Notes under the pieces: model-generated
What the model was told of the DNA's origin: nothing
What the model saw: only the letters and a program-made list of their open reading frames with translations
The model's database searches: none
From: Chitinophagaceae bacterium IBVUCB2
GTDB lineage: Bacteria; Bacteroidota; Bacteroidia; Chitinophagales; Chitinophagaceae
Direction of reading: 5' to 3'
Assembly: GCA_002127295.1 (NCBI GenBank)
Contig: NFUV01000001.1
Span: 1,178,001 to 1,242,000, forward strand
DNA length: 64,000 bases
Made by a program: the position numbers and the translations under genes
Shown here: piece by piece, positions 1 through 64,000 of the stretch
How positions within the stretch are numbered: the first letter of the stretch is position 1
Layout of the letters: the number at the start of each line of letters is the position of its first letter

Positions 1-3000
1 CAAGGATGCCCGTTGAAAAATTGGAGACGCAGCACCAAAGTTTGTTTGTAAACTGTTTAGGTAAGGAGAAAATTTTGTTTTTTCTTCCTCATCTTGTAAA
101 CCATCAAATCCTACATCCTGAAACTGCCTGTCATTTGGATCAATATTAAATGCATTGGTAACCTGTAGTGGGTTTGCAGGCACTTTACCCCAAACGGTTG
201 TATTATCTACGGGAGCATTGTTTGTAGGTGTTGGTAATCCATTCTCATATTGTCGCTTACCATCTCTCAAAACATCTTCTGAAATATTACCCAGGTTAAA
301 AAATAATTTACCGCCGGCGGGATTGGCAGTGTTTCGTATAAAAGGATCTTGCAACCAAAACTCTATGTATTCAATATTACCTGTTTCAAAATCTGTCTGA
401 TCTATATTGCGCATTAACCCACCCCATGACTGCTGAGGATTAGTTAGTCTTCCATTGGCATCTACCCTTGTATTTCTTGATTCATAATTGTAAGGACCTT
501 TGTCTTTTGGATAAAAGGCCAGATCAAATGTGGTAAGCAATCCTTCACCGAATTGGGGGTTACGTTTTGGAAATATCTCCCGCATGAACACCTGTCGTGT
601 TTCCGGTTTAGATAATTCAGCTAAATCGTTTTGAAGCGGGTTATTGGCATTTCTTCTTTCCTGTAATACAGCTTCTATATTATACCATGCAATTTTAGCC
701 CTGTTATATCCGCTTTGCAGATCATTATTAAGTGCAGACTCCGGGAACAAACCATTTCCTTGTGGTACAGAAGCGAGAGTCCAGCTTAGTAATGGAAACC
801 GAAGATCAATACTTGCACGGGTACCTTCAAAGTCATCAATATAAGACTGACCGGCTTCTCCTTTACCAATTAATTTTGAGTGACCCGGATCTAAGAAAGC
901 AGCTTCAGCATATGCTGTAATAGATGACATTGTTTTAGTTGAATAGAACGGTAGTTTATCCAACCATTTAGTAAGACGGGGTAAGTTGTTCCGGTAATCC
1001 ACATCAACCCCATACATCCTGTTCTTAATAGGATCTTCACCATACAGCGTTTTGGCAAAGAATGGCCGTTCTCCTAATTGAACAACCGTAGCACCGAGGC
1101 TCAATTTTTTATTAGCTATGTAGTCAAGACGAAGCCCGAGGAAATTTTTCTGCTGTAGTGCAAATGCGCCATTATTTTCGGAAGTAACGGTAACAGGCAC
1201 ACCGGAATTAATTATTGCCTGGTTGGTAACCCGCAATGTTCCTAAATCATAGTTTACTTCGTAATCAACATTCTCCTGTAATATTTGTCCGTTGGCTGTT
1301 ACAGTAACAGAGCCGCGGGGAACATTATATCCAATTTGATAATCGCTGCCACCACCGGATGAGCCAGATGATTTTGAACGACCTACTATTTTAAACCGGT
1401 TAAGATTTGCATAGGTTTGTGCAATTGCTTTAATAGTATCATATAAAGGATAGTATAAATATTTATCCCGCAAAGCTTGTGTAGGATATACATAGTCAAG
1501 GTCACGGCCAAAAGGCTCCAACACCGGGAATATGATTCTACTCTGTTGTGATATTACAGTATATCCTTCTATAAAATCAAACACCCCATCCGGTTGCGGG
1601 TCGTTTTGATTATTCAACCGGTCGAGATTGGTTAATGAAATAATTGGTTGTCCCTGGTAAGGAGGGCTTACATCTGCGGGTGGCAAATATCTTTTTTCAC
1701 CAAGACTTGGCTCCTCGTAAGTAAGATCTAATTTAAAATCTTGTCTTTCCAATTGGCCAAACCCTACTGAATAAACATTCTTCATCATCAAATCCCAGAT
1801 AGGAAGATTTGTACGTTGTGAAGTAGCCTTTAATAATTTAAGAAATAATACCCGCTGCGAAGTACCGGTTGTATCGGGTGGTACGTCTTGAGAAAACTCT
1901 CCAACCTGGAATACTCTTCCATTGTAAGTGTACTGGTAAGCGATACCTAATACTTCATCTGCCTGCAATGGTTGATTAAGCGATAAAAAACCTATCTGGT
2001 AATTAAAGTAATAATCTGATTGCTGAAGTTTGCGGGCAAAGGTTTTTTCAAAATCCTGCACCGGCAAAAGACCTAATGAAGTAAGCTGCGCCTGCACAAG
2101 GGATGAGTTTCGGTAATTTGGATTGCCGGTGATTGTGGAATAAAGATTATTCGCATCATTACGGGGTAATACATCTCCTGCACCTGTTAATATATCGCTA
2201 CGGTAAGGATTTCTTTCGCCCAAATCCATAAAGCCCACGATATCTCTTGTATCAGTAGTAGTACCGTTGCGGTTAGTAACCCATACTTCTACCCGTTGTA
2301 TCTGAACTCTTGAATTAACAACCGGCAATTGTTTCATTGCCGTATTGTAATTGTTGCGGAAGTACTGCCCCATCAGGAAGTGACGGTTCTCATCATACTC
2401 ATCAGACCGAACTATAAAATTTTGAGCTGCTGTTCCACCTTGTAAACCTAAGGTTTGACGTTGTGATTGCTGGTTGGCCAATACCGTTGTAATAAATAAT
2501 TTACCAAACTGCAATTGTGTTTTAAGACCAAATAATGACTGCGCCCCCGGTATTAATGTTCCTTTAGAAGCAAAGCTGGTATTACCTGCCTGGAATATTT
2601 TTAAAATTTCATCATCCTTACCCCGGTAATCTAATTTTAATTGGTTTTCAAAATTAAAATTAGCAAGGGTGTTATAGTTAATGGGTAATTTTATTTTATC
2701 TCCAATATTCGCATCTACCTGTAACTGGGAGTTCATGTTGAAATCGAAACCGCCATTTCTTCTTGCTCTTTCTGGTAGTGTCGGGTTTTGAATATTCTGC
2801 CCCTGGTAACCTGCCAGAAAGTCCACATAACCTGAAGGTTTAATATCAACCTTTCCTTCACCTACAATACGGTTAAACCAATCTTTTGAAACTTTGAATT
2901 TTGGTTTGAATAAGCGGCGGTTCATATTCGCCAGCAATGCTGACCGCTTCTTAAAATAATCTTCTTCATCTTTTCTCCCCTGCAGCCTCAAAAACTCTTC

Positions 3001-3312
3001 CATACTGAAAGAGGCTGGAGTACGGTAATACTTATTTCCAATTTTTTCAATAATATAATACTGTTTTGTTTTTGGATCGTACTCAATTGTACGCTTTAAG
3101 TATCCTGTATCTCTTAAATCAAACGTATTACGATTGGGATTTGAATAAGGATCACCATAACGATCGGTTAACGGGTATCGGTTGGTATCAATTGGAGAAT
3201 ATCTATCGGGTATAGCAATATTAGCATAGCCGGATTTGGCTTGCGCAATAATGGCGGCAACAATGGTAATGAATACCAGTGTACGGAGGATATGAGCAGT
3301 TCTACGGTTCAA
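1..3312 (-). CDS. sprA: SprA, T9SS outer-membrane translocon (5' part, runs off the window)
   Basis: SprA (Sov in Porphyromonas) is the giant outer-membrane beta-barrel channel of the type IX secretion system, which exports proteins carrying C-terminal sorting domains. The frame is open for 1104 codons to position 1; family members are about 2400 residues, so more than half is missing. An N-terminal hydrophobic signal is followed by a Tyr/Asn/Arg-rich sequence with recurring barrel-like segments and SprA-type stretches such as GKVDIKPSGYVDFLAGYQGQ. There is no ATG near the N-terminus: the frame opens after a TAA, and the only sensible start is TTG at 3312-3310, preceded by GGAG about eight bases upstream. 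It lies 41 bp downstream of ruvA on the same strand, the usual ruvA-sprA arrangement in Bacteroidota. Confidence 0.93.
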   Translation of the reverse strand, partial: MNRRTAHILRTLVFITIVAAIIAQAKSGYANIAIPDRYSPIDTNRYPLTDRYGDPYSNPNRNTFDLRDTGYLKRTIEYDPKTKQYYIIEKIGNKYYRTPASFSMEEFLRLQGRKDEEDYFKKRSALLANMNRRLFKPKFKVSKDWFNRIVGEGKVDIKPSGYVDFLAGYQGQNIQNPTLPERARRNGGFDFNMNSQLQVDANIGDKIKLPINYNTLANFNFENQLKLDYRGKDDEILKIFQAGNTSFASKGTLIPGAQSLFGLKTQLQFGKLFITTVLANQQSQRQTLGLQGGTAAQNFIVRSDEYDENRHFLMGQYFRNNYNTAMKQLPVVNSRVQIQRVEVWVTNRNGTTTDTRDIVGFMDLGERNPYRSDILTGAGDVLPRNDANNLYSTITGNPNYRNSSLVQAQLTSLGLLPVQDFEKTFARKLQQSDYYFNYQIGFLSLNQPLQADEVLGIAYQYTYNGRVFQVGEFSQDVPPDTTGTSQRVLFLKLLKATSQRTNLPIWDLMMKNVYSVGFGQLERQDFKLDLTYEEPSLGEKRYLPPADVSPPYQGQPIISLTNLDRLNNQNDPQPDGVFDFIEGYTVISQQSRIIFPVLEPFGRDLDYVYPTQALRDKYLYYPLYDTIKAIAQTYANLNRFKIVGRSKSSGSSGGGSDYQIGYNVPRGSVTVTANGQILQENVDYEVNYDLGTLRVTNQAIINSGVPVTVTSENNGAFALQQKNFLGLRLDYIANKKLSLGATVVQLGERPFFAKTLYGEDPIKNRMYGVDVDYRNNLPRLTKWLDKLPFYSTKTMSSITAYAEAAFLDPGHSKLIGKGEAGQSYIDDFEGTRASIDLRFPLLSWTLASVPQGNGLFPESALNNDLQSGYNRAKIAWYNIEAVLQERRNANNPLQNDLAELSKPETRQVFMREIFPKRNPQFGEGLLTTFDLAFYPKDKGPYNYESRNTRVDANGRLTNPQQSWGGLMRNIDQTDFETGNIEYIEFWLQDPFIRNTANPAGGKLFFNLGNISEDVLRDGKRQYENGLPTPTNNAPVDNTTVWGKVPANPLQVTNAFNIDPNDRQFQDVGFDGLQDEEEKTKFSPYLNSLQTNFGAASPIFQRASL

Positions 3313-3353
3313 TGTTTTTTCTCCATCAGTTAGTTATCCTGAAAATAGTGGAA

Positions 3354-3935
3354 TTAGAGGGTACGAAGTGCTTTTTTAATCAATTCCTCAACGGACAAGT
3401 TGGATTCTGCTGCAATGGTCTTTTCGATGGCTTGATTGGCGGCCTGACGATTGATTCCCAAAGCGGTCAGAGCATTTAACGCATCCTGATGCAAAGTATT
3501 GTTTTTCATAGGCGAAATATTTGAATCCAGGGGGTGTTTAGCCAATTTGTCACGAAGCTCCAATACCATTCTTTCAGCACTCTTCTTCCCGATACCTTTT
3601 ATCCCTTCCAAAGTCCGGGTATCACCCTGAATTATAGCTTTAGCCAGTTCTTCCGGTTTCATATAAGACAACATGACCCTGGCAGTTGACGCTCCAATCC
3701 CAGACACTCCAATTAATTGTTGAAACATTTCCTTTTCTGCCAGGTCAAAAAAGCCATATAAAATATGGGCATCCTCCCTGATAAGCAGGCTGGTCTGCAG
3801 TGTTCCATTATCTAAATTTTGAATTTTTGAATAGGTGTTCAAACTTATCTGCACATCGTAGCCTATACCATTTACTTCAACCTGCACATTTGCGGGACTT
3901 TTATGCACAAAATTTCCTTTCAGGTAAGCTATCAT
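3354..3935 (-). CDS. ruvA: Holliday junction branch migration protein RuvA
   Basis: RuvA binds four-way junctions as a tetramer and loads the RuvB motor for branch migration in recombinational repair. The start MIAYLKGNFVHK is the family N-terminus (OB fold), so I trimmed a 30-codon upstream extension. Two helix-hairpin-helix segments are visible: LIGVSGIGASTARVML and LEGIKGIGKKSAERMV. A C-terminal RuvB-contacting domain (LNALTALGINRQAANQAIEK) completes a normal 193-residue length. It is followed by sprA on the same strand and is divergent from fabH. Confidence 0.95.
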   Translation of the reverse strand: MIAYLKGNFVHKSPANVQVEVNGIGYDVQISLNTYSKIQNLDNGTLQTSLLIREDAHILYGFFDLAEKEMFQQLIGVSGIGASTARVMLSYMKPEELAKAIIQGDTRTLEGIKGIGKKSAERMVLELRDKLAKHPLDSNISPMKNNTLHQDALNALTALGINRQAANQAIEKTIAAESNLSVEELIKKALRTL

Positions 3936-4116
3936 AAGGCTGCGAAAATAGGGAAAAACAGAGAAGAGTCCGGAGTAGTTAGTGAGGAGCCCTGAGTAAA
4001 AGCTATATCTCTTAAAAGAATTCAAATTGCTTTAGGTCACAGACTTAGCACTACTGGCCAACGACCCCCGACTTTCCTTAACTTTGCCCACCATAATTTT
4101 ATAACACCATTACAGC

Positions 4117-5109
4117 ATGATTAAAAAAACAACGGCTGCTATAACAGCAGTAGGAGGCTTTGTTCCAGAAGACCGGCTTACCAACTTCGATTTAGAAAAA
4201 ATGGTAGATACGAATGATGAGTGGATCAGAACCCGTACCGGAATTTCTGAAAGAAGAATTTTAAAAGGAGAAGGTTTAGCTACCTCTGATATGGTGGTAC
4301 CGGCTGTAAAACTATTGTGTGAAAAAAGAGGAATCAGCCCCGAAGAAATTGATTGCCTCATTGTGGCTACTGTTACACCGGATATGGTTTTTCCTGCTAC
4401 GGCTAATATTGCCTGCGATAAAATGGGTGCTAAAAATGCTTTTGGGTTTGATGTATCTGCCGCATGTTCTGGTTTTTTATATTCGCTTACACTCGGTGCT
4501 TCCATGATTGAAAGCGGTCGTTATAAAAAAGTAGTGGTTTGTGGGGCGGATAAAATGAGTGCTATCACTGATTATACCGACCGCAATACCTGTGTTCTTT
4601 TTGGCGATGCTGCCGCCGCAGTGTTATTAGAGCCCAACCATGATGGATACGGCATACAGGATAGCCTATTAAAAAGTGATGGTTCTGGTGTTGCTTATTT
4701 ACACATGAAAGCCGGAGGTTCATTAAAACCTGCCAGTGTTGAAACCGTAACAAGTAAACAACATTTTGCTTTTCAGGATGGGCAGCCCGTATTTAAAGCC
4801 GCTGTAAAAGGAATGGCTGATGTAAGTGCTGAGTTGTTAGAAAAAAACAATTTGACTGGAGATGATATTGCATGGCTGGTTCCTCACCAGGCCAATCTGC
4901 GTATTATTGATGCTACTGCTAACCGGATGGGATTATCGAAAGAAAAAGTGATGATCAATATTCAAAAGTATGGCAACACTACAGCAGCTACTATTCCTTT
5001 ATGCTTATGGGAGTGGGAAAGCCAGTTAAAAAAAGGTGACAATATTGTATTGGCTGCATTTGGTGGAGGTTTTACCTGGGGTGCTACATTGGTGAAATGG
5101 GGTAGCTAA
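4117..5109 (+). CDS. fabH: Beta-ketoacyl-ACP synthase III (FabH)
   Basis: FabH condenses acetyl-CoA or a branched acyl-CoA primer with malonyl-ACP to start type II fatty acid synthesis. The catalytic triad is visible: Cys117 in SAACSGFLY, His257 in VPHQAN and Asn287 in YGNTTAA. The length of 330 residues is normal. The N-terminal [19 protein letters not shown] and TRTGISERR match the family. The gene stands alone between divergent ruvA and a convergent DinB-like gene. fabD is about 4 kb away on the other strand, so fatty acid genes are dispersed here. Confidence 0.95.
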
Positions 5110-5112
5110 CTA

Positions 5113-5607
5113 TTATTTTTTACTCCTTGTCCATAATGAAAAATCTGTTTGCGGAACTTTCTCTACCCCTACTTGTCGAAGCATATTAATAAGTTGTCCG
5201 CGGTGATAAGTGCTATGATTAAAAACATGAAGCAACATCTGGTAAACAGGCATTTTAAAAACCTCCCGCTTGGTATTCTGATATTGGAAAACATGGTCTA
5301 CTGATAGTTCAGAAGCATTACTCACCCAGTCTTCCCATTGTTTGGATTGCTGTAATAAAGCACTGCAGGCATCTTGCATATTACCGGTAAACCCTTCGCT
5401 GGGAACAACTATTCTTTCCTGCAGTTTCATCCGTTGCCACCAAATGTTTTCGGCATCCAGCAAGTGTAATACAGTTTTCAATAAACTAGTAAAACTGCTT
5501 GGCAGTTCTTGTAAATGTTTTTCTTCCGACAGTGTGAGTATTAAATCTGTAATACGTTGGCTTGCCCATACATTATAAGCCGCATATTGTTTTAAGAGTT
5601 CCTTCAT
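5113..5607 (-). CDS. DinB/YfiT-like four-helix metalloprotein
   Basis: A 164-residue protein of the DinB/YfiT fold. The putative metal ligands are His48 (LLKTVLHLLDAE), His131 and His135 (NHSTYHRGQLINMLRQVG), the triad typical of the family. YNVWASQRITD near the N-terminus is the usual first helix. Family members are thiol transferases or DNA-damage-induced proteins, but substrate cannot be told from sequence. It is convergent with fabH with a gap of only 3 bp and no terminator between them. Confidence 0.8.
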   Translation of the reverse strand: MKELLKQYAAYNVWASQRITDLILTLSEEKHLQELPSSFTSLLKTVLHLLDAENIWWQRMKLQERIVVPSEGFTGNMQDACSALLQQSKQWEDWVSNASELSVDHVFQYQNTKREVFKMPVYQMLLHVFNHSTYHRGQLINMLRQVGVEKVPQTDFSLWTRSKK

Positions 5608-5683
5608 GCAGGTGGGTTGAAAGGATGAAATCAGTTATTTTTGAATAGTTCAGTTACCAAATTTCCCATTCCAACTTTTCAAT

Positions 5684-6904
5684 ATGGATAAAAGTTTTCC
5701 ACTAACCGGCTGGAGTTCGGTGGCAGTACATGCCGGACATGAGCAGGATCCTAACTATGCCCATTTAGTACCTATATATGCAAGCAGCACTTTTGTGTTT
5801 GATGAAGCCGAACAAGGTATGCGTCGCTTTAGTGGAAAAGAAGATGGATATATCTATTCCCGCTGGGGCAATCCAACTTTTACCGAAGCCGAAAATAAGA
5901 TAGCCGCATTAGAAACATTTGAACTTGAAAAAGATGGAATCCCTTTAGAAGCAAAAGGCATTCTGCATGCATCTGGCATGTCGGCTATTACCACCTTACT
6001 TCTTTCCACATTAAAACCTGGTGACAAGATCCTTACACACTATTCATTGTATGGCGGTACAGAAGAAATAATGAGCAAAGTATTGCCAACACTTGGTATC
6101 TCCGCTATTATTACTGACCTGCGGGATTTAAAAAAAGCTTCTGCAGCTATTGCCAATGATAAGGCTATAAAAATGCTTTATATAGAAACCCCTGCAAACC
6201 CAACCATACAATGTGTAGATATAGAACAATTAAGTAAGCTGGCTAAAGAAAATAATTTAATAACCGCCTGCGATAATACATTCGCTACACCCTATCTGCA
6301 GCAACCATTTCGTTTTGGAATTGATTTTATTGTTCACTCTACTACCAAATTTTTAAACGGCCATGGCACAGCGATCGGTGGCATTTTGCTTGGTAGCAAT
6401 CTCGAGTTCATGAAAACAAAAGCCTATGCGATGGCGAAAACATTGGGAGGCAATGCAAATCCTTTCGATGCTTTTTTATTGATAACCGGAATGAAAACAT
6501 TGGAATTAAGAATGGAACGTCATTGCAGTAATGCAATGGAAGTAGCACATTTCTTAGAAAATCATGCAGCTGTTGCTAAAGTAAATTACACCGGTCTCGC
6601 TTCGCATCCCGATCATTTGATTGCAAAGAAACAGATGAGACATCCCGGGGCTATGCTTAGTTTTGAATTGCAAGGTGGATTGCAAGCCGGTATCAACTTT
6701 ATGAATAAGTTGAAAATGTGTGTAAGAACCGTTTCGCTGGGCACATGTGATACATTGCTATCCCACCCGGCTTCTATGACACATTATAGTGTACCCAAAG
6801 AAGAAAAAGAAAAATATGGAATTACGGATGGCCTGATAAGAATGAATGTGGGCATTGAGAATTTACAGGATATAATTTCAGATCTGGATCAAGCCCTAAC
6901 CTAA
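5684..6904 (+). CDS. Cys/Met-metabolism PLP enzyme (cystathionine gamma-synthase / gamma-lyase type)
   Basis: A fold-type I PLP enzyme of the trans-sulfuration family, 406 residues. The PLP lysine is Lys222 in HSTTKFLNGHG. SRWGNPT and the C-terminal LGTCDTLLSHPASMTH and GLIRMNVGIE motifs are clear. The segment LYGGTEE has Gly where methionine gamma-lyases have their catalytic Cys (LYGC), so synthase or cystathionine-lyase activity is more likely than methionine gamma-lyase; O-acetylhomoserine sulfhydrylase is another possibility. No methionine biosynthesis genes are adjacent to narrow this down. Confidence 0.82.
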   Translation: MDKSFPLTGWSSVAVHAGHEQDPNYAHLVPIYASSTFVFDEAEQGMRRFSGKEDGYIYSRWGNPTFTEAENKIAALETFELEKDGIPLEAKGILHASGMSAITTLLLSTLKPGDKILTHYSLYGGTEEIMSKVLPTLGISAIITDLRDLKKASAAIANDKAIKMLYIETPANPTIQCVDIEQLSKLAKENNLITACDNTFATPYLQQPFRFGIDFIVHSTTKFLNGHGTAIGGILLGSNLEFMKTKAYAMAKTLGGNANPFDAFLLITGMKTLELRMERHCSNAMEVAHFLENHAAVAKVNYTGLASHPDHLIAKKQMRHPGAMLSFELQGGLQAGINFMNKLKMCVRTVSLGTCDTLLSHPASMTHYSVPKEEKEKYGITDGLIRMNVGIENLQDIISDLDQALT

Positions 6905-6938
6905 TAACAACTTTTCTTTATAGTTTAACCAACTTATC

Positions 6939-8759
6939 ATGAAACCAACACTGCTTATTTTATTATTACTCGTATTCAATTTTTTATTTGCACAAAAGAA
7001 GACGACAGTTGTGCCCGATCCATTTGCAGGACTTGACACAGTTTTTCAGCGAGTATTGAAAGATAGAAAAGCTGCTGGCTTTGCAGTAGCAGTGGTAAGC
7101 AAAAACAAAATAATTTATGCTAAAGGATTTGGCTACCGTGACTACGAGAATAAAATTCCGGTAACACCAACTACGCAATTTGCGATCGGCTCTTGCACCA
7201 AAGCATTTACCTCATCTTTATTAGGCTTATTGGACAAAGACAATAAACTGGAACTTGATAAACCTGCTACCAGTTATTTACCCGAACTGCGATTTTATAA
7301 TGATAACATGAATAATATGGTTACTGTGCGGGACATGATGAGCCACCGGACTGGCTTACCCCGACATGATTATTCCTGGTATCTTTTTAATACTACATCA
7401 AGAGATAGTTTATTACGCCGTATACAATACCAGGAACCAACAGCAGCTTTACGACAAACCTGGCAGTATAACAATTTCATGTTCCTGGTACAAGGAATGA
7501 TCGCAGAAAAAATAACTGGTATATCATGGGAAGAAAATATTAAAGAAAAGATCTTCGTTCCACTTGGGATGACGACATCTAATTTATCCATTCATGATCT
7601 GAAAAAAAATAATGATGGCGCATTTGGATATACAGTTTATAAAGATAGCGTCATCAGAAAAACTGAATATTATGATATCAATGCAATGGGCCCGGCGGGA
7701 AGCATTAATAGCAATGTGACTGAAATGGCTAATTGGGTAATCGCCTGGATTAACGGGGGCAAATTCAATGGAAAAGAAGTTTTACCAGCGAACTATGTTA
7801 AAGAAGCCATAAGTTCTCAAATGGTTATTAGCGGTGCTTTACCGGATAAAGAAATCCCTGATGCATATTTTGCGAATTATGGTTTTGGGTGGATGCTTTC
7901 CTCCTACCGTGGTCATTATAGAGTTGAGCATGGTGGAAATATTGATGGCTTTTCTGCAAGTACTTCTTTTTTCCCATCAGACAGTATTGGAATTATTGTA
8001 TTAACCAATCAAAATGCTTCTGCAGTTACAGGTATTGTAAGAAATATGATATCGGATCGTATTCTCGGTATTAAACCCATTGATTGGAATGGCCGGAGAA
8101 ATGATGCTGATGCAAAAGCTAAGAAAGCTGCAAAAGAAGCTGAGAAAAATATAACCAGCAACAAAAAAGCCGGCACCAGGCCTTCTCATAGCCAAAAAGA
8201 CTATGCAGGAGTGTATAATAATCCCGGGTATGGCGAGTTTGAAATAACCCATAACAACGATTCCCTTATCCTGCATACTCAAAATGGTAATTTATGGCTA
8301 CGCCATTATCATTACGACGTATTTGAAGCTTTAGGCATTGATAAAGAAGAAGGCATTGATACAACCCAACAGGAAAATCTGAAAATGCAATTCCAGATGA
8401 CATCAGCAGGGGAAATCTCATCTGTAGCCATGGGATTACAACCAGGACTAAAAGACATAGAGTTTACAAAAGCAACCAAAGCAAAAGAAGTAGCAAAAGA
8501 TGAATTGAAAAAATTTATTGGGGAATATGAATTACAACCCGGCGTAAATGCGAAGTTTTATATTAAAGGGGAAAAAACACTGTTTGCTTTTATTGAAGGA
8601 CAGCCAGAATATGAATTGATACCAACGGATAAAAACAAGTTTGACCTCAAGATTGTTAAAGGGTATAGTGTGCTATTTGATGAAAATGATAAAGGAGAAA
8701 TCACTGCAGTCAGTTTTATTCAACCAAATGGAACATTGAAAGCCAAAAAAGTAAAGTAA
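6939..8759 (+). CDS. Secreted serine hydrolase, beta-lactamase class C family
   Basis: A 606-residue exported protein (hydrophobic signal ending near FLFAQ) with a penicillin-binding/beta-lactamase-related domain over about residues 30-380. The nucleophile motif is Ser85-x-x-Lys88 (GSCTKAF), the second motif is in WQYNNFMF, and HGG is seen in VEHGGNIDG. After a Lys/Ala-rich linker (about 385-410) come C-terminal beta-rich regions of the type often attached to Bacteroidota serine hydrolases. Such proteins are usually esterases or peptidases rather than resistance enzymes. The stop codon is followed after one base by the acetyltransferase ATG, so they are probably co-transcribed. Confidence 0.85.
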   Translation: MKPTLLILLLLVFNFLFAQKKTTVVPDPFAGLDTVFQRVLKDRKAAGFAVAVVSKNKIIYAKGFGYRDYENKIPVTPTTQFAIGSCTKAFTSSLLGLLDKDNKLELDKPATSYLPELRFYNDNMNNMVTVRDMMSHRTGLPRHDYSWYLFNTTSRDSLLRRIQYQEPTAALRQTWQYNNFMFLVQGMIAEKITGISWEENIKEKIFVPLGMTTSNLSIHDLKKNNDGAFGYTVYKDSVIRKTEYYDINAMGPAGSINSNVTEMANWVIAWINGGKFNGKEVLPANYVKEAISSQMVISGALPDKEIPDAYFANYGFGWMLSSYRGHYRVEHGGNIDGFSASTSFFPSDSIGIIVLTNQNASAVTGIVRNMISDRILGIKPIDWNGRRNDADAKAKKAAKEAEKNITSNKKAGTRPSHSQKDYAGVYNNPGYGEFEITHNNDSLILHTQNGNLWLRHYHYDVFEALGIDKEEGIDTTQQENLKMQFQMTSAGEISSVAMGLQPGLKDIEFTKATKAKEVAKDELKKFIGEYELQPGVNAKFYIKGEKTLFAFIEGQPEYELIPTDKNKFDLKIVKGYSVLFDENDKGEITAVSFIQPNGTLKAKKVK

Positions 8760-8760
8760 A

Positions 8761-9210
8761 ATGGGAGTAACTATCAGAAGGGCGGTAAAAGAAGATTGCC
8801 CAAGATTATTAGAGTTGATTACAGAGTTGGCTGTTTATGAAAAAGCCCCGAATGAAGTAACCGTTTCCTTATCCCATTTTGAAGAAAGTGGCTTTGGTGA
8901 CAATCCTGTTTATTGGTCATTTGTAGCAGAGGAAGATGGAGTAATACTTGGATTTGCCTTATACTACATTCGGTATTCTACCTGGAAAGGCCAACGTATG
9001 TATTTGGAAGATATTCTTGTTACAGAAGCGGCGAGAGGTAAAGGAATTGGAAAATTATTGCTCGATCGTTTAATAGTAGAAGCAAGAGAAAAAAAACTTT
9101 CTGCAATTGTTTGGCAAGTGCTGGAGTGGAATGAACCTGCTATAAATTTCTACAAAAAATACAATGCAAAATTTGACCCTGAATGGGTCAACTGTTCTAT
9201 CGATGTGTAA
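8761..9210 (+). CDS. GNAT family N-acetyltransferase
   Basis: A 149-residue GNAT protein. The acetyl-CoA pyrophosphate-binding loop is visible in ARGKGIGKLLLDRL, preceded by the beta-4 strand MYLEDILVTE; NEPAINFYKKYNA is the usual C-terminal motif. The overall pattern (TIRRAVKEDCPRLLELI at the N-terminus, VLGFALYY in the middle) resembles diamine/spermidine acetyltransferases, but the substrate is not determined. It is tightly coupled to the upstream serine hydrolase and ends in a shared bidirectional terminator. Confidence 0.85.
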   Translation: MGVTIRRAVKEDCPRLLELITELAVYEKAPNEVTVSLSHFEESGFGDNPVYWSFVAEEDGVILGFALYYIRYSTWKGQRMYLEDILVTEAARGKGIGKLLLDRLIVEAREKKLSAIVWQVLEWNEPAINFYKKYNAKFDPEWVNCSIDV

Positions 9211-9250
9211 AATAAAGAGCCGCAGAAAATTTTCTGCGGTTCTTTATTTT
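9211..9250. terminator. Bidirectional intrinsic terminator between acetyltransferase and fabD
   Basis: A near-perfect inverted repeat (AATAAAGAGCCGCAGAAAA with TTTTCTGCGGTTCTTTATT, one G/T step), A-rich on one side and T-rich on the other. It sits exactly between convergent genes, so it can stop transcription from both. Confidence 0.85.
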
Positions 9251-9262
9251 ATCGATCATTTT

Positions 9263-10153
9263 TTAACTCACCCCATTTACTTCCATTTCCTTATTTATTT
9301 TCAATATCAAGCCTTGTAACACTTTGCCCGGACCAGCTTCTGTAAATGTAGAAGCCCCGTCTGCAATCATTGATTGCACACTTTGTGTCCACCGAACAGG
9401 TCCGGTTAACTGGTCAATTAAATTTTGCTTAATTTCTTCTTTATCCATCACAGCTCTTGCAGCCACATTTTGGTATACAGCACAAGTTGGATTATGAAAT
9501 TTTGTTGCTTCTATGGCTGCGGCTAATTCTTCTTTAGCCGGCAACATCAATGGCGAATGAAATGCACCACCAACAGGCAATACTAAAGCCCTTTTAGCAC
9601 CTGCTACCTTCATTCTTTCGCAGGCAATATCGATGCCTTTTAAAGTTCCACTTATTACTAATTGCCCGGGACAGTTATAATTTGCAGCCACCACTATTTC
9701 ACCCGTTTCATTTTGCACTTCGGCACAAATTGCTTCTACTTTATCATCCGCTAAATTTAATACGGCAGCCATAGTGGAAGGAGTTAGTTCGCAAGCTTTT
9801 TGCATAGCTGTGGCCCTGATCGAAACTAATTCGAGTGCATCTTCAAAACTCAAAGTGCCATTCGCTACAAGGGCAGAAAATTCACCAAGTGAATGACCTG
9901 CTACCATATCGGGAGATACACTCTCTATGCTTTTATACGCCATGATGGAATGTAAAAACACTGCAGGTTGTGTAACATTTGTTTGTTTCAGATCGGCCTC
10001 TGTTCCATTCAGCATTATTTCAGAAATACGAAACCCCAACAGATCATTCGCTTGTTCAAATAATCTTTTAGCAAAGGCACTGTTCTCATAATACTCCTTG
10101 CCCATTCCCGGAAATTGAGATCCCTGGCCCGGAAATACAAATGCATGTTTCAT
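9263..10153 (-). CDS. fabD: Malonyl-CoA:ACP transacylase (FabD)
   Basis: FabD transfers malonyl groups from CoA to acyl carrier protein for fatty acid elongation. The nucleophile is Ser88 in GHSLGEFSALV, the catalytic His is His199 in GGAFHSPLM, and the N-terminal FPGQGSQFPGMG oxyanion loop is present. The length of 296 residues is normal. The gene is monocistronic, bounded by a bidirectional terminator downstream and the folE terminator upstream. Confidence 0.95.
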   Translation of the reverse strand: MKHAFVFPGQGSQFPGMGKEYYENSAFAKRLFEQANDLLGFRISEIMLNGTEADLKQTNVTQPAVFLHSIMAYKSIESVSPDMVAGHSLGEFSALVANGTLSFEDALELVSIRATAMQKACELTPSTMAAVLNLADDKVEAICAEVQNETGEIVVAANYNCPGQLVISGTLKGIDIACERMKVAGAKRALVLPVGGAFHSPLMLPAKEELAAAIEATKFHNPTCAVYQNVAARAVMDKEEIKQNLIDQLTGPVRWTQSVQSMIADGASTFTEAGPGKVLQGLILKINKEMEVNGVS

Positions 10154-10220
10154 GTAATGGTAGTTTTTATTCTTAAGTGAATAAATATTCTGCTACTTAT
10201 TCACTTTGGTGTCGCTTGCA

Positions 10221-10252
10221 AAAAAAAAGTTTGATTGAAAATTCAATCAAAC
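10221..10252 (-). terminator. Intrinsic terminator of the folE/PTPS transcript
   Basis: An 11-bp perfect inverted repeat (GTTTGATTGAA with TTCAATCAAAC) just past the folE stop codon. On the minus strand it is followed by eight Ts. Confidence 0.85.
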
Positions 10253-10275
10253 CATTATTGCTGCAAATATAATCC

Positions 10276-10872
10276 TTAATGTAAATCTGAACTTATTAGT
10301 TTCAAAAACTCACTTCTGCTCGAATTTTTCTGAAACTCCCCATCAAAAGCCGATGTAGTGGTAGAAGAATTCTGTTTTTGCACACCCCGCATCATCATAC
10401 ACAAGTGTTTAGCTTCAATTACCACTGCCACACCTAACGGGTTCAACGTTTCTTTGATGGCATTCATGATTTCGATCGTCAATCTTTCCTGCACCTGCAA
10501 TCGTCGGGCATACACATCAACTACACGGGCCATTTTACTAAGACCCGTTATCCAGCCGTTTGGTATGTAAGCAATATGAGCTTTTCCAAAAAATGGAAGC
10601 ATATGATGTTCACACATGCTATACACTTCAATATCTTTTACAACGATCATTTCACTTACCGGCTCATGAAATTTGGCAGAGTTAATAATTGCATGTGCAT
10701 CCAACTGGTAGCCCTGGGTAAGATATTGCATAGCTTTTGCTAATCTCTCCGGCGTTTTTTCCAACCCTTCCCTATCAGAATTTTCTCCCAACAAACCCAA
10801 CACTTCTTTGTAATTCACCATCAATCCTGAAGTTACTTTCTCATCATACTGTTCAATTTTTTTATATGCCAT
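10276..10872 (-). CDS. folE: GTP cyclohydrolase I (FolE)
   Basis: FolE converts GTP to 7,8-dihydroneopterin triphosphate, the entry to folate, tetrahydropterin and queuosine precursors. Zinc ligands are visible: Cys87 and His90 in [14 protein letters not shown] and Cys158 in [11 protein letters not shown] start at [11 protein letters not shown] (198 residues) because the longer frame runs 40 codons back into the upstream gene. It lies 16 bp downstream of a PTPS-family gene on the same strand, so product and consumer enzymes are co-transcribed. Confidence 0.95.
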
Positions 10873-10888
10873 AATAATGTATTGATTT

Positions 10889-11305
10889 TTAGTCAACCGG
10901 GTACTCAACAAAATTTCTCGGTGTTTCGTATAATCGCACCTGCATGTCCAATTTTTTATCGATATGCGGCCGCAATAATTTATATATAACAACTACAATA
11001 TTTTCTGCAGTTGGATTTACGTCTTTAAATTCTTTTGTATCAAGATTCAGATTCTTATGATCAAACCTGGAATGTATCTCCCTTTTAATTAAATCACCCA
11101 GGTCTTTCATATCCATAACGTAGCCAGTATTTTTATCAGGTTTACCAACCACTTTTACTTCCAGCTCATAATTATGGCCATGATAATTTGGTAAAGCACA
11201 TTTGCCAAACACTTTTTCGTTGGTAGTATCGTCCCAAGCAGGATTAAAAAGCCGGTGAGCTGCATTAAAATGCTCTTTCCTGAAAACTGCTACTTTTTTA
11301 CTCAT
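10889..11305 (-). CDS. 6-pyruvoyl-tetrahydropterin synthase family protein (copy 1)
   Basis: A 138-residue PTPS/QueD-family enzyme acting on dihydroneopterin triphosphate. Zinc ligands His17, His42 and His44 ([15 protein letters not shown]), catalytic Cys36, the DHKNLN Asp/His pair and the LYETP Glu are all present. The spacing Cys-x5-HGH matches animal-type PTPS rather than QueD (Cys-x3-HGH), which points to 6-pyruvoyl-tetrahydropterin formation; QueD function is not excluded. It sits directly upstream of folE and 66 bp downstream of a paralogue. Confidence 0.87.
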
Positions 11306-11371
11306 TAATTAAATTACTAAAAAGAAATAATATTAACCGAAAAAGCGGTAAAAGGTTGACGGGATATAAGC

Positions 11372-11782
11372 TTATTCCCCAAAATATTCTACATAAATGC
11401 GGGGCGTTTCATACAGTTTGATACAATGTAATTTCACTCCTGCAGGCAAATGTGGAATCAATTCTTTCCAGATAGCAATAGCAAGATTTTCTGTACTACA
11501 CATTTTTCCCTCCATGAACGTAACATCCACGTTAAGATTGCGATGATCCACCTTCTCAATTACATGTTCTTTAATAATATCGCTAAGTCGTTTTACATCA
11601 AATACAAATCCTGTATCAGGACTAGGTTCTCCTTTTACAGTTACCAATAATTCGTAATTGTGACCGTGCCAGTTTTCGTTGGCGCATTTGCCAAAAACTT
11701 CTTCGTTCTTTTCGTAGCTCCAGGCCGGGTTATAGAGCTTGTGTGCGGCGTTAAAATGTTCAGATCTGGTTAAGTAAACCAT
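11372..11782 (-). CDS. 6-pyruvoyl-tetrahydropterin synthase family protein (copy 2)
   Basis: A tandem paralogue of the next gene, 136 residues. Zinc ligands are His14, His39 and His41; the catalytic Cys33 keeps Cys-x5-HGH spacing (GKCANENWHGHNY). DHRNLN and LYETPRIYVEY are conserved, so nothing catalytic is missing. The two copies share the whole scaffold (EHFNAAH, NPAW, FGKC, HGHNYEL, LYETPR) but differ enough to be an old duplication with possible specialisation. It is the first gene of the copy 2 - copy 1 - folE run and is divergent from mqnB. Confidence 0.87.
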   Translation of the reverse strand: MVYLTRSEHFNAAHKLYNPAWSYEKNEEVFGKCANENWHGHNYELLVTVKGEPSPDTGFVFDVKRLSDIIKEHVIEKVDHRNLNVDVTFMEGKMCSTENLAIAIWKELIPHLPAGVKLHCIKLYETPRIYVEYFGE

Positions 11783-11900
11783 GCTTTACTTTTTTATTTT
11801 CCTGCAGCATTGGGCGCAGGAAATTGTGAGGCGCAAAGGTAATAGAAACTCACCATTTTATAGTTACCTGTTTGTTACCTTGCAGCTTAAATTTGAAATA

Positions 11901-12545
11901 ATGAATTGCTTAGTTGTGGCTGCTACTCCTATTGAAATTTCGCCTTTTTTGGAGCGATACCGTGCAGACCGGGATTTACCATTAAATATTGACATTTTAA
12001 TTACTGGAATTGGCTTGACAGCGACCACTTATTCTCTTACAAGGCAACTTAATATTAAACGCCCCGATTTAATAATACAAGCAGGTGTAGGCGGATGTTT
12101 TGACAATTCCGTTCCATTGGGTGCAGTACTTGCAATTAAACAAGAAGCTATTGCTGACCAAAGTGTAATTGAACTCGACAGGCTACGAACAATGTTTCAC
12201 CTGAAATTGGTTCCGCAAAACCAATATCCGTTTTCCAAAGGCTGGCTGGTAAATAAAAGTGAATTACTGAAAAAAGTAAAGTTGAAAAAAGTAAAAGGCA
12301 TTTCAGTTAATGAGATCACTACTTCTAAACAGAAAGTAAAATTTTATACTGAAACATTTAACCCTGTTGTAGAATCAATGGAGGGAGCGGCTTTACATTA
12401 TGTATGTTTGATGGAAAAGATCCCTTTTGTGCAGATACGTAGTGTGTCAAACTATATCGCAGAAAGAAATAAGAAGAACTGGAATATGAAAGAATCGATT
12501 AATAATCTCAACAACGAACTGATTAATCTGTTACAACAATTATGA
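11901..12545 (+). CDS. mqnB: Futalosine hydrolase (MqnB)
   Basis: MqnB cleaves futalosine, releasing hypoxanthine and dehypoxanthine futalosine, in the alternative menaquinone pathway. The protein has the nucleoside phosphorylase-like fold: AATPIEISPF at the N-terminus, ITGIGLTATTYSL, IQAGVGGCF and VESMEGAALHYVC (purine/ribose binding Glu-rich motif). I start at MNCLVVAATP (214 residues), trimming 40 codons that would overlap the divergent PTPS gene. It overlaps mqnD by 4 bp, indicating translational coupling in one pathway. Confidence 0.9.
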   Translation: MNCLVVAATPIEISPFLERYRADRDLPLNIDILITGIGLTATTYSLTRQLNIKRPDLIIQAGVGGCFDNSVPLGAVLAIKQEAIADQSVIELDRLRTMFHLKLVPQNQYPFSKGWLVNKSELLKKVKLKKVKGISVNEITTSKQKVKFYTETFNPVVESMEGAALHYVCLMEKIPFVQIRSVSNYIAERNKKNWNMKESINNLNNELINLLQQL

Positions 12546-13381
12546 AATTAACACTTGGCTTCTCCCCCTGCCCCAATGATACTTTTATTTTTGACGCCCT
12601 CGTCAATAAGAAAATTGATACCGAAGGTTTTGAGTTTGAAACCGAATTGGCAGATGTAGAAACTCTAAATCAATGGGCATTAGAAGGAAAATTAGACATC
12701 ACTAAACTTAGCTTTCCGGCCTTTTTCAGATCATTATCAAACTACACTTTACTTAATAGCGGCAGCGCATTAGGAAAAGCTGTTGGTCCTTTATTAATTA
12801 CAGACTCCTCGCAGGAAATTAGCGAAGAAGATATAAACCAGGGTTCAATTGCACTTCCCGGCATTCACACTACAGCAAATCTCCTTTTTACTTTTGCGTA
12901 CCCCAATGCCATAGATAAACAGTTCATGATTTTTTCTGCGATAGAAACTGCATTGGTAAATAAAGAAGTTGATTTTGGTGTTATTATTCATGAGAATCGC
13001 TTCACTTACCAGCAAAAGGGGTTGTATAAAGTAAAAGACCTTGGTGAATACTGGGAAGAAAAAATGGAACTTCCCATTCCATTGGGTGGTATTGCTATCA
13101 ATCAATCCATAAAAAGATCTGCCGCCTTAAAAGTAAATGAACTGATAAGAAAAAGCATCGAATATGCCTTTGTAAACTACCCCGTAATTCCCGATTATGT
13201 AAAACAGCATTCTCAAGAAATGAGTGAAGAGGTGATGCGTCAACACATTGATCTTTACGTAAATAATTATTCACTCGACCTGGGTGAAGAAGGCAGAGAA
13301 GCTATTGAAAATTTACATGAAGTTTTTTTAGAGATCAATAACCAGGAGGAAGCCGATGATGAAGATGTTTTATTTCTTTAA
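12542..13381 (+). CDS. mqnD: 1,4-dihydroxy-6-naphthoate synthase (MqnD)
   Basis: MqnD converts cyclic dehypoxanthine futalosine to 1,4-dihydroxy-6-naphthoate in futalosine-pathway menaquinone synthesis. The family N-terminus LGFSPCPNDTFIFDALV is intact, as are LSFPAF and GIHTTANLL of the periplasmic-binding-protein-like fold. Length 279 residues. It overlaps mqnB by 4 bp at its start and the convergent photolyase gene by 12 bp at its end. MqnA, MqnC and MqnE are not in the window. Confidence 0.92.
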   Translation: MKLTLGFSPCPNDTFIFDALVNKKIDTEGFEFETELADVETLNQWALEGKLDITKLSFPAFFRSLSNYTLLNSGSALGKAVGPLLITDSSQEISEEDINQGSIALPGIHTTANLLFTFAYPNAIDKQFMIFSAIETALVNKEVDFGVIIHENRFTYQQKGLYKVKDLGEYWEEKMELPIPLGGIAINQSIKRSAALKVNELIRKSIEYAFVNYPVIPDYVKQHSQEMSEEVMRQHIDLYVNNYSLDLGEEGREAIENLHEVFLEINNQEEADDEDVLFL

Positions 13382-14674
13382 TGCTGCGGCATACGTTTCC
13401 AAACATCTTTTTCTCGCCTCTTCATGCACCACAATTGGTTTAGGATAAGAAAACTCCTCTAACTCTGGCACCCATTTCCTGATGTACTTTAGATCCGGAT
13501 CAAATTTTTGTGTTTGCAGGTAAGGATTAAACACCCGGAAATAGGGAGCTGCATCGCAACCGCTCCCAGCCGCCCATTGCCAGCCGCCATTATTAGCCGC
13601 TAAATCAAAATCCAGTAGCTTCTTCGCAAAATAGGCTTCTCCCCAACGCCAGTCAATCAATAAATGTTTGGTAAGAAAAGAAGCTACTATCATTCTCACC
13701 CTATTATGCATAAAACCCGTTGTGTTTAATTCTCGCATTCCTGCATCTACAATCGGGTAACCGGTTTGTCCATTGCACCAGGCTTCAAATTCCTTTCCAT
13801 TATTTCGCCATTTTATTTTATCGTACTCAGGCTTAAAAGCATTGCCAACTACATTGGGAAAATGCCAAAGAATCATATGATAAAAATCCCGCCAAATCAA
13901 TTCATTTAAAAAAGTTTCATTCAATGCCCCGGCCTCATCTGCCAATTCCCGGATACTGATCGTACCAAACCTAAGATGAACACTCAGCCTGGAGGTACCT
14001 TGTATAGAAGGAATATCTCTTTGCTCTTTATAGTTTCGGATAATTTGTCCTTTCCATTCCTTCTCAGGAAAGGGCATGCCGGTAGGAGCAAAACCGATTT
14101 GCTCCAATGAAATCAATTTTTTTTCGGGTTGCTTATAAAAAATTTTGAAATACTTTTTATTGGGATAAGCTTTCAAATGAAATTCAGTAAGTACTGCTTT
14201 CCATTTACGGGAGTAAGGAGTAAAGATGGTATAAGGCTTTCCATCATCCTTCAACACTTCGTTCTTTTCTAACAACACCTGGTCTTTAAACGTATGAAAA
14301 GAAATAGCCTGCTTGATGAAAAGCTTTTCAACTTCCCCATCTCTTTGCTTAGCATATGGCTCGTAATCATGGTTGGTAAAAACCTTTTCGACAGTATATT
14401 CATTTACCAACTTCGTAAAGATTTCCAAGGGACTGCCATGCCGCACATCCAGAGTTGATCCAATTTTTATCAATTGCTTTTGTAAATCCTGTAATGCCAG
14501 ATGAATAAATTCCACCCTCCTGTCTGACTTATCTTCCAGCTCATCTAAAATATTAGAATCGAAAATAAAAACGGGAAGAACAGGTTTACCATCTTTCAAT
14601 GCATGATATAATCCTGCATTGTCCTGTAACCGAAGATCTCTGCGAAACCAAAATATATTGAGGGATTGCTTCAT
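13370..14674 (-). CDS. Deoxyribodipyrimidine photolyase (class I CPD-type)
   Basis: A light-driven DNA repair flavoprotein repairing cyclobutane pyrimidine dimers. The N-terminal alpha/beta antenna domain starts with NIFWFRRDLRLQDN. The C-terminal FAD domain shows WRDFYHMILWHFPNV, MRELNTTGFMHNRVRM and DLAANNGGWQWAAGSGCDAAPYFRVFNP-like sequence (residue run shown in parts: DLAANNGGWQWAA, then CDAAPYFRVFNP), the class I signature. I start at MKQSLNIFWF (434 residues). It lies 19 bp downstream of a class IV aminotransferase gene on the same strand. A cryptochrome role cannot be excluded. Confidence 0.9.
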   Translation of the reverse strand: MKQSLNIFWFRRDLRLQDNAGLYHALKDGKPVLPVFIFDSNILDELEDKSDRRVEFIHLALQDLQKQLIKIGSTLDVRHGSPLEIFTKLVNEYTVEKVFTNHDYEPYAKQRDGEVEKLFIKQAISFHTFKDQVLLEKNEVLKDDGKPYTIFTPYSRKWKAVLTEFHLKAYPNKKYFKIFYKQPEKKLISLEQIGFAPTGMPFPEKEWKGQIIRNYKEQRDIPSIQGTSRLSVHLRFGTISIRELADEAGALNETFLNELIWRDFYHMILWHFPNVVGNAFKPEYDKIKWRNNGKEFEAWCNGQTGYPIVDAGMRELNTTGFMHNRVRMIVASFLTKHLLIDWRWGEAYFAKKLLDFDLAANNGGWQWAAGSGCDAAPYFRVFNPYLQTQKFDPDLKYIRKWVPELEEFSYPKPIVVHEEARKRCLETYAAALKK

Positions 14675-14693
14675 TGTTGATATAACAAACCAA

Positions 14694-15530
14694 TTATTTA
14701 ATTGTTTGTATGAAGCGGTTATAAATTCCAATCGCTTTTACATTTCCATATATACTATTTCCGCACTGTCGCACCCAGCGGATACCGTTAATGGCATTGC
14801 TTAAAAAAAATTCATCTGCACCCAATACATCGTCAACGGTAAGAGCTGCTTCTCTTATTTGCTCACCTGCCTGTTGCATAGCGGATAAAAGATGTCTTCG
14901 CATTACACCATTTATACAACCCTGGTCCAACCCAGGAGTGAAAACAATACCATCTTTTACTATAAATATGTTTGCAATAGTGGAATCGGCGACGGCTCCA
15001 TTTGTATTTAATACAATGCAATCATTTAGTTTATTCTTTTTAGCATAATTGGCAGCCAGGGAATAAGGAAGAAAATTGGCCGATTTTAAATTGGAAAACC
15101 TATCACAGTTTTTTTTTGCATCAGGATAAACATCTATTACCAATCCATTTTCATTTAATTTATTGACTGTCTCATTTAACGGCCAGCATTCTATCAGGTA
15201 TTGTACGTTTTTATCATCATCATATAACCCCCCGTTACCTCGAAAAAAGGATAGTCTTATCCTTGCCAGGGCTGTGCATTTGTTTACTTCACATAAATGA
15301 ATAACATCCTGCTCCAGTTTTTGCTGAGAAAATAATTTAGGAATCAGAAAATCCAAGAGAGAGAGCCCGGAAAATAATCGTTCAAAATGAAAAGATGCAA
15401 GCTGAATTTTTCCTGAAACCATTTTCATTGTTTCAAAAAGCCCATCACCATACCGGTAACCTCTGTTAGAAGCCAGGAGTACCGGTTCTTCTGCATTTAA
15501 GATCTTTCCATTGAAACAAATATGATTCAT
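14694..15530 (-). CDS. Aminotransferase class IV (aminodeoxychorismate lyase / branched-chain type)
   Basis: A fold-type IV PLP enzyme of 279 residues. N-terminal FNGKI and LLASNRGYRYGDGLFETMKM are the family hallmark. The PLP lysine is most likely in NLKSANFLPYSLAANYAKK, and NGAVADSTIANIFIVKDG and CINGVMRRHLL are the cofactor phosphate/substrate regions. Family members include PabC (folate synthesis), BCAT and D-amino acid transaminase; the short divergent sequence suits PabC best, but this is inference. I start at MNHICFNGK, nine codons into a longer frame. It is probably co-transcribed with the photolyase gene. Confidence 0.8.
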   Translation of the reverse strand: MNHICFNGKILNAEEPVLLASNRGYRYGDGLFETMKMVSGKIQLASFHFERLFSGLSLLDFLIPKLFSQQKLEQDVIHLCEVNKCTALARIRLSFFRGNGGLYDDDKNVQYLIECWPLNETVNKLNENGLVIDVYPDAKKNCDRFSNLKSANFLPYSLAANYAKKNKLNDCIVLNTNGAVADSTIANIFIVKDGIVFTPGLDQGCINGVMRRHLLSAMQQAGEQIREAALTVDDVLGADEFFLSNAINGIRWVRQCGNSIYGNVKAIGIYNRFIQTIK

Positions 15531-15546
15531 GGCACCAAAGTAAAAT

Positions 15547-15578
15547 AAAAAAGCCATCCCGTAATTACGGAACGGCTT
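15547..15578 (-). terminator. Intrinsic terminator after response regulator RR1
   Basis: On the minus strand AAGCCGTTCCGTAATT pairs with the following ACGGGATGGCTT, and TTTTTT follows. It separates RR1 from the aminotransferase gene, whose start lies just downstream. Confidence 0.75.
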
Positions 15579-15600
15579 AATATACTTGCCATGAGAATAA

Positions 15601-16275
15601 TTATGCTTGTTCTACCAAACCTGCTTTTACAGCATACATCACCAAACCGGCCATTGACTTGGTGCCAGTTTTTGTTTTGAGTTTATCACGGATGGCTTCC
15701 ACAGTTCGTGGGCTAAGGTCAACCATATCGGCTATCTCCTTTGTGCTTTTCTCATCACACATCAATTTGAGTATGGTAATTTCTTTATCGGTTAGCTGTA
15801 CATCCTGGGGCATTGAAGATTCGTTGGTACGTTTGGTACGCAAACCACTTAATAGTGCCTTGTTCGTAAGCTCATTAAAATGGAAGTCATTTTCGTAAAC
15901 TCCTTTTATAGCCTCGTAGATCAACTCAGCTCCAGATTCTTTAGTAATGTAAGAGTTAGCACCAATTTCCATCATCTTAGAAATAACCGAATGATCGTTT
16001 AAGAATGAAAGCATGATCACTTTCACATTAGGATACAATTTTTTGATCTCGGGAAGTGCAGTTAATCCATCCATTATTGGCATCTGGATGTCTAACAAAA
16101 TTACATCAGGCTGAATGTGGCGCAGCAGGTTCAGTAATTGCATGCCGTTTTCAGCTTCTGCCACCATCTGAATGTCTTTACGGGCTTGTAGCGCTGTTTT
16201 AATGCCGGTCCGGAAGAGTGCATGATCATCGGCAATTGCTACCTTAATTACTGAGTTGTTTTCTGAGTTTTTCAT
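15601..16275 (-). CDS. NarL/FixJ-family response regulator (RR1)
   Basis: A two-domain response regulator of 224 residues. The receiver (about 10-130) has the acidic pair Asp16-Asp17 (AIADDH), phospho-acceptor Asp62 (ILLDIQMP), a Ser switch residue (VIMLSF) and Lys in YITKES. The C-terminal LuxR-type HTH (about 160-220) shows LTDKEITILKLMCDEKSTKEIA and LSPRTVEAIRDKLK. I start at MKNSENNSVIKVAIADDH, 25 codons into a longer frame. No kinase gene is adjacent. Upstream and divergent lies candidate sRNA 1; the same arrangement recurs for RR2. Confidence 0.92.
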   Translation of the reverse strand: MKNSENNSVIKVAIADDHALFRTGIKTALQARKDIQMVAEAENGMQLLNLLRHIQPDVILLDIQMPIMDGLTALPEIKKLYPNVKVIMLSFLNDHSVISKMMEIGANSYITKESGAELIYEAIKGVYENDFHFNELTNKALLSGLRTKRTNESSMPQDVQLTDKEITILKLMCDEKSTKEIADMVDLSPRTVEAIRDKLKTKTGTKSMAGLVMYAVKAGLVEQA

Positions 16276-16490
16276 TACTTGGATTATTGGGTAAAATAAA
16301 ATTGGATTCAGTATTTGTTCTGGGTGCAAGATGAAAAATTCCTGCAACATATACCATAGGGAAAGTACTTGATTTCGGTTGTGTGGAAACTACAGTATTA
16401 ATACTGAAATAGAAAGTTTACGAATGATTTTTTGAAAAACTACGAGCCTATGCGTAAATACCATGTATTTTAAATAGGGCAGTTACACTC
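16276..16490. other. RR1 upstream region with short palindromes
   Basis: Non-coding sequence between RR1 and the sRNA-1 promoter. It contains a 14-bp perfect palindrome, CAGTATTAATACTG, at 16393-16406, and a 6-bp-arm inverted repeat AAATAC-CAT-GTATTT at about 16456-16470. Either could be an operator for autoregulation of RR1 or for the divergent transcript; this is inference. No RR1 promoter could be assigned confidently. Confidence 0.4.
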
Positions 16491-16521
16491 TTGTTAACAA
16501 TTGGTTGTGGATATACTTTTG
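16488..16521 (+). promoter_or_regulatory. Promoter of candidate sRNA 1 with palindrome over -33
   Basis: TTG at 16491-16493, a 20-bp spacer, then TACTTTTG at 16514-16521, matching the Bacteroidota consensus TTG...TANNTTTG. The block CTCTTGTTAACA overlaps the -33 box and contains the palindrome TTGTTAACAA. The sRNA-2 promoter has the same elements at the same spacing. The predicted +1 is about 16526-16528. Confidence 0.7.
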
Positions 16522-16525
16522 TATC

Positions 16526-16670
16526 GAAAGTTGATTGAAACGGTATGAGTGCTAAAATCCAAACTCATCCAATGTCCAAAACCGTCCAGAAAGTTATTTC
16601 CAATTCCTTTGAAAGATCAACCCGGTAAACCCGGGAGCATTTATCCGACAATCAACTTTCACTTTTAATT
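16526..16670 (+). ncRNA. Candidate structured small RNA 1 (paralogue of sRNA 2)
   Basis: A predicted independent transcript starting at the 5' arm of a long-range stem: AAAGTTGATTG (16527-16537) pairs perfectly with CAATCAACTTT (16649-16659), with CGG/CCG (16541-16543 with 16645-16647) continuing it across a small internal loop. Inside are a hairpin ATGAGT/ACTCAT (16545-16550 with 16563-16568), a conserved UCC-rich core (16569-16613) and a hairpin CCCGG-TAAAC-CCGGG (16621-16635). Four identical blocks in the core are shared with sRNA 2. The 3' end may be the U-rich tail near 16670 or the strong terminator at 16787-16820. A 27-codon ORF (16545-16628) exists but its frame is not conserved in sRNA 2. 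No known family recognised. Confidence 0.6.
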
Positions 16671-16786
16671 TGAAGTCCCGTTTTTTAAATCCAATACCTG
16701 CTGAAAGAAAAACCAAAAACTATTGAACCCTGTCCCTGTGAAGCGCAACGCTTAAAGATTTTTTTCTTTTCATAACAGTAACGTTT
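16671..16786 (+). other. Region between sRNA 1 closing stem and its terminator
   Basis: No gene seen. Includes a short hairpin AAGCG-CAA-CGCTT (16741-16753) followed by a T-rich stretch, a possible weak terminator or processing site. If the transcript continues to the terminator at 16787, it would be about 290 nt. Confidence 0.4.
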
Positions 16787-16820
16787 AACCCCGGTCCTCA
16801 TAACGCCGGGGTTTATTTTT
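16787..16820 (+). terminator. Strong intrinsic terminator downstream of sRNA 1
   Basis: AACCCCGG (16787-16794) pairs with CCGGGGTT (16806-16813), followed by TATTTTT on the plus strand. The minus strand has no U-tract after the stem. No plus-strand protein gene precedes it for kilobases, so it implies a non-coding plus-strand transcript here. Confidence 0.8.
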
Positions 16821-16879
16821 GCCTGTTATTTATTTATTGGGGTAATTGATACAAGATTATCATCCTGACTGAACAAATT

Positions 16880-17623
16880 CTATAATTTTTCAGCTATCAT
16901 ATAAATTCTTGGTTCTCCGGGTGTAAACTTCTTTCTGCCGGGAATACTAAACATTTCTTGTAATTGAAAGCCGGCCTTTTTCAACATGGCTTCCATTTCA
17001 TTAATAGAATAGATATAATCAATAGCAGTTTTTTCTTCGGTAGTACCGTCCCGTGCAATAATAGTACTTATCACTTCTATTCTTGAAGGATGAAAATGAT
17101 ATTCGCTACTGGTAAGGAATTTAAATTCGCCGATCTGGCTCCAGGATTTGTTCTGGAAGTTTTTAACTGCTATTTCAGTTACTGACCAGCTATTAATTAA
17201 TAATTTTGCTCCTTTGGCTAATTGAGACGCTGTATTAGTTAGAATCCTGGTAACTCCCGCCTCATCAAAAAATTGTAAACTGTTACCCATACAAATGGCT
17301 AAATCAAAAACATCTCCTGATTTAAAATTGCCAATATCAGCTTTTACAGCCGTTAGATGCAAGTTTTCGCTTTGCGCCGTTTGTTGTATTTCGTCAATAT
17401 AATCTCCCAGGTTATCAACCGCCGTTACATTTATTCCCTTTTTTGCTAAAGCTATCGAATGACGGCCATAACCACACATCAGGTCCAGCAACTTGCTGCC
17501 TTGTTGAAGATTAAAATAAGAAAGTATAAAGTCAACTTCTTTTATTGTCAACTCATACGGAATAATTGTTTTCCAGATTTGCTTATAATAACCATCAAAA
17601 AAAGTATCGTTTATATTTGACAT
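16880..17623 (-). CDS. Class I SAM-dependent methyltransferase
   Basis: A 247-residue methyltransferase with SAM-binding motif I in LLDLMCGYGRHSIALAKKG, the acidic ribose-binding residue at the end of INVTAVD and a motif in FDLAICMGNSLQFFD. The substrate is not evident; similar Bacteroidota proteins are annotated only as class I methyltransferases. I start at MSNINDTFFDG; an alternative ATG lies eight codons upstream. It sits between the two response-regulator/sRNA modules on the same strand as RR1 and RR2, with 59 bp to RR2. Confidence 0.8.
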   Translation of the reverse strand: MSNINDTFFDGYYKQIWKTIIPYELTIKEVDFILSYFNLQQGSKLLDLMCGYGRHSIALAKKGINVTAVDNLGDYIDEIQQTAQSENLHLTAVKADIGNFKSGDVFDLAICMGNSLQFFDEAGVTRILTNTASQLAKGAKLLINSWSVTEIAVKNFQNKSWSQIGEFKFLTSSEYHFHPSRIEVISTIIARDGTTEEKTAIDYIYSINEMEAMLKKAGFQLQEMFSIPGRKKFTPGEPRIYMIAEKL

Positions 17624-17682
17624 TACCTGTTTTGAAAAAATTATCAATGAGGGATGCGATTTCTTAAGACTAAATACTGAGA

Positions 17683-18336
17683 TTATTCAAGCAATTTATT
17701 CCGCATAGCATACATTACCAACCCTGCAATTGTTTTTGCACCTACTTTCTGTTTCATGTTCTGGCGAATGGTTTCGATAGTGCGGGGACTTAAAAAAACC
17801 TCTTTTGAAATTTCTTCGGTGGTTTTGTCTTCTGCAATTAATTTCAAAATTTTTATTTCCTTTTCTGAAAGTTTTACCGGGTTAGGATAAAATTGCCTCA
17901 CCGTTTTTTTGTGCTGTAGTTTTAATAGGACAGCTTTATTGACCAGTTCATTAAAATAGAAATCGTCATTCATACAGGTGAGAATGGCCTGGTATATTTC
18001 TTCCGGGTCTGTTGTTTTGGTGAGGTATGCGTTCGCCCCCATCTCCATCATTTTGGTGATCATTTCCTGGTCATCGTACATGGTAAGTACAATGATCTTT
18101 AATGCTTCATACTCTTTGCGGATAAGACTGATGGCATTAATGCCATCTACTTCTGGCATACGGATGTCCATTAAAATAACATCGGGTAATTTTAATTGCA
18201 GTTTATGCTGAAGATCCTTACCATCTTCGGCTTCCCATAAAATCTTCAGATATTCTTTATCTTTCAAAGCCATCCGGATACCATCACGGAAAATTTTATG
18301 GTCATCGGCAATGGCAACCTTTATAATTTGGGACAT
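17683..18336 (-). CDS. NarL/FixJ-family response regulator (RR2)
   Basis: A 217-residue regulator homologous to RR1 and RR3. The receiver has Asp11-Asp12 (AIADDHKIF), phospho-acceptor Asp57 (ILMDIRMP), a Thr switch (IVLTMYDDQ) and Lys in YLTKTT. The linker FYFNELVNKAVLLKLQ is shared with RR1 (FHFNELTNKALLSGLR). The LuxR HTH contains LSEKEIKILKLIAEDKTTEEIS and LSPRTIETIRQNMK. It is divergent from candidate sRNA 2, whose promoter lies about 265 bp upstream of this start. No kinase gene is adjacent on this strand. Confidence 0.92.
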   Translation of the reverse strand: MSQIIKVAIADDHKIFRDGIRMALKDKEYLKILWEAEDGKDLQHKLQLKLPDVILMDIRMPEVDGINAISLIRKEYEALKIIVLTMYDDQEMITKMMEMGANAYLTKTTDPEEIYQAILTCMNDDFYFNELVNKAVLLKLQHKKTVRQFYPNPVKLSEKEIKILKLIAEDKTTEEISKEVFLSPRTIETIRQNMKQKVGAKTIAGLVMYAMRNKLLE

Positions 18337-18599
18337 GAATAGTTTGGTTTAGCAGTTAATTTAATGGGTATCGTATTGCGTAAAACTACTCTTTTTTTAG
18401 TATTCTCCCTATCTTCATTTACTAAAGGGAGAAGAAAGAGTAAAACAAATTTCAGAAATGAATATTTTTTTAGTCGGATTCCACGTAGAAAAAAAGCCTT
18501 CAGGTAAATTTTCATTTTCAAACAAGTATATTTTCATTTAGCCAAAGTAAGATTACTATTAGGCCAGTAATTGCCGAAAAAAATAACTCCGCAATTTTG

Positions 18600-18633
18600 C
18601 TCTTGTGCACATCCGCATGTGAATATACTTTTG
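18600..18633 (+). promoter_or_regulatory. Promoter of candidate sRNA 2 with palindrome over -33
   Basis: TTG at 18603-18605, a 20-bp spacer and TACTTTTG at 18626-18633. CTCTTGTGCACA over the -33 box contains the palindrome TGTGCACA; ten of its twelve bases match the sRNA-1 promoter. The predicted +1 is about 18638-18640. Confidence 0.7.
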
Positions 18634-18637
18634 GTAC

Positions 18638-18763
18638 AAGTTGATTGACAGAAGATGGGCCCCTCAAATTGTCCAATGTCCTTAGAAACCGTCCAGAACG
18701 AAATTCCAAATCCTTTGAATGCCATACGCCAAATCCAATGTCAGTCAACTTCTTTTCTTTTTA
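18638..18763 (+). ncRNA. Candidate structured small RNA 2 (paralogue of sRNA 1)
   Basis: AAGTTGATTGACA (18638-18650) pairs with TGTCAGTCAACTT (18739-18751): 13 bp with one G-U wobble, closing a loop of about 88 nt. The stem begins at the predicted +1 and is followed by a U-rich tail (CTTTTCTTTTT, 18752-18762). The core 18673-18719 contains the same blocks as sRNA 1: CCAATGTCC, AAACCGTCCAGAA, TTCCAA and TCCTTTGAA. A short hairpin TGGGC/GTCCA is possible just before the core. The 3' end is uncertain: an inverted repeat TTTAAAGCC/GGCTTTAAA (18760-18768 with 18791-18799) lies downstream without a clear U-tract. A 38-codon ORF (18655-18771) overlaps but is not in the same frame relation to the core as in sRNA 1. 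Confidence 0.6.
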
Positions 18764-19224
18764 AAGCCTAACAATTAGTTTTTAAATCCTGGCTTTAAAT
18801 AAATCACTTTCTGGCCTAATTCTTGGCCATATTCTTATCCACAGCTGCTAATATTGGAGTTGAAATCGGAAATTTACCGGTAAACTTACTATTTTAATGT
18901 CCGTAAAAATACTATTTTTACTAAGAAAATATACTAATTATTCTATCGAAAATTTTCTATTTAAAATCGTTAAAACCCTTATCCATTCAGTATTTCAGCC
19001 GTTTTTAAGAGTTAATACTTGTTTTCACACCGATTGTATTCCCCCTTCAAAATGGCAATTTTTATAACTCAAATTTGAATTTGAAAGGCTTAAAAATGTT
19101 ACTGTTATGAAAAAGAACGTAAGAATTTGTAGAGGTTGGAATGTTGATGCAATAACTGTTTGGGAAGACTAATCCTGAGTTGTTGTATTTTGAAATTTCA
19201 ATCTGAGAAAAAGTTTTTCTATTT
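18764..19224. other. Long non-coding interval upstream of the membrane protein/kinase genes
   Basis: About 460 bp, very AT-rich, with no supported gene. It contains a 12-bp palindrome TTTACCGGTAAA (18873-18884) and a 19-bp palindrome GTAAAAATACTATTTTTAC (18903-18921). Both are followed or spanned by a near-repeat TTACTATTTTA / TACTATTTTTA. These could be operators for the downstream 7TM-kinase-RR3 genes. A hairpin TGGCC/GGCCA is at 18812-18829. Nothing else recognised. Confidence 0.45.
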
Positions 19225-19923
19225 TTGGAGAAATCCAAAGTTATAGAAAAGCTTTTTTTTAATATTGTAATAGTATCATATCTACTTATTCCTCTGAGTA
19301 TTGGATTTCTTTTTTTCAAAAATCAAGGTATTACTAAAATACCTAAAAGCTTACTGGTATACGGGTTTGCTTTCTTTTTACTCTTATTATTTTATTCTAG
19401 TGTTCCAACAAGATTATCGAAGTATTATCAAAGTATTTACACATTCCTCGAATATTTCTTTTTTGCTTATTTCTTTTATTTCAATATTAACTCAAGAAAA
19501 TTTAGGCGTTTCATAATTTTTGCTTCGTCCTGCTTCCTTGTTTTTCAAATATTGTATTTAGCAACTGTTAAAGTAAGAAGGCTTGATTCTATACCTATTG
19601 GCATTGAAACAATTCTCCTTTTAATATATATTATTTACTTTTTTCTAGAATTTGCTAAAAAAGACGCAACAAACTATATATATAACCACTATTGTTTTTG
19701 GCTGGCAATAGGAGTTTTGATTTATTTAGGTGGCTCTTTTTTCTTTTATATGTTAATTGACCACCTTAATAAGGAAGAGGTTATTACTTTTGGAAATTTG
19801 ACTTTTTTAGCAGAGTTTGTAAAAAATGTTCTTTTTTCCGCCGCAGCTTTTATTTACATACGTTCTCCCCTAAGTAATTCCCAATCACAAAATAAATCAG
19901 TCCCCTATCTAGACCTCATTTAA
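19225..19923 (+). CDS. Seven-helix membrane protein of unknown function, upstream of kinase
   Basis: A 232-residue, Phe/Tyr/Ile-rich protein with about seven hydrophobic segments (roughly 10-30, 42-58, 70-88, 96-114, 123-142, 156-178, 192-213) and a short polar tail. There is no recognised domain. It starts with TTG (19225), because the frame opens after a TGA at 19204-19206 with no ATG nearby; the exact start is uncertain. It ends 22 bp before the kinase gene and points the same way, so it may supply a membrane sensing part for that kinase, which has only one membrane segment. Base composition is more AT-rich than its neighbours. Confidence 0.7.
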   Translation: MEKSKVIEKLFFNIVIVSYLLIPLSIGFLFFKNQGITKIPKSLLVYGFAFFLLLLFYSSVPTRLSKYYQSIYTFLEYFFFAYFFYFNINSRKFRRFIIFASSCFLVFQILYLATVKVRRLDSIPIGIETILLLIYIIYFFLEFAKKDATNYIYNHYCFWLAIGVLIYLGGSFFFYMLIDHLNKEEVITFGNLTFLAEFVKNVLFSAAAFIYIRSPLSNSQSQNKSVPYLDLI

Positions 19924-19945
19924 AGTTCAACCACCTGACCTAACT

Positions 19946-20773
19946 ATGTTTTTCCTCCAAGCCACTACCAAATCCTCTGTTTCATTAGTGCTTTTCTTAG
20001 GCACCCTTGGCATGGTGGTGCTTACCGTTAACCTCATTATTTTTATTATTCTCCATCAGCGACGTGTCTTACGTTTTCAGAACAAGATCAACCAGATGGA
20101 ACAGGAGCAGCAAAAAATCCTCTTAAACGCCTCTATAAAGCTCCAGGAAGAAGAAAGACAACGCCTTGCTGCCGACTTACACGATGATGCCGGACCACTA
20201 TTAGCAACCGCCAGGCTTTACCTCAACGAGAACCTGGTGAACCAGGATAAAGCTACCCAGCTTCAATCTATCTTTCAGGCCCGCCAGATTATTGATGATA
20301 CTATCCAGCTTGTACGTAACATCAGCCACAGCCTGATGCCCCCCACCCTTAAAAATTTTGGATTAGAATCGGCAGTAAATGATTTATTCCAGAAAATAAG
20401 TGGCTCGGGCAGTATTAATGCCAGCAGTCGTTTTCATGAATACAGAGACCGTTTAAAAGGTGAAAAGGAGTTGGTTATTTTCCGAATTGTCCAGGAGTTA
20501 ATCAACAACATCCTTAAGCATAGTAGTGCCAGCTTTATTCATCTTACACAAAATGTACATGCTGATAAATTTTATCTCCGTATTCATCACGACGGCAGAG
20601 GAATTGTACAGTCTGACTTTGATAAATTAAATAAAAGTAATGTTGGATTAGGGCTAAAGAACATCAGCAGCCGCCTACGCTTGGTACAAGGCAATATTAA
20701 TTTTGAAAAAGATATTTCTCAGACCTACTATAAAGTGACTATTGAGATGCCGAAGGACGAGCCTTATCAATGA
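19946..20773 (+). CDS. NarX-type (HisKA_3) sensor histidine kinase
   Basis: A 275-residue kinase: one N-terminal membrane helix (about 13-37), a coiled-coil (40-72), a HisKA_3 dimerisation domain with His79 in RLAADLHDDAGP, and an HATPase_c domain with the N-box (IVQELINNILKHSS), DGRG (216-219) and GLGLKNISSRL. It lacks an extracytoplasmic sensor domain, so it must sense through the membrane, cytoplasm or a partner. It is followed 51 bp later by RR3, its likely cognate regulator, and could also serve the orphan regulators RR1 and RR2. Confidence 0.9.
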   Translation: MFFLQATTKSSVSLVLFLGTLGMVVLTVNLIIFIILHQRRVLRFQNKINQMEQEQQKILLNASIKLQEEERQRLAADLHDDAGPLLATARLYLNENLVNQDKATQLQSIFQARQIIDDTIQLVRNISHSLMPPTLKNFGLESAVNDLFQKISGSGSINASSRFHEYRDRLKGEKELVIFRIVQELINNILKHSSASFIHLTQNVHADKFYLRIHHDGRGIVQSDFDKLNKSNVGLGLKNISSRLRLVQGNINFEKDISQTYYKVTIEMPKDEPYQ

Positions 20774-20824
20774 CATTGAATAGCGGAGAAATCGCTAATT
20801 TTATCGAATATCTTATAAAAAATA

Positions 20825-21475
20825 ATGGGAACTATAAAGGTAGCTATTGCGGACGATCACAAAATTTTTCGTAAAGGAGTCATACTTTCTTTGCGGCCTT
20901 TTACCAATATCAAATTTGTGTTTGAAGCTGAGAATGGTGATGAATTACTAAATGGTTTACCAGACTCAGAGCCTGATGTGGTACTAATGGATCTCCGGAT
21001 GCCCGGCAAAGATGGTATTGAAGCAACTAAAGCAATCAGCAAGCAATTTCCACATATAAAAGTTCTTATCCTCAGTATGTATGAAGATGAACGTTTCGTT
21101 TATCACCTGATGGAAAATGGTGCAAATGGTTACCTGTTGAAAAATGCAGAGCCCCAGGAAATACGCCGTGCTATTATGGAGGTTTATGAAAAAGGATATT
21201 ACCTGAATAATTTTGTTAACCGAATCCTTCTTAAAAAATCTCACTCCCGTCAAAAAGTGGTGCCGTCTTTAAACAGTGAAATTACGCTGAGCGATAAAGA
21301 AAAGGATGTACTTCGTTTTATCTGCATGGAATTTACCGCCCAGGAGATTGCACAGAAAATGGAGATCAGCCCCCGAACTGTTGAAGCTATTAAAGATAGG
21401 TTGATGGAACGTTTTGGCAGTAAGAATACAGCAGGGCTTGTGTTTTTTGCGGTAAAGAATAATTTAATTGATTAG
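20825..21475 (+). CDS. NarL/FixJ-family response regulator (RR3)
   Basis: A 216-residue regulator, the likely partner of the kinase just upstream. The receiver has Asp10-Asp11, phospho-acceptor Asp56 (VLMDLRMP), a Ser switch (LILSMYEDE) and Lys in YLLKNA. The HTH shows LSDKEKDVLRFICMEFTAQEIA and ISPRTVEAIKDRLM. It is the third homologous regulator within 6 kb; unlike RR1 and RR2 it has a kinase neighbour and no sRNA-like element. Confidence 0.92.
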   Translation: MGTIKVAIADDHKIFRKGVILSLRPFTNIKFVFEAENGDELLNGLPDSEPDVVLMDLRMPGKDGIEATKAISKQFPHIKVLILSMYEDERFVYHLMENGANGYLLKNAEPQEIRRAIMEVYEKGYYLNNFVNRILLKKSHSRQKVVPSLNSEITLSDKEKDVLRFICMEFTAQEIAQKMEISPRTVEAIKDRLMERFGSKNTAGLVFFAVKNNLID

Positions 21476-21494
21476 TCGTCTTTCTTTGTTTTAG

Positions 21495-22151
21495 TTAGAA
21501 TATCATTTCGGGAATCTCACCTTCAACTATTAGTTTTCCTGCAGTTTTTTGTTTTATCTCCTCTACTGTTACTCCAGGTGCCCTTTCCAATACTCTAAAC
21601 CCGTCATTAGTAACATCCAATACTGCGAGGTCACTTACTATTTTTTTTACACATCGTACTCCGGTAAGAGGTAACGTACATGCTGGTAAAAGTTTGGATT
21701 CACCTTTAGGATTACTATGCATCATAGCGACAATTATATTTTTGGCGCTGGCCACCAGATCCATTGCACCTCCCATTCCTTTTACCATTTTGCCGGGTAT
21801 CTTCCAGTTAGCTATATCTCCGGTTTCACTTACTTCCATAGCACCAAGTACTGTCAAATCAACCTTGCCGGCTCTTATCATTCCAAAACTCATTGCTGAA
21901 TCAAAAAAAGCCGACCCTGGTATGGTAGTAATTGTTTGCTTGCCGGCATTAATAAGGTCAGCATCTTCTTCTCCTTCCACAGGAAACGGACCCATGCCCA
22001 ATAATCCATTCTCACTTTGCAATACTACATTAACACCTGCGGGAATATAATTAGCCACCAATGTGGGAATACCAATTCCTAAGTTCACATAATATCCGTC
22101 TTTTAATTCCCGGGCTATTCGCTGTGCTATTTGTTCTTTGCTGAGTGCCAT
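21495..22151 (-). CDS. scoB: 3-oxoacid CoA-transferase subunit B
   Basis: The beta subunit of a succinyl-CoA:3-oxoacid (acetoacetate) CoA-transferase. The catalytic Glu is Glu47 in [24 protein letters not shown] and the [12 protein letters not shown] region are typical. The length of 218 residues matches ScoB. It lies 31 bp downstream of scoA on the same strand. The enzyme activates acetoacetate for ketone-body use; a butyrate-type acceptor cannot be excluded. Confidence 0.92.
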
Positions 22152-22182
22152 GATTTAATTTTCGGCTTAAAATAAGTTTCCC

Positions 22183-22884
22183 TTAAGAGGTTTTCTTTTT
22201 TGTGGTTCGCTGCTCTATTCGCTTTTCATAAGCTGCCCCTTGGAAAATACGGTGCACATAGATACCAGGAGTATGTATAGCATTTGGATCAAGTTGGCCA
22301 ACAGGTACTAGTTCTTCTACTTCAGCAATCGTTATTTTGCCAGCCATTGCCATCAGCGGATTAAAATTTCTTGCTGTTGCTTTATATATAAGGTTACCGT
22401 CTGTATCTCCTTTCCATGCTTTTACAATAGCAAAATCGGCATCAAATGCATGTTCTAATAAATATTCCTTACCATTAAAATGTCGTGTTTCTTTACCTGT
22501 TGCTACTTCTGTTCCCACACCTGCAGGTGTAAAAATGGCCGGCATTCCATACCCGGCTGCCATGCACCTTGTAGCCAATGTTCCCTGTGGTATTAACTCT
22601 ACTTCCAGTTCACCACTAAGAAGTTGTCGCTCAAACTCAGCATTCTCTCCCACATAAGAAGAAATCATTTTCCGTACTTGCTTTTGCTGAAGCATTAATC
22701 CAATACCAAAATCATCCACACCAGCATTGTTTGATATACAGGTCAGATTCTTCACCCCTTTTCTTACCAGTGCAGCAATACAATTTTCGGGAATACCGCA
22801 AAGGCCAAAACCTCCAAGCATCAAGACAGCTCCATCTTGAATATCGGCTATTGCATTTTCAGCGTCAGTAACAACTTTATTCAT
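22183..22884 (-). CDS. scoA: 3-oxoacid CoA-transferase subunit A
   Basis: The alpha subunit partner of ScoB, 233 residues from MNKVVTDAENAIADIQDG. The CoA-binding GGFGLCGIPENCI is the family signature, with SNNAGVDDFGIG and GMPAIFTPAGVGTEVA following. A 12-codon upstream extension was trimmed. It forms a two-gene operon with scoB and lies 56 bp downstream of the DUF4296 lipoprotein gene. Confidence 0.92.
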   Translation of the reverse strand: MNKVVTDAENAIADIQDGAVLMLGGFGLCGIPENCIAALVRKGVKNLTCISNNAGVDDFGIGLMLQQKQVRKMISSYVGENAEFERQLLSGELEVELIPQGTLATRCMAAGYGMPAIFTPAGVGTEVATGKETRHFNGKEYLLEHAFDADFAIVKAWKGDTDGNLIYKATARNFNPLMAMAGKITIAEVEELVPVGQLDPNAIHTPGIYVHRIFQGAAYEKRIEQRTTKKKTS

Positions 22885-22940
22885 CCAGCTAATTTGAAGA
22901 TTAAAATTAAGAAAGAACACATGAACAAGACTTGTTTAGA

Positions 22941-23399
22941 CTAGTTATTCTGCAAGAGTAATTTCTTCTTACGAAAATTTATTGAATCCTTGGTAAGATT
23001 AGTTGAGTCTTTGCTAAGAAGGAGTGAATCCTTTTTTAAAGTAGAATCTACCGGAGGGGTTGTTTGAACTGGAGCAACTATAACCGGTTTGCTGATGGAG
23101 TCCATTATCACTTTCAACAAATCCGGGCGGGATTGGTAATAGGCGAGACTTCTATCAAACTGAACTTTAGTAATATCATGAACAGCAAAAACTTGCTGAT
23201 ACAACTTAATACTTTCCACATCCCTATCCATTATTGTATCATTTGGAACTCGGAAATCCGAGATAAATTGATCTGCTTTCATCAAATCGCTTAAAATCAA
23301 CTGCATTTTAGTAGCAGGTAGTATATCACTATCAACTTCCTTATTGTTACAACTGCCTAATAGCAAACAAAAGAAAAATAAAAATACCCCCTGCCTCAT
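22941..23399 (-). CDS. DUF4296 domain lipoprotein
   Basis: A 152-residue lipoprotein with lipobox LLGSC (Cys17). The DUF4296 signature is visible in KMQLILSDLMKADQFIS and YQQVFAVHDITKVQFDRSLAYYQ. The C-terminus is a repetitive Ser/Lys/Asp/Thr linker. The function of DUF4296 is unknown. It overlaps the PorD-like gene by 4 bp, so the two are translationally coupled. Confidence 0.8.
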   Translation of the reverse strand: MRQGVFLFFFCLLLGSCNNKEVDSDILPATKMQLILSDLMKADQFISDFRVPNDTIMDRDVESIKLYQQVFAVHDITKVQFDRSLAYYQSRPDLLKVIMDSISKPVIVAPVQTTPPVDSTLKKDSLLLSKDSTNLTKDSINFRKKKLLLQNN

Positions 23400-24316
23400 T
23401 TTAAATCTCTGTTATATGTTGCTGCATTTGTAATATCAATTCTTGTAAGTATATCTCTTGCCCTTTCCTTTTGCTCTGCTTTTGCTTTGCTAAATACTTT
23501 TACCAGTTCATTACTCTTTCCCTGAAAAAAGAATTGCATAATCATTGAATTTGGGTTCTCTGCATTAATCGTATTCAAAAAATTTAAGCAATTGAGAATA
23601 CCGGTTCTGCCTGCATCTTCATTCTCATAAAAAACATCCAGGCCAGACCGGTAATAAGCGTAAAGGGCATTGTGTACTAAAGCAAAGCGGTTACTATTTA
23701 AATTTTCTGCCAGCCAATAACGGTTACGAAGGCTTTCAAAGGACTTCCATCCAGAAATATCCCTGCTCTCTGGTGCATTATTTACAATGTTCCATGCTTT
23801 TTGAAAATAAACATCACCACTATTTTGTGAAAAGGAGTCGTAATCAAATCCAAGAATCAGGTTTATATAATAAGCCAGTACCGCCGTAATATTTGCGGCC
23901 AATGGGTCATTTCCCTGTATCCTGTTTTCATTAAATTCAACTGGTTGAAACTCTACATAACGAAACACCACATTATCATCAATAAAATTCATAATAGGTG
24001 AATCATAATTTGTATTATAAATAGGCCTTGCTGCCTGCACCGTTAATTTGCCTTTGTAAACATTATTGCCCAAATCCTGTTCGATATTCAGCAAAAAATT
24101 ACATTTGATTTTTTCGTTTGCTTTAAAAGCATCGGAAGTCCAGCGCCGGTTGTTAACAAAATTGCTGAGTGCTGTTTGTAAAGTTTGAAACACTTTTTTG
24201 TCGACCGTGGTACTTACCTGGGCAGACATTACAGTAAGCCGGGCCTGTATTTCCTGCGCTTCAACTATAAACACGGAAAAAACAAGTACAGCAATTATTG
24301 AGATTTTCTTACGCAT
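23396..24316 (-). CDS. DUF4835 family protein, PorD-like T9SS component
   Basis: A 306-residue exported protein (signal ending near FIVEAQ) of the DUF4835/PorD family: QEIQARLTVMSAQVSTTVD at the mature N-terminus, LQTALSNFVNNRRWTSD and FVEFQPVEFNENR, followed by an alpha-helical C-terminal half. PorD is associated with type IX secretion in Bacteroidota, consistent with sprA elsewhere in this window. It overlaps coaBC by 8 bp and the DUF4296 gene by 4 bp. The family call is from recalled sequence patterns. Confidence 0.78.
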   Translation of the reverse strand: MRKKISIIAVLVFSVFIVEAQEIQARLTVMSAQVSTTVDKKVFQTLQTALSNFVNNRRWTSDAFKANEKIKCNFLLNIEQDLGNNVYKGKLTVQAARPIYNTNYDSPIMNFIDDNVVFRYVEFQPVEFNENRIQGNDPLAANITAVLAYYINLILGFDYDSFSQNSGDVYFQKAWNIVNNAPESRDISGWKSFESLRNRYWLAENLNSNRFALVHNALYAYYRSGLDVFYENEDAGRTGILNCLNFLNTINAENPNSMIMQFFFQGKSNELVKVFSKAKAEQKERARDILTRIDITNAATYNRDLK

Positions 24317-25517
24317 AATAGAGATTAATCATTGTGTCAACAATATCTTTTGCCACTGCTGTTTTAGATTTTGTATCAAAATTAAATTCTTTGCCCCCCT
24401 TATCGAATATTGTAATCTTATTCGTGTCATAGCCAAACCCAGCTCCGATATCATTTAATGAATTAAGCACAATCATGTCTGCATTTTTTTTCTGCAGTTT
24501 ATCCTTTGCATAACTCTTTTCATTATTTGTCTCCAGTGCAAAACCAATTAATACCTGCCCTGATCTTTTTATCTCACCAAGACTTTTAAGAATATCCTTT
24601 GTTTTTAGTAACTCTACTATTAAATTATCATCTTTCTTTTTTATTTTCTCAGGCGATATATTTACCGGCGAATAATCTGCCACTGCTGCCGCCATTACTG
24701 CTATATCAGTAGTTGAAAATTCTTTCTGACAGGCTTTGTACATTTCCGCAGCACTGGTTACTTTTATCAGTGAAATGCCATTCGGCATTATTGGTACTTG
24801 TGTTGGTCCCATGATTAATGTCACATCTGCACCCCGTTCCTCTAATTCCTTTGCTATAGCAATACCCATTTTGCCTGAAGAGTGATTACCGATAAAACGA
24901 ACAGGATCCAGGTGTTCGTATGTTGGGCCTGCTGTTACTATGGCTTTTTTACCGTGAAGTGGTCTCGTCACCCGAGAGATCAAAAAAAAATTGTCAGTTA
25001 TGTAAGTAAGTATCGATTCTGGCTCAGCCATTCTTCCGTCACCAAACAACCCACTGGCTAAATCTCCTTTTTCAACGGAAATTATTTTATTGCCGAATGA
25101 TTCCAGTTTTGCGAGATTTAGTTTTGTAGCCGGATGATTCCACATGTCTTCATCCATTGCTGGAGCTACCACAACAGGACAAGTAGCGGATAAATAGACT
25201 GCGAGCAAAAGGTTATCACACTGTCCATTCGCCATTTTAGCAAGGGTATTACAGCTAAGGGGGGCTATTATCATTAAATCTGCCCATCTTCCAAGCATTA
25301 CATGATTAGCCCAGCTTTCTCCATCAAAAAGGTCAATAAGAACAGGATTTTTGCTTAAAGTGCTTAAAGTAAGAGGAGATACAAAATCTTTAGCCGAAGG
25401 AGTGATTACAACTTTTACTTCTGCACCTGCTTTTACCAACAGCCTTACCAGGTAAATGGATTTATAAGCAGCTATACTGCCAGTAATACCCAATACTATT
25501 TTTTTACCTTGTAACAT
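24309..25517 (-). CDS. coaBC: Bifunctional phosphopantothenoylcysteine decarboxylase / synthetase (CoaBC)
   Basis: CoaBC ligates phosphopantothenate with cysteine and decarboxylates the product on the way to coenzyme A. The flavoprotein (CoaC) half has GITGSIAAYKS, the active-site His in NHVMLGRWAD and a PAMDEDMW motif (Asp at the position that is Asn in the usual PxMNxxMW). The CoaB half has AGPTYEHLDPVRFIGNHSSGKMG and the AVADY region. I use ATG at 25517 (402 residues) rather than an upstream TTG. It is followed by overlapping porD-like and DUF4296 genes. Confidence 0.93.
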   Translation of the reverse strand: MLQGKKIVLGITGSIAAYKSIYLVRLLVKAGAEVKVVITPSAKDFVSPLTLSTLSKNPVLIDLFDGESWANHVMLGRWADLMIIAPLSCNTLAKMANGQCDNLLLAVYLSATCPVVVAPAMDEDMWNHPATKLNLAKLESFGNKIISVEKGDLASGLFGDGRMAEPESILTYITDNFFLISRVTRPLHGKKAIVTAGPTYEHLDPVRFIGNHSSGKMGIAIAKELEERGADVTLIMGPTQVPIMPNGISLIKVTSAAEMYKACQKEFSTTDIAVMAAAVADYSPVNISPEKIKKKDDNLIVELLKTKDILKSLGEIKRSGQVLIGFALETNNEKSYAKDKLQKKNADMIVLNSLNDIGAGFGYDTNKITIFDKGGKEFNFDTKSKTAVAKDIVDTMINLYYA

Positions 25518-25543
25518 GCTCTTCAAAAATACATTATAAAAGC

Positions 25544-25573
25544 AATAGCGACCAGTTTTCGCTGGCCGCTATT
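25544..25573 (-). terminator. Hairpin between rpoZ and coaBC
   Basis: On the minus strand AATAGCGGCCAG and CTGGTCGCTATT form a 12-bp stem with one G-U wobble, followed by GCTTTTATAA. The wobble is allowed only in minus-strand RNA. It lies inside a same-direction gene run, so it may only attenuate coaBC. Confidence 0.6.
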
Positions 25574-25606
25574 ATATTTTTAACTACTATATTTTTTAAA
25601 ATCAGT

Positions 25607-25948
25607 TTAGCTAAACAACTCGTCATCCCCTTTACGGAAGTAAACTTTCTCATCCAGAAACTCTTGGGTTGCTAACAAAGCAGGATTCGGCATTCTTTCG
25701 TATGCACGGGAAATTTCTATCTGTTCTTTGTTCTCATGAATTTCTTCCAGGCTGTCAGTATGACTCGCAAATTCTTCTAATTTATTGTGCAATTCTTCTT
25801 TTAAAGAAATATTTATCTGGTTAGCTCTTTTGCCAACAATAGCAATAGACTCATAGAGATTACCGGTTTTACCTTTAATCTCGTCCAGGTTGCGGGTTTC
25901 AATGCTATTAGTAATGCCGGCACTAAGCTGGCGTCTTAACTTGCTCAT
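25607..25948 (-). CDS. rpoZ: RNA polymerase omega subunit, Bacteroidota type
   Basis: A 113-residue protein with KGKTGNLYESIAIVGKRANQI, the conserved omega helix of Bacteroidota RpoZ, and a C-terminal extension rich in Glu. Omega aids assembly of RNA polymerase by binding the beta-prime subunit. Its ATG overlaps the bamD stop codon by one base (TAATG), indicating coupling. Low similarity to proteobacterial omega is normal in this phylum. Confidence 0.83.
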   Translation of the reverse strand: MSKLRRQLSAGITNSIETRNLDEIKGKTGNLYESIAIVGKRANQINISLKEELHNKLEEFASHTDSLEEIHENKEQIEISRAYERMPNPALLATQEFLDEKVYFRKGDDELFS

Positions 25949-26745
25949 TATTTAATTTTTTTAATATTGGTTTGCGATAAATTTAAAAATTCGTCAGCCT
26001 CTTTTTTTAATTTACTATCCGGGAAACGGTCAGAAAATTCGTTACACTCAGTTATTACCTGCTCAAAACGTTGTATCTTTTTTTCTTCCACACTTAGTTC
26101 TGCAAACTGGTAATATGATTTTATTATCATTAGCTTATACTCATCACCTCGTACAGATTCCGGATAATTATTGAGTAATGTAGTAAATGATACACCTGCC
26201 GCCCTGAACTGACCCATATCATAGTACAATTTTGCACTTTGATAGTCTTTAACTTCCAGCTTTGCACGGGCAATATCAATTATTTCATTGGCCTCCTTAT
26301 TCCGAGCTGAGCCGGGATGAGTATTTATAAAAGTCTGCATCATCCCCATTGCCTTTATCGTATTAGTTTGATCCAATTCAGGTTTGGGAGATTGTTTATA
26401 AAAGGAATAGGCCCGCATATAATCTACTTCTTCTGCTTTGGTGCTATTCGGAAATATTTCCAAAAAGCTTTTAAACAGGTTTTCGGCATTCATATAATCG
26501 GCCTGGTAGTAAGCGCAGTAAGCATACTTATAATAAATATCTTCAAACTCTTTGCCTGTTTTGTAATAAGGCATAATGTCTTCATAAACTATTTGGGCCT
26601 TACTGTATTTCTTTTTTACGAAATACTGTTCTGCCATTCTCAGTTTATAGGCCGGGTCAGAGTTTTTAAGCAGCTTACTTAAGCTTTTACCACTTCCACA
26701 GCTACTTAAAAAAATACCCACAATAATTATCCAAATAAATCTCAT
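25948..26745 (-). CDS. bamD: Outer membrane assembly lipoprotein BamD
   Basis: A lipoprotein (signal IIIVGIFLSSC) of 265 residues with tandem TPR-like helices: AYKLRMAEQYFVKKKYSKAQ, YAYCAYYQADYMNAENLF, TFINTHPGS and YYDMGQFRAAGVSFTTLL. This matches BamD, an essential part of the BAM beta-barrel insertion machinery. I start at MRFIWIII; another ATG is four codons upstream. It is translationally coupled to rpoZ. Confidence 0.88.
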   Translation of the reverse strand: MRFIWIIIVGIFLSSCGSGKSLSKLLKNSDPAYKLRMAEQYFVKKKYSKAQIVYEDIMPYYKTGKEFEDIYYKYAYCAYYQADYMNAENLFKSFLEIFPNSTKAEEVDYMRAYSFYKQSPKPELDQTNTIKAMGMMQTFINTHPGSARNKEANEIIDIARAKLEVKDYQSAKLYYDMGQFRAAGVSFTTLLNNYPESVRGDEYKLMIIKSYYQFAELSVEEKKIQRFEQVITECNEFSDRFPDSKLKKEADEFLNLSQTNIKKIK

Positions 26746-26877
26746 AAAGGTGTGCAAAGTTAACAGATACCAACAAAACTTACATAAAAAAGATAGGCTG
26801 CCAAAACATGGCAGTTAAGATTTTGATAAAGACCATATTAGCCAAGTACTCTCTGTAATATACTTCTCACAAAAGGG

Positions 26878-26908
26878 CAAAAAAAGCCCTCCCGGTTGGG
26901 AGGGCTTC
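26878..26908 (-). terminator. Intrinsic terminator of the OmpA-family gene
   Basis: A perfect 10-bp stem (AAGCCCTCCC with GGGAGGGCTT, loop of 4) followed by a T-tract on the minus strand, 20 bp after the stop codon. Confidence 0.9.
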
Positions 26909-26927
26909 AGTATTGAATCAAATTTGA

Positions 26928-28646
26928 TTAATTCTTCTTACGCAAGTTTGGATGAGGAGGCTCAACAGTTGCAGGTCCGTTTTCACCTTCTGCAGCCGCA
27001 CGAAGATCAACTGTGTTACAGTCGCCGCCTTCCTGGCCGTAGTTAAAGATAAAGCGGTCAGCACTTAAACCTTCTTTCTCTACCATATAGTTAATCACTG
27101 CGTTTACATGATCCCAGCTTAATTGCTGCTCTTTTTTGTTAGATGAGCAATAGCCGATTACCACTACGTTACAGCCTGGGTTGTTGCGCAATTTAGCAGC
27201 CACTGTAGAAAGTACAGCTTTAGCATCATCGCTCAGTTTGTTATTGTTTGCAGCGAAAGAAACACTTGGTAATGCACCTAGTAAAGTTGCACAATCATCT
27301 TTCTTACCACCCCAACCTGGGCAATCTTCACTTGGACAAGGAACTGGACATTTACCTACACCATCGGCATCTACCGGTTGGCAATATGTTGGAGTAATTA
27401 ATTCTTTATCCTTACAATCAGGTACACCGTCACCATCTGTATCTTTTGTTACACCATGGCTATCAACAGGGCAACCTGCAGGAGTTTGCTCTTGATCGAA
27501 TTGGTCAGTTACTCCGTCGCCATCGCTATCAGGCAATACTGGCTTTGGAAGACGCATTAAACGAGGATTGCGGATCTCGCTGTAAGCATAATCCAATGGG
27601 TTCAACCACCATAATGGTTCAACAGCTTTTGCACCCAGGTTAATATTCAAACCTATACTAGCATAGTTATAAGAATCAAAGTCGCGGGTAAGAACGGCAT
27701 CACCCCAAGCATGTTCCTGCCAACGCTGACCATCTAACAAGTCATCCTTAATGAATGTATGACGATCTTCAATCGCAAGGTTTAGTCTGTTGCTAAGCTT
27801 GAAAGCGAAACCAACACCTAATGTACCTGACGGCTTCAACGTATTACCGAATAACTTCGGACGACGTGTGCCTTGGTTTTCAGCAGCAGTTTCGTAAGAA
27901 TCATCTTGCAATTCTTTCAACTCTTTATAAGTATCCTTGCGGGACTTATAAATACTATTTACGCTGATAGTGGTATAATCATATTTATTACCGTTATCAT
28001 TCAAGGCATTCACTTTCGTGTCATAAACAGTTGCTCCAATACCTGCAAATCCATAAAAGTTAAACCCAGTTTTAGATTTGTGGAAACGAATATTGTTTAA
28101 CGTAACAACACCTTGTAAAGAAAGATCGTGAGCTTTTGTTTTATAATTATAATAAACTGGCTCTTCACCGTTTGAAAAACTTGTTCCATTGCTATACTGT
28201 AATTCACCAGTTGCAGAAAGCTGTCTGGTAGGAGCATAGTAACCCTGGTTTCCTAAATTGGTAGTCCAGGCTGGATTTTTAAAGAAATTATTTGCTGGAT
28301 TAAAAGTTCTGCCTTTTGCAGTTCCGTACATATACTCAAGACGCATTGAGAAAATATAGCCAAATGCTTTTCTTACATGCGCACCGAAACTAGGAAATGC
28401 TAATTGTGAAGGAATATCACCACTAACATTCATCATTCCAAGCTTAAGACCAATTTCCCACTGATTGCGGGGTTTTGCCGGAAAATTCTGAGTTCCGTTT
28501 AAGAATTCTGAATGCTGAGGCATTCTTTTGCTAGGAACAAGAGACGAGTCTTTAACGTCGTAACTAGCCCCAACTCGCTGAGAAAACCCATAAGACGCTA
28601 AGAGACAGAACATCCCTGTCAATAATAAAATTTTTTTGCTTGCCAT
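26928..28646 (-). CDS. OmpA-family outer membrane protein with calcium-repeat linker
   Basis: A 572-residue exported protein. An N-terminal signal is followed by an outer-membrane barrel-like region (about 55-345; aromatic-rich alternating strands such as FNFYGFAGIGATVYDTKV). A linker with thrombospondin-3-like acidic repeats (DSDGDGVTDQFD, DTDGDGVPDCKD) precedes a Cys-containing stretch and a C-terminal OmpA peptidoglycan-binding domain (about 455-550: LSDDAKAVLSTVAAKLRNNPG, VIGYCSSNKKEQQLSWDHV). It probably anchors the outer membrane to peptidoglycan. It is monocistronic with its own terminator. Confidence 0.87.
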   Translation of the reverse strand: MASKKILLLTGMFCLLASYGFSQRVGASYDVKDSSLVPSKRMPQHSEFLNGTQNFPAKPRNQWEIGLKLGMMNVSGDIPSQLAFPSFGAHVRKAFGYIFSMRLEYMYGTAKGRTFNPANNFFKNPAWTTNLGNQGYYAPTRQLSATGELQYSNGTSFSNGEEPVYYNYKTKAHDLSLQGVVTLNNIRFHKSKTGFNFYGFAGIGATVYDTKVNALNDNGNKYDYTTISVNSIYKSRKDTYKELKELQDDSYETAAENQGTRRPKLFGNTLKPSGTLGVGFAFKLSNRLNLAIEDRHTFIKDDLLDGQRWQEHAWGDAVLTRDFDSYNYASIGLNINLGAKAVEPLWWLNPLDYAYSEIRNPRLMRLPKPVLPDSDGDGVTDQFDQEQTPAGCPVDSHGVTKDTDGDGVPDCKDKELITPTYCQPVDADGVGKCPVPCPSEDCPGWGGKKDDCATLLGALPSVSFAANNNKLSDDAKAVLSTVAAKLRNNPGCNVVVIGYCSSNKKEQQLSWDHVNAVINYMVEKEGLSADRFIFNYGQEGGDCNTVDLRAAAEGENGPATVEPPHPNLRKKN

Positions 28647-28842
28647 AACTAAGGATTAAGATTTGAGAAACAATGTCCAAATAATACGCAAAAATAGAGA
28701 TTGAGGATTAATTACCAAATTTTTATGAAAAATATTTATCTCAACTGCGCTTTATTTTTCAATTACTTAGTCAACTTTTTACCGCATTTTGTTGCATTCT
28801 TTAACAATTATCTTTTTGGCCGTAAATTGCCCGATAATAAAA

Positions 28843-29805
28843 ATGCATTTACCAACCAACTTAATAAAAGAGGAACTCCAGATTTTTGAGACCCGGTTCA
28901 AAGAAGCTGCCAGAAGCCAGGCACCTTTGCTCGACCGTATCATGCGGTACATTGTAAAGCGAAAAGGAAAGCAGCTACGACCCATGTTTGTGCTTCTTTC
29001 TGCCAAACTATGCGGTGAAATTAACGAACCGGCTTACAGAGCTGCCTCCTTAGTTGAATTGCTGCATACTGCAACGCTGGTTCATGATGATGTAGTAGAT
29101 GATTCCATGGAAAGAAGGGGGTTTTTCTCCACTTATGCGTTATGGAAGGCCAAAGCGAATGTTCTCATCGGCGATTATTTATTGGCAAAAGGCTTACTCT
29201 TATCTCTTGATAATAACGACTACCAGATTTTACATATCCTATCAGATGCCGTACGAAAAATGAGTGAAGGCGAATTATTACAGCTGGAAAAAGCAAGAAG
29301 CCTGAATCTGAAAGAAGAAATTTATTATGAAATAATCCGTAATAAAACTGCTTCGCTCCTGGCTTCTGCCTGTGCTGCTGGTGCTTGGAGTACCAGCAAA
29401 GACGAAAAAATAACAGAGCAAATGCGGTTGTTTGGTGAAAAAACCGGGATGGCATTCCAGATAAAAGATGATTTATTTGACTACGCCAGTGAAAACATAG
29501 GAAAGCCCACCGGCAATGATATCAAAGAAAAAAAACTCACCCTTCCACTTATCTATACATTAAATAACACAGACAAATCTACCCGCCGCAAGATTATTTA
29601 TATTGTAAAAAACAATAACAACGATAAAGAAAAAGTAAAGTGGGTCATCAACCAGGTAGAAATAGCGGGAGGTATAGATTATGCTACTAAAAAAATGAAT
29701 GCCTATAAACAAGATGCACTTGCTATTCTTCACCAGTTTGCTGAAAGCCCGATAAGAAAAGGGCTAGAAGATCTCGTACTTTTTGTAACAGACAGAAAAT
29801 ATTGA
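28843..29805 (+). CDS. Trans-type polyprenyl diphosphate synthase
   Basis: A 320-residue all-alpha prenyltransferase. The first Asp-rich motif is HDDVVDD (82-87), the second is FQIKDDLFDY (209-213), and GKQLRP is the N-terminal diphosphate-binding motif. It elongates FPP with IPP units; octaprenyl or heptaprenyl products for the menaquinone side chain are likely, consistent with the mqn genes in this window. I start at MHLPTNLIKEEL, 18 codons into a longer frame. It lies 29 bp upstream of recJ on the same strand. Confidence 0.9.
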   Translation: MHLPTNLIKEELQIFETRFKEAARSQAPLLDRIMRYIVKRKGKQLRPMFVLLSAKLCGEINEPAYRAASLVELLHTATLVHDDVVDDSMERRGFFSTYALWKAKANVLIGDYLLAKGLLLSLDNNDYQILHILSDAVRKMSEGELLQLEKARSLNLKEEIYYEIIRNKTASLLASACAAGAWSTSKDEKITEQMRLFGEKTGMAFQIKDDLFDYASENIGKPTGNDIKEKKLTLPLIYTLNNTDKSTRRKIIYIVKNNNNDKEKVKWVINQVEIAGGIDYATKKMNAYKQDALAILHQFAESPIRKGLEDLVLFVTDRKY

Positions 29806-29834
29806 TTTCTCTTTTTGACCTCTACTAACAACTC

Positions 29835-31532
29835 ATGCAAAAAAGATGGAAAATATTATCACCCGATAAAGAAAAGGCAACTGCTTTACAGGAAGCATTG
29901 AAAGTTCACCCGGTTCTTTGCAACATATTAGTGCAACGTGGATTTGATACGTTTGAAAAAACAAAGGACTTCTTTCGTCCGCAATTAGCTGCCCTGCAAA
30001 GCCCGTGGCTAATGAAAGACATGGAAAAAGCAGTTGAACGAATTAGCACGGCCATCAATCAAAATGAAAGAATTCTTGTTTTTGGAGATTATGATGTAGA
30101 TGGCACCACCTCTGTTGCCAGTATGTATCAATTCCTGAAAAAAATTCATTCCAATATTGATTTTTATATTCCGCACCGCTACCGGGAAGGATATGGTGTA
30201 AGCAAAACCGGAATCGATTATGCAAAAGAAAATGGAATCACTTTAATTATTTCATTAGACTGCGGAATAAAATCTGCTGACTTAATTACCTATGCAAAAG
30301 AGCTGGGAATTGATTTTGTAGTTTGCGATCATCACCTGCCTGATGAAGTGCTTCCCCCTGCTATTGCTATTTTAAATCCTAAACAGATTGATTGTAATTA
30401 CCCCTACAAAGAATTATGCGGCTGTGGGGTAGGTTTTAAATTAATGTGTGCATTAACAGAAAGATTCAATTTACCAATAGAAGCTGCTTACGAATACCTG
30501 GACCTGGTAGCAACCGCTATAGCAGCTGACATAGTGCCTATTACCGGCGAGAACAGAATACTTGCTTTTTTTGGATTAATAAAAGCAAACAGCAATCCTA
30601 ACAACGGCATTAAAGCCTTAAAAAAATTAAGTGGATTTGAAAAAGATCTGGAAATAACCAATCTTGTTTTTTTAATTGCCCCAAGAGTAAATGCTGCCGG
30701 AAGAATGGATGATGCAAAAAAAGCCGTGCAGCTATTTATAGCTAACACTGACGAAGAAGCTTTTGCCTTTGCTGAAATGTTGCACAATGATAATACAGAT
30801 AGAAAAGAAGCTGATAAAACTATAACCGAAGAAGCATTAGCATTAATTCTTGAAAATGATGATTGGGTAAACAGAAAATCTACCGTTGTATTTCACCCAC
30901 ACTGGCATAAAGGAGTAGTAGGCATTGTTGCATCGAGGATTATAGATAGCTATTATCGTCCCACCATTGTACTTACACAATCTGGAGAATATGCTGCCGG
31001 CAGTGCCAGAAGTGTTCCGGGTTTTAATTTGTATGAAGCTGTTCATGCATGCCGGGAACATTTGTTGGGATATGGCGGCCATTTTGCTGCTGCAGGAATG
31101 ACGCTGGAGCTGAACCAGGTAAATGCCTTCAGAGAAAAATTTGAACAAGTGGTGGCAGCTTCCATTACTGATGAGTTGCTGATACCCGAAATAATAATTG
31201 ATGCAGAGATATCATTGAAAGATATCAGACAATCCTTTTACGACATCATTGCACAAATGGAACCCTTTGGCCCCGAAAATATGCGGCCTGTTTTTATTGC
31301 CAAAAAAGTAAAAGATACTGGATGGTCTAAAATTGTAAAAGAACAGCATATACGTTTTTCAGTAAGCCAGGAGAATGTAACTTTTACTGGTATTGGTTTT
31401 GGCATGGCAGCAAAGTTTGCATTGCTGGAAAAACAAGCATTTGTGGACATTGTATTTACTATTAATGTAAACGAATGGAAGGATGAAAAAAGCCTTCAAC
31501 TACGGGTTATAGACATTCGCATCAGCGAATAG
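29835..31532 (+). CDS. recJ: Single-stranded-DNA-specific exonuclease RecJ
   Basis: RecJ degrades single-stranded DNA 5' to 3' in recombination and mismatch repair. DHH-superfamily motifs are clear: FGDYDVDGTT (84-92), Asp142 in SLDCGI, and DHH at 165-167. A DHHA1-type region (VVGIVASRIIDSY, GSARSVPGFNLYEAV, GYGGHFAAAGMTL) and an OB-like C-terminal domain follow. Length 565 residues, normal. It is probably co-transcribed with the polyprenyl synthase. Confidence 0.95.
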   Translation: MQKRWKILSPDKEKATALQEALKVHPVLCNILVQRGFDTFEKTKDFFRPQLAALQSPWLMKDMEKAVERISTAINQNERILVFGDYDVDGTTSVASMYQFLKKIHSNIDFYIPHRYREGYGVSKTGIDYAKENGITLIISLDCGIKSADLITYAKELGIDFVVCDHHLPDEVLPPAIAILNPKQIDCNYPYKELCGCGVGFKLMCALTERFNLPIEAAYEYLDLVATAIAADIVPITGENRILAFFGLIKANSNPNNGIKALKKLSGFEKDLEITNLVFLIAPRVNAAGRMDDAKKAVQLFIANTDEEAFAFAEMLHNDNTDRKEADKTITEEALALILENDDWVNRKSTVVFHPHWHKGVVGIVASRIIDSYYRPTIVLTQSGEYAAGSARSVPGFNLYEAVHACREHLLGYGGHFAAAGMTLELNQVNAFREKFEQVVAASITDELLIPEIIIDAEISLKDIRQSFYDIIAQMEPFGPENMRPVFIAKKVKDTGWSKIVKEQHIRFSVSQENVTFTGIGFGMAAKFALLEKQAFVDIVFTINVNEWKDEKSLQLRVIDIRISE

Positions 31533-31597
31533 ATTTACACAAATAACTCTCATCTACCCGCCATTATGTTAATAAATATTTCATTTACTTAAGGTAA

Positions 31598-31625
31598 TTG
31601 GATACCCTTAGTTCGTCTACATTTG
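31598..31625 (+). promoter_or_regulatory. Promoter upstream of the secreted nuclease gene
   Basis: TTG at 31598-31600, a 17-bp spacer and TACATTTG at 31618-31625, matching the Bacteroidota TTG/TANNTTTG consensus, 25 bp before the ATG. The predicted leader is about 18 nt. Confidence 0.55.
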
Positions 31626-31649
31626 TCGTTCACTTAAAACGGTTATGGC

Positions 31650-34600
31650 ATGAAAAAGATTTACTTATTAGTTAGCCTTTTTTTTATTTCAGTTTTTACA
31701 ACTGCACAGACAGTTACTTGGAATTTTGGAACAGCAGCTGCAAATCCCGCACCATCGTCTGGAATTCCAGTAACAAACCTTACCATTTCTGATATAACTC
31801 AAGGAAATAATAACGGGACCACAACCCTATTAACCACAACTAGTGCTTCAAATACTTATCCCGGCTTTTCAGGTCAATTTAATGCTGGAGCAGCTGCAAG
31901 AGTCGGAGTATTAAATACTGCTGCTTCTGGCAGTGCCTATTTTGAATTTACGCTAACTCCTTCGGCCGGTGCAACAGTAAGTATGACCGCTATAAATTTT
32001 GGTTCTCGTTCTACTGGTACGGGGCCGCAAGCTTATTCTGTAAGAACCAGTTTGGATGGATACGCTTCTGATGCTGCAACGGGTGTATTGTTAGCCAATT
32101 CAGCTTGGGCTTTTTTTAATAATACAACATCTATAACAAGTGGCACTGGGACACCTATAACAATTAGAATTTATGGTCATAATGGTGCCGGAAGCCCTGG
32201 TGCAAATACAGCTAATTGGAGAATTGATGATTTATCAATTACAGTTAATGTTAGTGGGGGAGCCCCGAATATATCTGTTTCTGCCGTTACTAGTGCTACA
32301 GAGCCATCTTCTAATGGCAGCTTCAACTTGACTTTTAGTACAGCAACTGTTGCTGCATCAACAACTTTTGATTATGCTCTAACTGGTACAGCTATCTTTA
32401 ATACTGATTACAGTGTTACACTTTCAGGAAGTGCTACCCCTTCACCGTTAGTTGCAGCTAGCGGAACAATTACAGTTCCTGTATCTACTACTTCTATTAC
32501 AGTTACAATCACACCCATTGATGACCCAACCAATGAAGGAAATGAGACAATCATTCTAACTCTATCTAATCCGGGCGGAGGCTATACTTTAGGAACGGCA
32601 TCAGCAAATATTACATTAGCAGATGATGATATTCCATCTACCCCACTTAGTACAATACAGGGTTCTGGCACAACTGCTTCAGCTGGAAGCTTTACAGTGA
32701 CTGCAATTGTAACCGGAATATATTCAACATTAAGCCCGGCTGGTTTTTATATACAAGAAGAAGATGCTGATGCGGATGCAGACCCTAATACATCGGAAGG
32801 GATTTTTGTAGTATCTGCTACTCCAGTAGCTGTTGGCGATTTAGTAAGAGTTACAGGAACTGTTCAAGAAAACGGATCAACTCCTTCTTTTAACCAGGCT
32901 GTATTTGCAACAGCTACAGTAACTATTTTAAGTAATGCAAATCCATTACCTGCATTTACAGATATTACATTACCTGTAACGGCTATTGGCGATTATGAAA
33001 AGTATGAAGGCATGCGGGTACGTTTTCCCGGCACACTAACTGTAACAGACAACGATGCACTCGGGTCGTTTGGCGAATTAAAACTTTCTGCCGGTGGCCT
33101 GGTATATCAACCCACACAAATTATTGATCCTAATGATGCGGTAGCAAGTGGCACTACTTCAACAGGTGCCAGCAATGTAGCTGCTATTACTGCATTAACA
33201 GCAAGCAATAATTTAAGAACTATTCTACTGGATGATGGAAGAGGTACTATACCAACCTTGCCTTATGTAAATGGAGATAATACAGTAAGAGTGGGCAGCA
33301 CTATTGATAATATTACCGGTATATTGGGTTTTGCGTTTTCGCAATACCGACTACAGCCAATAGCTGCAGCTATACCAACATTTACCCATGCTGCAAGACC
33401 TGCTTTGCCAGGCTACGGTACAAGCCCTAACTTAAAAGTAGCAAGCTTCAATGTGTTGAACTATTTTGATGGCACAGCAAGTAATGGCCCTACAACTCCC
33501 ATTCCTGCTGGTTTTCCAACTCCCAGAGGTGCCCATTCGGCTGCAGAATTTACTAGACAAAGAGACAAAATCATTGAATCTCTCAAGCAAATAGATGCTG
33601 ACGTTGTTGGTCTAATAGAAATCGCCAATAACGGTTCTAACAACCCCTCAGCAATTCAGAATTTAGTAGATGGGCTTAATACAGCTATTGGTTCAGCTAC
33701 ATATGCATTTATAAATGATGGAGCGGTTTCACAAACCAATAATACCGACCAAATCCGTTGTGCCATCATTTACAAACCTGCGGTAGTTACACCTGTAGGT
33801 GTTGCTATGCTTGGCAACAATGCTGCTATCTTCGACAGACCTCCGTTAGCACAAACGTTTAACCTTATTGCCACCAATAAGACTTTTAATTTTGTTGTTA
33901 ATCATTTTAAATCAAAGGGTGGTTGTCCCGGCTCCGGAGTAGATGCCGACCAACTCGATGGTCAATCCTGCTGGAACAATAGAAGAAAATTACAGGCGGA
34001 TGCATTATTGGATTTCTTTAATACTCCAACTACCGGTGTTATAGCAGCATCGGGTACTAACCGTATAATAACAGTAGGTGACTATAATGCTTACTATGAA
34101 GAAGACCCGATGGATATTTTAAGAGCCGGCGGTTATACGGTTACGAGCAGCGGTACTTCCTATTCCTATTTATTTGGAGGGCAGTTGGGTTCTTTAGATC
34201 ATGCGGTAGTAAGCTCATCACTTGCAGGTTCTGTTACCGGTATTGCCAAGTGGAATACGAATTCGGTAGAGCCTTCATATTTGGATTATAATGATGCAAT
34301 AAGCACTAACGGCGGCGATCCTGTTAATCCATGGGCAGCTACATATACTCCCTCTCAGTGGAGAGCCTCTGACCATGATGCAATTTTAATGGGATTATTC
34401 TTAGATGCTGTACTCCCTGTTACTATCACTAATTTTTCTGCTGTAAAAGAAAATGCAACAAGTAAATTAAGCTGGACCACTTCGCAAGAAGTAAACAGCC
34501 GTGAGTTTGTGGTAGAACGTTCTGTAAATGGCGGAAACAGCTGGGAGGTAATTGCCGTAGTTCCGGCAAGTGGTAATAGCAACAGTTCTGTTAATTACAA

Positions 34601-34958
34601 TATCACTGATGCTTCCCCTGTAAAAGGTGCTAATCTTTACCGGTTAAAATCGGTTGACCTTGATAGCAAGTTTGAATATTCTGCCATTCGCCGGGTAAAT
34701 TTTGACAACAAATACACATTCAGTCTTTATCCAAATCCTGCAACAGATGTAATAAGAATTGCAGTAGATAATTCAGCAGGTTTGAATGCGCAGGTGCAGG
34801 TTATCAATACACAAAGCCAGGTGCTTATCAGCAGGCAGATTAACAGTTCTACCCAGCCTGCTACTATAAATGTAGCAACACTGGCGGCAGGTGTCTATTT
34901 TCTGCGAATTATTACTACTGATGGTACTGTAACTATTCAAAAATTCAGTAAGCAGTAA
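31650..34958 (+). CDS. T9SS-secreted ExeM/NucH-like extracellular nuclease with Calx-beta and OB domains
   Basis: A secreted 1102-residue protein: signal peptide, an N-terminal beta-rich region (20-200), a Calx-beta domain (about 205-327), a nuclease-associated OB fold (about 333-430), and an endonuclease/exonuclease/phosphatase domain (about 594-915: VASFNVLNYF, DADVVGLIEIANNG, VNHFKSKGG, VGDYNAYYEEDP and the catalytic ASDHDAILMG). The last ~80 residues (FSLYPNPATDVIRI ... GVYFLRIITTDG) are a type A T9SS sorting domain. It likely degrades extracellular DNA for phosphate or nucleotides or in biofilms. It has its own promoter and a strong terminator. Confidence 0.88.
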   Translation: MKKIYLLVSLFFISVFTTAQTVTWNFGTAAANPAPSSGIPVTNLTISDITQGNNNGTTTLLTTTSASNTYPGFSGQFNAGAAARVGVLNTAASGSAYFEFTLTPSAGATVSMTAINFGSRSTGTGPQAYSVRTSLDGYASDAATGVLLANSAWAFFNNTTSITSGTGTPITIRIYGHNGAGSPGANTANWRIDDLSITVNVSGGAPNISVSAVTSATEPSSNGSFNLTFSTATVAASTTFDYALTGTAIFNTDYSVTLSGSATPSPLVAASGTITVPVSTTSITVTITPIDDPTNEGNETIILTLSNPGGGYTLGTASANITLADDDIPSTPLSTIQGSGTTASAGSFTVTAIVTGIYSTLSPAGFYIQEEDADADADPNTSEGIFVVSATPVAVGDLVRVTGTVQENGSTPSFNQAVFATATVTILSNANPLPAFTDITLPVTAIGDYEKYEGMRVRFPGTLTVTDNDALGSFGELKLSAGGLVYQPTQIIDPNDAVASGTTSTGASNVAAITALTASNNLRTILLDDGRGTIPTLPYVNGDNTVRVGSTIDNITGILGFAFSQYRLQPIAAAIPTFTHAARPALPGYGTSPNLKVASFNVLNYFDGTASNGPTTPIPAGFPTPRGAHSAAEFTRQRDKIIESLKQIDADVVGLIEIANNGSNNPSAIQNLVDGLNTAIGSATYAFINDGAVSQTNNTDQIRCAIIYKPAVVTPVGVAMLGNNAAIFDRPPLAQTFNLIATNKTFNFVVNHFKSKGGCPGSGVDADQLDGQSCWNNRRKLQADALLDFFNTPTTGVIAASGTNRIITVGDYNAYYEEDPMDILRAGGYTVTSSGTSYSYLFGGQLGSLDHAVVSSSLAGSVTGIAKWNTNSVEPSYLDYNDAISTNGGDPVNPWAATYTPSQWRASDHDAILMGLFLDAVLPVTITNFSAVKENATSKLSWTTSQEVNSREFVVERSVNGGNSWEVIAVVPASGNSNSSVNYNITDASPVKGANLYRLKSVDLDSKFEYSAIRRVNFDNKYTFSLYPNPATDVIRIAVDNSAGLNAQVQVINTQSQVLISRQINSSTQPATINVATLAAGVYFLRIITTDGTVTIQKFSKQ

Positions 34959-34972
34959 GAAATTGTTTTGAG

Positions 34973-35009
34973 TTAAAAGCCCGCAGCTTTGCTGCGGGCT
35001 TTTAATTTA
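34973..35009 (+). terminator. Strong intrinsic terminator after the nuclease gene
   Basis: A perfect 15-bp stem (TTAAAAGCCCGCAGC with GCTGCGGGCTTTTAA), loop of 3, with T-rich sequence at the 3' arm. Confidence 0.93.
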
Positions 35010-35221
35010 GCCGGTAGGCTGCTGATAATCATTAATCTATCAGCATCAAATTGCCTTGGATCATTAATAATGCCTGGTCAAATTTACTTTACCTTTCCTT
35101 TTAGCATCTGGCCTTATTCCCCTATCTTTGCCGCCCCAAATCTGTGTTCGCAGATTCTTTTCCCGCTACTGCAGGAACTGTCCAATGGGATAAACCGAAT
35201 TTAAAAAGTAAAAACATCTCC

Positions 35222-35578
35222 ATGAACAATTACGAATTGATGGTGATTTTTACCCCTGTTCTAAGCGATGATGAATTCAAAGCGGAACAAAAAAAGTATG
35301 CTACCCTCGTTAAAGATAACGGTGGTTCTATTGTAGCAGAAAATCCATGGGGACTAAAATCACTTGCCTACCCGATCCAGAAAAAAACAACTGGCCTTTA
35401 TTGGGTACTTGAGTATGCAGCAGAATCTGACTTTAATGAAAAGTTGAAGATTCAAATGTTGCGTGATGAAGCAGTACTTCGTCACCTATGCACTAAACTC
35501 GATAAATACGCCGTCGAGTACAATGCAAGAAAGAAAAGTGGTGTAAAATCTCATACCGAAAAAGCAGTGGAGGCTTAA
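35222..35578 (+). CDS. rpsF: 30S ribosomal protein S6
   Basis: S6 binds the S15/S18 region of the small subunit. [18 protein letters not shown] is the family N-terminus, with [20 protein letters not shown] and [15 protein letters not shown] following. Length 118 residues from the ATG at 35222; an upstream 26-codon extension was trimmed. It is the first gene of rpsF-rpsR-rplI. Confidence 0.95.
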
Positions 35579-35582
35579 TATC

Positions 35583-35846
35583 ATGGCAAAAAATGAAATA
35601 AAATACCTTACTGCAATCAAAGCAGATAAAAGAGTAAAAAAATTCTGCCGTTTTAAAAAATACGGTATGCGCTACATCGATTATAAAGATGTAGAATTTT
35701 TGAAAAAATTTCTGAACGAGCAGGGTAAATTATTACCACGCCGTCTATCCGGAAACAGCCTGAAGTACCAGCGCAAAGTTTCTGATGCGGTGAAGAAAGC
35801 CCGCCAGATGGCATTATTGCCTTACGTAACAGACCTTTTAAAATAA
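35583..35846 (+). CDS. rpsR: 30S ribosomal protein S18
   Basis: An 87-residue basic protein with [41 protein letters not shown] S18 sequence (key parts [10 protein letters not shown] and [17 protein letters not shown]). S18 pairs with S6 in the 30S platform. It starts 4 bp after rpsF. No ssb or priB gene lies between them. Confidence 0.96.
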
Positions 35847-35926
35847 CCTCACCCTAACCTCTATTAAAATAATTAGAGAGACAGTAACGATAAAACGAAA
35901 CTGGGTTGGTGAACAAAAAGAGAACA

Positions 35927-36373
35927 ATGGAAATTATATTAATTCAAGATGTAGATAATCTTGGTGCGAAGAATGAAGTAGTAAAAGTAAAAAACGGTTA
36001 TGCCCGTAACTACTTATTGCCACGTCAATTGGCTGTTGAAAACAGCCTGAGCAACAAGAAGCAGTTAGAAGAAAGAATGAAGCAGGTGAAGAAGAAAGAA
36101 GATAAAATGCTTGCTGAAATCAACAGTGTTATTGCTAAACTGAATGAAGCTCCTCTGAAATTAGGTGCTAAAACAGGAACAAGCGGTAAGATTTTCGGCA
36201 GTGTTACTTCTCTTCAAATCAGCCGTGCTATCCGTGAGCAAAAAGGATATGAGATCGATCGTAAAAAAATCACTCTGCCTGATGAAGTTAAAGAACTTGG
36301 TACTTACAAAGCCACTATTGATTTTGGTAATGGCAAAAGCACTGAAGTTGAATTTGAAGTAGTAGCAGAATAA
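35927..36373 (+). CDS. rplI: 50S ribosomal protein L9
   Basis: L9 is a two-domain protein that binds 23S rRNA near the L1 stalk. MEIILIQDVDNLGAKNEVVKVKNGYARNYLLP-like N-terminal sequence (GYARNYLLPRQLA), a long charged helix (NKKQLEERMKQVKKKEDKM) and a C-terminal domain (FGSVTSLQISRAI) give 148 residues. A 7-codon extension was trimmed. It ends the operon at a strong terminator. Confidence 0.96.
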   Translation: MEIILIQDVDNLGAKNEVVKVKNGYARNYLLPRQLAVENSLSNKKQLEERMKQVKKKEDKMLAEINSVIAKLNEAPLKLGAKTGTSGKIFGSVTSLQISRAIREQKGYEIDRKKITLPDEVKELGTYKATIDFGNGKSTEVEFEVVAE

Positions 36374-36397
36374 TTCTTTCTTAATAAACTATTTTAT

Positions 36398-36426
36398 AAT
36401 CCCTCTGTACAGAGGGATTTTTTTTA
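36398..36426 (+). terminator. Intrinsic terminator of the rpsF-rpsR-rplI operon
   Basis: A 9-bp stem AATCCCTCT-GTAC-AGAGGGATT followed by TTTTTTT. Confidence 0.92.
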
Positions 36427-36606
36427 CCCCTTGAGAAACAAGAAGGGGATTATATTCTACATATATCTCCACTTTCATAAAATTTTAGCCTCGAAAAAAA
36501 AGGTATGTCATTTGTTAACTCTTTACTATTCCATCTTCCTCTGAAAGAGTCAAGCAGTATCCCCTGAAAAATAGTTAACTCTATTACTCTTTAAAAACAA
36601 AAATTT

Positions 36607-37809
36607 ATGAAACGTTTTTACTTTCGTAAAGCAAAATTGCTTTGCCTCTTTTCTCTTATCACTATTTACACATCCGCACAAACCCCTACCACAGTAACAG
36701 CGGGTAGTTGTAATGGAGTTATCGCTACTTTTAATAGTAACGATAATGGCTTTAATTCCCCCAGTATTTATGGTAGTATTTTCGACAGTTCTTTTTATTA
36801 TAATAGCAGCCGTGGATACTGGACAGACTATTTACCTCCGATTCGTGTAACTGCGCCGGGGTTTCCAAGAGCTCAGAGTATTATTTCTCCTCCTTATCCT
36901 AATCCAAATCCTGTAGGAACTTTTAATGTGGGATTTTATTATATCGTTAATAATCCTGTGGTAGATCGTTTTCAAATCAGGATTATTAGTGTTACCTCAA
37001 CGGGACAGGGAACTGTTACAAATATTGAAGCTACATCAGGTGTTCAATCTTTTGCTGCCTGGAGTACTCCTGTTCCTTATGTAGACAATGGCCCTACTCC
37101 TACACCTTTACTTAATGGCTTTGAAGGTTTTGTTTGTATGCGATTAATTGACCCCGATATCACTAATGGTCCTAATACAACTTATAGAGTTGAAGTAGCC
37201 TATATTATTAACGAACCATTCTTTGCGGTCTTTGATAATTTTTCTATCGGGCCATTGAATATTCCTTTACCGGTTGATTTCATCGGTATGGTAGCTAACA
37301 GAAATGTTGATAATACCGTAAACGTTAAGTGGGATGTAAGCGATGAAATAGATGTACAGGAATACCAGGTTGAAAGAAGTACAGATGGAAGAGCTTTTTC
37401 TGCAGTTGGTAGTGTTGCCGCAAAAGGCAAATCAATCTATACATTCAATAATTATAATGTACCTGCTACTACAGTTTTCTATCGCCTAAAGAGTATTGAT
37501 ATAGACGGTCGTTTTAAATACAGCGGTGTTATAAAGCTTTCTGGTAACGCATCAGATAGTTATGCTGATAAGTTAAGCGTATACCCAACCCCAGCGCAAA
37601 ATGAAATAACCGTGGCGCACAAGAAATTAACCCGTGGTACTAAAATGGTCATCACTTCGCTTGATGGAAAAACTTTGAAAACAATTATTCCGGCTGTCGG
37701 TGCATCACACACAAGAGTGGATGTTAGTGGTATGACACCGGGAATGTATTTTTTAAGGTTAGATGATGGTATGGGAAATATACAGACAACAAAAATGTTG
37801 AAAAACTAA
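36607..37809 (+). CDS. Secreted protein of unknown function with T9SS sorting domain
   Basis: A 400-residue exported protein: signal peptide (to about residue 25), a beta-rich N-terminal domain (25-225) with no recognised family, a fibronectin-like segment common in Bacteroidota cargo (VKWDVSDEIDVQEYQVERSTDG, about 238-260), and a type A sorting domain (LSVYPTPAQNEITV ... PGMYFLRLDDGMG, about 322-400). It is therefore exported by SprA-based T9SS and attached to the surface or released. Monocistronic, between two terminators. Confidence 0.78.
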   Translation: MKRFYFRKAKLLCLFSLITIYTSAQTPTTVTAGSCNGVIATFNSNDNGFNSPSIYGSIFDSSFYYNSSRGYWTDYLPPIRVTAPGFPRAQSIISPPYPNPNPVGTFNVGFYYIVNNPVVDRFQIRIISVTSTGQGTVTNIEATSGVQSFAAWSTPVPYVDNGPTPTPLLNGFEGFVCMRLIDPDITNGPNTTYRVEVAYIINEPFFAVFDNFSIGPLNIPLPVDFIGMVANRNVDNTVNVKWDVSDEIDVQEYQVERSTDGRAFSAVGSVAAKGKSIYTFNNYNVPATTVFYRLKSIDIDGRFKYSGVIKLSGNASDSYADKLSVYPTPAQNEITVAHKKLTRGTKMVITSLDGKTLKTIIPAVGASHTRVDVSGMTPGMYFLRLDDGMGNIQTTKMLKN

Positions 37810-37824
37810 TAGAAATTCAATCCG

Positions 37825-37856
37825 AAAAAAAACCTGCCTTATGGCAGGTTTTTTTC
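37825..37856 (+). terminator. Intrinsic terminator after the T9SS cargo gene
   Basis: AAAACCTGCC-TTAT-GGCAGGTTTT stem with A-tract before and T-tract after. Confidence 0.9.
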
Positions 37857-37913
37857 ATTAATCAGTGAAAATCAATACAATCGACCTATAATACCTAAGT
37901 TATTGTTTATAAG

Positions 37914-37946
37914 CTTACTAACATATAAATTAAATTTGTTAGTAAG
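37914..37946. repeat. 10-bp inverted repeat upstream of the RRM gene
   Basis: CTTACTAACA (37914-37923) and TGTTAGTAAG (37937-37946) are perfect inverted copies with a 13-bp AT-rich spacer, about 137 bp before the RRM start codon. This may be an operator or a leader hairpin; no U-tract follows. Confidence 0.55.
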
Positions 37947-38082
37947 TAAATAAAAAAACCGTTATTTTGTAATGCATTTGGTGCTCTTTCAGTTTCACAA
38001 GTCCTGAACGTTTCGAAAAACCGTATATGTTCGATGGGTGCTGTTTACTGTTGACACTTTTATTTTTTTAAAAACTCTCAAA

Positions 38083-38526
38083 ATGAACATTTACGTAGGA
38101 AACCTTAGTTGGAACCTGAAAGACCAGGATCTTTCAAACCTTTTCGCAGCACATGGCGAAGTAGTATCAGCAAAAATTGTTACAGACAAATTCACTAACC
38201 GTAGCAAAGGCTTTGGTTTTGTAGAAATGGCAAACGATGAACAAGCACAAGCAGCAATCGCAGCTTTGAATGGTTCTGAAGTTGACGGTCGTGGCATCGT
38301 AGTTAACGAAAGTCGTCCTAAGCCTGAAGGCGGTGGATCTGGCGGCGGCGGTGGCTTCAAGAAAAGAAGCTTCGGTGGCGGCGGCGGTGGTGGCTACAGC
38401 GGCGGTGGCGGCGGTGGCTACAAAGGCGGCGGCGGTGGCGGCGGCTACAAAGGTAAAAGCGGCGGTGGCGGCGGCGGTTACAACCGTGACCGTGGCGGCA
38501 GCGGCGGATACAATAACGATTATTAA
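38083..38526 (+). CDS. Single-RRM RNA-binding protein with Gly-rich tail
   Basis: A 147-residue protein: one RRM (about 1-82) with RNP2 IYVGNL and RNP1 KGFGFVEM, then a tail of Gly-rich repeats broken by Tyr, Phe, Arg and Lys (GGGGYSGG, GGGYKGG). Single-RRM proteins are common in Bacteroidota and cyanobacteria, where they bind single-stranded RNA and are candidates for sRNA chaperones. The tail resembles phase-separating low-complexity regions. I trimmed a 15-codon extension. The leader may be long (inverted repeat at 37914-37946), and the gene ends at a terminator. Confidence 0.9.
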   Translation: MNIYVGNLSWNLKDQDLSNLFAAHGEVVSAKIVTDKFTNRSKGFGFVEMANDEQAQAAIAALNGSEVDGRGIVVNESRPKPEGGGSGGGGGFKKRSFGGGGGGGYSGGGGGGYKGGGGGGGYKGKSGGGGGGYNRDRGGSGGYNNDY

Positions 38527-38555
38527 TCAATAACGATATTCCACAAAGCTTTAAT

Positions 38556-38587
38556 AAGTTCGGTTCGCAAGAGCCGGACTTTTTTTA
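38556..38587 (+). terminator. Intrinsic terminator of the RRM gene
   Basis: AAGTTCGGTTC-GCAA-GAGCCGGACTT, an 11-bp stem with two G-U wobbles, followed by TTTTTT. Confidence 0.85.
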
Positions 38588-38589
38588 TG

Positions 38590-39450
38590 CTAATACCTGA
38601 ACAAAAGTTTTCCTGGCAAAATTTCTATCGTAAGTATATCAGCCGAATAATATTCACCATCCAGGTGCGATTGTATAGGTTGATTACTTTCAACAATGAT
38701 CTTTTCCGTTCTTGAGTGATGAATAAATGATAGGCCAATATGCTTCCCTTTTTCAATAACAGGCAACCATCGAAGCCGCTTCAATGGATGAAGAGCATCA
38801 ACCAATATTATATCAAAAAGACCATCATCTGCCTTAGCATCCGGGGCTATATGAAATCCTCCTCCTGCCCTGCTCCCATTGCTAACATCAATAATCAAAT
38901 ATTTTTTTGACATGAATGATTCATTATTTACTGTAACCCGGTAATATTTTGAATGATAGGAAAATACTTTCTTAAGTATTACCGCCATAAATGACGATTT
39001 ACCGGCTTTTTTCTTTTTACTCTTAAGACTTTTTACCACTTCTCCCTCAAAACCAATCCCAACCCCATTGATAAAGAATTTTTCATTGCAGCGTCCAAGA
39101 TCAATGGGTTTGGGTTCTGTTTTTAAAACAAGTTGCAATTGTTCTTCAAAAGTTTTTCCACCATAAAGCAGCCAATGAAAATCATTTCCTGTACCTCCGT
39201 TGAAAATAACCAGCGGAGCTTTTATATCATGATAGTGATTGATAAAATAGTTTACAGTACCATCACCTCCAACAATCCAAATATCAGAAAACGTATCAAA
39301 GCCTTGAGGCCAGGCTTGCATGAAAACACTATACTGAATTTTTTTTGTTATTAACTCTGTAATAATCCTTTCGGCAAGTTTTACCGCCCTGCCATTACCC
39401 GCCAGAGCATTACAAACAACAGCAATATTTTTTTCTTCCGAATTATGCAT
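38590..39450 (-). CDS. Diacylglycerol/lipid kinase family protein
   Basis: A 286-residue DAGK-type kinase with the nucleotide-binding motif GGDGT (61-65) and GGTGND (85-90), plus LGRCNEKFFINGVGIGFEG and FHIAPDAKADDGLFDI, typical of YegS/BmrU-like lipid kinases. It probably phosphorylates diacylglycerol or a related lipid. It lies just downstream of the alpha-2-macroglobulin gene, separated by a terminator. Confidence 0.88.
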   Translation of the reverse strand: MHNSEEKNIAVVCNALAGNGRAVKLAERIITELITKKIQYSVFMQAWPQGFDTFSDIWIVGGDGTVNYFINHYHDIKAPLVIFNGGTGNDFHWLLYGGKTFEEQLQLVLKTEPKPIDLGRCNEKFFINGVGIGFEGEVVKSLKSKKKKAGKSSFMAVILKKVFSYHSKYYRVTVNNESFMSKKYLIIDVSNGSRAGGGFHIAPDAKADDGLFDIILVDALHPLKRLRWLPVIEKGKHIGLSFIHHSRTEKIIVESNQPIQSHLDGEYYSADILTIEILPGKLLFRY

Positions 39451-39452
39451 AA

Positions 39453-39479
39453 GAAAAGCCTCCCGTAAAGGAAGGCTTT
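39453..39479 (-). terminator. Intrinsic terminator of the alpha-2-macroglobulin gene
   Basis: On the minus strand AAAGCCTTCC-TTTAC-GGGAGGCTTT with one G-U wobble and TTTTCTT following. Confidence 0.75.
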
Positions 39480-39498
39480 AAATCTACTATTTTATTTT

Positions 39499-42400
39499 TT
39501 ACTGGATCACTCTTATCACAGCAGCACCATTATATGAATGATATTCTCCATTATACATCGCATCTGCACTTACGGGACCCATTTTATAATTACCGGGTGA
39601 TATGGCACGGACAGCATAATAATATGTTTGTTTATTGCTGTTGGCATCAACAAAGAAATGGATTCGGTCATCTCTGACATCCAAAGCTGTTGGTGTCATC
39701 GCATCTTTTATCCAATCCATACCGGGTATTTCTTTTGTTCTGGGGTTTTCTATTTCAAAACCTGCCGGTAATAAATCTGTTATAACTACATTTTCAATCG
39801 CAGTATTAAATGATTTTTCCAATGTAACACCGATAATGATCAAATCATTTTGCTTAAATGTATTAGTGGTTATCAGTTTACCAGTTCTATCAAAGAAACG
39901 GCGACGAACTTTCAGGTAACTATCTTCTTCTTTATAAGCACCGCTGGCACTAATACCTTCTGCCTGCCAGAAATAATATAACCGCCCATTGCCTTTTGTT
40001 GTTATTTCTACGTTGTTATTTCCCAGGGCTTTCATATCACCAGTCCATTGGCCATCATCAACTTTAGCGATGGTTTTTCCATTCACTTTTATTTCGGCTG
40101 TAGCTGTTGAATTGTTTGCTGCTTTTGCATGCTTACCTAATGCGAGAAATGCAAATGCTCTTTCCTGCGTACTCAAGTATCTTCTCGCTTTTAGTTTATC
40201 GGCTACATGTTTTACCATGGTACCAATTTGAGCATTGCCCGGATCTACATCGATCAATGCATTTAATGCGATCGCTTCATCTCTTACATCAGAATAATAG
40301 CTACCACCAGTTTGCGGAACTGATTCTTCCCCGCTAAATGAAGCTGGCAACATAGCAGTGAAAGATTTTCTATCGCCGGCTGTTGCATATGCTGCAGCTA
40401 ATAGATAACGGCTATCAAGTGCCAGTATAGAAGGATTCGCTTTGTAATAGTTCATAGCCGGAACATTTGTTCTTCCTGCTAATGCCAATACATATAAACC
40501 ATAGGTCACTTCTTTTGGTGCAATTTTTTTATTCTGGTCACGGTTATAGTAGTATGTGATCGTCTCTTTATTTTTCAACCGATTGTTGATATAGTTCAAC
40601 ATTGTTTCAAGTAAACTATTATCTACATCAAAGCCAGCTTTCTTTGCTTCCAATAAGAAATGTGCTGCATAAACGGTAGTCCACCAATCTTCCCTTCCTT
40701 CACCATCCCATAATGTAACGGCCCCGTTATATAACTGTCTCATTTTTATTTTACGAATTGCTTCCAGGATATTGGTGTTCGCATTGACCTTGTTCTGTTG
40801 TTTGTTCAATTGCATCAAATCAGACAGATCACTATAATAAATTTGTGGGAACGCTGCTGATACCGTTTGCTCTGTGCAACCGTAAGGATATTGCACCAGG
40901 TATTTTAATTGTTCGCCCAACTCCAACGCCGGAGATCGGCTCACCACTAAACTATAGTTCACACTGCCAGGCATAAAATCACTCAAACCAATACTTAGTT
41001 TTTGTGTACTGCCACCGGCAATAGAACCAGCACCGGTTGATTTCTGTAAAGTTGATGGTGGACGAACAGAAATTTCTGTTGCATCAATAAACTTCTCGCC
41101 CATTCCATTTATTGTTACGGTTACTTTTCCAACATTTATAGAAGGATCAGCAACAATTCTAAATGCTGCCCGGCCTTCACTATTTGCAGCAAGACTCACT
41201 GATTGATTATTTCCACCTACCACTTTCATCGGTCCTTCTACAGCTATTGCAGCAGTTACGTTTGCAGCCTTTGCAGTTGTGTTAGTTAATGTTACTGGTA
41301 CATTCACAGTATCACCCGGACTTAAAAATCTTGGCAATGCTGTGCTTACTACAATGGGGTCAGCCACTGTCATGGTGTTATCAGCAGCACCAAAACTTTG
41401 CCCCTTGTAAGAAACTGCCATCAATCTTAGCTCTCCGCTGAATTGTGGTATATCAAATTCAAATTCAGCAACACCATTACTATTTGCTTTTTTTATGCCA
41501 CCCCAATAGCTCACTACTTTTATTCTTTTAGCTGGCATTGGATTAACTCTGTCTTTCATTTCAGCAACGCCATCACCACCGGTGCTGCTCAACTTAGCCC
41601 TTACTTCTGCAAATAATAATGGATACAGATCAAACGCTGAAACCTGCAATGCTTTTTTCTGATAGAAATAATCATAAGGGTTGGGCGTTTTAAAATCATT
41701 GATCTGTAATACACCATTATCTACAGCTGATAAGGTTACAAAACTACCGGGAGCAGCTTTCACTGTCACTTTCTGATGCGTTTTAGAACGAACTGTTTTC
41801 TTTGCATCAATTGTTACATCGATCTTCCTGCTCTTATCTTCTACTGTTACATTCTTAAATCCATGTGCTACAGTTAACGGTATATCGGATACTTCGTGTG
41901 GCTTGATCAAAGTAGCAGTAATGTAAACATTCGGAACATGTTTTGAATCTAACTTCAAATTCAGATTGGCTGTTCTGTTATTTACTTCTACATATTGATG
42001 GGAAACAACATGATCGGTTTCCATCGTCACCAGCATTCTGCCACTGAATGGCGTTTTAAATAATGCTTCCACACTTTCACCGGTGAGATAGGATTTTTTA
42101 TTTACTTCAATTTCAATGCTCCCTTCTTTACTTACTTCAAACGATGTATTAGTACCACCATAACTTCCATAGCTATAAAAACTGCGGCTTACATAACTAT
42201 TAGCCCCGGGACGATAAATTTTTACTTCATAATCTCCGGGACTTCTTGGCACATAGCTATACACTGTATTGTTGCCAACAGTGATCTGTTGTTCGATCAT
42301 TAATTTATCTTCTTTTTGAGACTCATAGCGGAAATAGCTACCGCTTTTTGTAAGCACCGTTCTGTATTCATGTTTTATTACTTCTATTCTTGCAGTTGAA

Positions 42401-44919
42401 CTGACAGCATTCCCATCTTTATTTACAGCTGCCAATTGGAGTTTTACGGGTTGATTCAACTGATAATAGTAAAACCAATCTTGCTTGATACCGAAGAATA
42501 CATCTTGGGTAAATACATCCACATTAGTTGCACGGCTGACCGGTCTTCCGGTTTCATCAAACACTGTCGTAAAAAAGCTGGTTTGCAATGCACCCATGTT
42601 GGTATATGTATCAGGAACAGTATAATCTATATTGGCATTACCGGCAGCATCCGTTGTTCCTTCTTTTACTTCTTTATCAAAAAAAGTATTTTGATTGGCC
42701 AAACTAAAATCATACCCATCAAACTTAACGGAAGAAAAAGCCTTTTGCTTAACCTGTATCTCGGTTTCATATTTTCTGTTGGCAGCTGGGGGGCCAAAGA
42801 AATTCATGGCATTGATAGAAAGTTTAGCCGCATCACCGGCACGCAGGTATTCCTTATCCAGTTTTGTATTCACTTTGATACGATCAGGCACAAATTCTTC
42901 AACTGAAAAATTCTTTGCCACCAGTAATACATCGGTTGAAGTATATACTTCTAATGTATAACTACCAGTGATGGCAGCTGTAGCGATATCAATACTACCT
43001 TCTACTGAACCCTCTTCGTTCAGGCTTTTTCGGAATGATTTAAGTTCCTTACCATTTGGCATCAGGAATTTCATTTTTAATGGCACATCACCAGGATTTT
43101 TCCATTGTGCATCACGAAGAATAACAGAGAAATTTATTTTTTCACCGGGGCGATACACATCTCTTTCCGCATACACAAAAGCATCAAACCCAGAAGGATT
43201 ATTTCTTTTGCCTCCCACATCAAACCTTGATGTATTCACTCTTGTATTATTAAATGGCAGGTAGTTAAAGTCATCCGCAGTTTTAGCGATGATCATAGCT
43301 GGCTTAAACCCACTGAAATCTTTTTTGCTATAACCAATTGTCGCTACTCCATCCTTATCTGTAGCACCCGTACCGATCAGTTGGTTATTGCTTGAATAAA
43401 CAGAGATGTTCACTCGATTAACAGGATCAGCTGACTTTAAAGAATTGGTGAACACATAAATTTTATCCTGACCTTCTTTGGCGATCAAACCAAGATCAGA
43501 TAAGGAAATATAACGGCTGTCTTTTACCCAATAATCTTCTGATGAACGAATAACGATATGGTAAACACCTTTAAAGTCTGGAAGCCTGTCTTCAAATTGT
43601 GCAAAGTTCAAGATACGTCCTGCACCACTTTTTGGTAATGAACGGGTGTCTATTTCTTTTTCATAAATAACATCTCCCAGCATGGCATCTCCGCCACCAT
43701 AGCTATCATAATAATCTCCCTCATATTCGCCGTCATAACTTGCATAATCCGGTCCGCTTCTGGTTTCTTGAGGATAATATCCATAGCGTTGTGCCATCAA
43801 AAGATTATTCTCATAGATTTTTGAGATGATCAATTTTACCTTCGGCACATTAGTGATCTGCACTTCAATATTCTTTCCCCCCTTCTTAGAAAGATATACT
43901 GCTTTGGTATTGGTGAAGTTGATACCGGATTCTAATTCGCCAAAGGCAACTCCGCCGTTATAATCTTCCTTCATTACCCCACCGATCTTTCCACGCAAAC
44001 CTTGCACTATGGTCAATGCATAGCTTTTTTCTGCATCAAACTTATCACTACGCAGTGTAAAACCATAATCGTTTGCTTCAACAGTGTAAGTAAGGTCCGG
44101 GTCGAATTTTACAAAGGATTTAATGCTTTCATCCGTTAATTGCTGACTGGTAGTCACTCTTACAACACCTTCCATTCCATCATGCTCAGATTCTACATTC
44201 TGCACCGTTAATACATACGGCGAAGGAATGGTCAATGAGCTTGTAATAGCATCTTCGGTTGATGTATTTCCCTTTTCCGGCTTCAATCCTTTTCCGATGC
44301 TAACTTTTGCATCGATGTCTTTATCCTCTGGTTTCATTCCGTTGATACGAACCGATATTTTATTATCTGGTGATATGGTGATCATATTGAAGTCGGCCTT
44401 TTTTCCTTCTATCTCAATATTTAATTTATCTTTCAAATCTTCCGGGTTTACACGATAGTTAAAAAACAGATCAACCTGCGGTAACGCCGAGGTACTGGAT
44501 TCCCCGATCCAGATTACCTGTGAATTATCCAATGTAAGGTTTGGTGTGTGAAATGAAATTTTATCTCCGTTCTTTACCGAGTTATACTTACTATACTTCA
44601 ATACCGCACTCTTCACTTTGGCTTTGTAAGTAGTAGCTGGGTTAAGCGGCTGCGATGGAGAAAAGACTAATTCGTCCGGGCTTTGCCAACGAAATTTACC
44701 GGCAATTTTTGGTTCGAAAGAAACATAATCTGTCGAATCCCACGCATTCAGCATGGAGTCTTTTGCCAGTGAACTACTGAAACGGAAAATAAGATTGCCG
44801 AGCTGAGGCACTTCGCCTTTTGCATTAGTAAAAGAAATAGTGACTGCATTCTTTTTACAAGAAGACAAAAAAATAGCTCCTGCTGCTATCAGCGGAACTA
44901 AATAGGTTTTGATACGCAT
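39499..44919 (-). CDS. Bacterial alpha-2-macroglobulin lipoprotein with thioester motif
   Basis: An 1806-residue lipoprotein (lipobox FLSSC) with the bacterial A2M layout: N-terminal Ig-like and macroglobulin domains, MG2 around 588 (YRPGEKINFSVILRD), the A2M domain near 1135-1180 (VSYWGGIKK ... FSGELRLMAVSYKG), and the thioester domain with Cys1348 in PYGCTEQ (Cys-x-Glu-Gln). The C-terminus has a receptor-like barrel (VVITDLLPAGFEIENPR). A2Ms trap attacking proteases in the periplasm. It is divergent from pbpC 363 bp away, the A2M-PbpC partnership known in other Gram-negatives. Confidence 0.92.
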   Translation of the reverse strand: MRIKTYLVPLIAAGAIFLSSCKKNAVTISFTNAKGEVPQLGNLIFRFSSSLAKDSMLNAWDSTDYVSFEPKIAGKFRWQSPDELVFSPSQPLNPATTYKAKVKSAVLKYSKYNSVKNGDKISFHTPNLTLDNSQVIWIGESSTSALPQVDLFFNYRVNPEDLKDKLNIEIEGKKADFNMITISPDNKISVRINGMKPEDKDIDAKVSIGKGLKPEKGNTSTEDAITSSLTIPSPYVLTVQNVESEHDGMEGVVRVTTSQQLTDESIKSFVKFDPDLTYTVEANDYGFTLRSDKFDAEKSYALTIVQGLRGKIGGVMKEDYNGGVAFGELESGINFTNTKAVYLSKKGGKNIEVQITNVPKVKLIISKIYENNLLMAQRYGYYPQETRSGPDYASYDGEYEGDYYDSYGGGDAMLGDVIYEKEIDTRSLPKSGAGRILNFAQFEDRLPDFKGVYHIVIRSSEDYWVKDSRYISLSDLGLIAKEGQDKIYVFTNSLKSADPVNRVNISVYSSNNQLIGTGATDKDGVATIGYSKKDFSGFKPAMIIAKTADDFNYLPFNNTRVNTSRFDVGGKRNNPSGFDAFVYAERDVYRPGEKINFSVILRDAQWKNPGDVPLKMKFLMPNGKELKSFRKSLNEEGSVEGSIDIATAAITGSYTLEVYTSTDVLLVAKNFSVEEFVPDRIKVNTKLDKEYLRAGDAAKLSINAMNFFGPPAANRKYETEIQVKQKAFSSVKFDGYDFSLANQNTFFDKEVKEGTTDAAGNANIDYTVPDTYTNMGALQTSFFTTVFDETGRPVSRATNVDVFTQDVFFGIKQDWFYYYQLNQPVKLQLAAVNKDGNAVSSTARIEVIKHEYRTVLTKSGSYFRYESQKEDKLMIEQQITVGNNTVYSYVPRSPGDYEVKIYRPGANSYVSRSFYSYGSYGGTNTSFEVSKEGSIEIEVNKKSYLTGESVEALFKTPFSGRMLVTMETDHVVSHQYVEVNNRTANLNLKLDSKHVPNVYITATLIKPHEVSDIPLTVAHGFKNVTVEDKSRKIDVTIDAKKTVRSKTHQKVTVKAAPGSFVTLSAVDNGVLQINDFKTPNPYDYFYQKKALQVSAFDLYPLLFAEVRAKLSSTGGDGVAEMKDRVNPMPAKRIKVVSYWGGIKKANSNGVAEFEFDIPQFSGELRLMAVSYKGQSFGAADNTMTVADPIVVSTALPRFLSPGDTVNVPVTLTNTTAKAANVTAAIAVEGPMKVVGGNNQSVSLAANSEGRAAFRIVADPSINVGKVTVTINGMGEKFIDATEISVRPPSTLQKSTGAGSIAGGSTQKLSIGLSDFMPGSVNYSLVVSRSPALELGEQLKYLVQYPYGCTEQTVSAAFPQIYYSDLSDLMQLNKQQNKVNANTNILEAIRKIKMRQLYNGAVTLWDGEGREDWWTTVYAAHFLLEAKKAGFDVDNSLLETMLNYINNRLKNKETITYYYNRDQNKKIAPKEVTYGLYVLALAGRTNVPAMNYYKANPSILALDSRYLLAAAYATAGDRKSFTAMLPASFSGEESVPQTGGSYYSDVRDEAIALNALIDVDPGNAQIGTMVKHVADKLKARRYLSTQERAFAFLALGKHAKAANNSTATAEIKVNGKTIAKVDDGQWTGDMKALGNNNVEITTKGNGRLYYFWQAEGISASGAYKEEDSYLKVRRRFFDRTGKLITTNTFKQNDLIIIGVTLEKSFNTAIENVVITDLLPAGFEIENPRTKEIPGMDWIKDAMTPTALDVRDDRIHFFVDANSNKQTYYYAVRAISPGNYKMGPVSADAMYNGEYHSYNGAAVIRVIQ

Positions 44920-45282
44920 AGATGTGTGGTTAAATGTCCGTTCAGGTAGTACCCGACGGGATTAGGTTTAAGAAGAGAAGTTAAAGAAGTTTAATGGAGA
45001 AAAAAATTTAGCTGTACATTACTTTTTCACAAAAACCTTGCACACCTGTGAAGTAAATAACAGAATTTAGCATTGAAACAGCTAAGGGGGAATATCCCTG
45101 GTTGGCCGGGATGCGTCAGAAGATTCCATACAAGAAGAAAAGAATTTGATAGGAAAGATACAGCGCATACAATAGTAGTTGCAAATTTTAGAAGATAAAT
45201 ATTTGTTAAGTGGATACAATGTTCCAATCAACATCTGTTTTTTTGCATCAGTAGTGATGCCGGCAACAGCCATTTTACATTC
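44920..45282. other. Divergent intergenic region between A2M and pbpC
   Basis: 363 bp with no supported gene; divergent promoters for A2M and pbpC must lie here, but no clear -33/-7 pair could be fixed. A hairpin GCATCA-GTAG-TGATGC (45245-45260) lies 22 bp before the pbpC start. Nothing else recognised. Confidence 0.5.
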
Positions 45283-47622
45283 ATGAAAAAAATTAAATTC
45301 AGGATAACCAGGAAAGGAGTGTTTCGATTCTTTAAACGATTAGGTATTGGCTTTTTAGGGCTGATCGTTTTATTCTTTATGCTGAACTGGATATTTCCCG
45401 TACCGGATAAAGTAGAATATTCAACTATCATTACCGATAATAAAGGAGAAGTAATAAACGCCTACCTTACCAAAGACCAAAAGTGGAGAATGAAAACAGA
45501 GCTAGCCGAAATCTCTCCATTGCTACAAAAAACAATTATTGCTAAAGAGGATAAACATTTTTACTCCCATCCCGGTGTCAATCCTTTTGCGGTGGCAAGA
45601 GCTTTTTTCAATAACCTCTTTAAGATGCGCCGCACATCAGGTGCCAGTACTATTACCATGCAGGTGGCAAAAGCCCTGGAACCGGGAAAAAGAAATATTT
45701 TTAGTAAGATCCGGGAAATGTTCCGGGCTTTTCAACTGGAACTTAAATACAGTAAAAAGGAAATTCTTCAGTTATACCTTAATCTTGTTCCCTATGGCGG
45801 AAATATTGAAGGAGTAAAAGCAGCGTCAATTTTATATTTTAAAAAGAACCCCGACCATTTATCGCTGGCTGAAATAACGGCGCTGAGTATTATTCCGAAT
45901 AATCCCAGTTCATTAGTAGTTGGTAAACATAATGACCGCATCATCAAAGAAAGAAATGCCTGGCTGAATAAATTTTCGAAAAATAAAGTATTCACCCAAA
46001 AAGAAATTGAAGATGCTTTGGCTGAACCAATGAATGCAACAAGAGGAACTGTACCGCATTATCTTCCGCACCTTTCTTATAAATTGAAAAAACAAGGGGG
46101 TGCTTCACAAACCATCATCAAAACGAATATTGACTTAAACACACAATTAAAAACAGAAAAATTAGTTGAAGATTATATCCGAACACAACGATTAAGAAAT
46201 ATAAAGAATGCCGCGGTAGTAATTATCGATAATAAAACGCATAAAGTAATTACGTATGTTGGCTCTTCCAACTTTTTTGATACTACTGACGGCGGGCAGG
46301 TAAATGGTGCCAATGCAGTACGGCAACCGGGCAGTACGTTAAAGCCGCTGTTGTATGCCATGTGTTTTGATGAAGGTTTGCTTACTCCAAAAACAGTTAT
46401 GACAGATGTAGCAGTAAACTATGAAGGCTACGCACCTGAAAACTATGATGAGAAATTCAATGGCTATGTTACAGTTGAAAAAGCTTTAGAACATTCATTA
46501 AATATTCCAGCGGTAAAAGGATTAAGAATGTTGGGACATGAGAAGATGATCCAGAAATTATCAAATTGCAATTTCAAACAAATACAAAAGGACAGGCGAA
46601 AGCTTGGTTTGTCATTAATACTCGGTGGTTGCGGGACTACTTTGGAAGAACTGACTGGTTTATTCTCTTCATTTGAGAATGACGGATTATTCATCTCTCC
46701 ATCTTACACACAAAATGATACGGTACACAACAAAGTAAGAGTAATAAGTACTGCGGCTAATTATATGGTGAATGAAATTTTATCCAAGATAGATCGGCCT
46801 GATTTTCCTTTGAACTGGGCAGCTACGGAGAAAATGCCCAAGATCGCCTGGAAGACCGGCACCAGCTATGGACGAAAAGATGCCTGGAGCATTGGTTATA
46901 ATAAAAATTATACCGTGGGTGTTTGGACAGGAAATTTTTCTGGTGTGGGTGTAGCAGATCTAAGCGGTGCAAATATTGCAACGCCTTTACTATTTAAAAT
47001 CTTTAATACAATCGATTATGATAGTGACGAAGAATGGTTCACTCAACCAAAAGATTGTGATATAAGACAGGTTTGCAGCGAAACGGGATTAGCACCTTCA
47101 GAACATTGCAGCAGCTTGGTAACGGATTATTTTATTCCGTTGATATCTTCTACCAAAATGTGCGATAACTGGCAGGAAGTAATGATCAGTGTGAATGAAA
47201 AAATTTCATTTTGTAAAAGCTGTGTTCCCGAAAGTGGTTATAAAAAGAAATGGTACAAAGTAATACCGCCCGATATGCAATCATGGTTTGAAGAAAACAG
47301 GATCACTTATCAAAAAATGCCGGCGCACAATCCAGATTGCGAGTTAATTTTTAAAGGTTCTGCTCCTGCTATTACCTCACCAGTTAATGGAACAGAATAT
47401 TTAATTAATAAAAAAGATCCGGAACCCTTGCAACTGGTTTGCAAGACCGCCAATGATGTAAGCAAAGTGTATTGGTACATCAACAATAAATTTTACAAAA
47501 GCAGTAATGCCGGGGAAAAACAATTCTTTGTTCCCGAAGAAGGCCCCGTGAAAATTTCCTGCACCGATGATAAAGGACGGAACAGGGATATAAAAATTAC
47601 AGTGAAGTATGTTTCGCTTTAG
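45283..47622 (+). CDS. pbpC: Penicillin-binding protein 1C (PbpC)
   Basis: A bifunctional peptidoglycan synthase of 779 residues with one N-terminal membrane helix (about 20-38). The glycosyltransferase domain has catalytic Glu89 (IAKEDKHFYSHPG) and TSGASTITMQVAK. The transpeptidase domain has Ser351-x-x-Lys354 (GSTLKP), SLN (405-407) and KTG (524-526). A C-terminal PBP1C-specific Ig-like domain (about 690-779) follows a Cys-containing linker. It overlaps the convergent amine oxidase gene by 4 bp and faces the A2M gene. Confidence 0.93.
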   Translation: MKKIKFRITRKGVFRFFKRLGIGFLGLIVLFFMLNWIFPVPDKVEYSTIITDNKGEVINAYLTKDQKWRMKTELAEISPLLQKTIIAKEDKHFYSHPGVNPFAVARAFFNNLFKMRRTSGASTITMQVAKALEPGKRNIFSKIREMFRAFQLELKYSKKEILQLYLNLVPYGGNIEGVKAASILYFKKNPDHLSLAEITALSIIPNNPSSLVVGKHNDRIIKERNAWLNKFSKNKVFTQKEIEDALAEPMNATRGTVPHYLPHLSYKLKKQGGASQTIIKTNIDLNTQLKTEKLVEDYIRTQRLRNIKNAAVVIIDNKTHKVITYVGSSNFFDTTDGGQVNGANAVRQPGSTLKPLLYAMCFDEGLLTPKTVMTDVAVNYEGYAPENYDEKFNGYVTVEKALEHSLNIPAVKGLRMLGHEKMIQKLSNCNFKQIQKDRRKLGLSLILGGCGTTLEELTGLFSSFENDGLFISPSYTQNDTVHNKVRVISTAANYMVNEILSKIDRPDFPLNWAATEKMPKIAWKTGTSYGRKDAWSIGYNKNYTVGVWTGNFSGVGVADLSGANIATPLLFKIFNTIDYDSDEEWFTQPKDCDIRQVCSETGLAPSEHCSSLVTDYFIPLISSTKMCDNWQEVMISVNEKISFCKSCVPESGYKKKWYKVIPPDMQSWFEENRITYQKMPAHNPDCELIFKGSAPAITSPVNGTEYLINKKDPEPLQLVCKTANDVSKVYWYINNKFYKSSNAGEKQFFVPEEGPVKISCTDDKGRNRDIKITVKYVSL

Positions 47623-48980
47623 ATCTTTGCTGCCGCTTCTTCTCCCGTATTGATCGCTCCTTCCATAAAGCCCTGCCAGTCTGCCAAATGCTCTCCCGCA
47701 AAATGGGTATGAATATGCGACCGTTTTAATATCGGCATTACTCTAAACCATTGTCCCTTTCCATACAAGGCATAAGCACCGTGAGAAAATTCATCTTTTC
47801 CCCAGTAATAATTGGTTTGTTTTTCTAAACTATCCTTTACATCATTAAAATGCGGACGTAATGTTTGCATAACCATGTCTTTTCTCCACTCTTCGCTTTG
47901 ATTAGCTACCACTGCAGCTTTTTCTCCGATGGTATAAGAGATCAGTACGCCTTTTTTTGAATCCTGGTTTTTGGTAGCATGATAAAAATAGTGTGGGGAT
48001 TGATCAGTTATCATATCAAAACTTTCATCCTTCCAAAAACGTTTGTTAAACAATAAAGGATTTTTATTGATACGGGCATACTGCAATTCATTTATTGCAT
48101 TTACCTGGTCAGCTGGTAAACCTGGTTCCCATTTTATATTCTTCACTGCATAGGTTGGTGCTGTGCAAATAATTTTATTCGCTGTGAATTGTTGCCCGTT
48201 CTTACAATACACGGTAACACCGCCTTTTACATTTTGCACCACCCGTTGCACCGCATGCTCCAGTTTTATTTTGTCCATCCCGATCTTTTCAGCAATTCTT
48301 TTTGCCAGCATACTGTTACCGCCTTTAATTTTAAGATCCATCTCATTCTTCTCACTACTTTCTGCATACTCTGCCAATGCTGCAAAAGCTGAAACACTAC
48401 GAATAGTTTCTCCAAAATCAGTGCTGTCTAATAATTCCCGCAGATCCAAATCTCTTCCTTGGCAGCCATTGTTTACCAGGTACCGCCACCAATCCATTTT
48501 ATCCAGCTTCACTTTATCTGCCTGTGTTAGCTTTTCATAATTACCAATGATGGATTGAAATTTCTTTTTCCATTCAGGACTATAATCCCAATCGCCATTT
48601 TTATAATATTTTCCCTGGTAGATCAAATGCGAATCGAACTGGTTATTTTGTAACTCCAGTCCAAATTCATTGCAAAGATTTTGTAACCGCTCATGTGAGT
48701 TTCCCACCCACTCAGCTCCTAACTCAATGATGAGATTTTCTTTTTCATCAATGGTATGAGAAAATACCCGGCCACTTATTCTATTCCGGGCTTCCAGTAT
48801 CACAAAATCAATTTTCTTTTTATGCAAATAATAAGCAGCAGATAAACCTGCAAAGCCGGCTCCAATTATAATGACCTTGGGCTTAGCTCCAATAAAAAAA
48901 TTGCTGAATGAGGAAGAGGCTAATAACAAACCGCCGGAAGCTAAAGTAGCTTCCCTGATAAATTGCCTGCGTGAACTCAT
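47619..48980 (-). CDS. FAD-dependent amine oxidase (flavin monoamine oxidase family), Tat-exported
   Basis: A 453-residue flavoprotein. The N-terminus SSRRQFIREA plus a hydrophobic stretch is a Tat signal. FAD is bound via IIGAGFAGLSAAYYLHKK, LEARNRISGRVFS and the C-terminal HFAGEHLADWQGFMEGAINTGEEA-type motif (in parts, HFAGEHLADWQG). The substrate amine is unknown. A periplasmic location follows from the Tat signal. It is convergent with pbpC with a 4-bp overlap. Confidence 0.87.
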   Translation of the reverse strand: MSSRRQFIREATLASGGLLLASSSFSNFFIGAKPKVIIIGAGFAGLSAAYYLHKKKIDFVILEARNRISGRVFSHTIDEKENLIIELGAEWVGNSHERLQNLCNEFGLELQNNQFDSHLIYQGKYYKNGDWDYSPEWKKKFQSIIGNYEKLTQADKVKLDKMDWWRYLVNNGCQGRDLDLRELLDSTDFGETIRSVSAFAALAEYAESSEKNEMDLKIKGGNSMLAKRIAEKIGMDKIKLEHAVQRVVQNVKGGVTVYCKNGQQFTANKIICTAPTYAVKNIKWEPGLPADQVNAINELQYARINKNPLLFNKRFWKDESFDMITDQSPHYFYHATKNQDSKKGVLISYTIGEKAAVVANQSEEWRKDMVMQTLRPHFNDVKDSLEKQTNYYWGKDEFSHGAYALYGKGQWFRVMPILKRSHIHTHFAGEHLADWQGFMEGAINTGEEAAAKI

Positions 48981-49032
48981 AAGTAAGGTTTTGGTTGGAT
49001 TGTAAGTTCTGCAATTTTAAGAATATCACAAA

Positions 49033-49068
49033 CAAAAAAGCCAGCCATTAATAGTGGCTGACTTTTTT
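49033..49068. terminator. Intrinsic terminator after the DUF2807 gene
   Basis: AAAAAGCCAGCCA pairs with TGGCTGACTTTTT (one mismatch), A-rich and T-rich on the two sides; it ends the DUF2807 transcript. Confidence 0.8.
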
Positions 49069-49086
49069 ATTTGTTTATATTTTGCC

Positions 49087-49806
49087 TTATTGTACTTTTT
49101 TTACACTACCTGCACCACTTGTACTTTGGCTAACTACAGCACTTCCTTTATACCGAACATCACTTGCCCCACTTGCTTCTGCAGTAATCCTTACGCTTGC
49201 AAATACTTCGGCATTGCTTGCACCAGAAAGATCTACTTCCGCATTTTCGGATAATAGTTCAAAACAATTAGCATCTGAGGCACCACTTCCTTTTATAAGC
49301 AGGTCTTTTGTTTGCCCGACCAATGATACGCTACTGGCCCCACTCATGCTGGCAGATACTTTTGGAGTTTTTAATTCCAGATCTGCATGGCTTGCACCGG
49401 TAACATCAATATCAATTGCATCCCCTGTTAATTCATTTTCGCCGATTATTTTACTGGCACCTGAAGCATCCAGGTATTTAAATGCCGGAGCGGATACATA
49501 TACTTTTATTTTTCCGGTGGCATTAAGATTGGTACCATCTTCTTCCCGAATTCTTAAAACTCCATTCTCTTCCGTAATAATTATATGTTGTTGCAGGTTT
49601 TCATCCGCTTCAACTTTTACAGAAGATACCGAGTCTTGTTTTACATATAAATGAATAGCATTACTTACTTCAACACCCGTAAAATTAGAATGTGTTCTTA
49701 CCTGGGAAATAACATTTCCATTACCCCTGATCCTCTCCCCTGTTATTTCATCACAGGAAGAAAATAACAGGACACCGAAGCTGGCTACTATAAAAAAAAG
49801 TTTCAT
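49087..49806 (-). CDS. DUF2807 (head GIN) domain lipoprotein
   Basis: A 239-residue lipoprotein (lipobox LLFSSC) of the DUF2807 family. A parallel-beta-helix-like repeat with recurring GAS motifs (DASGASKI, VTGASHAD, SMSGASSV, GSGASDAN, DLSGASNA, EASGASDV) covers most of the length. The function is unknown; in Bacteroidota such proteins are surface or periplasmic. Monocistronic, with its own terminator. Confidence 0.85.
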   Translation of the reverse strand: MKLFFIVASFGVLLFSSCDEITGERIRGNGNVISQVRTHSNFTGVEVSNAIHLYVKQDSVSSVKVEADENLQQHIIITEENGVLRIREEDGTNLNATGKIKVYVSAPAFKYLDASGASKIIGENELTGDAIDIDVTGASHADLELKTPKVSASMSGASSVSLVGQTKDLLIKGSGASDANCFELLSENAEVDLSGASNAEVFASVRITAEASGASDVRYKGSAVVSQSTSGAGSVKKVQ

Positions 49807-50049
49807 GTTGGTTGGTTTGTGATAACAAATGTAAGTGCAAAAGTGCCGTTTTCAACAAATTTGACGCTTTCGATAGCTACAAGGTTACAATTGAAAATAC
49901 AATTTTGTAAATGGCCAAAACCTGCTGCAGGAAAGGATTCTAAACTCTGTCGCCTAAACTACAAACCTTTTTTTACCTTCGCTGCCATTAACCGCTGTTA
50001 CAAAAGCAAAAATGATTTAACGAACACCGCTTTCTCTAATTAATTATAC

Positions 50050-51585
50050 ATGACTGAAAAAATATTGATCCTTGATTTTGGCTCCCAATTTACCCAGTTA
50101 ATTGCCCGGACTGTGAGGGAAGCCAATGTATATTGCGAAATTATTCCATTCAATAAGCCTTTCGAATTTGAACCCGGATTGAAAGGTATCATCCTGTCTG
50201 GATCTCCTTTTTCTGTGAATGAAAACAATGCTCCCGATGTTGATGTGCAAAATTTTATTTCTAAAGTACCTGTACTGGGAGTTTGCTATGGTGCCCAATT
50301 AACGGCTAAACGCTTTGGTGGGGTGGTTGCCAAAAGTAATAAACGGGAATATGGCCGTGCCATTCTTCAACTCAAAAAAGAGGATGTGCTTTTAAAAAAT
50401 GTGGAGCCACAAAGCCATGTGTGGATGAGCCATAGCGATACCATCAAAGAATTACCCGTTGGATTTGAATTATTAGCAGATACAGAAAGCATTCCTGTTG
50501 CTGCATTCAAAAAAAATGGTACTGAAACCAAACCTCTCTACGGTGTACAGTTTCACCCGGAAGTATATCATTCTAAAGAAGGAAAAAAGATTCTGAATAA
50601 TTTTCTGCTTAACATTTGCGGCTGTACACAAGATTGGACACCAGCTCATTTTATTACTGATACAGTTGCAGCATTAAAAAAACAAATTGGCGACCGTAAA
50701 GTTATTATGGCTCTAAGCGGCGGTGTTGATTCAACCGTAGCGGCTACATTAATTCATCGGGCAATAGGTAAAAACCTCTTCGGAATTTTTGTTGATAATG
50801 GAGTACTTCGTAAAAATGAATTTGGCGCTGTGCTTGAGATGTATGCCCAACTTGGATTGAACGTAACAGGCATCGATGCGAAGCAGCGTTTTTATTCTGC
50901 CTTGGCCGATAAAACAGACCCCGAAGCAAAAAGAAAAGCAATTGGCAGTTTGTTCATTGACGTTTTCCAGGAAGAATCCCAAAAGATCGAAGGTGTTGGA
51001 TTGCTGGGACAAGGAACTATCTATCCCGATGTGATAGAAAGCTTGTCGGTGCATGGCCCTTCGGCTACCATCAAGTCCCATCATAATGTTGGGGGTTTAC
51101 CCGACCATCTTCATCTTGAATTGGTTGAACCGCTGCGTTCATTATTTAAAGATGAGGTAAGAAAAGTTGGCCGTGAGTTAGGCATACCTGCAGAAATGAT
51201 TGACCGTCACCCTTTCCCGGGACCGGGACTAGCTATACGTATTTTGGGAGAAATTACAGAAGAAAAGGTACAGTTGTTGCAAGAAGCAGATTACCTGTAT
51301 ACTAAGATGCTAAAAGATGCAGGATTGTATGCAACTGTGTGGCAGGCCGGAGCTATCTTACTGCCGGTAAAAAGTGTGGGTGTAATGGGTGATGAAAGGA
51401 CTTATGAATTTACAGTAGCATTAAGAGCTGTAACCAGTGTGGATGGAATGACGGCAGATTGGGCTCATTTGCCGTATGAGTTCTTAGCGAATATCTCTAA
51501 CGAGATCATTAATAATGTTAGAGGAATTAACAGGGTAGTGTACGATATAAGCAGTAAACCACCTGCAACAATTGAGTGGGAATAA
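50050..51585 (+). CDS. guaA: GMP synthase (glutamine-hydrolysing)
   Basis: GuaA aminates XMP to GMP. The glutaminase domain has Cys79 (LGVCYGAQL), His169 and Glu171 (QFHPEVYHS). The synthetase domain has the PP-loop SGGVDS (223-228) and the C-terminal dimerisation domain with the XMP site ([21 protein letters not shown] end). Length 511 residues. It is followed by a substrate-binding-like gene after 39 bp. Confidence 0.97.
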
Positions 51586-51624
51586 AATGGTGAGTGAAGT
51601 GCCTCTTAAAAAAGAATCTTATTT

Positions 51625-52800
51625 ATGAAAAAAAACTTCTTGGTATTACTGGTTCTGATCTTTGCGTTTCACTTTTCGGATGCTCAAACAGAAGTTCGGA
51701 AACACAAGGTGGCAATTTTTGCACCATTGTATCTCGATTCTGCCTTTGATTACAATGATGAATACCGATATGCAAAAAATGTATTCCCAAAATATATCAA
51801 CCCGGGATTAGAATTTTATGAAGGAGCCCAACTGGCTATTGACTCCCTGAATAAAGAAGGTGCCCCTTTAGAAATTTTTATTTACGATACCCGTTCTACC
51901 AAACAAACTATTGCCCAGCAATTGACTAAAGCAGAAAGGGATAGTGTGGAGCTAATTATTGTGCATAGTACCAGCCAGGAAGTAAAAATTTTTGCAGATG
52001 CTGGTTTAAAAAGAAATATACCTGTTATCAATGTCAATCTTCCAAACGATGGCGGGGCCAGCTCAAATCCTTTTTTTGTTGTACTAAATTCTACATTGAG
52101 AACACAATGCGAAGGGATCTATAAACATATACAGAAATATTATTCGCTTGAACCGATTGTAGTGTTTAGAAAAAAAGGGCAGTTAGAAGACAGGCTTAAA
52201 ATGTATTTCGATGATTTTTCAAAAAACACCGTAGGTATACCCTTGAAATTGAAATACGTTGAGCTGACCGATAGCTTTACAGTGAACCAGCTTAGGGCTC
52301 ATCTGGATACTTCCAATCAAACACTTTGTGTAGCAGGTAGTCTCGATGAAAACTTTGGAAGAAGACTTGTGCGGCAATTAGCATCACTTAAAAAACAGAA
52401 ATACCAGGCTATTGTAATGGGTATGCCTACCTGGGATAATATCAGGGATTTCAACAAGTCGGAATATAAAGGCATTGAAATTATCTACAGCACTCCTTTT
52501 TATCATTCAAAAGTTGATAAGATCACTCAAAGCATTACTAACTATTTCAATACAGTAATGTTTGCCCGCCCAAGCGATATGGTATTTCGTGGATACGAGG
52601 TAACATGGAAATATGCAAAGTTGCTTTTGCAATATGGTAAAGACATCTCTTCCAACCTTGGTAATAAGCAGTACAAAGTATTCACCGATTACGATATTCA
52701 ACCTATTCTCAACAAACAATCCATGACACTGGATTACTTCGAGAATAAAAAACTCTACTTCCTGAAATGGCAGGATGGAGCATTGAAAGGAGTATTTTAA
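51625..52800 (+). CDS. Exported type 1 periplasmic-binding-like protein
   Basis: A 391-residue exported protein (signal ending near HFSDAQ) with a type 1 periplasmic-binding fold: KVAIFAPLYLDSAF, FYEGAQLAIDSLNKEGAPLEIFIYDT and VMGMPTWDNIRDF. In Bacteroidota such proteins often carry LysM domains, but none is seen here. No transporter genes are adjacent. The ligand is unknown. It follows guaA closely but need not share its function. Confidence 0.75.
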   Translation: MKKNFLVLLVLIFAFHFSDAQTEVRKHKVAIFAPLYLDSAFDYNDEYRYAKNVFPKYINPGLEFYEGAQLAIDSLNKEGAPLEIFIYDTRSTKQTIAQQLTKAERDSVELIIVHSTSQEVKIFADAGLKRNIPVINVNLPNDGGASSNPFFVVLNSTLRTQCEGIYKHIQKYYSLEPIVVFRKKGQLEDRLKMYFDDFSKNTVGIPLKLKYVELTDSFTVNQLRAHLDTSNQTLCVAGSLDENFGRRLVRQLASLKKQKYQAIVMGMPTWDNIRDFNKSEYKGIEIIYSTPFYHSKVDKITQSITNYFNTVMFARPSDMVFRGYEVTWKYAKLLLQYGKDISSNLGNKQYKVFTDYDIQPILNKQSMTLDYFENKKLYFLKWQDGALKGVF

Positions 52801-52840
52801 TTTTAGTTAATCCATTAACTTCATTTCTTATTTCATTTTT

Positions 52841-55318
52841 GTGGAATTACCGCATACCAAAGGATATCATATTATTAATAACTGGCTTGAAACAAAAGGT
52901 TTTAAGCCTTTTTTATTTCAGCAAGAAGCCTGGCAGCAGATCCTCATGGGTAACAGTGGTTTGGTAAATGCGCCTACGGGGTGCGGTAAAACATTTTCAG
53001 TTTTCTTAGGTAGCGTTATTGATTTTATCAATCATCATCCCGAGGATTATGCAAGCAGAAAAAATAATGGTTTGCAGTTACTATGGATTACACCACTCCG
53101 TGCCCTGGCCAAAGATATTGGCCGTGCTATAGAAGAAGTAATTGCAGAGTTAGGAATGAATTGGAAAGTAGGGATAAGGAATGGTGATACTTCAACTACT
53201 GAAAGAGCTTCTCAAAAAAGACAAATGCCGGAAGTACTAATCATTACTCCGGAAAGTTTGCATTTGCTCTTAGCACAAAAAGGATATCCGGAAATTTTTC
53301 ATTCCCTGAAAATAATAGCAGTCGATGAGTGGCATGAGTTATTAGGAAGTAAAAGGGGTGTACAGGTTGAATTAGCAATTTCACGAATTGTGAATGTTCA
53401 ATATTCGAAGTTCAATTCTCAATGTTCTGTATGGGGCATCTCTGCTACCATTGGAAATTTGGAAGAAGCCAAAGAAGTTTTGTTATCGCCACTTCAGAAA
53501 TCAGGTATCACTATTAAGGCCAATCTTAATAAGAAGATTGAAGTCGAGTCAATTTTTCCTGATGAAATTGAAAAATATCCCTGGGCAGGTCATTTAGGAA
53601 TTAAACTGGCACATAAACTAATTCCGATTATTCAACAAAGCAGAACAACACTCATTTTCATTAATACCAGAGGAATGAGTGAGAGATGGTATCAAACATT
53701 GCTGGATGTTTGTCCGGAATTAGCTGGCTCAATTGCTTTGCATCATAGTTCTATTGACAGAGAAATGAGGGAATGGATCGAAGACAATCTTCACACTGGC
53801 AATTTAAAAGCTGTGGTGTGCACCGCCAGTTTAGATTTAGGAGTAGATTTTCGTCCTGTAGAAACAGTTATACAAGTTGGGTCACCCAAAGGAGTTGCCC
53901 GTTTCCTGCAAAGAGCTGGACGCAGCGGTCATAGCCCGGATGCTGTAAGTAAAATTTATTTTCTTCCTACTCATTCCTTAGAGTTGATGGAAGCTGCAGC
54001 ATTAAAATCAGCGATGCAGGAAAACCTCGTCGAAAGTCGTCCACCAATGATGCTTTGCTTTGATGTACTGATGCAATACCTGAATACGATCGCTATATCT
54101 GAGGGCTTTTTACCCGATGAAATTTATAAAGAAGTCGCTTCCACTTTTTGTTTTAGAGACCTTACCAAAGATGAATGGCAGCATATCCTTCATTTTATTA
54201 CGGAAGGTGGCAATGCGATGCAGCAATACGATGAATTTAAAAAAGTTGAAATAATAGAAGGCGTTTATAAAATAAACAGCCGCAAAGTAGCCATGCGGCA
54301 TCGCATGCATATCGGTACTATTGTAAGTGATTCTATGTTGAAAGTGAAATTTATGAGTGGTGGGTACGTAGGGGTGATCGAAGAATATTTTATAACAAGA
54401 TTAGAAGCTGGCGATGTATTTACACTTGCGGGTAGAAATCTTGAATTCCTGATGATAAAAGACATGACAGCTCTTGTAAAAAAATCAGACAAGAAAAAGT
54501 CAATAGTGCCCAGTTGGAATGGTGGCCGCATGCCCCTGAGTGCTAATTTGGGAAAGAAGCTACGAGAAATGTTAGACAGTTTTGCTGTTGGTGGCAAGCA
54601 ATTGGCGGTGGAGCTTGAAGCTTTAAAGCCTCTTTTTGATTTACAGGAAACACTTTCTCATGTACCAAAGAAAAATGAATTATTGATCGAACAGATAGAA
54701 ACCAAAGACGGTTTTCATCTTTTTGTTTACCCTTTTGAAGGCCGTCTGGTGCATGAAGCAATGGCAGCGATCTTGGCTTATCGCATTAGCCGCATACACC
54801 CTATCACTTTTTCATTTGCCATGAATGATTATGGGTTTGAATTATTAAGCGACCAGGCCATCCCTGTGGATGATACAAATGTGTATGACTTATTTTCTCC
54901 CGAAGATTTATTAAATGATATACAACGTAGTGTAAACAGCACTGAAATGGCAAAAAGAAAATTCCGGGATGTAGCGGTTATTGGTGGGCTTATTTTCCAG
55001 GGAATGCCGGGAGAGAAAAAGAAAGCCAGGCATCTTCAATCTTCTGCTTCATTACTATTTAAAGTTTTTAGCGAATATGATTCAGGCAATTTATTATTGC
55101 GCCAGGCTTACCAGGAAGTAATGGACCAGCAGATGGAAGAAGTACGGTTACGGGATATGTTGACTCGCATACAACAATCCCAAATCATAATTACGTTTCC
55201 TGAAAGACTTACACCCTTTTGCTTCCCCATCAAAGTAGATAGTATGCGGGAGGATCTTTCTTCCGAAAAACTAGAAGATCGAGTACGAAGAATGCAACAA
55301 CAACTGACATCAAAGTAG
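52841..55318 (+). CDS. Ligase-associated DEXH-box helicase (Lhr-like)
   Basis: An 825-residue SF2 helicase starting with GTG. Q-motif-like FQQEAWQQIL, Walker A APTGCGKT (44-51), DEWH (162-165), GISATIGN (motif III) and the second RecA domain with QRAGRSGHSP (motif VI) are clear, followed by Lhr-type winged-helix and beta-rich C-terminal domains. It matches the ligase-associated DNA damage response helicase, which accompanies a LigB-type ATP-dependent ligase, an MBL-fold exonuclease and PdeM. Here only the pdeM gene follows (76 bp later); the ligase and exonuclease are not in the window. Confidence 0.88.
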   Translation: MELPHTKGYHIINNWLETKGFKPFLFQQEAWQQILMGNSGLVNAPTGCGKTFSVFLGSVIDFINHHPEDYASRKNNGLQLLWITPLRALAKDIGRAIEEVIAELGMNWKVGIRNGDTSTTERASQKRQMPEVLIITPESLHLLLAQKGYPEIFHSLKIIAVDEWHELLGSKRGVQVELAISRIVNVQYSKFNSQCSVWGISATIGNLEEAKEVLLSPLQKSGITIKANLNKKIEVESIFPDEIEKYPWAGHLGIKLAHKLIPIIQQSRTTLIFINTRGMSERWYQTLLDVCPELAGSIALHHSSIDREMREWIEDNLHTGNLKAVVCTASLDLGVDFRPVETVIQVGSPKGVARFLQRAGRSGHSPDAVSKIYFLPTHSLELMEAAALKSAMQENLVESRPPMMLCFDVLMQYLNTIAISEGFLPDEIYKEVASTFCFRDLTKDEWQHILHFITEGGNAMQQYDEFKKVEIIEGVYKINSRKVAMRHRMHIGTIVSDSMLKVKFMSGGYVGVIEEYFITRLEAGDVFTLAGRNLEFLMIKDMTALVKKSDKKKSIVPSWNGGRMPLSANLGKKLREMLDSFAVGGKQLAVELEALKPLFDLQETLSHVPKKNELLIEQIETKDGFHLFVYPFEGRLVHEAMAAILAYRISRIHPITFSFAMNDYGFELLSDQAIPVDDTNVYDLFSPEDLLNDIQRSVNSTEMAKRKFRDVAVIGGLIFQGMPGEKKKARHLQSSASLLFKVFSEYDSGNLLLRQAYQEVMDQQMEEVRLRDMLTRIQQSQIIITFPERLTPFCFPIKVDSMREDLSSEKLEDRVRRMQQQLTSK

Positions 55319-55394
55319 AAATATCTCACTTTACTTCCAGCAGACTCTATATCACTTTGAACCATGATCTAGCTTCTTTATATTTGCCGACCCC

Positions 55395-56063
55395 ATGCAA
55401 AATCCCATTCCTCACATAGTCCGGAATAATACTTTGTGGCTTTCGCCAGAACGTAGCTTGTTCTGGGAAGAAGAGAATACACTCATCATTGCGGACATGC
55501 ATCTTGGTAAAACAGGTCATTTTCGTAAGGCAGGCATCGCAATTCCGCAGAGTATTTATAAAGCCGATTTACAACGGCTGATGTCGCAGCTCTATCTTTT
55601 CAAAGTTGACCGATTGATCATTGCTGGCGACTTTACGCATAGTGTAGCTAATAAAGAATTGGACCTGTTTCTTAAATGGCGGAAGGATTTTTCATTATTA
55701 CATATTGATCTCGTAAAAGGCAATCATGATATTTTGGATGATGCCTGGTACAATGAAGCCAACATCAGCGTAAGTAGTAAAAAATTAGCTGCAGGTCCAT
55801 ACCTTTTTATTCATGATCTAAAAGTTCATCAAAAACTTACTGAAGAAGAAAAACAATTATATGCTTTTACAGGCCATATGCACCCTGCTATTGCTATAAA
55901 AGGCCAGGGGAAACAATCCCTTCAATTTCCCTGTTTTTATTTTGCAAAAGAATACTGTGTATTACCTGCCTTTAGCCGTTTTACAGGTTCCTTTAAAGTA
56001 AAGCCACAAATTGGAGAAAATGTTTTTGCTGTAGTAGAAGATTCTGTAATGCAATTAGCTTAA
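55395..56063 (+). CDS. pdeM: Ligase-associated DNA damage response endonuclease PdeM
   Basis: A 222-residue calcineurin-like metallophosphoesterase. Metal ligands are in ADMHLGK (Asp34, His36), GDFTHS (Asp79), GNHD (109-112) and GHMHP (160-164). The family sits beside the DEXH helicase in ligase-associated repair clusters. It is convergent with the DUF5916 gene with a 4-bp overlap. Confidence 0.88.
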   Translation: MQNPIPHIVRNNTLWLSPERSLFWEEENTLIIADMHLGKTGHFRKAGIAIPQSIYKADLQRLMSQLYLFKVDRLIIAGDFTHSVANKELDLFLKWRKDFSLLHIDLVKGNHDILDDAWYNEANISVSSKKLAAGPYLFIHDLKVHQKLTEEEKQLYAFTGHMHPAIAIKGQGKQSLQFPCFYFAKEYCVLPAFSRFTGSFKVKPQIGENVFAVVEDSVMQLA

Positions 56064-58507
56064 CGTTTCTTACGAAGCTCGTTGTAATCCAAAAAATAAA
56101 CAAAGCGTACGGTAATCTCGTTGCCGTGACGGAGATCAAAAATATCGCCCAGGTTGCGTAAATAATTATTCTTGACAGAAGTGTAAGGAACAAATTCTTC
56201 CTCCCCTAACCAGTTCTTATAGCCAACAATCAAACGGCTTCCTAACCGAAAGTCCCAGGTAACAAAAGCATCAAGGTTAAATATATTGACGTTATCATTC
56301 CAGTTATTAATAAACGGCCGATTAGTTAGCAACCCATCGTTTGTTACATTATGAAAACTAAGGTACTTGACCTCATTCCAATAATGTCTTGCCCGGAGTG
56401 TAAGATTAAGGCGTGGAGTGAAGTTGTAAATACCCGACAAAACGGTGATTTGTTCTTTCACATCTCTGAAGCCAACAATTGGGTCACCATTTAATTCTCT
56501 TGTAAACGCATACCCAAGATTATTAGTTTCTGTATGTCCATCCATTTGTAGATCCAGCGTAAACCTGTTACTAAATCTAAAGCGAAATCCTAATCCGCCA
56601 CCATAATAAGTATTATCGTATTCTGGAGAACGGGCAAATATCCCGCTAAACCGGACATATAATTTTTTTCGGCTATCGGTACTTCCACTTGCATCAAAAT
56701 AATAATTCAATGGCAGACTAAGATATTTTCCATCCGTTCTTAACTCAAAATAATCATGCACATCAAAAGGAGTTAACTGAGAACGAATGGAAACATCCCA
56801 GAAATTTTTGAAAATCCAAAAGGCGGTACCGGTAATATCATACCGGTTGAATGCATAAGGTTTGTACAAGTATTGCACCCGGTGATCCAATGAATAACTG
56901 TATTGAATTAAATTCTTAGTAGGCTTAAAATAGTTGTAACTGATATTTGCCCTGTACGCAATTTCATTGGCCGCAAACAAAATACCCAAATCATTAGGGT
57001 CATAATTCTTTGATTCTACACTCGCCAACGCATAATATCTCCAGTTGCCGCCTACTTTACTATACTTAGCAGTAGTGTTATAACCATCATACGGATTGGC
57101 GGACCATATTTTACTATAACGGGCCGTTCCGTTAAATACATGAGTGCTATTTTTATTATATAGTGCTACATCTAAAGCAGTAACATTCGCATCTCTGCCT
57201 TCGGCATTGCGCATTACATTAGTGTTGGTAAATGTAATAAATGAACGGCCTTTCAATGCCTGGTCTAATACAAATATGTTGTAATTCGCCAATTCAGATG
57301 TACGTATAACTGAATCCTTTCCCGTTACCGTATTTCTTATTCTTGCATCCATCGGGGCGGCAATAGCATTAAAAACACCAATACCCAATTTTCTTTTATT
57401 TCGTCCTGAAAATTTTGTTGCATTAATTAATTGAGTAGTTGACGGATTCTTTACAATCTTCCAATCAGGATCATTTCTAACGATGTTCCTTACATCATTA
57501 TAACCAATAGGAGTTGCTCCTACTCTTCTTGAATAAAATAAACCTGCTTTATTAAAAATTTCTGTTCCCTCTGTAAAAAACTGCCTATTCTCCTGGAACC
57601 TTACTTCAAAAGGTGAAAGATTATTAATTACATTATCAGAAACTACCTGGCCGAAATCGGGTATCAAAGTGGCATCCAAAGTAAAACTTTCATTTATACC
57701 ATACTTTACGTCCATACCTCCACTACCCAACCATGTATTGGTATAGCTATTCCCTATCGGAGAACTGCGATAGCCGGTAGATACATAAGGTGAAAAGCTA
57801 AGACGTAAAGGTGGTTGCAAATTTTGTAATCCATTATAAGTTCCAAATTGTTCTACAAAACCATTTACTTCCGGATTAACAGGATTCCAAAAACAAGATT
57901 CATTTGTTCTTCGGATCAAACGCAAAAATTGAATGCCCCAATCCTGCAAATCTTTCTTGGCGAAGCGTAATGAGATGTAAGGAATTTTCATCTCCACAGT
58001 CCAGCCATCTTTTTGCATTTGTACTTTACTTTCCCAAACTGCATCCCAGGTTTTATCGCCGTACTCACCAAAGCCACCTCCCAGATTGGGACCTAAGCGG
58101 GCATCTGATTGGACATTAGCAGAAGTAACCACAAATTGAAATCCATTCTGGTTGTCATTATAGGTATCAAAGAAAACAGAAAAATAATCAACATCTTTTT
58201 GCTGTTCAGCATCTCTTGCTGTTAGTTGTTTTCTTATTAATGAAGGATCATCATATAAGTAAGCACCAATATAGATGGCTGAGTTATCGTAAATAACTTT
58301 GATAATTGTTTTTTGAGAGGCTGGTTGTCCCAACGCAGGATAATTCTGAATAAAGTCTGCAGCAACTGGTACATTTATCCATGCAGCATCACCCAAGTCG
58401 CCATCAATTTTTGGCAGCTTATCGGTTTTGATTGCCTGTAATGATTTTTCCTGAGAGAAAAGGGCAATAGAAATCAATAAAAGGGGTAAACAGATAAATT
58501 TTCTCAC
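56060..58507 (-). CDS. DUF5916 / CBM9-like outer membrane protein
   Basis: An 815-residue exported protein: signal peptide, an N-terminal carbohydrate-binding family 9-like domain (about 25-205; KIDGDLGDAAW, YDNSAIYIGAYLYDDP, FFDTYNDNQNGFQF, WTVEMKIPYISLRF) and a DUF5916 beta-barrel-like C-terminus rich in aromatic strands ending in Arg/Lys. The domain pairing is common in Bacteroidota, with function unknown; binding or transport of a polysaccharide is an inference. No SusC/SusD pair is adjacent. Confidence 0.82.
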   Translation of the reverse strand: MRKFICLPLLLISIALFSQEKSLQAIKTDKLPKIDGDLGDAAWINVPVAADFIQNYPALGQPASQKTIIKVIYDNSAIYIGAYLYDDPSLIRKQLTARDAEQQKDVDYFSVFFDTYNDNQNGFQFVVTSANVQSDARLGPNLGGGFGEYGDKTWDAVWESKVQMQKDGWTVEMKIPYISLRFAKKDLQDWGIQFLRLIRRTNESCFWNPVNPEVNGFVEQFGTYNGLQNLQPPLRLSFSPYVSTGYRSSPIGNSYTNTWLGSGGMDVKYGINESFTLDATLIPDFGQVVSDNVINNLSPFEVRFQENRQFFTEGTEIFNKAGLFYSRRVGATPIGYNDVRNIVRNDPDWKIVKNPSTTQLINATKFSGRNKRKLGIGVFNAIAAPMDARIRNTVTGKDSVIRTSELANYNIFVLDQALKGRSFITFTNTNVMRNAEGRDANVTALDVALYNKNSTHVFNGTARYSKIWSANPYDGYNTTAKYSKVGGNWRYYALASVESKNYDPNDLGILFAANEIAYRANISYNYFKPTKNLIQYSYSLDHRVQYLYKPYAFNRYDITGTAFWIFKNFWDVSIRSQLTPFDVHDYFELRTDGKYLSLPLNYYFDASGSTDSRKKLYVRFSGIFARSPEYDNTYYGGGLGFRFRFSNRFTLDLQMDGHTETNNLGYAFTRELNGDPIVGFRDVKEQITVLSGIYNFTPRLNLTLRARHYWNEVKYLSFHNVTNDGLLTNRPFINNWNDNVNIFNLDAFVTWDFRLGSRLIVGYKNWLGEEEFVPYTSVKNNYLRNLGDIFDLRHGNEITVRFVYFLDYNELRKKR

Positions 58508-58611
58508 CGTCTTGTCCTGACTTTAAGCAGTCTGCGAATATAATTGGAAAAAGCCAAGCCTAAAAGGTCTTTGCAAAAAAACGCACAAACCTGCAAGTCA
58601 AGAATTGCCAG

Positions 58612-59361
58612 TTAATTCATCCTCTTCTTTAGCGTAGTAACTTGCTCCTGAAGGTCTGAAACAATATTGGTCAATTGACTCATATCCCAACGTTGCTGAG
58701 TATTGGCTTTAGAAATTACCATTTGAGCCTGCCACATTTCCAGAATTTCGTCGGCATTAACCGTATAAGGATGGAAAGAGGGATTATCACTTACTAAAGT
58801 CAGCTTATTCTTTTGTCGTCCGTTTTTTTGCACTCTTTTATACACCACCCCCTCATTTCTAGAAACAACAATACAAGCCATATTATTTTTTACTTCCTCC
58901 AGATTATCAACTTTCTCTCCCACTATCACAGAACCACTGGGGGTAGGCAGCATAGAATCTCCGATAATTTCAAAAGCCCTGTAATTTCCGCCAGACAGCA
59001 TAGGTAATGTAAAGGTGTTCAATTCATCAACAAATTCCGGGTCAGCGTAGCCCGCCAAATAACCTGCAGCTGCTTTTACAGGAACGAATGGAATATCGGA
59101 ACGACCACCTGCTAATTTCATAGCACGGCGTCTTGCCATATAATTACTTTTGGTTTCACTCAAATCTTTACGAAGTATTTCATCGAGTGTAAGCTTAAAC
59201 ATATCACACACTACTTCTAATACATCAATTCTGGGTTCTGCCCTTTCTTCTTCGTATGCACCCAACAAAGACCTTTTAATGCGGAGTTTATTAGCAAACT
59301 CTTCCTGTGTCCAGCCACGGAGTTTGCGCAAATACTTCAGGTTTTGATTAGAGATTGCCAT
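58612..59361 (-). CDS. XRE-type regulator with S24 (LexA-like) peptidase domain
   Basis: A 249-residue repressor-like protein. An N-terminal helix-turn-helix (about 6-62: LRKLRGWTQEEFANKL) is joined to an S24 peptidase domain with Ser136 (IIGDSMLPTP) and Lys175 (VVYKRVQ), the LexA catalytic dyad. A possible self-cleavage site is Ala-Gly at about 99-100 (KAAAGYLAGY). It may control a stress or DNA damage regulon, by analogy. It is divergent from surE. Confidence 0.88.
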   Translation of the reverse strand: MAISNQNLKYLRKLRGWTQEEFANKLRIKRSLLGAYEEERAEPRIDVLEVVCDMFKLTLDEILRKDLSETKSNYMARRRAMKLAGGRSDIPFVPVKAAAGYLAGYADPEFVDELNTFTLPMLSGGNYRAFEIIGDSMLPTPSGSVIVGEKVDNLEEVKNNMACIVVSRNEGVVYKRVQKNGRQKNKLTLVSDNPSFHPYTVNADEILEMWQAQMVISKANTQQRWDMSQLTNIVSDLQEQVTTLKKRMN

Positions 59362-59520
59362 AATTGCCTAATTTATTTAGCTGCAAAATACTAATTAAAT
59401 TAGATTTTCAAAGCTTTTTGCTAAAAAATCATGGCTACTCTTGGCAACCCATGTAAACATGCTATGTTCATCTGGGTCCAACTCTCTTCAAGTGGCCTGA
59501 TTACTTTATTTTTGCCTTGT

Positions 59521-60348
59521 ATGGCAACAAAAAAACAAACCACTCCTAAGAAAAGCACCGCTTCAGTAAAAAAATCGCAAAAAGAAAAACCCATCATTCT
59601 TATTACCAATGATGATGGTGTAACAGCTCCCGGCATTCAAAATTTGGTTGAAGCCGTGAAAGACCTCGGCAAAATAGTAGTTGTGGCTCCCGATAAACCT
59701 CAATCAGGTATGGGTCATGCTATCACCATCGGTCAGCCATTACGATTGCATAAACTACATACAGAAGATAATGTGGAAACATGGTCTTGCACCGGCACAC
59801 CGGTGGATTGTGTGAAGCTGGCGGTTGATAAAGTGCTTCACCGCAAACCAGATATTTGTCTCAGTGGCATTAATCATGGTGCAAATCACAGCATCAATGT
59901 AATTTATTCCGGAACGATGTCTGCCGCTGTAGAAGCAGCTATTGAAAGTATTCCTTCTGTTGGTTTTTCACTGCTCGATTATCGTATTGATGCAGATTTT
60001 ACCGGTGCCCGAAAATTTGTAAAGATCATTGTAGAAAAAATGCTCAGCACAAAATTAGATAAACACACGGTGCTGAATGTAAACATACCTGCAGTAGCGC
60101 CAGAGTTATTAAAAGGATATAAAATTTGCAAGCAGGCTTATGCTAAATACGAAGAAGATTTTATAGAACGTAACGATCCGCATGGCCGCCACTATTATTG
60201 GCTAACCGGCGAGTTTGTAAATTTTGATAAGGGAAAAGATACCGATGTGTGGGCACTCGCCAATAATTATGTAAGTGTAGTGCCTGTACAATTTGATCTG
60301 ACGAATTATGTTCTTAAAGCCAAATTAGAAAAACTCTGGAAAGGATGA
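59521..60348 (+). CDS. surE: 5'/3'-nucleotidase SurE
   Basis: SurE is a metal-dependent nucleotidase/exopolyphosphatase acting in stress survival. The metal site is ITNDDGV (Asn30-Asp32 from this start), with SGMGHAIT and SGINHGANHSINVIYSGTMSAA-type sequence (key parts SGINHGAN and SGTMSAA) following. I start at MATKKQTTPKK (275 residues) because the longer frame is poor; the Lys-rich N-tail is unusual but plausible. It overlaps the next gene by 4 bp. Confidence 0.93.
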   Translation: MATKKQTTPKKSTASVKKSQKEKPIILITNDDGVTAPGIQNLVEAVKDLGKIVVVAPDKPQSGMGHAITIGQPLRLHKLHTEDNVETWSCTGTPVDCVKLAVDKVLHRKPDICLSGINHGANHSINVIYSGTMSAAVEAAIESIPSVGFSLLDYRIDADFTGARKFVKIIVEKMLSTKLDKHTVLNVNIPAVAPELLKGYKICKQAYAKYEEDFIERNDPHGRHYYWLTGEFVNFDKGKDTDVWALANNYVSVVPVQFDLTNYVLKAKLEKLWKG

Positions 60349-60641
60349 TACTAACAAAAGATAACCTTCGCCTCGGCTTATTTCTCGGATTGATTGGTCC
60401 TGTATTAGGACTAGTTGTCGTTTATTTCGTAAAATTTCCTTCATTCACTTTCCAGGAGTTCCTGGAAAATTTTATGAACGACAATCGCATGATAACTTCT
60501 ATCGGTTCACTTAGCTTACTGGCCAATGCCATTCTCTTTACTATTTATGTAAACACTCACCGGGATGATACAGCGAAAGGAATTTTCATCGTCACACTCA
60601 TTTATGGAATCGGGATCCTGGTATTAAAGATCTTTAATTAA
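60345..60641 (+). CDS. Small membrane protein of unknown function
   Basis: A 98-residue protein with about three membrane helices (11-29, 50-67, 77-96) separated by short polar loops. It overlaps the surE stop by 4 bp and precedes lpxB by 170 bp, so it belongs to a surE-lpxB run. No family recognised; conservation between surE and lpxB in other Bacteroidota would be needed to judge its role. Confidence 0.75.
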   Translation: MILTKDNLRLGLFLGLIGPVLGLVVVYFVKFPSFTFQEFLENFMNDNRMITSIGSLSLLANAILFTIYVNTHRDDTAKGIFIVTLIYGIGILVLKIFN

Positions 60642-60811
60642 GAAATAATGGCACCAGCGGCATTACTACTATCAGCTTTGGTTGCAATCCAGAGGATTGG
60701 GATTTTTATTTCTTTCAGTAAAAGAAATAAAAAGACTATCTCTTCATCGTTTGGTAAGTCTATTCAGCATTTGGATGTATTTCCTTCAACGTTCACCATT
60801 CACTATTCACT

Positions 60812-61927
60812 ATGAAGTATTACATCATAGCCGGAGAAGCATCAGGTGATCTGCATGGCAGCAACCTGATCAAAGAATTAAAAAAGCTGGATGCCGAAGC
60901 TAATATCCGTTGCTGGGGTGGCGATAAAATGGAAGCTGCCGGAAGTACATTAGTAAAACATTATCGTGAGCTTGCCTTTATGGGTTTCACCGAAGTGTTA
61001 ATGAACCTTCGAACTATTTTTCGCAATCTTGCCTTTTGCAAAGAAGATATTATCGAATACAAACCCGATGTATTAATACTGATCGATTATCCCGGTTTTA
61101 ATTTGCGTATTGCCAAATGGGCTAAGGAACAAGGATTAAAAATCATTTATTATATCAGTCCGCAGGTATGGGCCTGGAAGGAGAACCGGGTGAAAATGAT
61201 GAAACAATGCATTGATAAAATGCTGGTGATACTGCCATTTGAAAAAGAGTATTTCAAAAATAAATGGAATTGGGAGGTGGAGTATGTAGGCCATCCATTG
61301 ATACAGGTAATTGCCGAACATAAAGCCAATCATACCAACCAATCACTTTCTGATAAACCGGTTGTTGCTCTTCTTCCTGGCAGCCGCAAGCAGGAAATTT
61401 TAAAGAAATTACCGGTGATGCTGGAAGTGGCAAAATCATTCCCAACTTATCAGTTTGTAGTAGGTAAAGCCCCCGGTGTGGAAGATTCTTTTTACGATGA
61501 ATTATTAAAAACATATTCCAACGTTTCTTATGTAGCTAACAGAACTTATGATTTATTATTGGAAGCAAAAGCAGCATTGGTAACATCGGGTACCGCTACA
61601 TTAGAAACAGCGTTATTTAAAGTACCGGAAGTAGTTTGTTACAAAGGCTCTTATCTTTCTTACCAGATCGGCAAACGATTAGTGAATGTAAAATACATTT
61701 CACTCGTTAATCTTATTATGGACAAACTGGTGGTAACAGAATTGATACAAGACAATCTTACGGTGGAAAACCTGCAAAAAGAATTAACGGCATTGCTACA
61801 GGATGCAACCAAGAAAGAACAATTACAGAATGATTATAATAGTTTGCAGCAACTATTAAGTGCTGGCGGCAATGCTTCGCAAAAAGCAGCCCTTTCTATC
61901 CACCAGTTTCTTAGCGCAACAGCTTAA
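60812..61927 (+). CDS. lpxB: Lipid-A-disaccharide synthase LpxB
   Basis: LpxB transfers 2,3-diacylglucosamine from UDP to lipid X, forming the lipid A disaccharide. The N-terminal YYIIAGEASGDLHGSNLI is the family hallmark, with YISPQVWAWKENRVKMM, PFEKEYFK and VTSGTATLETALFKVPEVVCYKG following. Length 371 residues. It confirms a lipopolysaccharide-bearing Gram-negative envelope. Its end overlaps the convergent DUF6728-like gene. Confidence 0.95.
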   Translation: MKYYIIAGEASGDLHGSNLIKELKKLDAEANIRCWGGDKMEAAGSTLVKHYRELAFMGFTEVLMNLRTIFRNLAFCKEDIIEYKPDVLILIDYPGFNLRIAKWAKEQGLKIIYYISPQVWAWKENRVKMMKQCIDKMLVILPFEKEYFKNKWNWEVEYVGHPLIQVIAEHKANHTNQSLSDKPVVALLPGSRKQEILKKLPVMLEVAKSFPTYQFVVGKAPGVEDSFYDELLKTYSNVSYVANRTYDLLLEAKAALVTSGTATLETALFKVPEVVCYKGSYLSYQIGKRLVNVKYISLVNLIMDKLVVTELIQDNLTVENLQKELTALLQDATKKEQLQNDYNSLQQLLSAGGNASQKAALSIHQFLSATA

Positions 61928-62072
61928 TTGCTAAAATTACCAGGCATAGCAAAAAAATAAAAATGCTGATGCGGTTAATGCCATGCATGTACCCGATCCA
62001 TTTATCCTTTGGCCTGTTTGGATCTTTTTTGCGGAGATAGAGATATTCTGATATTTGTTTCCAGACGCCCAT
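61911..62072 (-). CDS. DUF6728-like 53-residue membrane protein
   Basis: A small gene with ATG at 62072 and TAA at 61911-61913. The protein begins MGVWKQISEYLYLRKKDP, continues GYMHGINRISIFIF and ends in a hydrophobic helix (about 36-52). The pattern matches the small Bacteroidota family DUF6728, recalled from memory. Function is unknown. It overlaps the convergent lpxB end by 17 bp. The coherent basic N-terminus plus membrane helix argues against chance. Confidence 0.7.
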   Translation of the reverse strand: MGVWKQISEYLYLRKKDPNRPKDKWIGYMHGINRISIFIFLLCLVILAIKLLR

Positions 62073-62117
62073 TTTTTTTTATATAACAGCAAACATGATT
62101 TTTTGTTTTCAAGAAAT

Positions 62118-62609
62118 CTATAATTTAAACTGGTATCCTGCTGCTACTCCGAACCATGTACGGTAGCCATAACGGTTGACCCTTGCAGAAATATCAAACC
62201 CACTTCCATTTTTAGAGGCAAAAAGATAACCCGGGCCTCCACCGTAACTGAAGCGGGTACGACCCGAAAAATTTTCTAATCCAATACCAAAACCTCCATC
62301 ACCTTGTAAATAAAAGCCAGCACCAACGAACTGACGAAAACCCAACCTTGTTAAAACCAAACCAGCTTTTCCCGAATGATTATTTCCTTTCCACGATGCA
62401 ATGCCTGTAGAAAGTAAAATACTCCCTCCTTCAATTACACTATAATAGTCACTAATATAAATACCAAAGCCTGTATTAAACCCTTGTTTAAATATTCCAG
62501 TGGTTATTTCAGCTCCCCCACTGATTTTTAGATGGTTTTTACTTTTTTGCGCATACGCAAATGATAAACCGAAAGTCGAAAAAACCAAGAAACACAAAAT
62601 TTTTTTCAT
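62118..62609 (-). CDS. Exported hypothetical protein, beta-barrel-like
   Basis: A 163-residue protein with a signal peptide ending near FAYAQ and Gly/Tyr/Phe-rich alternating segments (ITTGIFKQGFNTGFGIYISDYY-like strands, FYLQGDGGFGIGLENF, GYRTWFGVAAGYQFKL at the end), consistent with a small outer-membrane barrel. No family recognised. Monocistronic, upstream of tRNA-Ala on the same strand. Confidence 0.75.
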   Translation of the reverse strand: MKKILCFLVFSTFGLSFAYAQKSKNHLKISGGAEITTGIFKQGFNTGFGIYISDYYSVIEGGSILLSTGIASWKGNNHSGKAGLVLTRLGFRQFVGAGFYLQGDGGFGIGLENFSGRTRFSYGGGPGYLFASKNGSGFDISARVNRYGYRTWFGVAAGYQFKL

Positions 62610-62648
62610 AAAGTTGAGTTTTGATAAAAATTAATTTATTAGCCTAAC

Positions 62649-62676
62649 AAAAAAGCCCCTTTTCAGGAGCTTTTTA
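62649..62676 (-). terminator. Intrinsic terminator of tRNA-Ala
   Basis: Minus-strand AAAGCTCC-TGAAAA-GGGGCTTT with one U-G wobble and a T-tract, directly after the tRNA. Confidence 0.85.
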
Positions 62677-62677
62677 G

Positions 62678-62751
62678 TGGAGGTTAACGGAGTCGAACCG
62701 ATGACCTTTTGCATGCCATGCAAACGCTCTAGCCAGCTGAGCTAAACCCCC
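62678..62751 (-). tRNA. tRNA-Ala (anticodon GGC)
   Basis: A full cloverleaf of 74 nt: acceptor GGGGGTT with AACCTCC including the G3-U70 wobble that marks tRNA-Ala; D arm GCTC/GAGC; anticodon stem TTTGC/GCAAA with loop ATGGCAT (anticodon GGC); T loop TTCGACT. The T stem ATCGG/CCGTT has one T-T mismatch. CCA is not encoded. Confidence 0.95.
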
Positions 62752-62795
62752 ATTATTGGGATTGCAAATATAGCCGCTACAACCTACTACTCAAA

Positions 62796-62820
62796 ATAAA
62801 AACCCCGGTTAACGGGGTTT
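62796..62820 (-). terminator. Intrinsic terminator of the LacI-type gene
   Basis: Minus-strand AAACCCCG-TTAAC-CGGGGTTT followed by TTATTTTG, just after the stop codon at 62824. Confidence 0.88.
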
Positions 62821-62823
62821 AGT

Positions 62824-63894
62824 TTACTCTTTCAGCAACGAAGCAACCGGCTTCGTTTTCGCAATTTTTTTTCGGGTAGACTCCCTGATGAGTAGCTCTG
62901 TAGTCAGCACTTTGGTTTCAAAATCTGTTACCGGCCTTTTGCTTTCTATTAATTGCAATAATAAATTAGTTGCTACTTCTCCCATTTCAAATGCAGGCTG
63001 GCGAATCACCGATAATGGCGGGTCTAATAATTCTGTCAAATCGGTATTAGAAAAACCAACTAAACCAAAATCCCCAGGCACTGTATATCCTTTAGACCGT
63101 AATATGCGAAGACAACCCGTTGTTAATTTATCTGCTGAAGCAAAAATGGCATCTGGTTTATTTTTAGGTTTAAGTAATTCCTTAATTGCTTCTTCCACCT
63201 CTGTTAATATCATACCTCCATGCGCACAATACTTAATCAATGATTCGTCCACTTCCATTCCATGCTCTGTTAATGCAGCTTTGTAACCGGCTAAACGTTC
63301 TTTGGCAATAGATAAAGCAGGAGCATTGCTTACTGTGGCGATGCGTTTGTACCCGCTATTAATAAGATGGGTGGTAGCATCATAAGCTCCTTTGTAATTA
63401 TCAACAATTACTTTATGCGTTTCAATTTCATCAACAATACGATCAAAGAAAACAATGGGCATTCCCCTGTCGTGCAATTCTTTTAGATAGCTAAAGTCTT
63501 TTGTTTCGGTTGATACAGAAATGATCAATCCATCTACTGAACGGGAAGTAAGGTATTGGAGGTTTAGCATTTCCCGGTCTGCAGATTCACGGCTTTGCGA
63601 AATAATTACGTTGTAACCGTTATTGTAGGCAATGGATTCAATACCGTTGATGATCTGCGAAAAATAGCTATTCGCAATTTCACATACAATGACACCGATG
63701 GAACGGCTTCTTCTCTCTTTCAGACTAAGTGCTATCGGGTTGGGGTGATAATTGATCTTTTCTGCATATTCCAGTACCAGCTTTTTGGTTTCCGGGCTTA
63801 TTTCGTAGCTGTCCCGCAATGCTCTCGACACGGTGGAAGTGGAAAGTCCTAACGCCTTGGCGATGTCTTTTATGGTAACGGCTTCAAATTTCAT
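62824..63894 (-). CDS. LacI-family transcriptional regulator
   Basis: A 356-residue LacI/GalR regulator. The N-terminal HTH VTIKDIAKALGLSTSTVSRALRD is followed by the hinge (YHPNPIALSLKERRSRSIGVIV) and a periplasmic-binding-like effector domain (FFDRIV, FASADKLTTGCLRILRSKG, VIRQPAFEMGEVA). It probably controls sugar metabolism genes, but none is adjacent within the window. It ends at its own terminator; the upstream 105 bp run to the window edge. Confidence 0.92.
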   Translation of the reverse strand: MKFEAVTIKDIAKALGLSTSTVSRALRDSYEISPETKKLVLEYAEKINYHPNPIALSLKERRSRSIGVIVCEIANSYFSQIINGIESIAYNNGYNVIISQSRESADREMLNLQYLTSRSVDGLIISVSTETKDFSYLKELHDRGMPIVFFDRIVDEIETHKVIVDNYKGAYDATTHLINSGYKRIATVSNAPALSIAKERLAGYKAALTEHGMEVDESLIKYCAHGGMILTEVEEAIKELLKPKNKPDAIFASADKLTTGCLRILRSKGYTVPGDFGLVGFSNTDLTELLDPPLSVIRQPAFEMGEVATNLLLQLIESKRPVTDFETKVLTTELLIRESTRKKIAKTKPVASLLKE

Positions 63895-64000
63895 GGCAGA
63901 GCTTAGACTGTTTTAACCTTTGACTAAAATTAATGATTTAAACCCGGATAAAAAGCTTTACAACCATCGATTCCGACCTTTTAAAAGATCTTTATTATTG

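Follow-up and report, generated by a model that had tools for sequence, protein, structure and literature searches.

Response-regulator-driven RNAs that titrate a protein are known to us mainly around CsrA. In the Gac/Rsm and BarA-UvrY/Csr systems, several paralogous RNAs per genome (RsmX/Y/Z, CsrB/C) carry a short repeated word, GGA, frequently placed in the loops of hairpins, downstream of a palindrome-like box, and GacA and UvrY are NarL-family regulators. Many short words are also found in the targets of TRAP, where they are nearly regularly spaced and recognised by an oligomeric protein. The upstream box can itself lead to new copies: rsmX-2 is reported to have been found by searching with it (PMC7911923). 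In Bacteroides, the multicopy FopS RNAs are about 65-70 nt long and repress through base-pairing by the R1' seed (PMC11697453).

In this report, we examine two elements in a 64-kb stretch of a Chitinophagaceae genome, called here the window, for which an original prediction had proposed a duplicated structured small RNA divergent from NarL-type response regulators. Our main finding is that both elements are, near-certainly, members of a real small-RNA family of the Chitinophagaceae (Bacteroidota) that has no Rfam entry. As the RNA bears many UCC words and has control signals next to two regulator genes, it may be a sponge like CsrB of E. coli, even though a search of these bacteria found no CsrA.

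Results

Two elements in the window and a third copy

The four sequence blocks common to both elements and the two long-range closing stems were found where they had been predicted (Table 1), and a Bacteroidota-type promoter precedes each copy. The stem arms of copy 1 are complementary at 12/12 positions and those of copy 2 form 13 pairs, including one G-U. Both copies are real, but their number was underestimated, since the same genome holds a third, 0.9 Mb from the other two. A strong terminator was seen at copy 1 only; at copy 2 the stem is followed by a U-rich tail, the other predicted form.

Table 1. Features of the two RNA loci and their surroundings (window coordinates)
Feature	Position	Strand	Description
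RR1, NarL-type response regulator	15601..16275	-	Response_reg + GerE; divergent from copy 1
Box A, copy 1	16441..16462	+	TACGA-N8-GTAAATACC, exact; candidate regulator-binding site
Box B, copy 1	16477..16490	+	GRGC-N6-GCYC-like, imperfect (GGGC-N6-ACTC); adjoins -33 TTG
Copy 1 promoter, Bacteroidota-type	16491..16521	+	TTG-N20-TACTTTTG; generally TTG-N20-TAnnTTTG
Copy 1 RNA (predicted)	16526..16820	+	Closed domain 16526-16660, UCC-containing tail, terminator
Copy 1 closing stem, 5' arm	16526..16537	+	GAAAGTTGATTG
Copy 1 closing stem, 3' arm	16649..16660	+	CAATCAACTTTC
Copy 1 terminator hairpin	16787-16813	+	Followed by T run; whole terminator 16787-16820
RR2, NarL-type response regulator	17683..18336	-	Divergent from copy 2
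Box A, copy 2	18554..18575	+	Degenerate, 11/14 positions
Copy 2 promoter	18603..18633	+	TTG-N20-TACTTTTG
Copy 2 RNA (predicted)	18638..18763	+	Closed domain, U-rich tail; 3' end uncertain
Copy 2 closing stem, 5' arm	18638..18650	+	AAGTTGATTGACA
Copy 2 closing stem, 3' arm	18739..18751	+	TGTCAGTCAACTT
Histidine kinase	19946..20773	+	HisKA_3, HATPase_c
RR3, third NarL-type response regulator	20825..21475	+	Domain match

Copy 1 contains 11 UCC within 16526-16823, nine of them preceded by A or G, and its folding energy is low against 200 dinucleotide shuffles (z -5.55). For copy 2 (z -1.48) 12 of 200 such shuffles fold equally well; as its energy is unremarkable alone, the case for this copy is carried by comparative evidence. 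Consensus folds display one long open strand enclosed by the closing stem. The predicted transcription start is the first base of this stem or one adjoining it. The stem is supported by comparison and, in the genus copies, would enclose 90-120 nt of loop; when the UCC-rich tail and, in some copies, the terminator are added, the predicted RNA would reach about 250-310 nt.

Extent of the family

As in the original prediction, no known family was recognised in the elements. At gathering scores, Rfam reports in the window a single tRNA, away from both elements; permissive scans of copies 1 and 2 gave matches all far below family thresholds, and the listings of literature searches showed nothing on the family. 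The covariance-model search that had been proposed as a check found the element in 21 relatives out of 58, with 42 copies altogether. The comparative data bear out a structured RNA family that has several copies and carries UCC motifs. With a second covariance model (E <= 0.01), 36 of the 298 genomes searched across the order had a match; 32 of these are Chitinophagaceae with one to seven copies each, the cultured environmental strain Flavisolibacter ginsengisoli DSM 18119 having seven. The four other matches are weak: the three that were inspected (L222-L224) look like chance and were set aside, promoter, box and repeats not being visible there; the fourth is in G205. Of 296 genomes drawn from across the phylum, five had matches, all of them Chitinophagaceae, and every convincing match so far lies within this family of bacteria.

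The 132 copies collected were reduced to 107 distinct ones (main set), with a predicted length of 116-153 nt for the closed domain plus an 11-nt tail; 86 were aligned, out of 102 references kept. A diverged set of 32 copies shares one member with the main set (L104 = L191), and the total of 139 used for the unpaired fractions given below therefore counts one copy twice. Three reverse-strand matches that mirror the near-palindromic stem, and further low-scoring ones on the opposite strand, were dropped, and alignment A3, which holds two mirror-strand matches, was left unused.

Conservation of the stem and of the UCC word

Loss of the stem in homologues had been named as evidence against such a family. 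The stem is kept, with 96.0% of 1118 cells paired, compared with 93.4% in shuffled alignments (0/500 reach the observed value) and 9-47% when slid. Double-change cells number 28, against 9.0 in shuffles (0/500 reach 28); 23 of them fall in one stem pair, and the number of pairs with a double change, four against 2.5, is not unusual (53/500 shuffles reach four). Pair 13-182 is C-G in 51 cases and U-A in 21. One relative, G010, has a copy without closing stem, in which the repeats are retained.

What diverged copies retain is RUCC[A/U], a word that recurs both within the loop and along the tail, most of which the model leaves out. Over the 32 copies, ATCC occurs 129 times (14.1 expected) and TCCA 120 times (13.8 expected). 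Although A is the commoner base, T precedes 163 of 241 CC (A 56, G 14, C 8), and A or G precedes TCC in 149 of 163 cases. The same word marks the first 50 nt of the tail, a region hardly covered by the covariance model: [AG]TCCA is present 42 times in 95 copies (11.6 expected), and TGGA[TC] only once. Closed domains hold 3-10 UCC words per copy, mostly RUCC in diverged copies, and 42 loops contain 231 TCC versus 51 GGA; taken copy by copy, the UCC count is not unusual in 11 of the 42 genus copies (p > 0.05, mononucleotide shuffles). The words are modestly more unpaired than other loop positions (0.70 versus 0.59) and frequently 6-8 nt apart, in the main set 13-14 nt too, within loops poor in G (C 0.23, G 0.10, diverged set).

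A 27-codon frame, read by eye, crosses copy 1. It is judged not to be kept because the spacer between ATGTCC and ACCGTCC, 2-9 nt long, falls in every one of the three frames (36, 25 and 27 of 88); a small protein was rejected on this ground, as the original prediction would have it.

Upstream signals and regulator genes

Both promoter elements are present in 93 of 106 family copies; the pair is rarer in diverged copies, where TAnnTTTG is found in 21/32 and together with TTG in 16/32. In the main set, 92 of 105 copies have box A at a distance of 82-88 nt upstream of the stem, and its score is at least 11/14 in 84 of 105, versus 1/105 in reversed sequence. The corresponding counts for diverged copies are 23 of 32 for position and 16 for a score of at least 11. 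With spacers of 3-12 allowed, exact boxes in the genome under study occur at copies 1 and 3 only. Among 20 chosen genomes, 14 of 16 exact boxes stand at modelled copies and a fifteenth led to the G010 copy, which the model had missed; at the remaining one, G001:C38, there is no RNA of the UCC-repeat kind. A wide box A regulon was not found in summed genome scans, which gave 58 one-mismatch sites versus 50 for the reversed pattern.

The divergent neighbour is a regulator gene in 81 of 107 copies. RR1 was found in all 52 RNA-bearing genomes and in 3 of 28 lacking the RNA (Fisher p 9e-18, the 80 genomes being treated without correction for shared ancestry), and G007 and G014 keep it despite lacking the RNA. 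The 18 family-level negatives in this set are those listed by the order-wide search, and four further genomes of the genus, without the RNA and 74-87% complete (G002, G006, G013, G017), were left out. For RR2, the co-occurrence threshold was chosen after RR1/RR2 cross-matches had appeared. From box A, its fixed position and the co-occurrence of RR1, we infer that the regulators activate the copies; judged from sequence, regulator control of the RNAs is likely. The regulators had been called orphans, which is correct in that no in-line kinase gene is adjacent, but overlooks the kinase and RR3 further along; this kinase may be the partner of RR3, and perhaps that of RR1/RR2 too.

Candidate partner proteins

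CsrA/RsmA (PF02599) was found in 0/80 genomes by a search in which 3 of 14 control genomes were positive (E. coli, B. subtilis and T. maritima). Hfq (PF17209) was likewise at 0/80 above cut-off, with one sub-threshold match (G254, E 6e-4), and both were rejected as partners on account of this absence. Of the 80 genomes, 78 have RRM proteins (52/52 with and 26/28 without the RNA); as the presence of these proteins does not track the RNA, they are a candidate class only.

Discussion

The reading we prefer, at about an even chance, is that RR1 and RR2 activate sponge RNAs that titrate a RUCC-binding protein, in a Gac/Rsm-like layout without CsrA. Box A, some 80 bp upstream, would be the binding site of RR1 and/or RR2, which would switch on linked and unlinked copies alike; accumulated RNA would then sequester a protein recognising RUCC[A/U] words, and so free the target mRNAs of that protein. 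The circuit logic would be that of GacA/UvrY with RsmY/Z or CsrB/C, using another word and a non-CsrA protein. That the whole is a Csr-like switch that arose independently in Bacteroidota, with two NarL-type regulators, one to seven sponge RNAs and a RUCC-specific protein, we propose tentatively, at somewhat below even.

Unlikely, but the strongest competitor, is a multi-seed base-pairing family like FopS/GibS, with or without an RRM helper, in which UCCAAUGUCC and ACCGUCCAG would be seeds acting near mRNA start codons. These blocks are longer than a word for protein binding would have to be, and the main types conserve them; RRM proteins are present in every RNA-positive genome (52) of the set of 80, and FopS is a multicopy precedent within the phylum (PMC11697453). 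However, conservation of the blocks is partly ascertainment, because most loci were fetched with a block-holding pattern; many diverged copies have lost the blocks and kept the RUCC words, which run on into the tail and vary from 3 to 10 in the closed domain. The G-poor loops and word spacing would also suit a decoy for a general factor preferring unstructured, C-over-G-rich RNA, chiefly Rho, with the regulators tuning termination. Rho sites are indeed C-over-G-rich and unstructured, with similarly spaced words, but the word conserved here is more specific than YC, given the T before CC and the purine before TCC, and we hold this improbable.

That the elements act in cis, as leader or terminator of a downstream operon, and not as RNAs in trans, could be envisaged from the same-strand genes that follow copy 2 (membrane protein, kinase and RR3) and copy 3 (btuF-like). 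We regard this as very improbable: the strong terminator of copy 1 is followed by a convergent methyltransferase gene, and among the types and loci read the downstream genes vary, whereas the promoter, the box and the RNA can still be recognised. The long stem from the predicted +1 and the open middle recall 6S RNA, which would bind RNA polymerase through this stem, yet the bubble characteristic of 6S structure differs from a stem around one long open strand, and the stem-less G010 relative retains the repeats. No Rfam family reaches threshold at the elements: 6S-type models gave no gathering-score match in the window or at 12 family loci, and none up to E 10 at copies 1 and 2. A 6S-like RNA, originally judged unlikely, is hardly credible.

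If the sponge model is true, a second, unrelated version of the titration circuit would exist by convergent evolution, and would offer a path to a novel global RNA-binding protein; of post-transcriptional control in this phylum little is known. Since the RNA is short, has several copies per genome and occurs in environmental strains that are in culture, the question is directly testable by tagged pull-down.

Among known systems, Hfq-dependent sRNAs would call for Hfq, for which no match in the 80 genomes passed the cut-off. FopS/GibS with RbpB share with the present family multiple copies, the phylum and its own promoter type, and RRM proteins, but our RNAs, at 116-153 nt for closed domain and short tail (predicted), are longer than those of FopS, and each is closed by a stem, carries repeated words and has a box upstream. 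Triplet repeats of the TRAP type are alike in their many short words, spaced here only loosely regularly. The Gac/Rsm-Csr systems differ in having CsrA/RsmA, found in none of our 80 genomes, and multiple GGA words, where TCC predominates here; moreover, our words lie in a large loop under one long-range stem, plus the tail, the regulator gene is usually the divergent neighbour, and convincing matches are confined so far to Chitinophagaceae. The box position, the near-exclusive exact boxes and RR1 co-occurrence would fit activation by a NarL-type regulator. The two arrangements have in common several paralogous RNAs per genome, a short repeated word, a palindrome-like upstream box and NarL-type regulators (GacA/UvrY there, RR1/RR2 here), and in both the box led to a further copy, rsmX-2 there (PMC7911923) and the G010 copy here.

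The UCC-repeat RNAs and their promoters

Both elements lie where the original prediction placed them, as confirmed in the sequence, and its failure to recognise a known family is borne out by Rfam scans, which gave no match at copy 1 or copy 2. At each, the closing stem starts 4 nt after a TAnnTTTG, with a TTG another 20 nt upstream, a TTG-N20-TAnnTTTG layout that we take to be the Bacteroidota promoter form. TAnnTTTG is found in 105 of 106 main-set copies (paired with TTG in 93) and in 21 of the 32 diverged copies (paired in 16); a control window further upstream gave 0 of 135. The count of two copies was right for the window but not for the genome: searching it whole with AAACCGTCCAGAA, one mismatch allowed, returned five places, namely the two known, two without stem or promoter, and a third copy with the same promoter, stem and tail (the sequence beyond the stem). 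Copy 3 lies 0.9 Mb from the regulator genes, flanked by two genes that by their translations are presumably cysteine-synthase/CBS-like and btuF-like; its TCC count is 10 within the closed domain and 19 over the whole predicted RNA of 313 nt. At the level of sequence, we consider the family to be established, along with its stem, promoter, repeated word and upstream box.

Positions of the features discussed (window coordinates unless a contig or locus is named)
Feature	Position	Strand
Copy 1, predicted RNA	16526-16820	
Copy 2, predicted RNA	18638-18763	
Copy 3, place of the AAACCGTCCAGAA match	C1:279,950	
RR1, NarL-type response regulator	15601-16275	-
RR2, NarL-type response regulator	17683-18336	-
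RR3, NarL-type response regulator	20825-21475	+
GTAAAAATACTATTTTTAC-like inverted repeats	18880-18950	
Frame without Pfam match	19225-19923	
RRM protein with glycine-rich tail	38038-38526	
RNA of genome G010, missed by the model	L232:2551-2900	
Second RTCAATC, one instance	L003:1450-1490	
Apparently broken RR1 of genome G020	L018 / G020:C16:6321-6761	

Closing stem and folding

Copy 1 folds far better than its shuffles (z -5.55); copy 2 shows no significant excess (z -1.48). In an 86-row alignment, standard pairs fill 96.0% of the 1118 cells of the 13-pair stem, versus 93.4% after shuffling and 9-47% when slid, and both sides are changed in 28 cells versus 9.0 in shuffles. Double changes fall in four pairs, a number that 53 of 500 shuffles reach and that is therefore unremarkable, and 23 of the 28 cells sit in pair 13-182 alone, the clearest case (C-G 51, U-A 21, U-G 5). 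The inner pairs are nearly invariant and therefore carry little information on pairing; across 42 genus copies their changes are rare and almost all to G-U, an invariance suggesting that the sequence itself may be constrained too. A second RTCAATC occurs near the 5' end in 31 of 139 copies; it could pair locally with GATTGAY at the expense of the closing stem, and might thus act as a folding switch. An extra C/G-rich hairpin, seen by eye in the loop of many type 1 copies and in the copy 1 fold, is absent from the RNAalifold consensus.

UCC repeats and the 3' end

In the 42 genus loops, TCC occurs 231 times versus 162 in dinucleotide shuffles (z 8.8), outranked among trimers only by GTC (z 11.6); GGA occurs 51 times. 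Taken singly, 11 of the 42 copies do not stand out at p 0.05. The 32 diverged copies, retrieved by model and one of them also in the pattern set, hold 129 ATCC and 120 TCCA versus 14.1 and 13.8 in mononucleotide shuffles, an enrichment not fully independent because some UCC positions lie within the model. The tail, although nearly unmodelled, is still enriched: [AG]TCCA numbers 42, 36 and 31 in its first three 50-nt bins (95 copies; about 12, 11 and 10 expected), and 6, 7, 2, 3 and 19 in the five bins that cover -250 to 0 upstream. The tails of 31 diverged copies hold 17, 25 and 8, versus about 4, 4 and 3 expected. The commonest distance between successive TCC is 6-8 nt, with 166 cases in the main set and 50 in the diverged set. 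A terminator-like hairpin follows the RNA in 31 of 131 copies (median end 165 nt; shuffles 0 of 131), most copies having none that satisfies our rule.

Distribution of the family

Searching 58 relatives with model R1, built from six copies, gave 42 copies in 21 genomes, all of the same genus; these 21 measure at least 2.6 Mb, and the 14 genus members without the RNA 1.5-2.1 Mb. A pattern scan of named genomes gave at least 114 stretches, and the 80 loci taken from these all have Bacteroidota record titles, including Flavihumibacter, Puia, Niastella, Pseudoflavitalea, Pinibacter, Flavisolibacter and Agriterribacter; depositor labels such as Sphingobacteriales or Flavipsychrobacter were taken as labelled. 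Flavisolibacter ginsengisoli belongs by taxonomy to Chitinophagaceae and has an RNA copy identical to that at G198:C13, which ties our family f1 to Chitinophagaceae. With model R2, built from 86 copies, 36 of 298 order genomes had matches at E <= 0.01, of which 32 were in f1 (1-7 copies each). In a draw of 296 genomes from the phylum, 5 had matches at E <= 1e-4, all f1; filters were strict in both searches, so that weak members may be missed. Three of the four genomes with matches outside f1 were inspected, and these matches look like chance. Tandem copies, in groups of two or three within about 0.3-1.2 kb of one another and each with its own promoter-like sequence, were seen at L198 (G232), L199 (G297), L200 (G285), L201 (G173) and L202 (G301).

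Upstream boxes and adjacent regulators

Upstream alignments revealed TACGA-N8-GTAAATACC (box A). The best spacer is clearly 8 nt, with a summed score of 521; at 4-7 or 9-12 nt the sum is 388-429. The distance from the start of the box to the stem is 82-88 nt in 92 of 105 main-set and 23 of 32 diverged copies, and 14 of the 26 diverged places listed score at least 11 at 85-87 nt. The 4-Mb genome has two exact boxes (spacer 3-12), one at copy 1 and the other at copy 3; copy 2 matches 11 of 14 positions. Of the 16 exact boxes in twenty chosen genomes, 14 sit at modelled copies, one lies elsewhere, and one, at G010:C210, led to an RNA with a promoter-like sequence and 12 UCC words by eye, lacking the closing stem. 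This RNA is followed by a CCTCCTGCTAA/TTAGCAGGAGG hairpin that is also present at copy 3. The palindrome-like GRGC-N6-GCYC (box B) adjoins the -33 TTG; in 115 of 138 copies its best match begins 49-51 nt upstream of the stem.

RR1 and RR2 both combine Response_reg and GerE domains, and 81 of the 107 distinct copies have a divergent relative of one or the other (>60% identity) no more than 600 nt away. Among the remaining 26, some are unlinked, some are truncated at a contig or locus end, and some have a different regulator gene in between; among the copies listed for G198 (Flavisolibacter) and G081, none is near RR1. At cut-offs of E <= 1e-60 (RR1) and E <= 1e-85 (RR2), RR1 is found in 52 of 52 RNA-positive versus 3 of 28 RNA-negative genomes, and RR2 in 47 of the 52 and the same three, G007, G014 and G195. 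In G007 and G014, whose genomes are small and belong to the same genus, RR1 stands beside a methyltransferase with no RNA between (L206, L207), and RR2 identity is 65-66%, versus 90-98% in the remaining genus members that have a match. In G195, promoter-like elements and UCC words are present, with no recognisable stem. RR1 of G020 is a partial match with two stops, and the RNA copy beside it has a weak box A (10 of 14). Control of the RNA copies by RR1 and RR2 is likely.

The inverted repeats in the stretch from copy 2 to the membrane-protein/kinase/RR3 block are perhaps a binding region of RR3. The frame between copy 2 and the kinase looks membrane-protein-like by eye, and a similar-looking frame occupies the same place at L010.

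Possible function and comparison with known systems

Words of 3-4 nt, variable in number and outlasting longer blocks, fit a protein sponge better than a base-pairing RNA, and in one case the words persist even without the stem; we infer that the RNA titrates a protein. In the 80 genomes searched, CsrA was found in none, Hfq above the cut-off in none, and RRM proteins in 78. One RRM gene lies about 20 kb from the RNA locus in the window, and in several other genomes an RRM match shares a contig with an RNA copy or a regulator gene and lies, by eye, no more than about 30 kb from it (about 1.3 kb in G297); we make no claim that the window's RRM protein is the partner.

Our search of the open-access literature found no publication describing the UCC-repeat RNA. 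The nearest multicopy family known to us in the phylum, FopS, is shorter and pairs through its R1' seed (PMC11697453). Membership of the CsrB/Rsm family was considered and rejected, on the word and on CsrA. The layout is that of Gac/Rsm, in which GacA recognises a conserved palindromic upstream sequence, and BLAST with this sequence led to a fourth Rsm RNA (PMC7911923).
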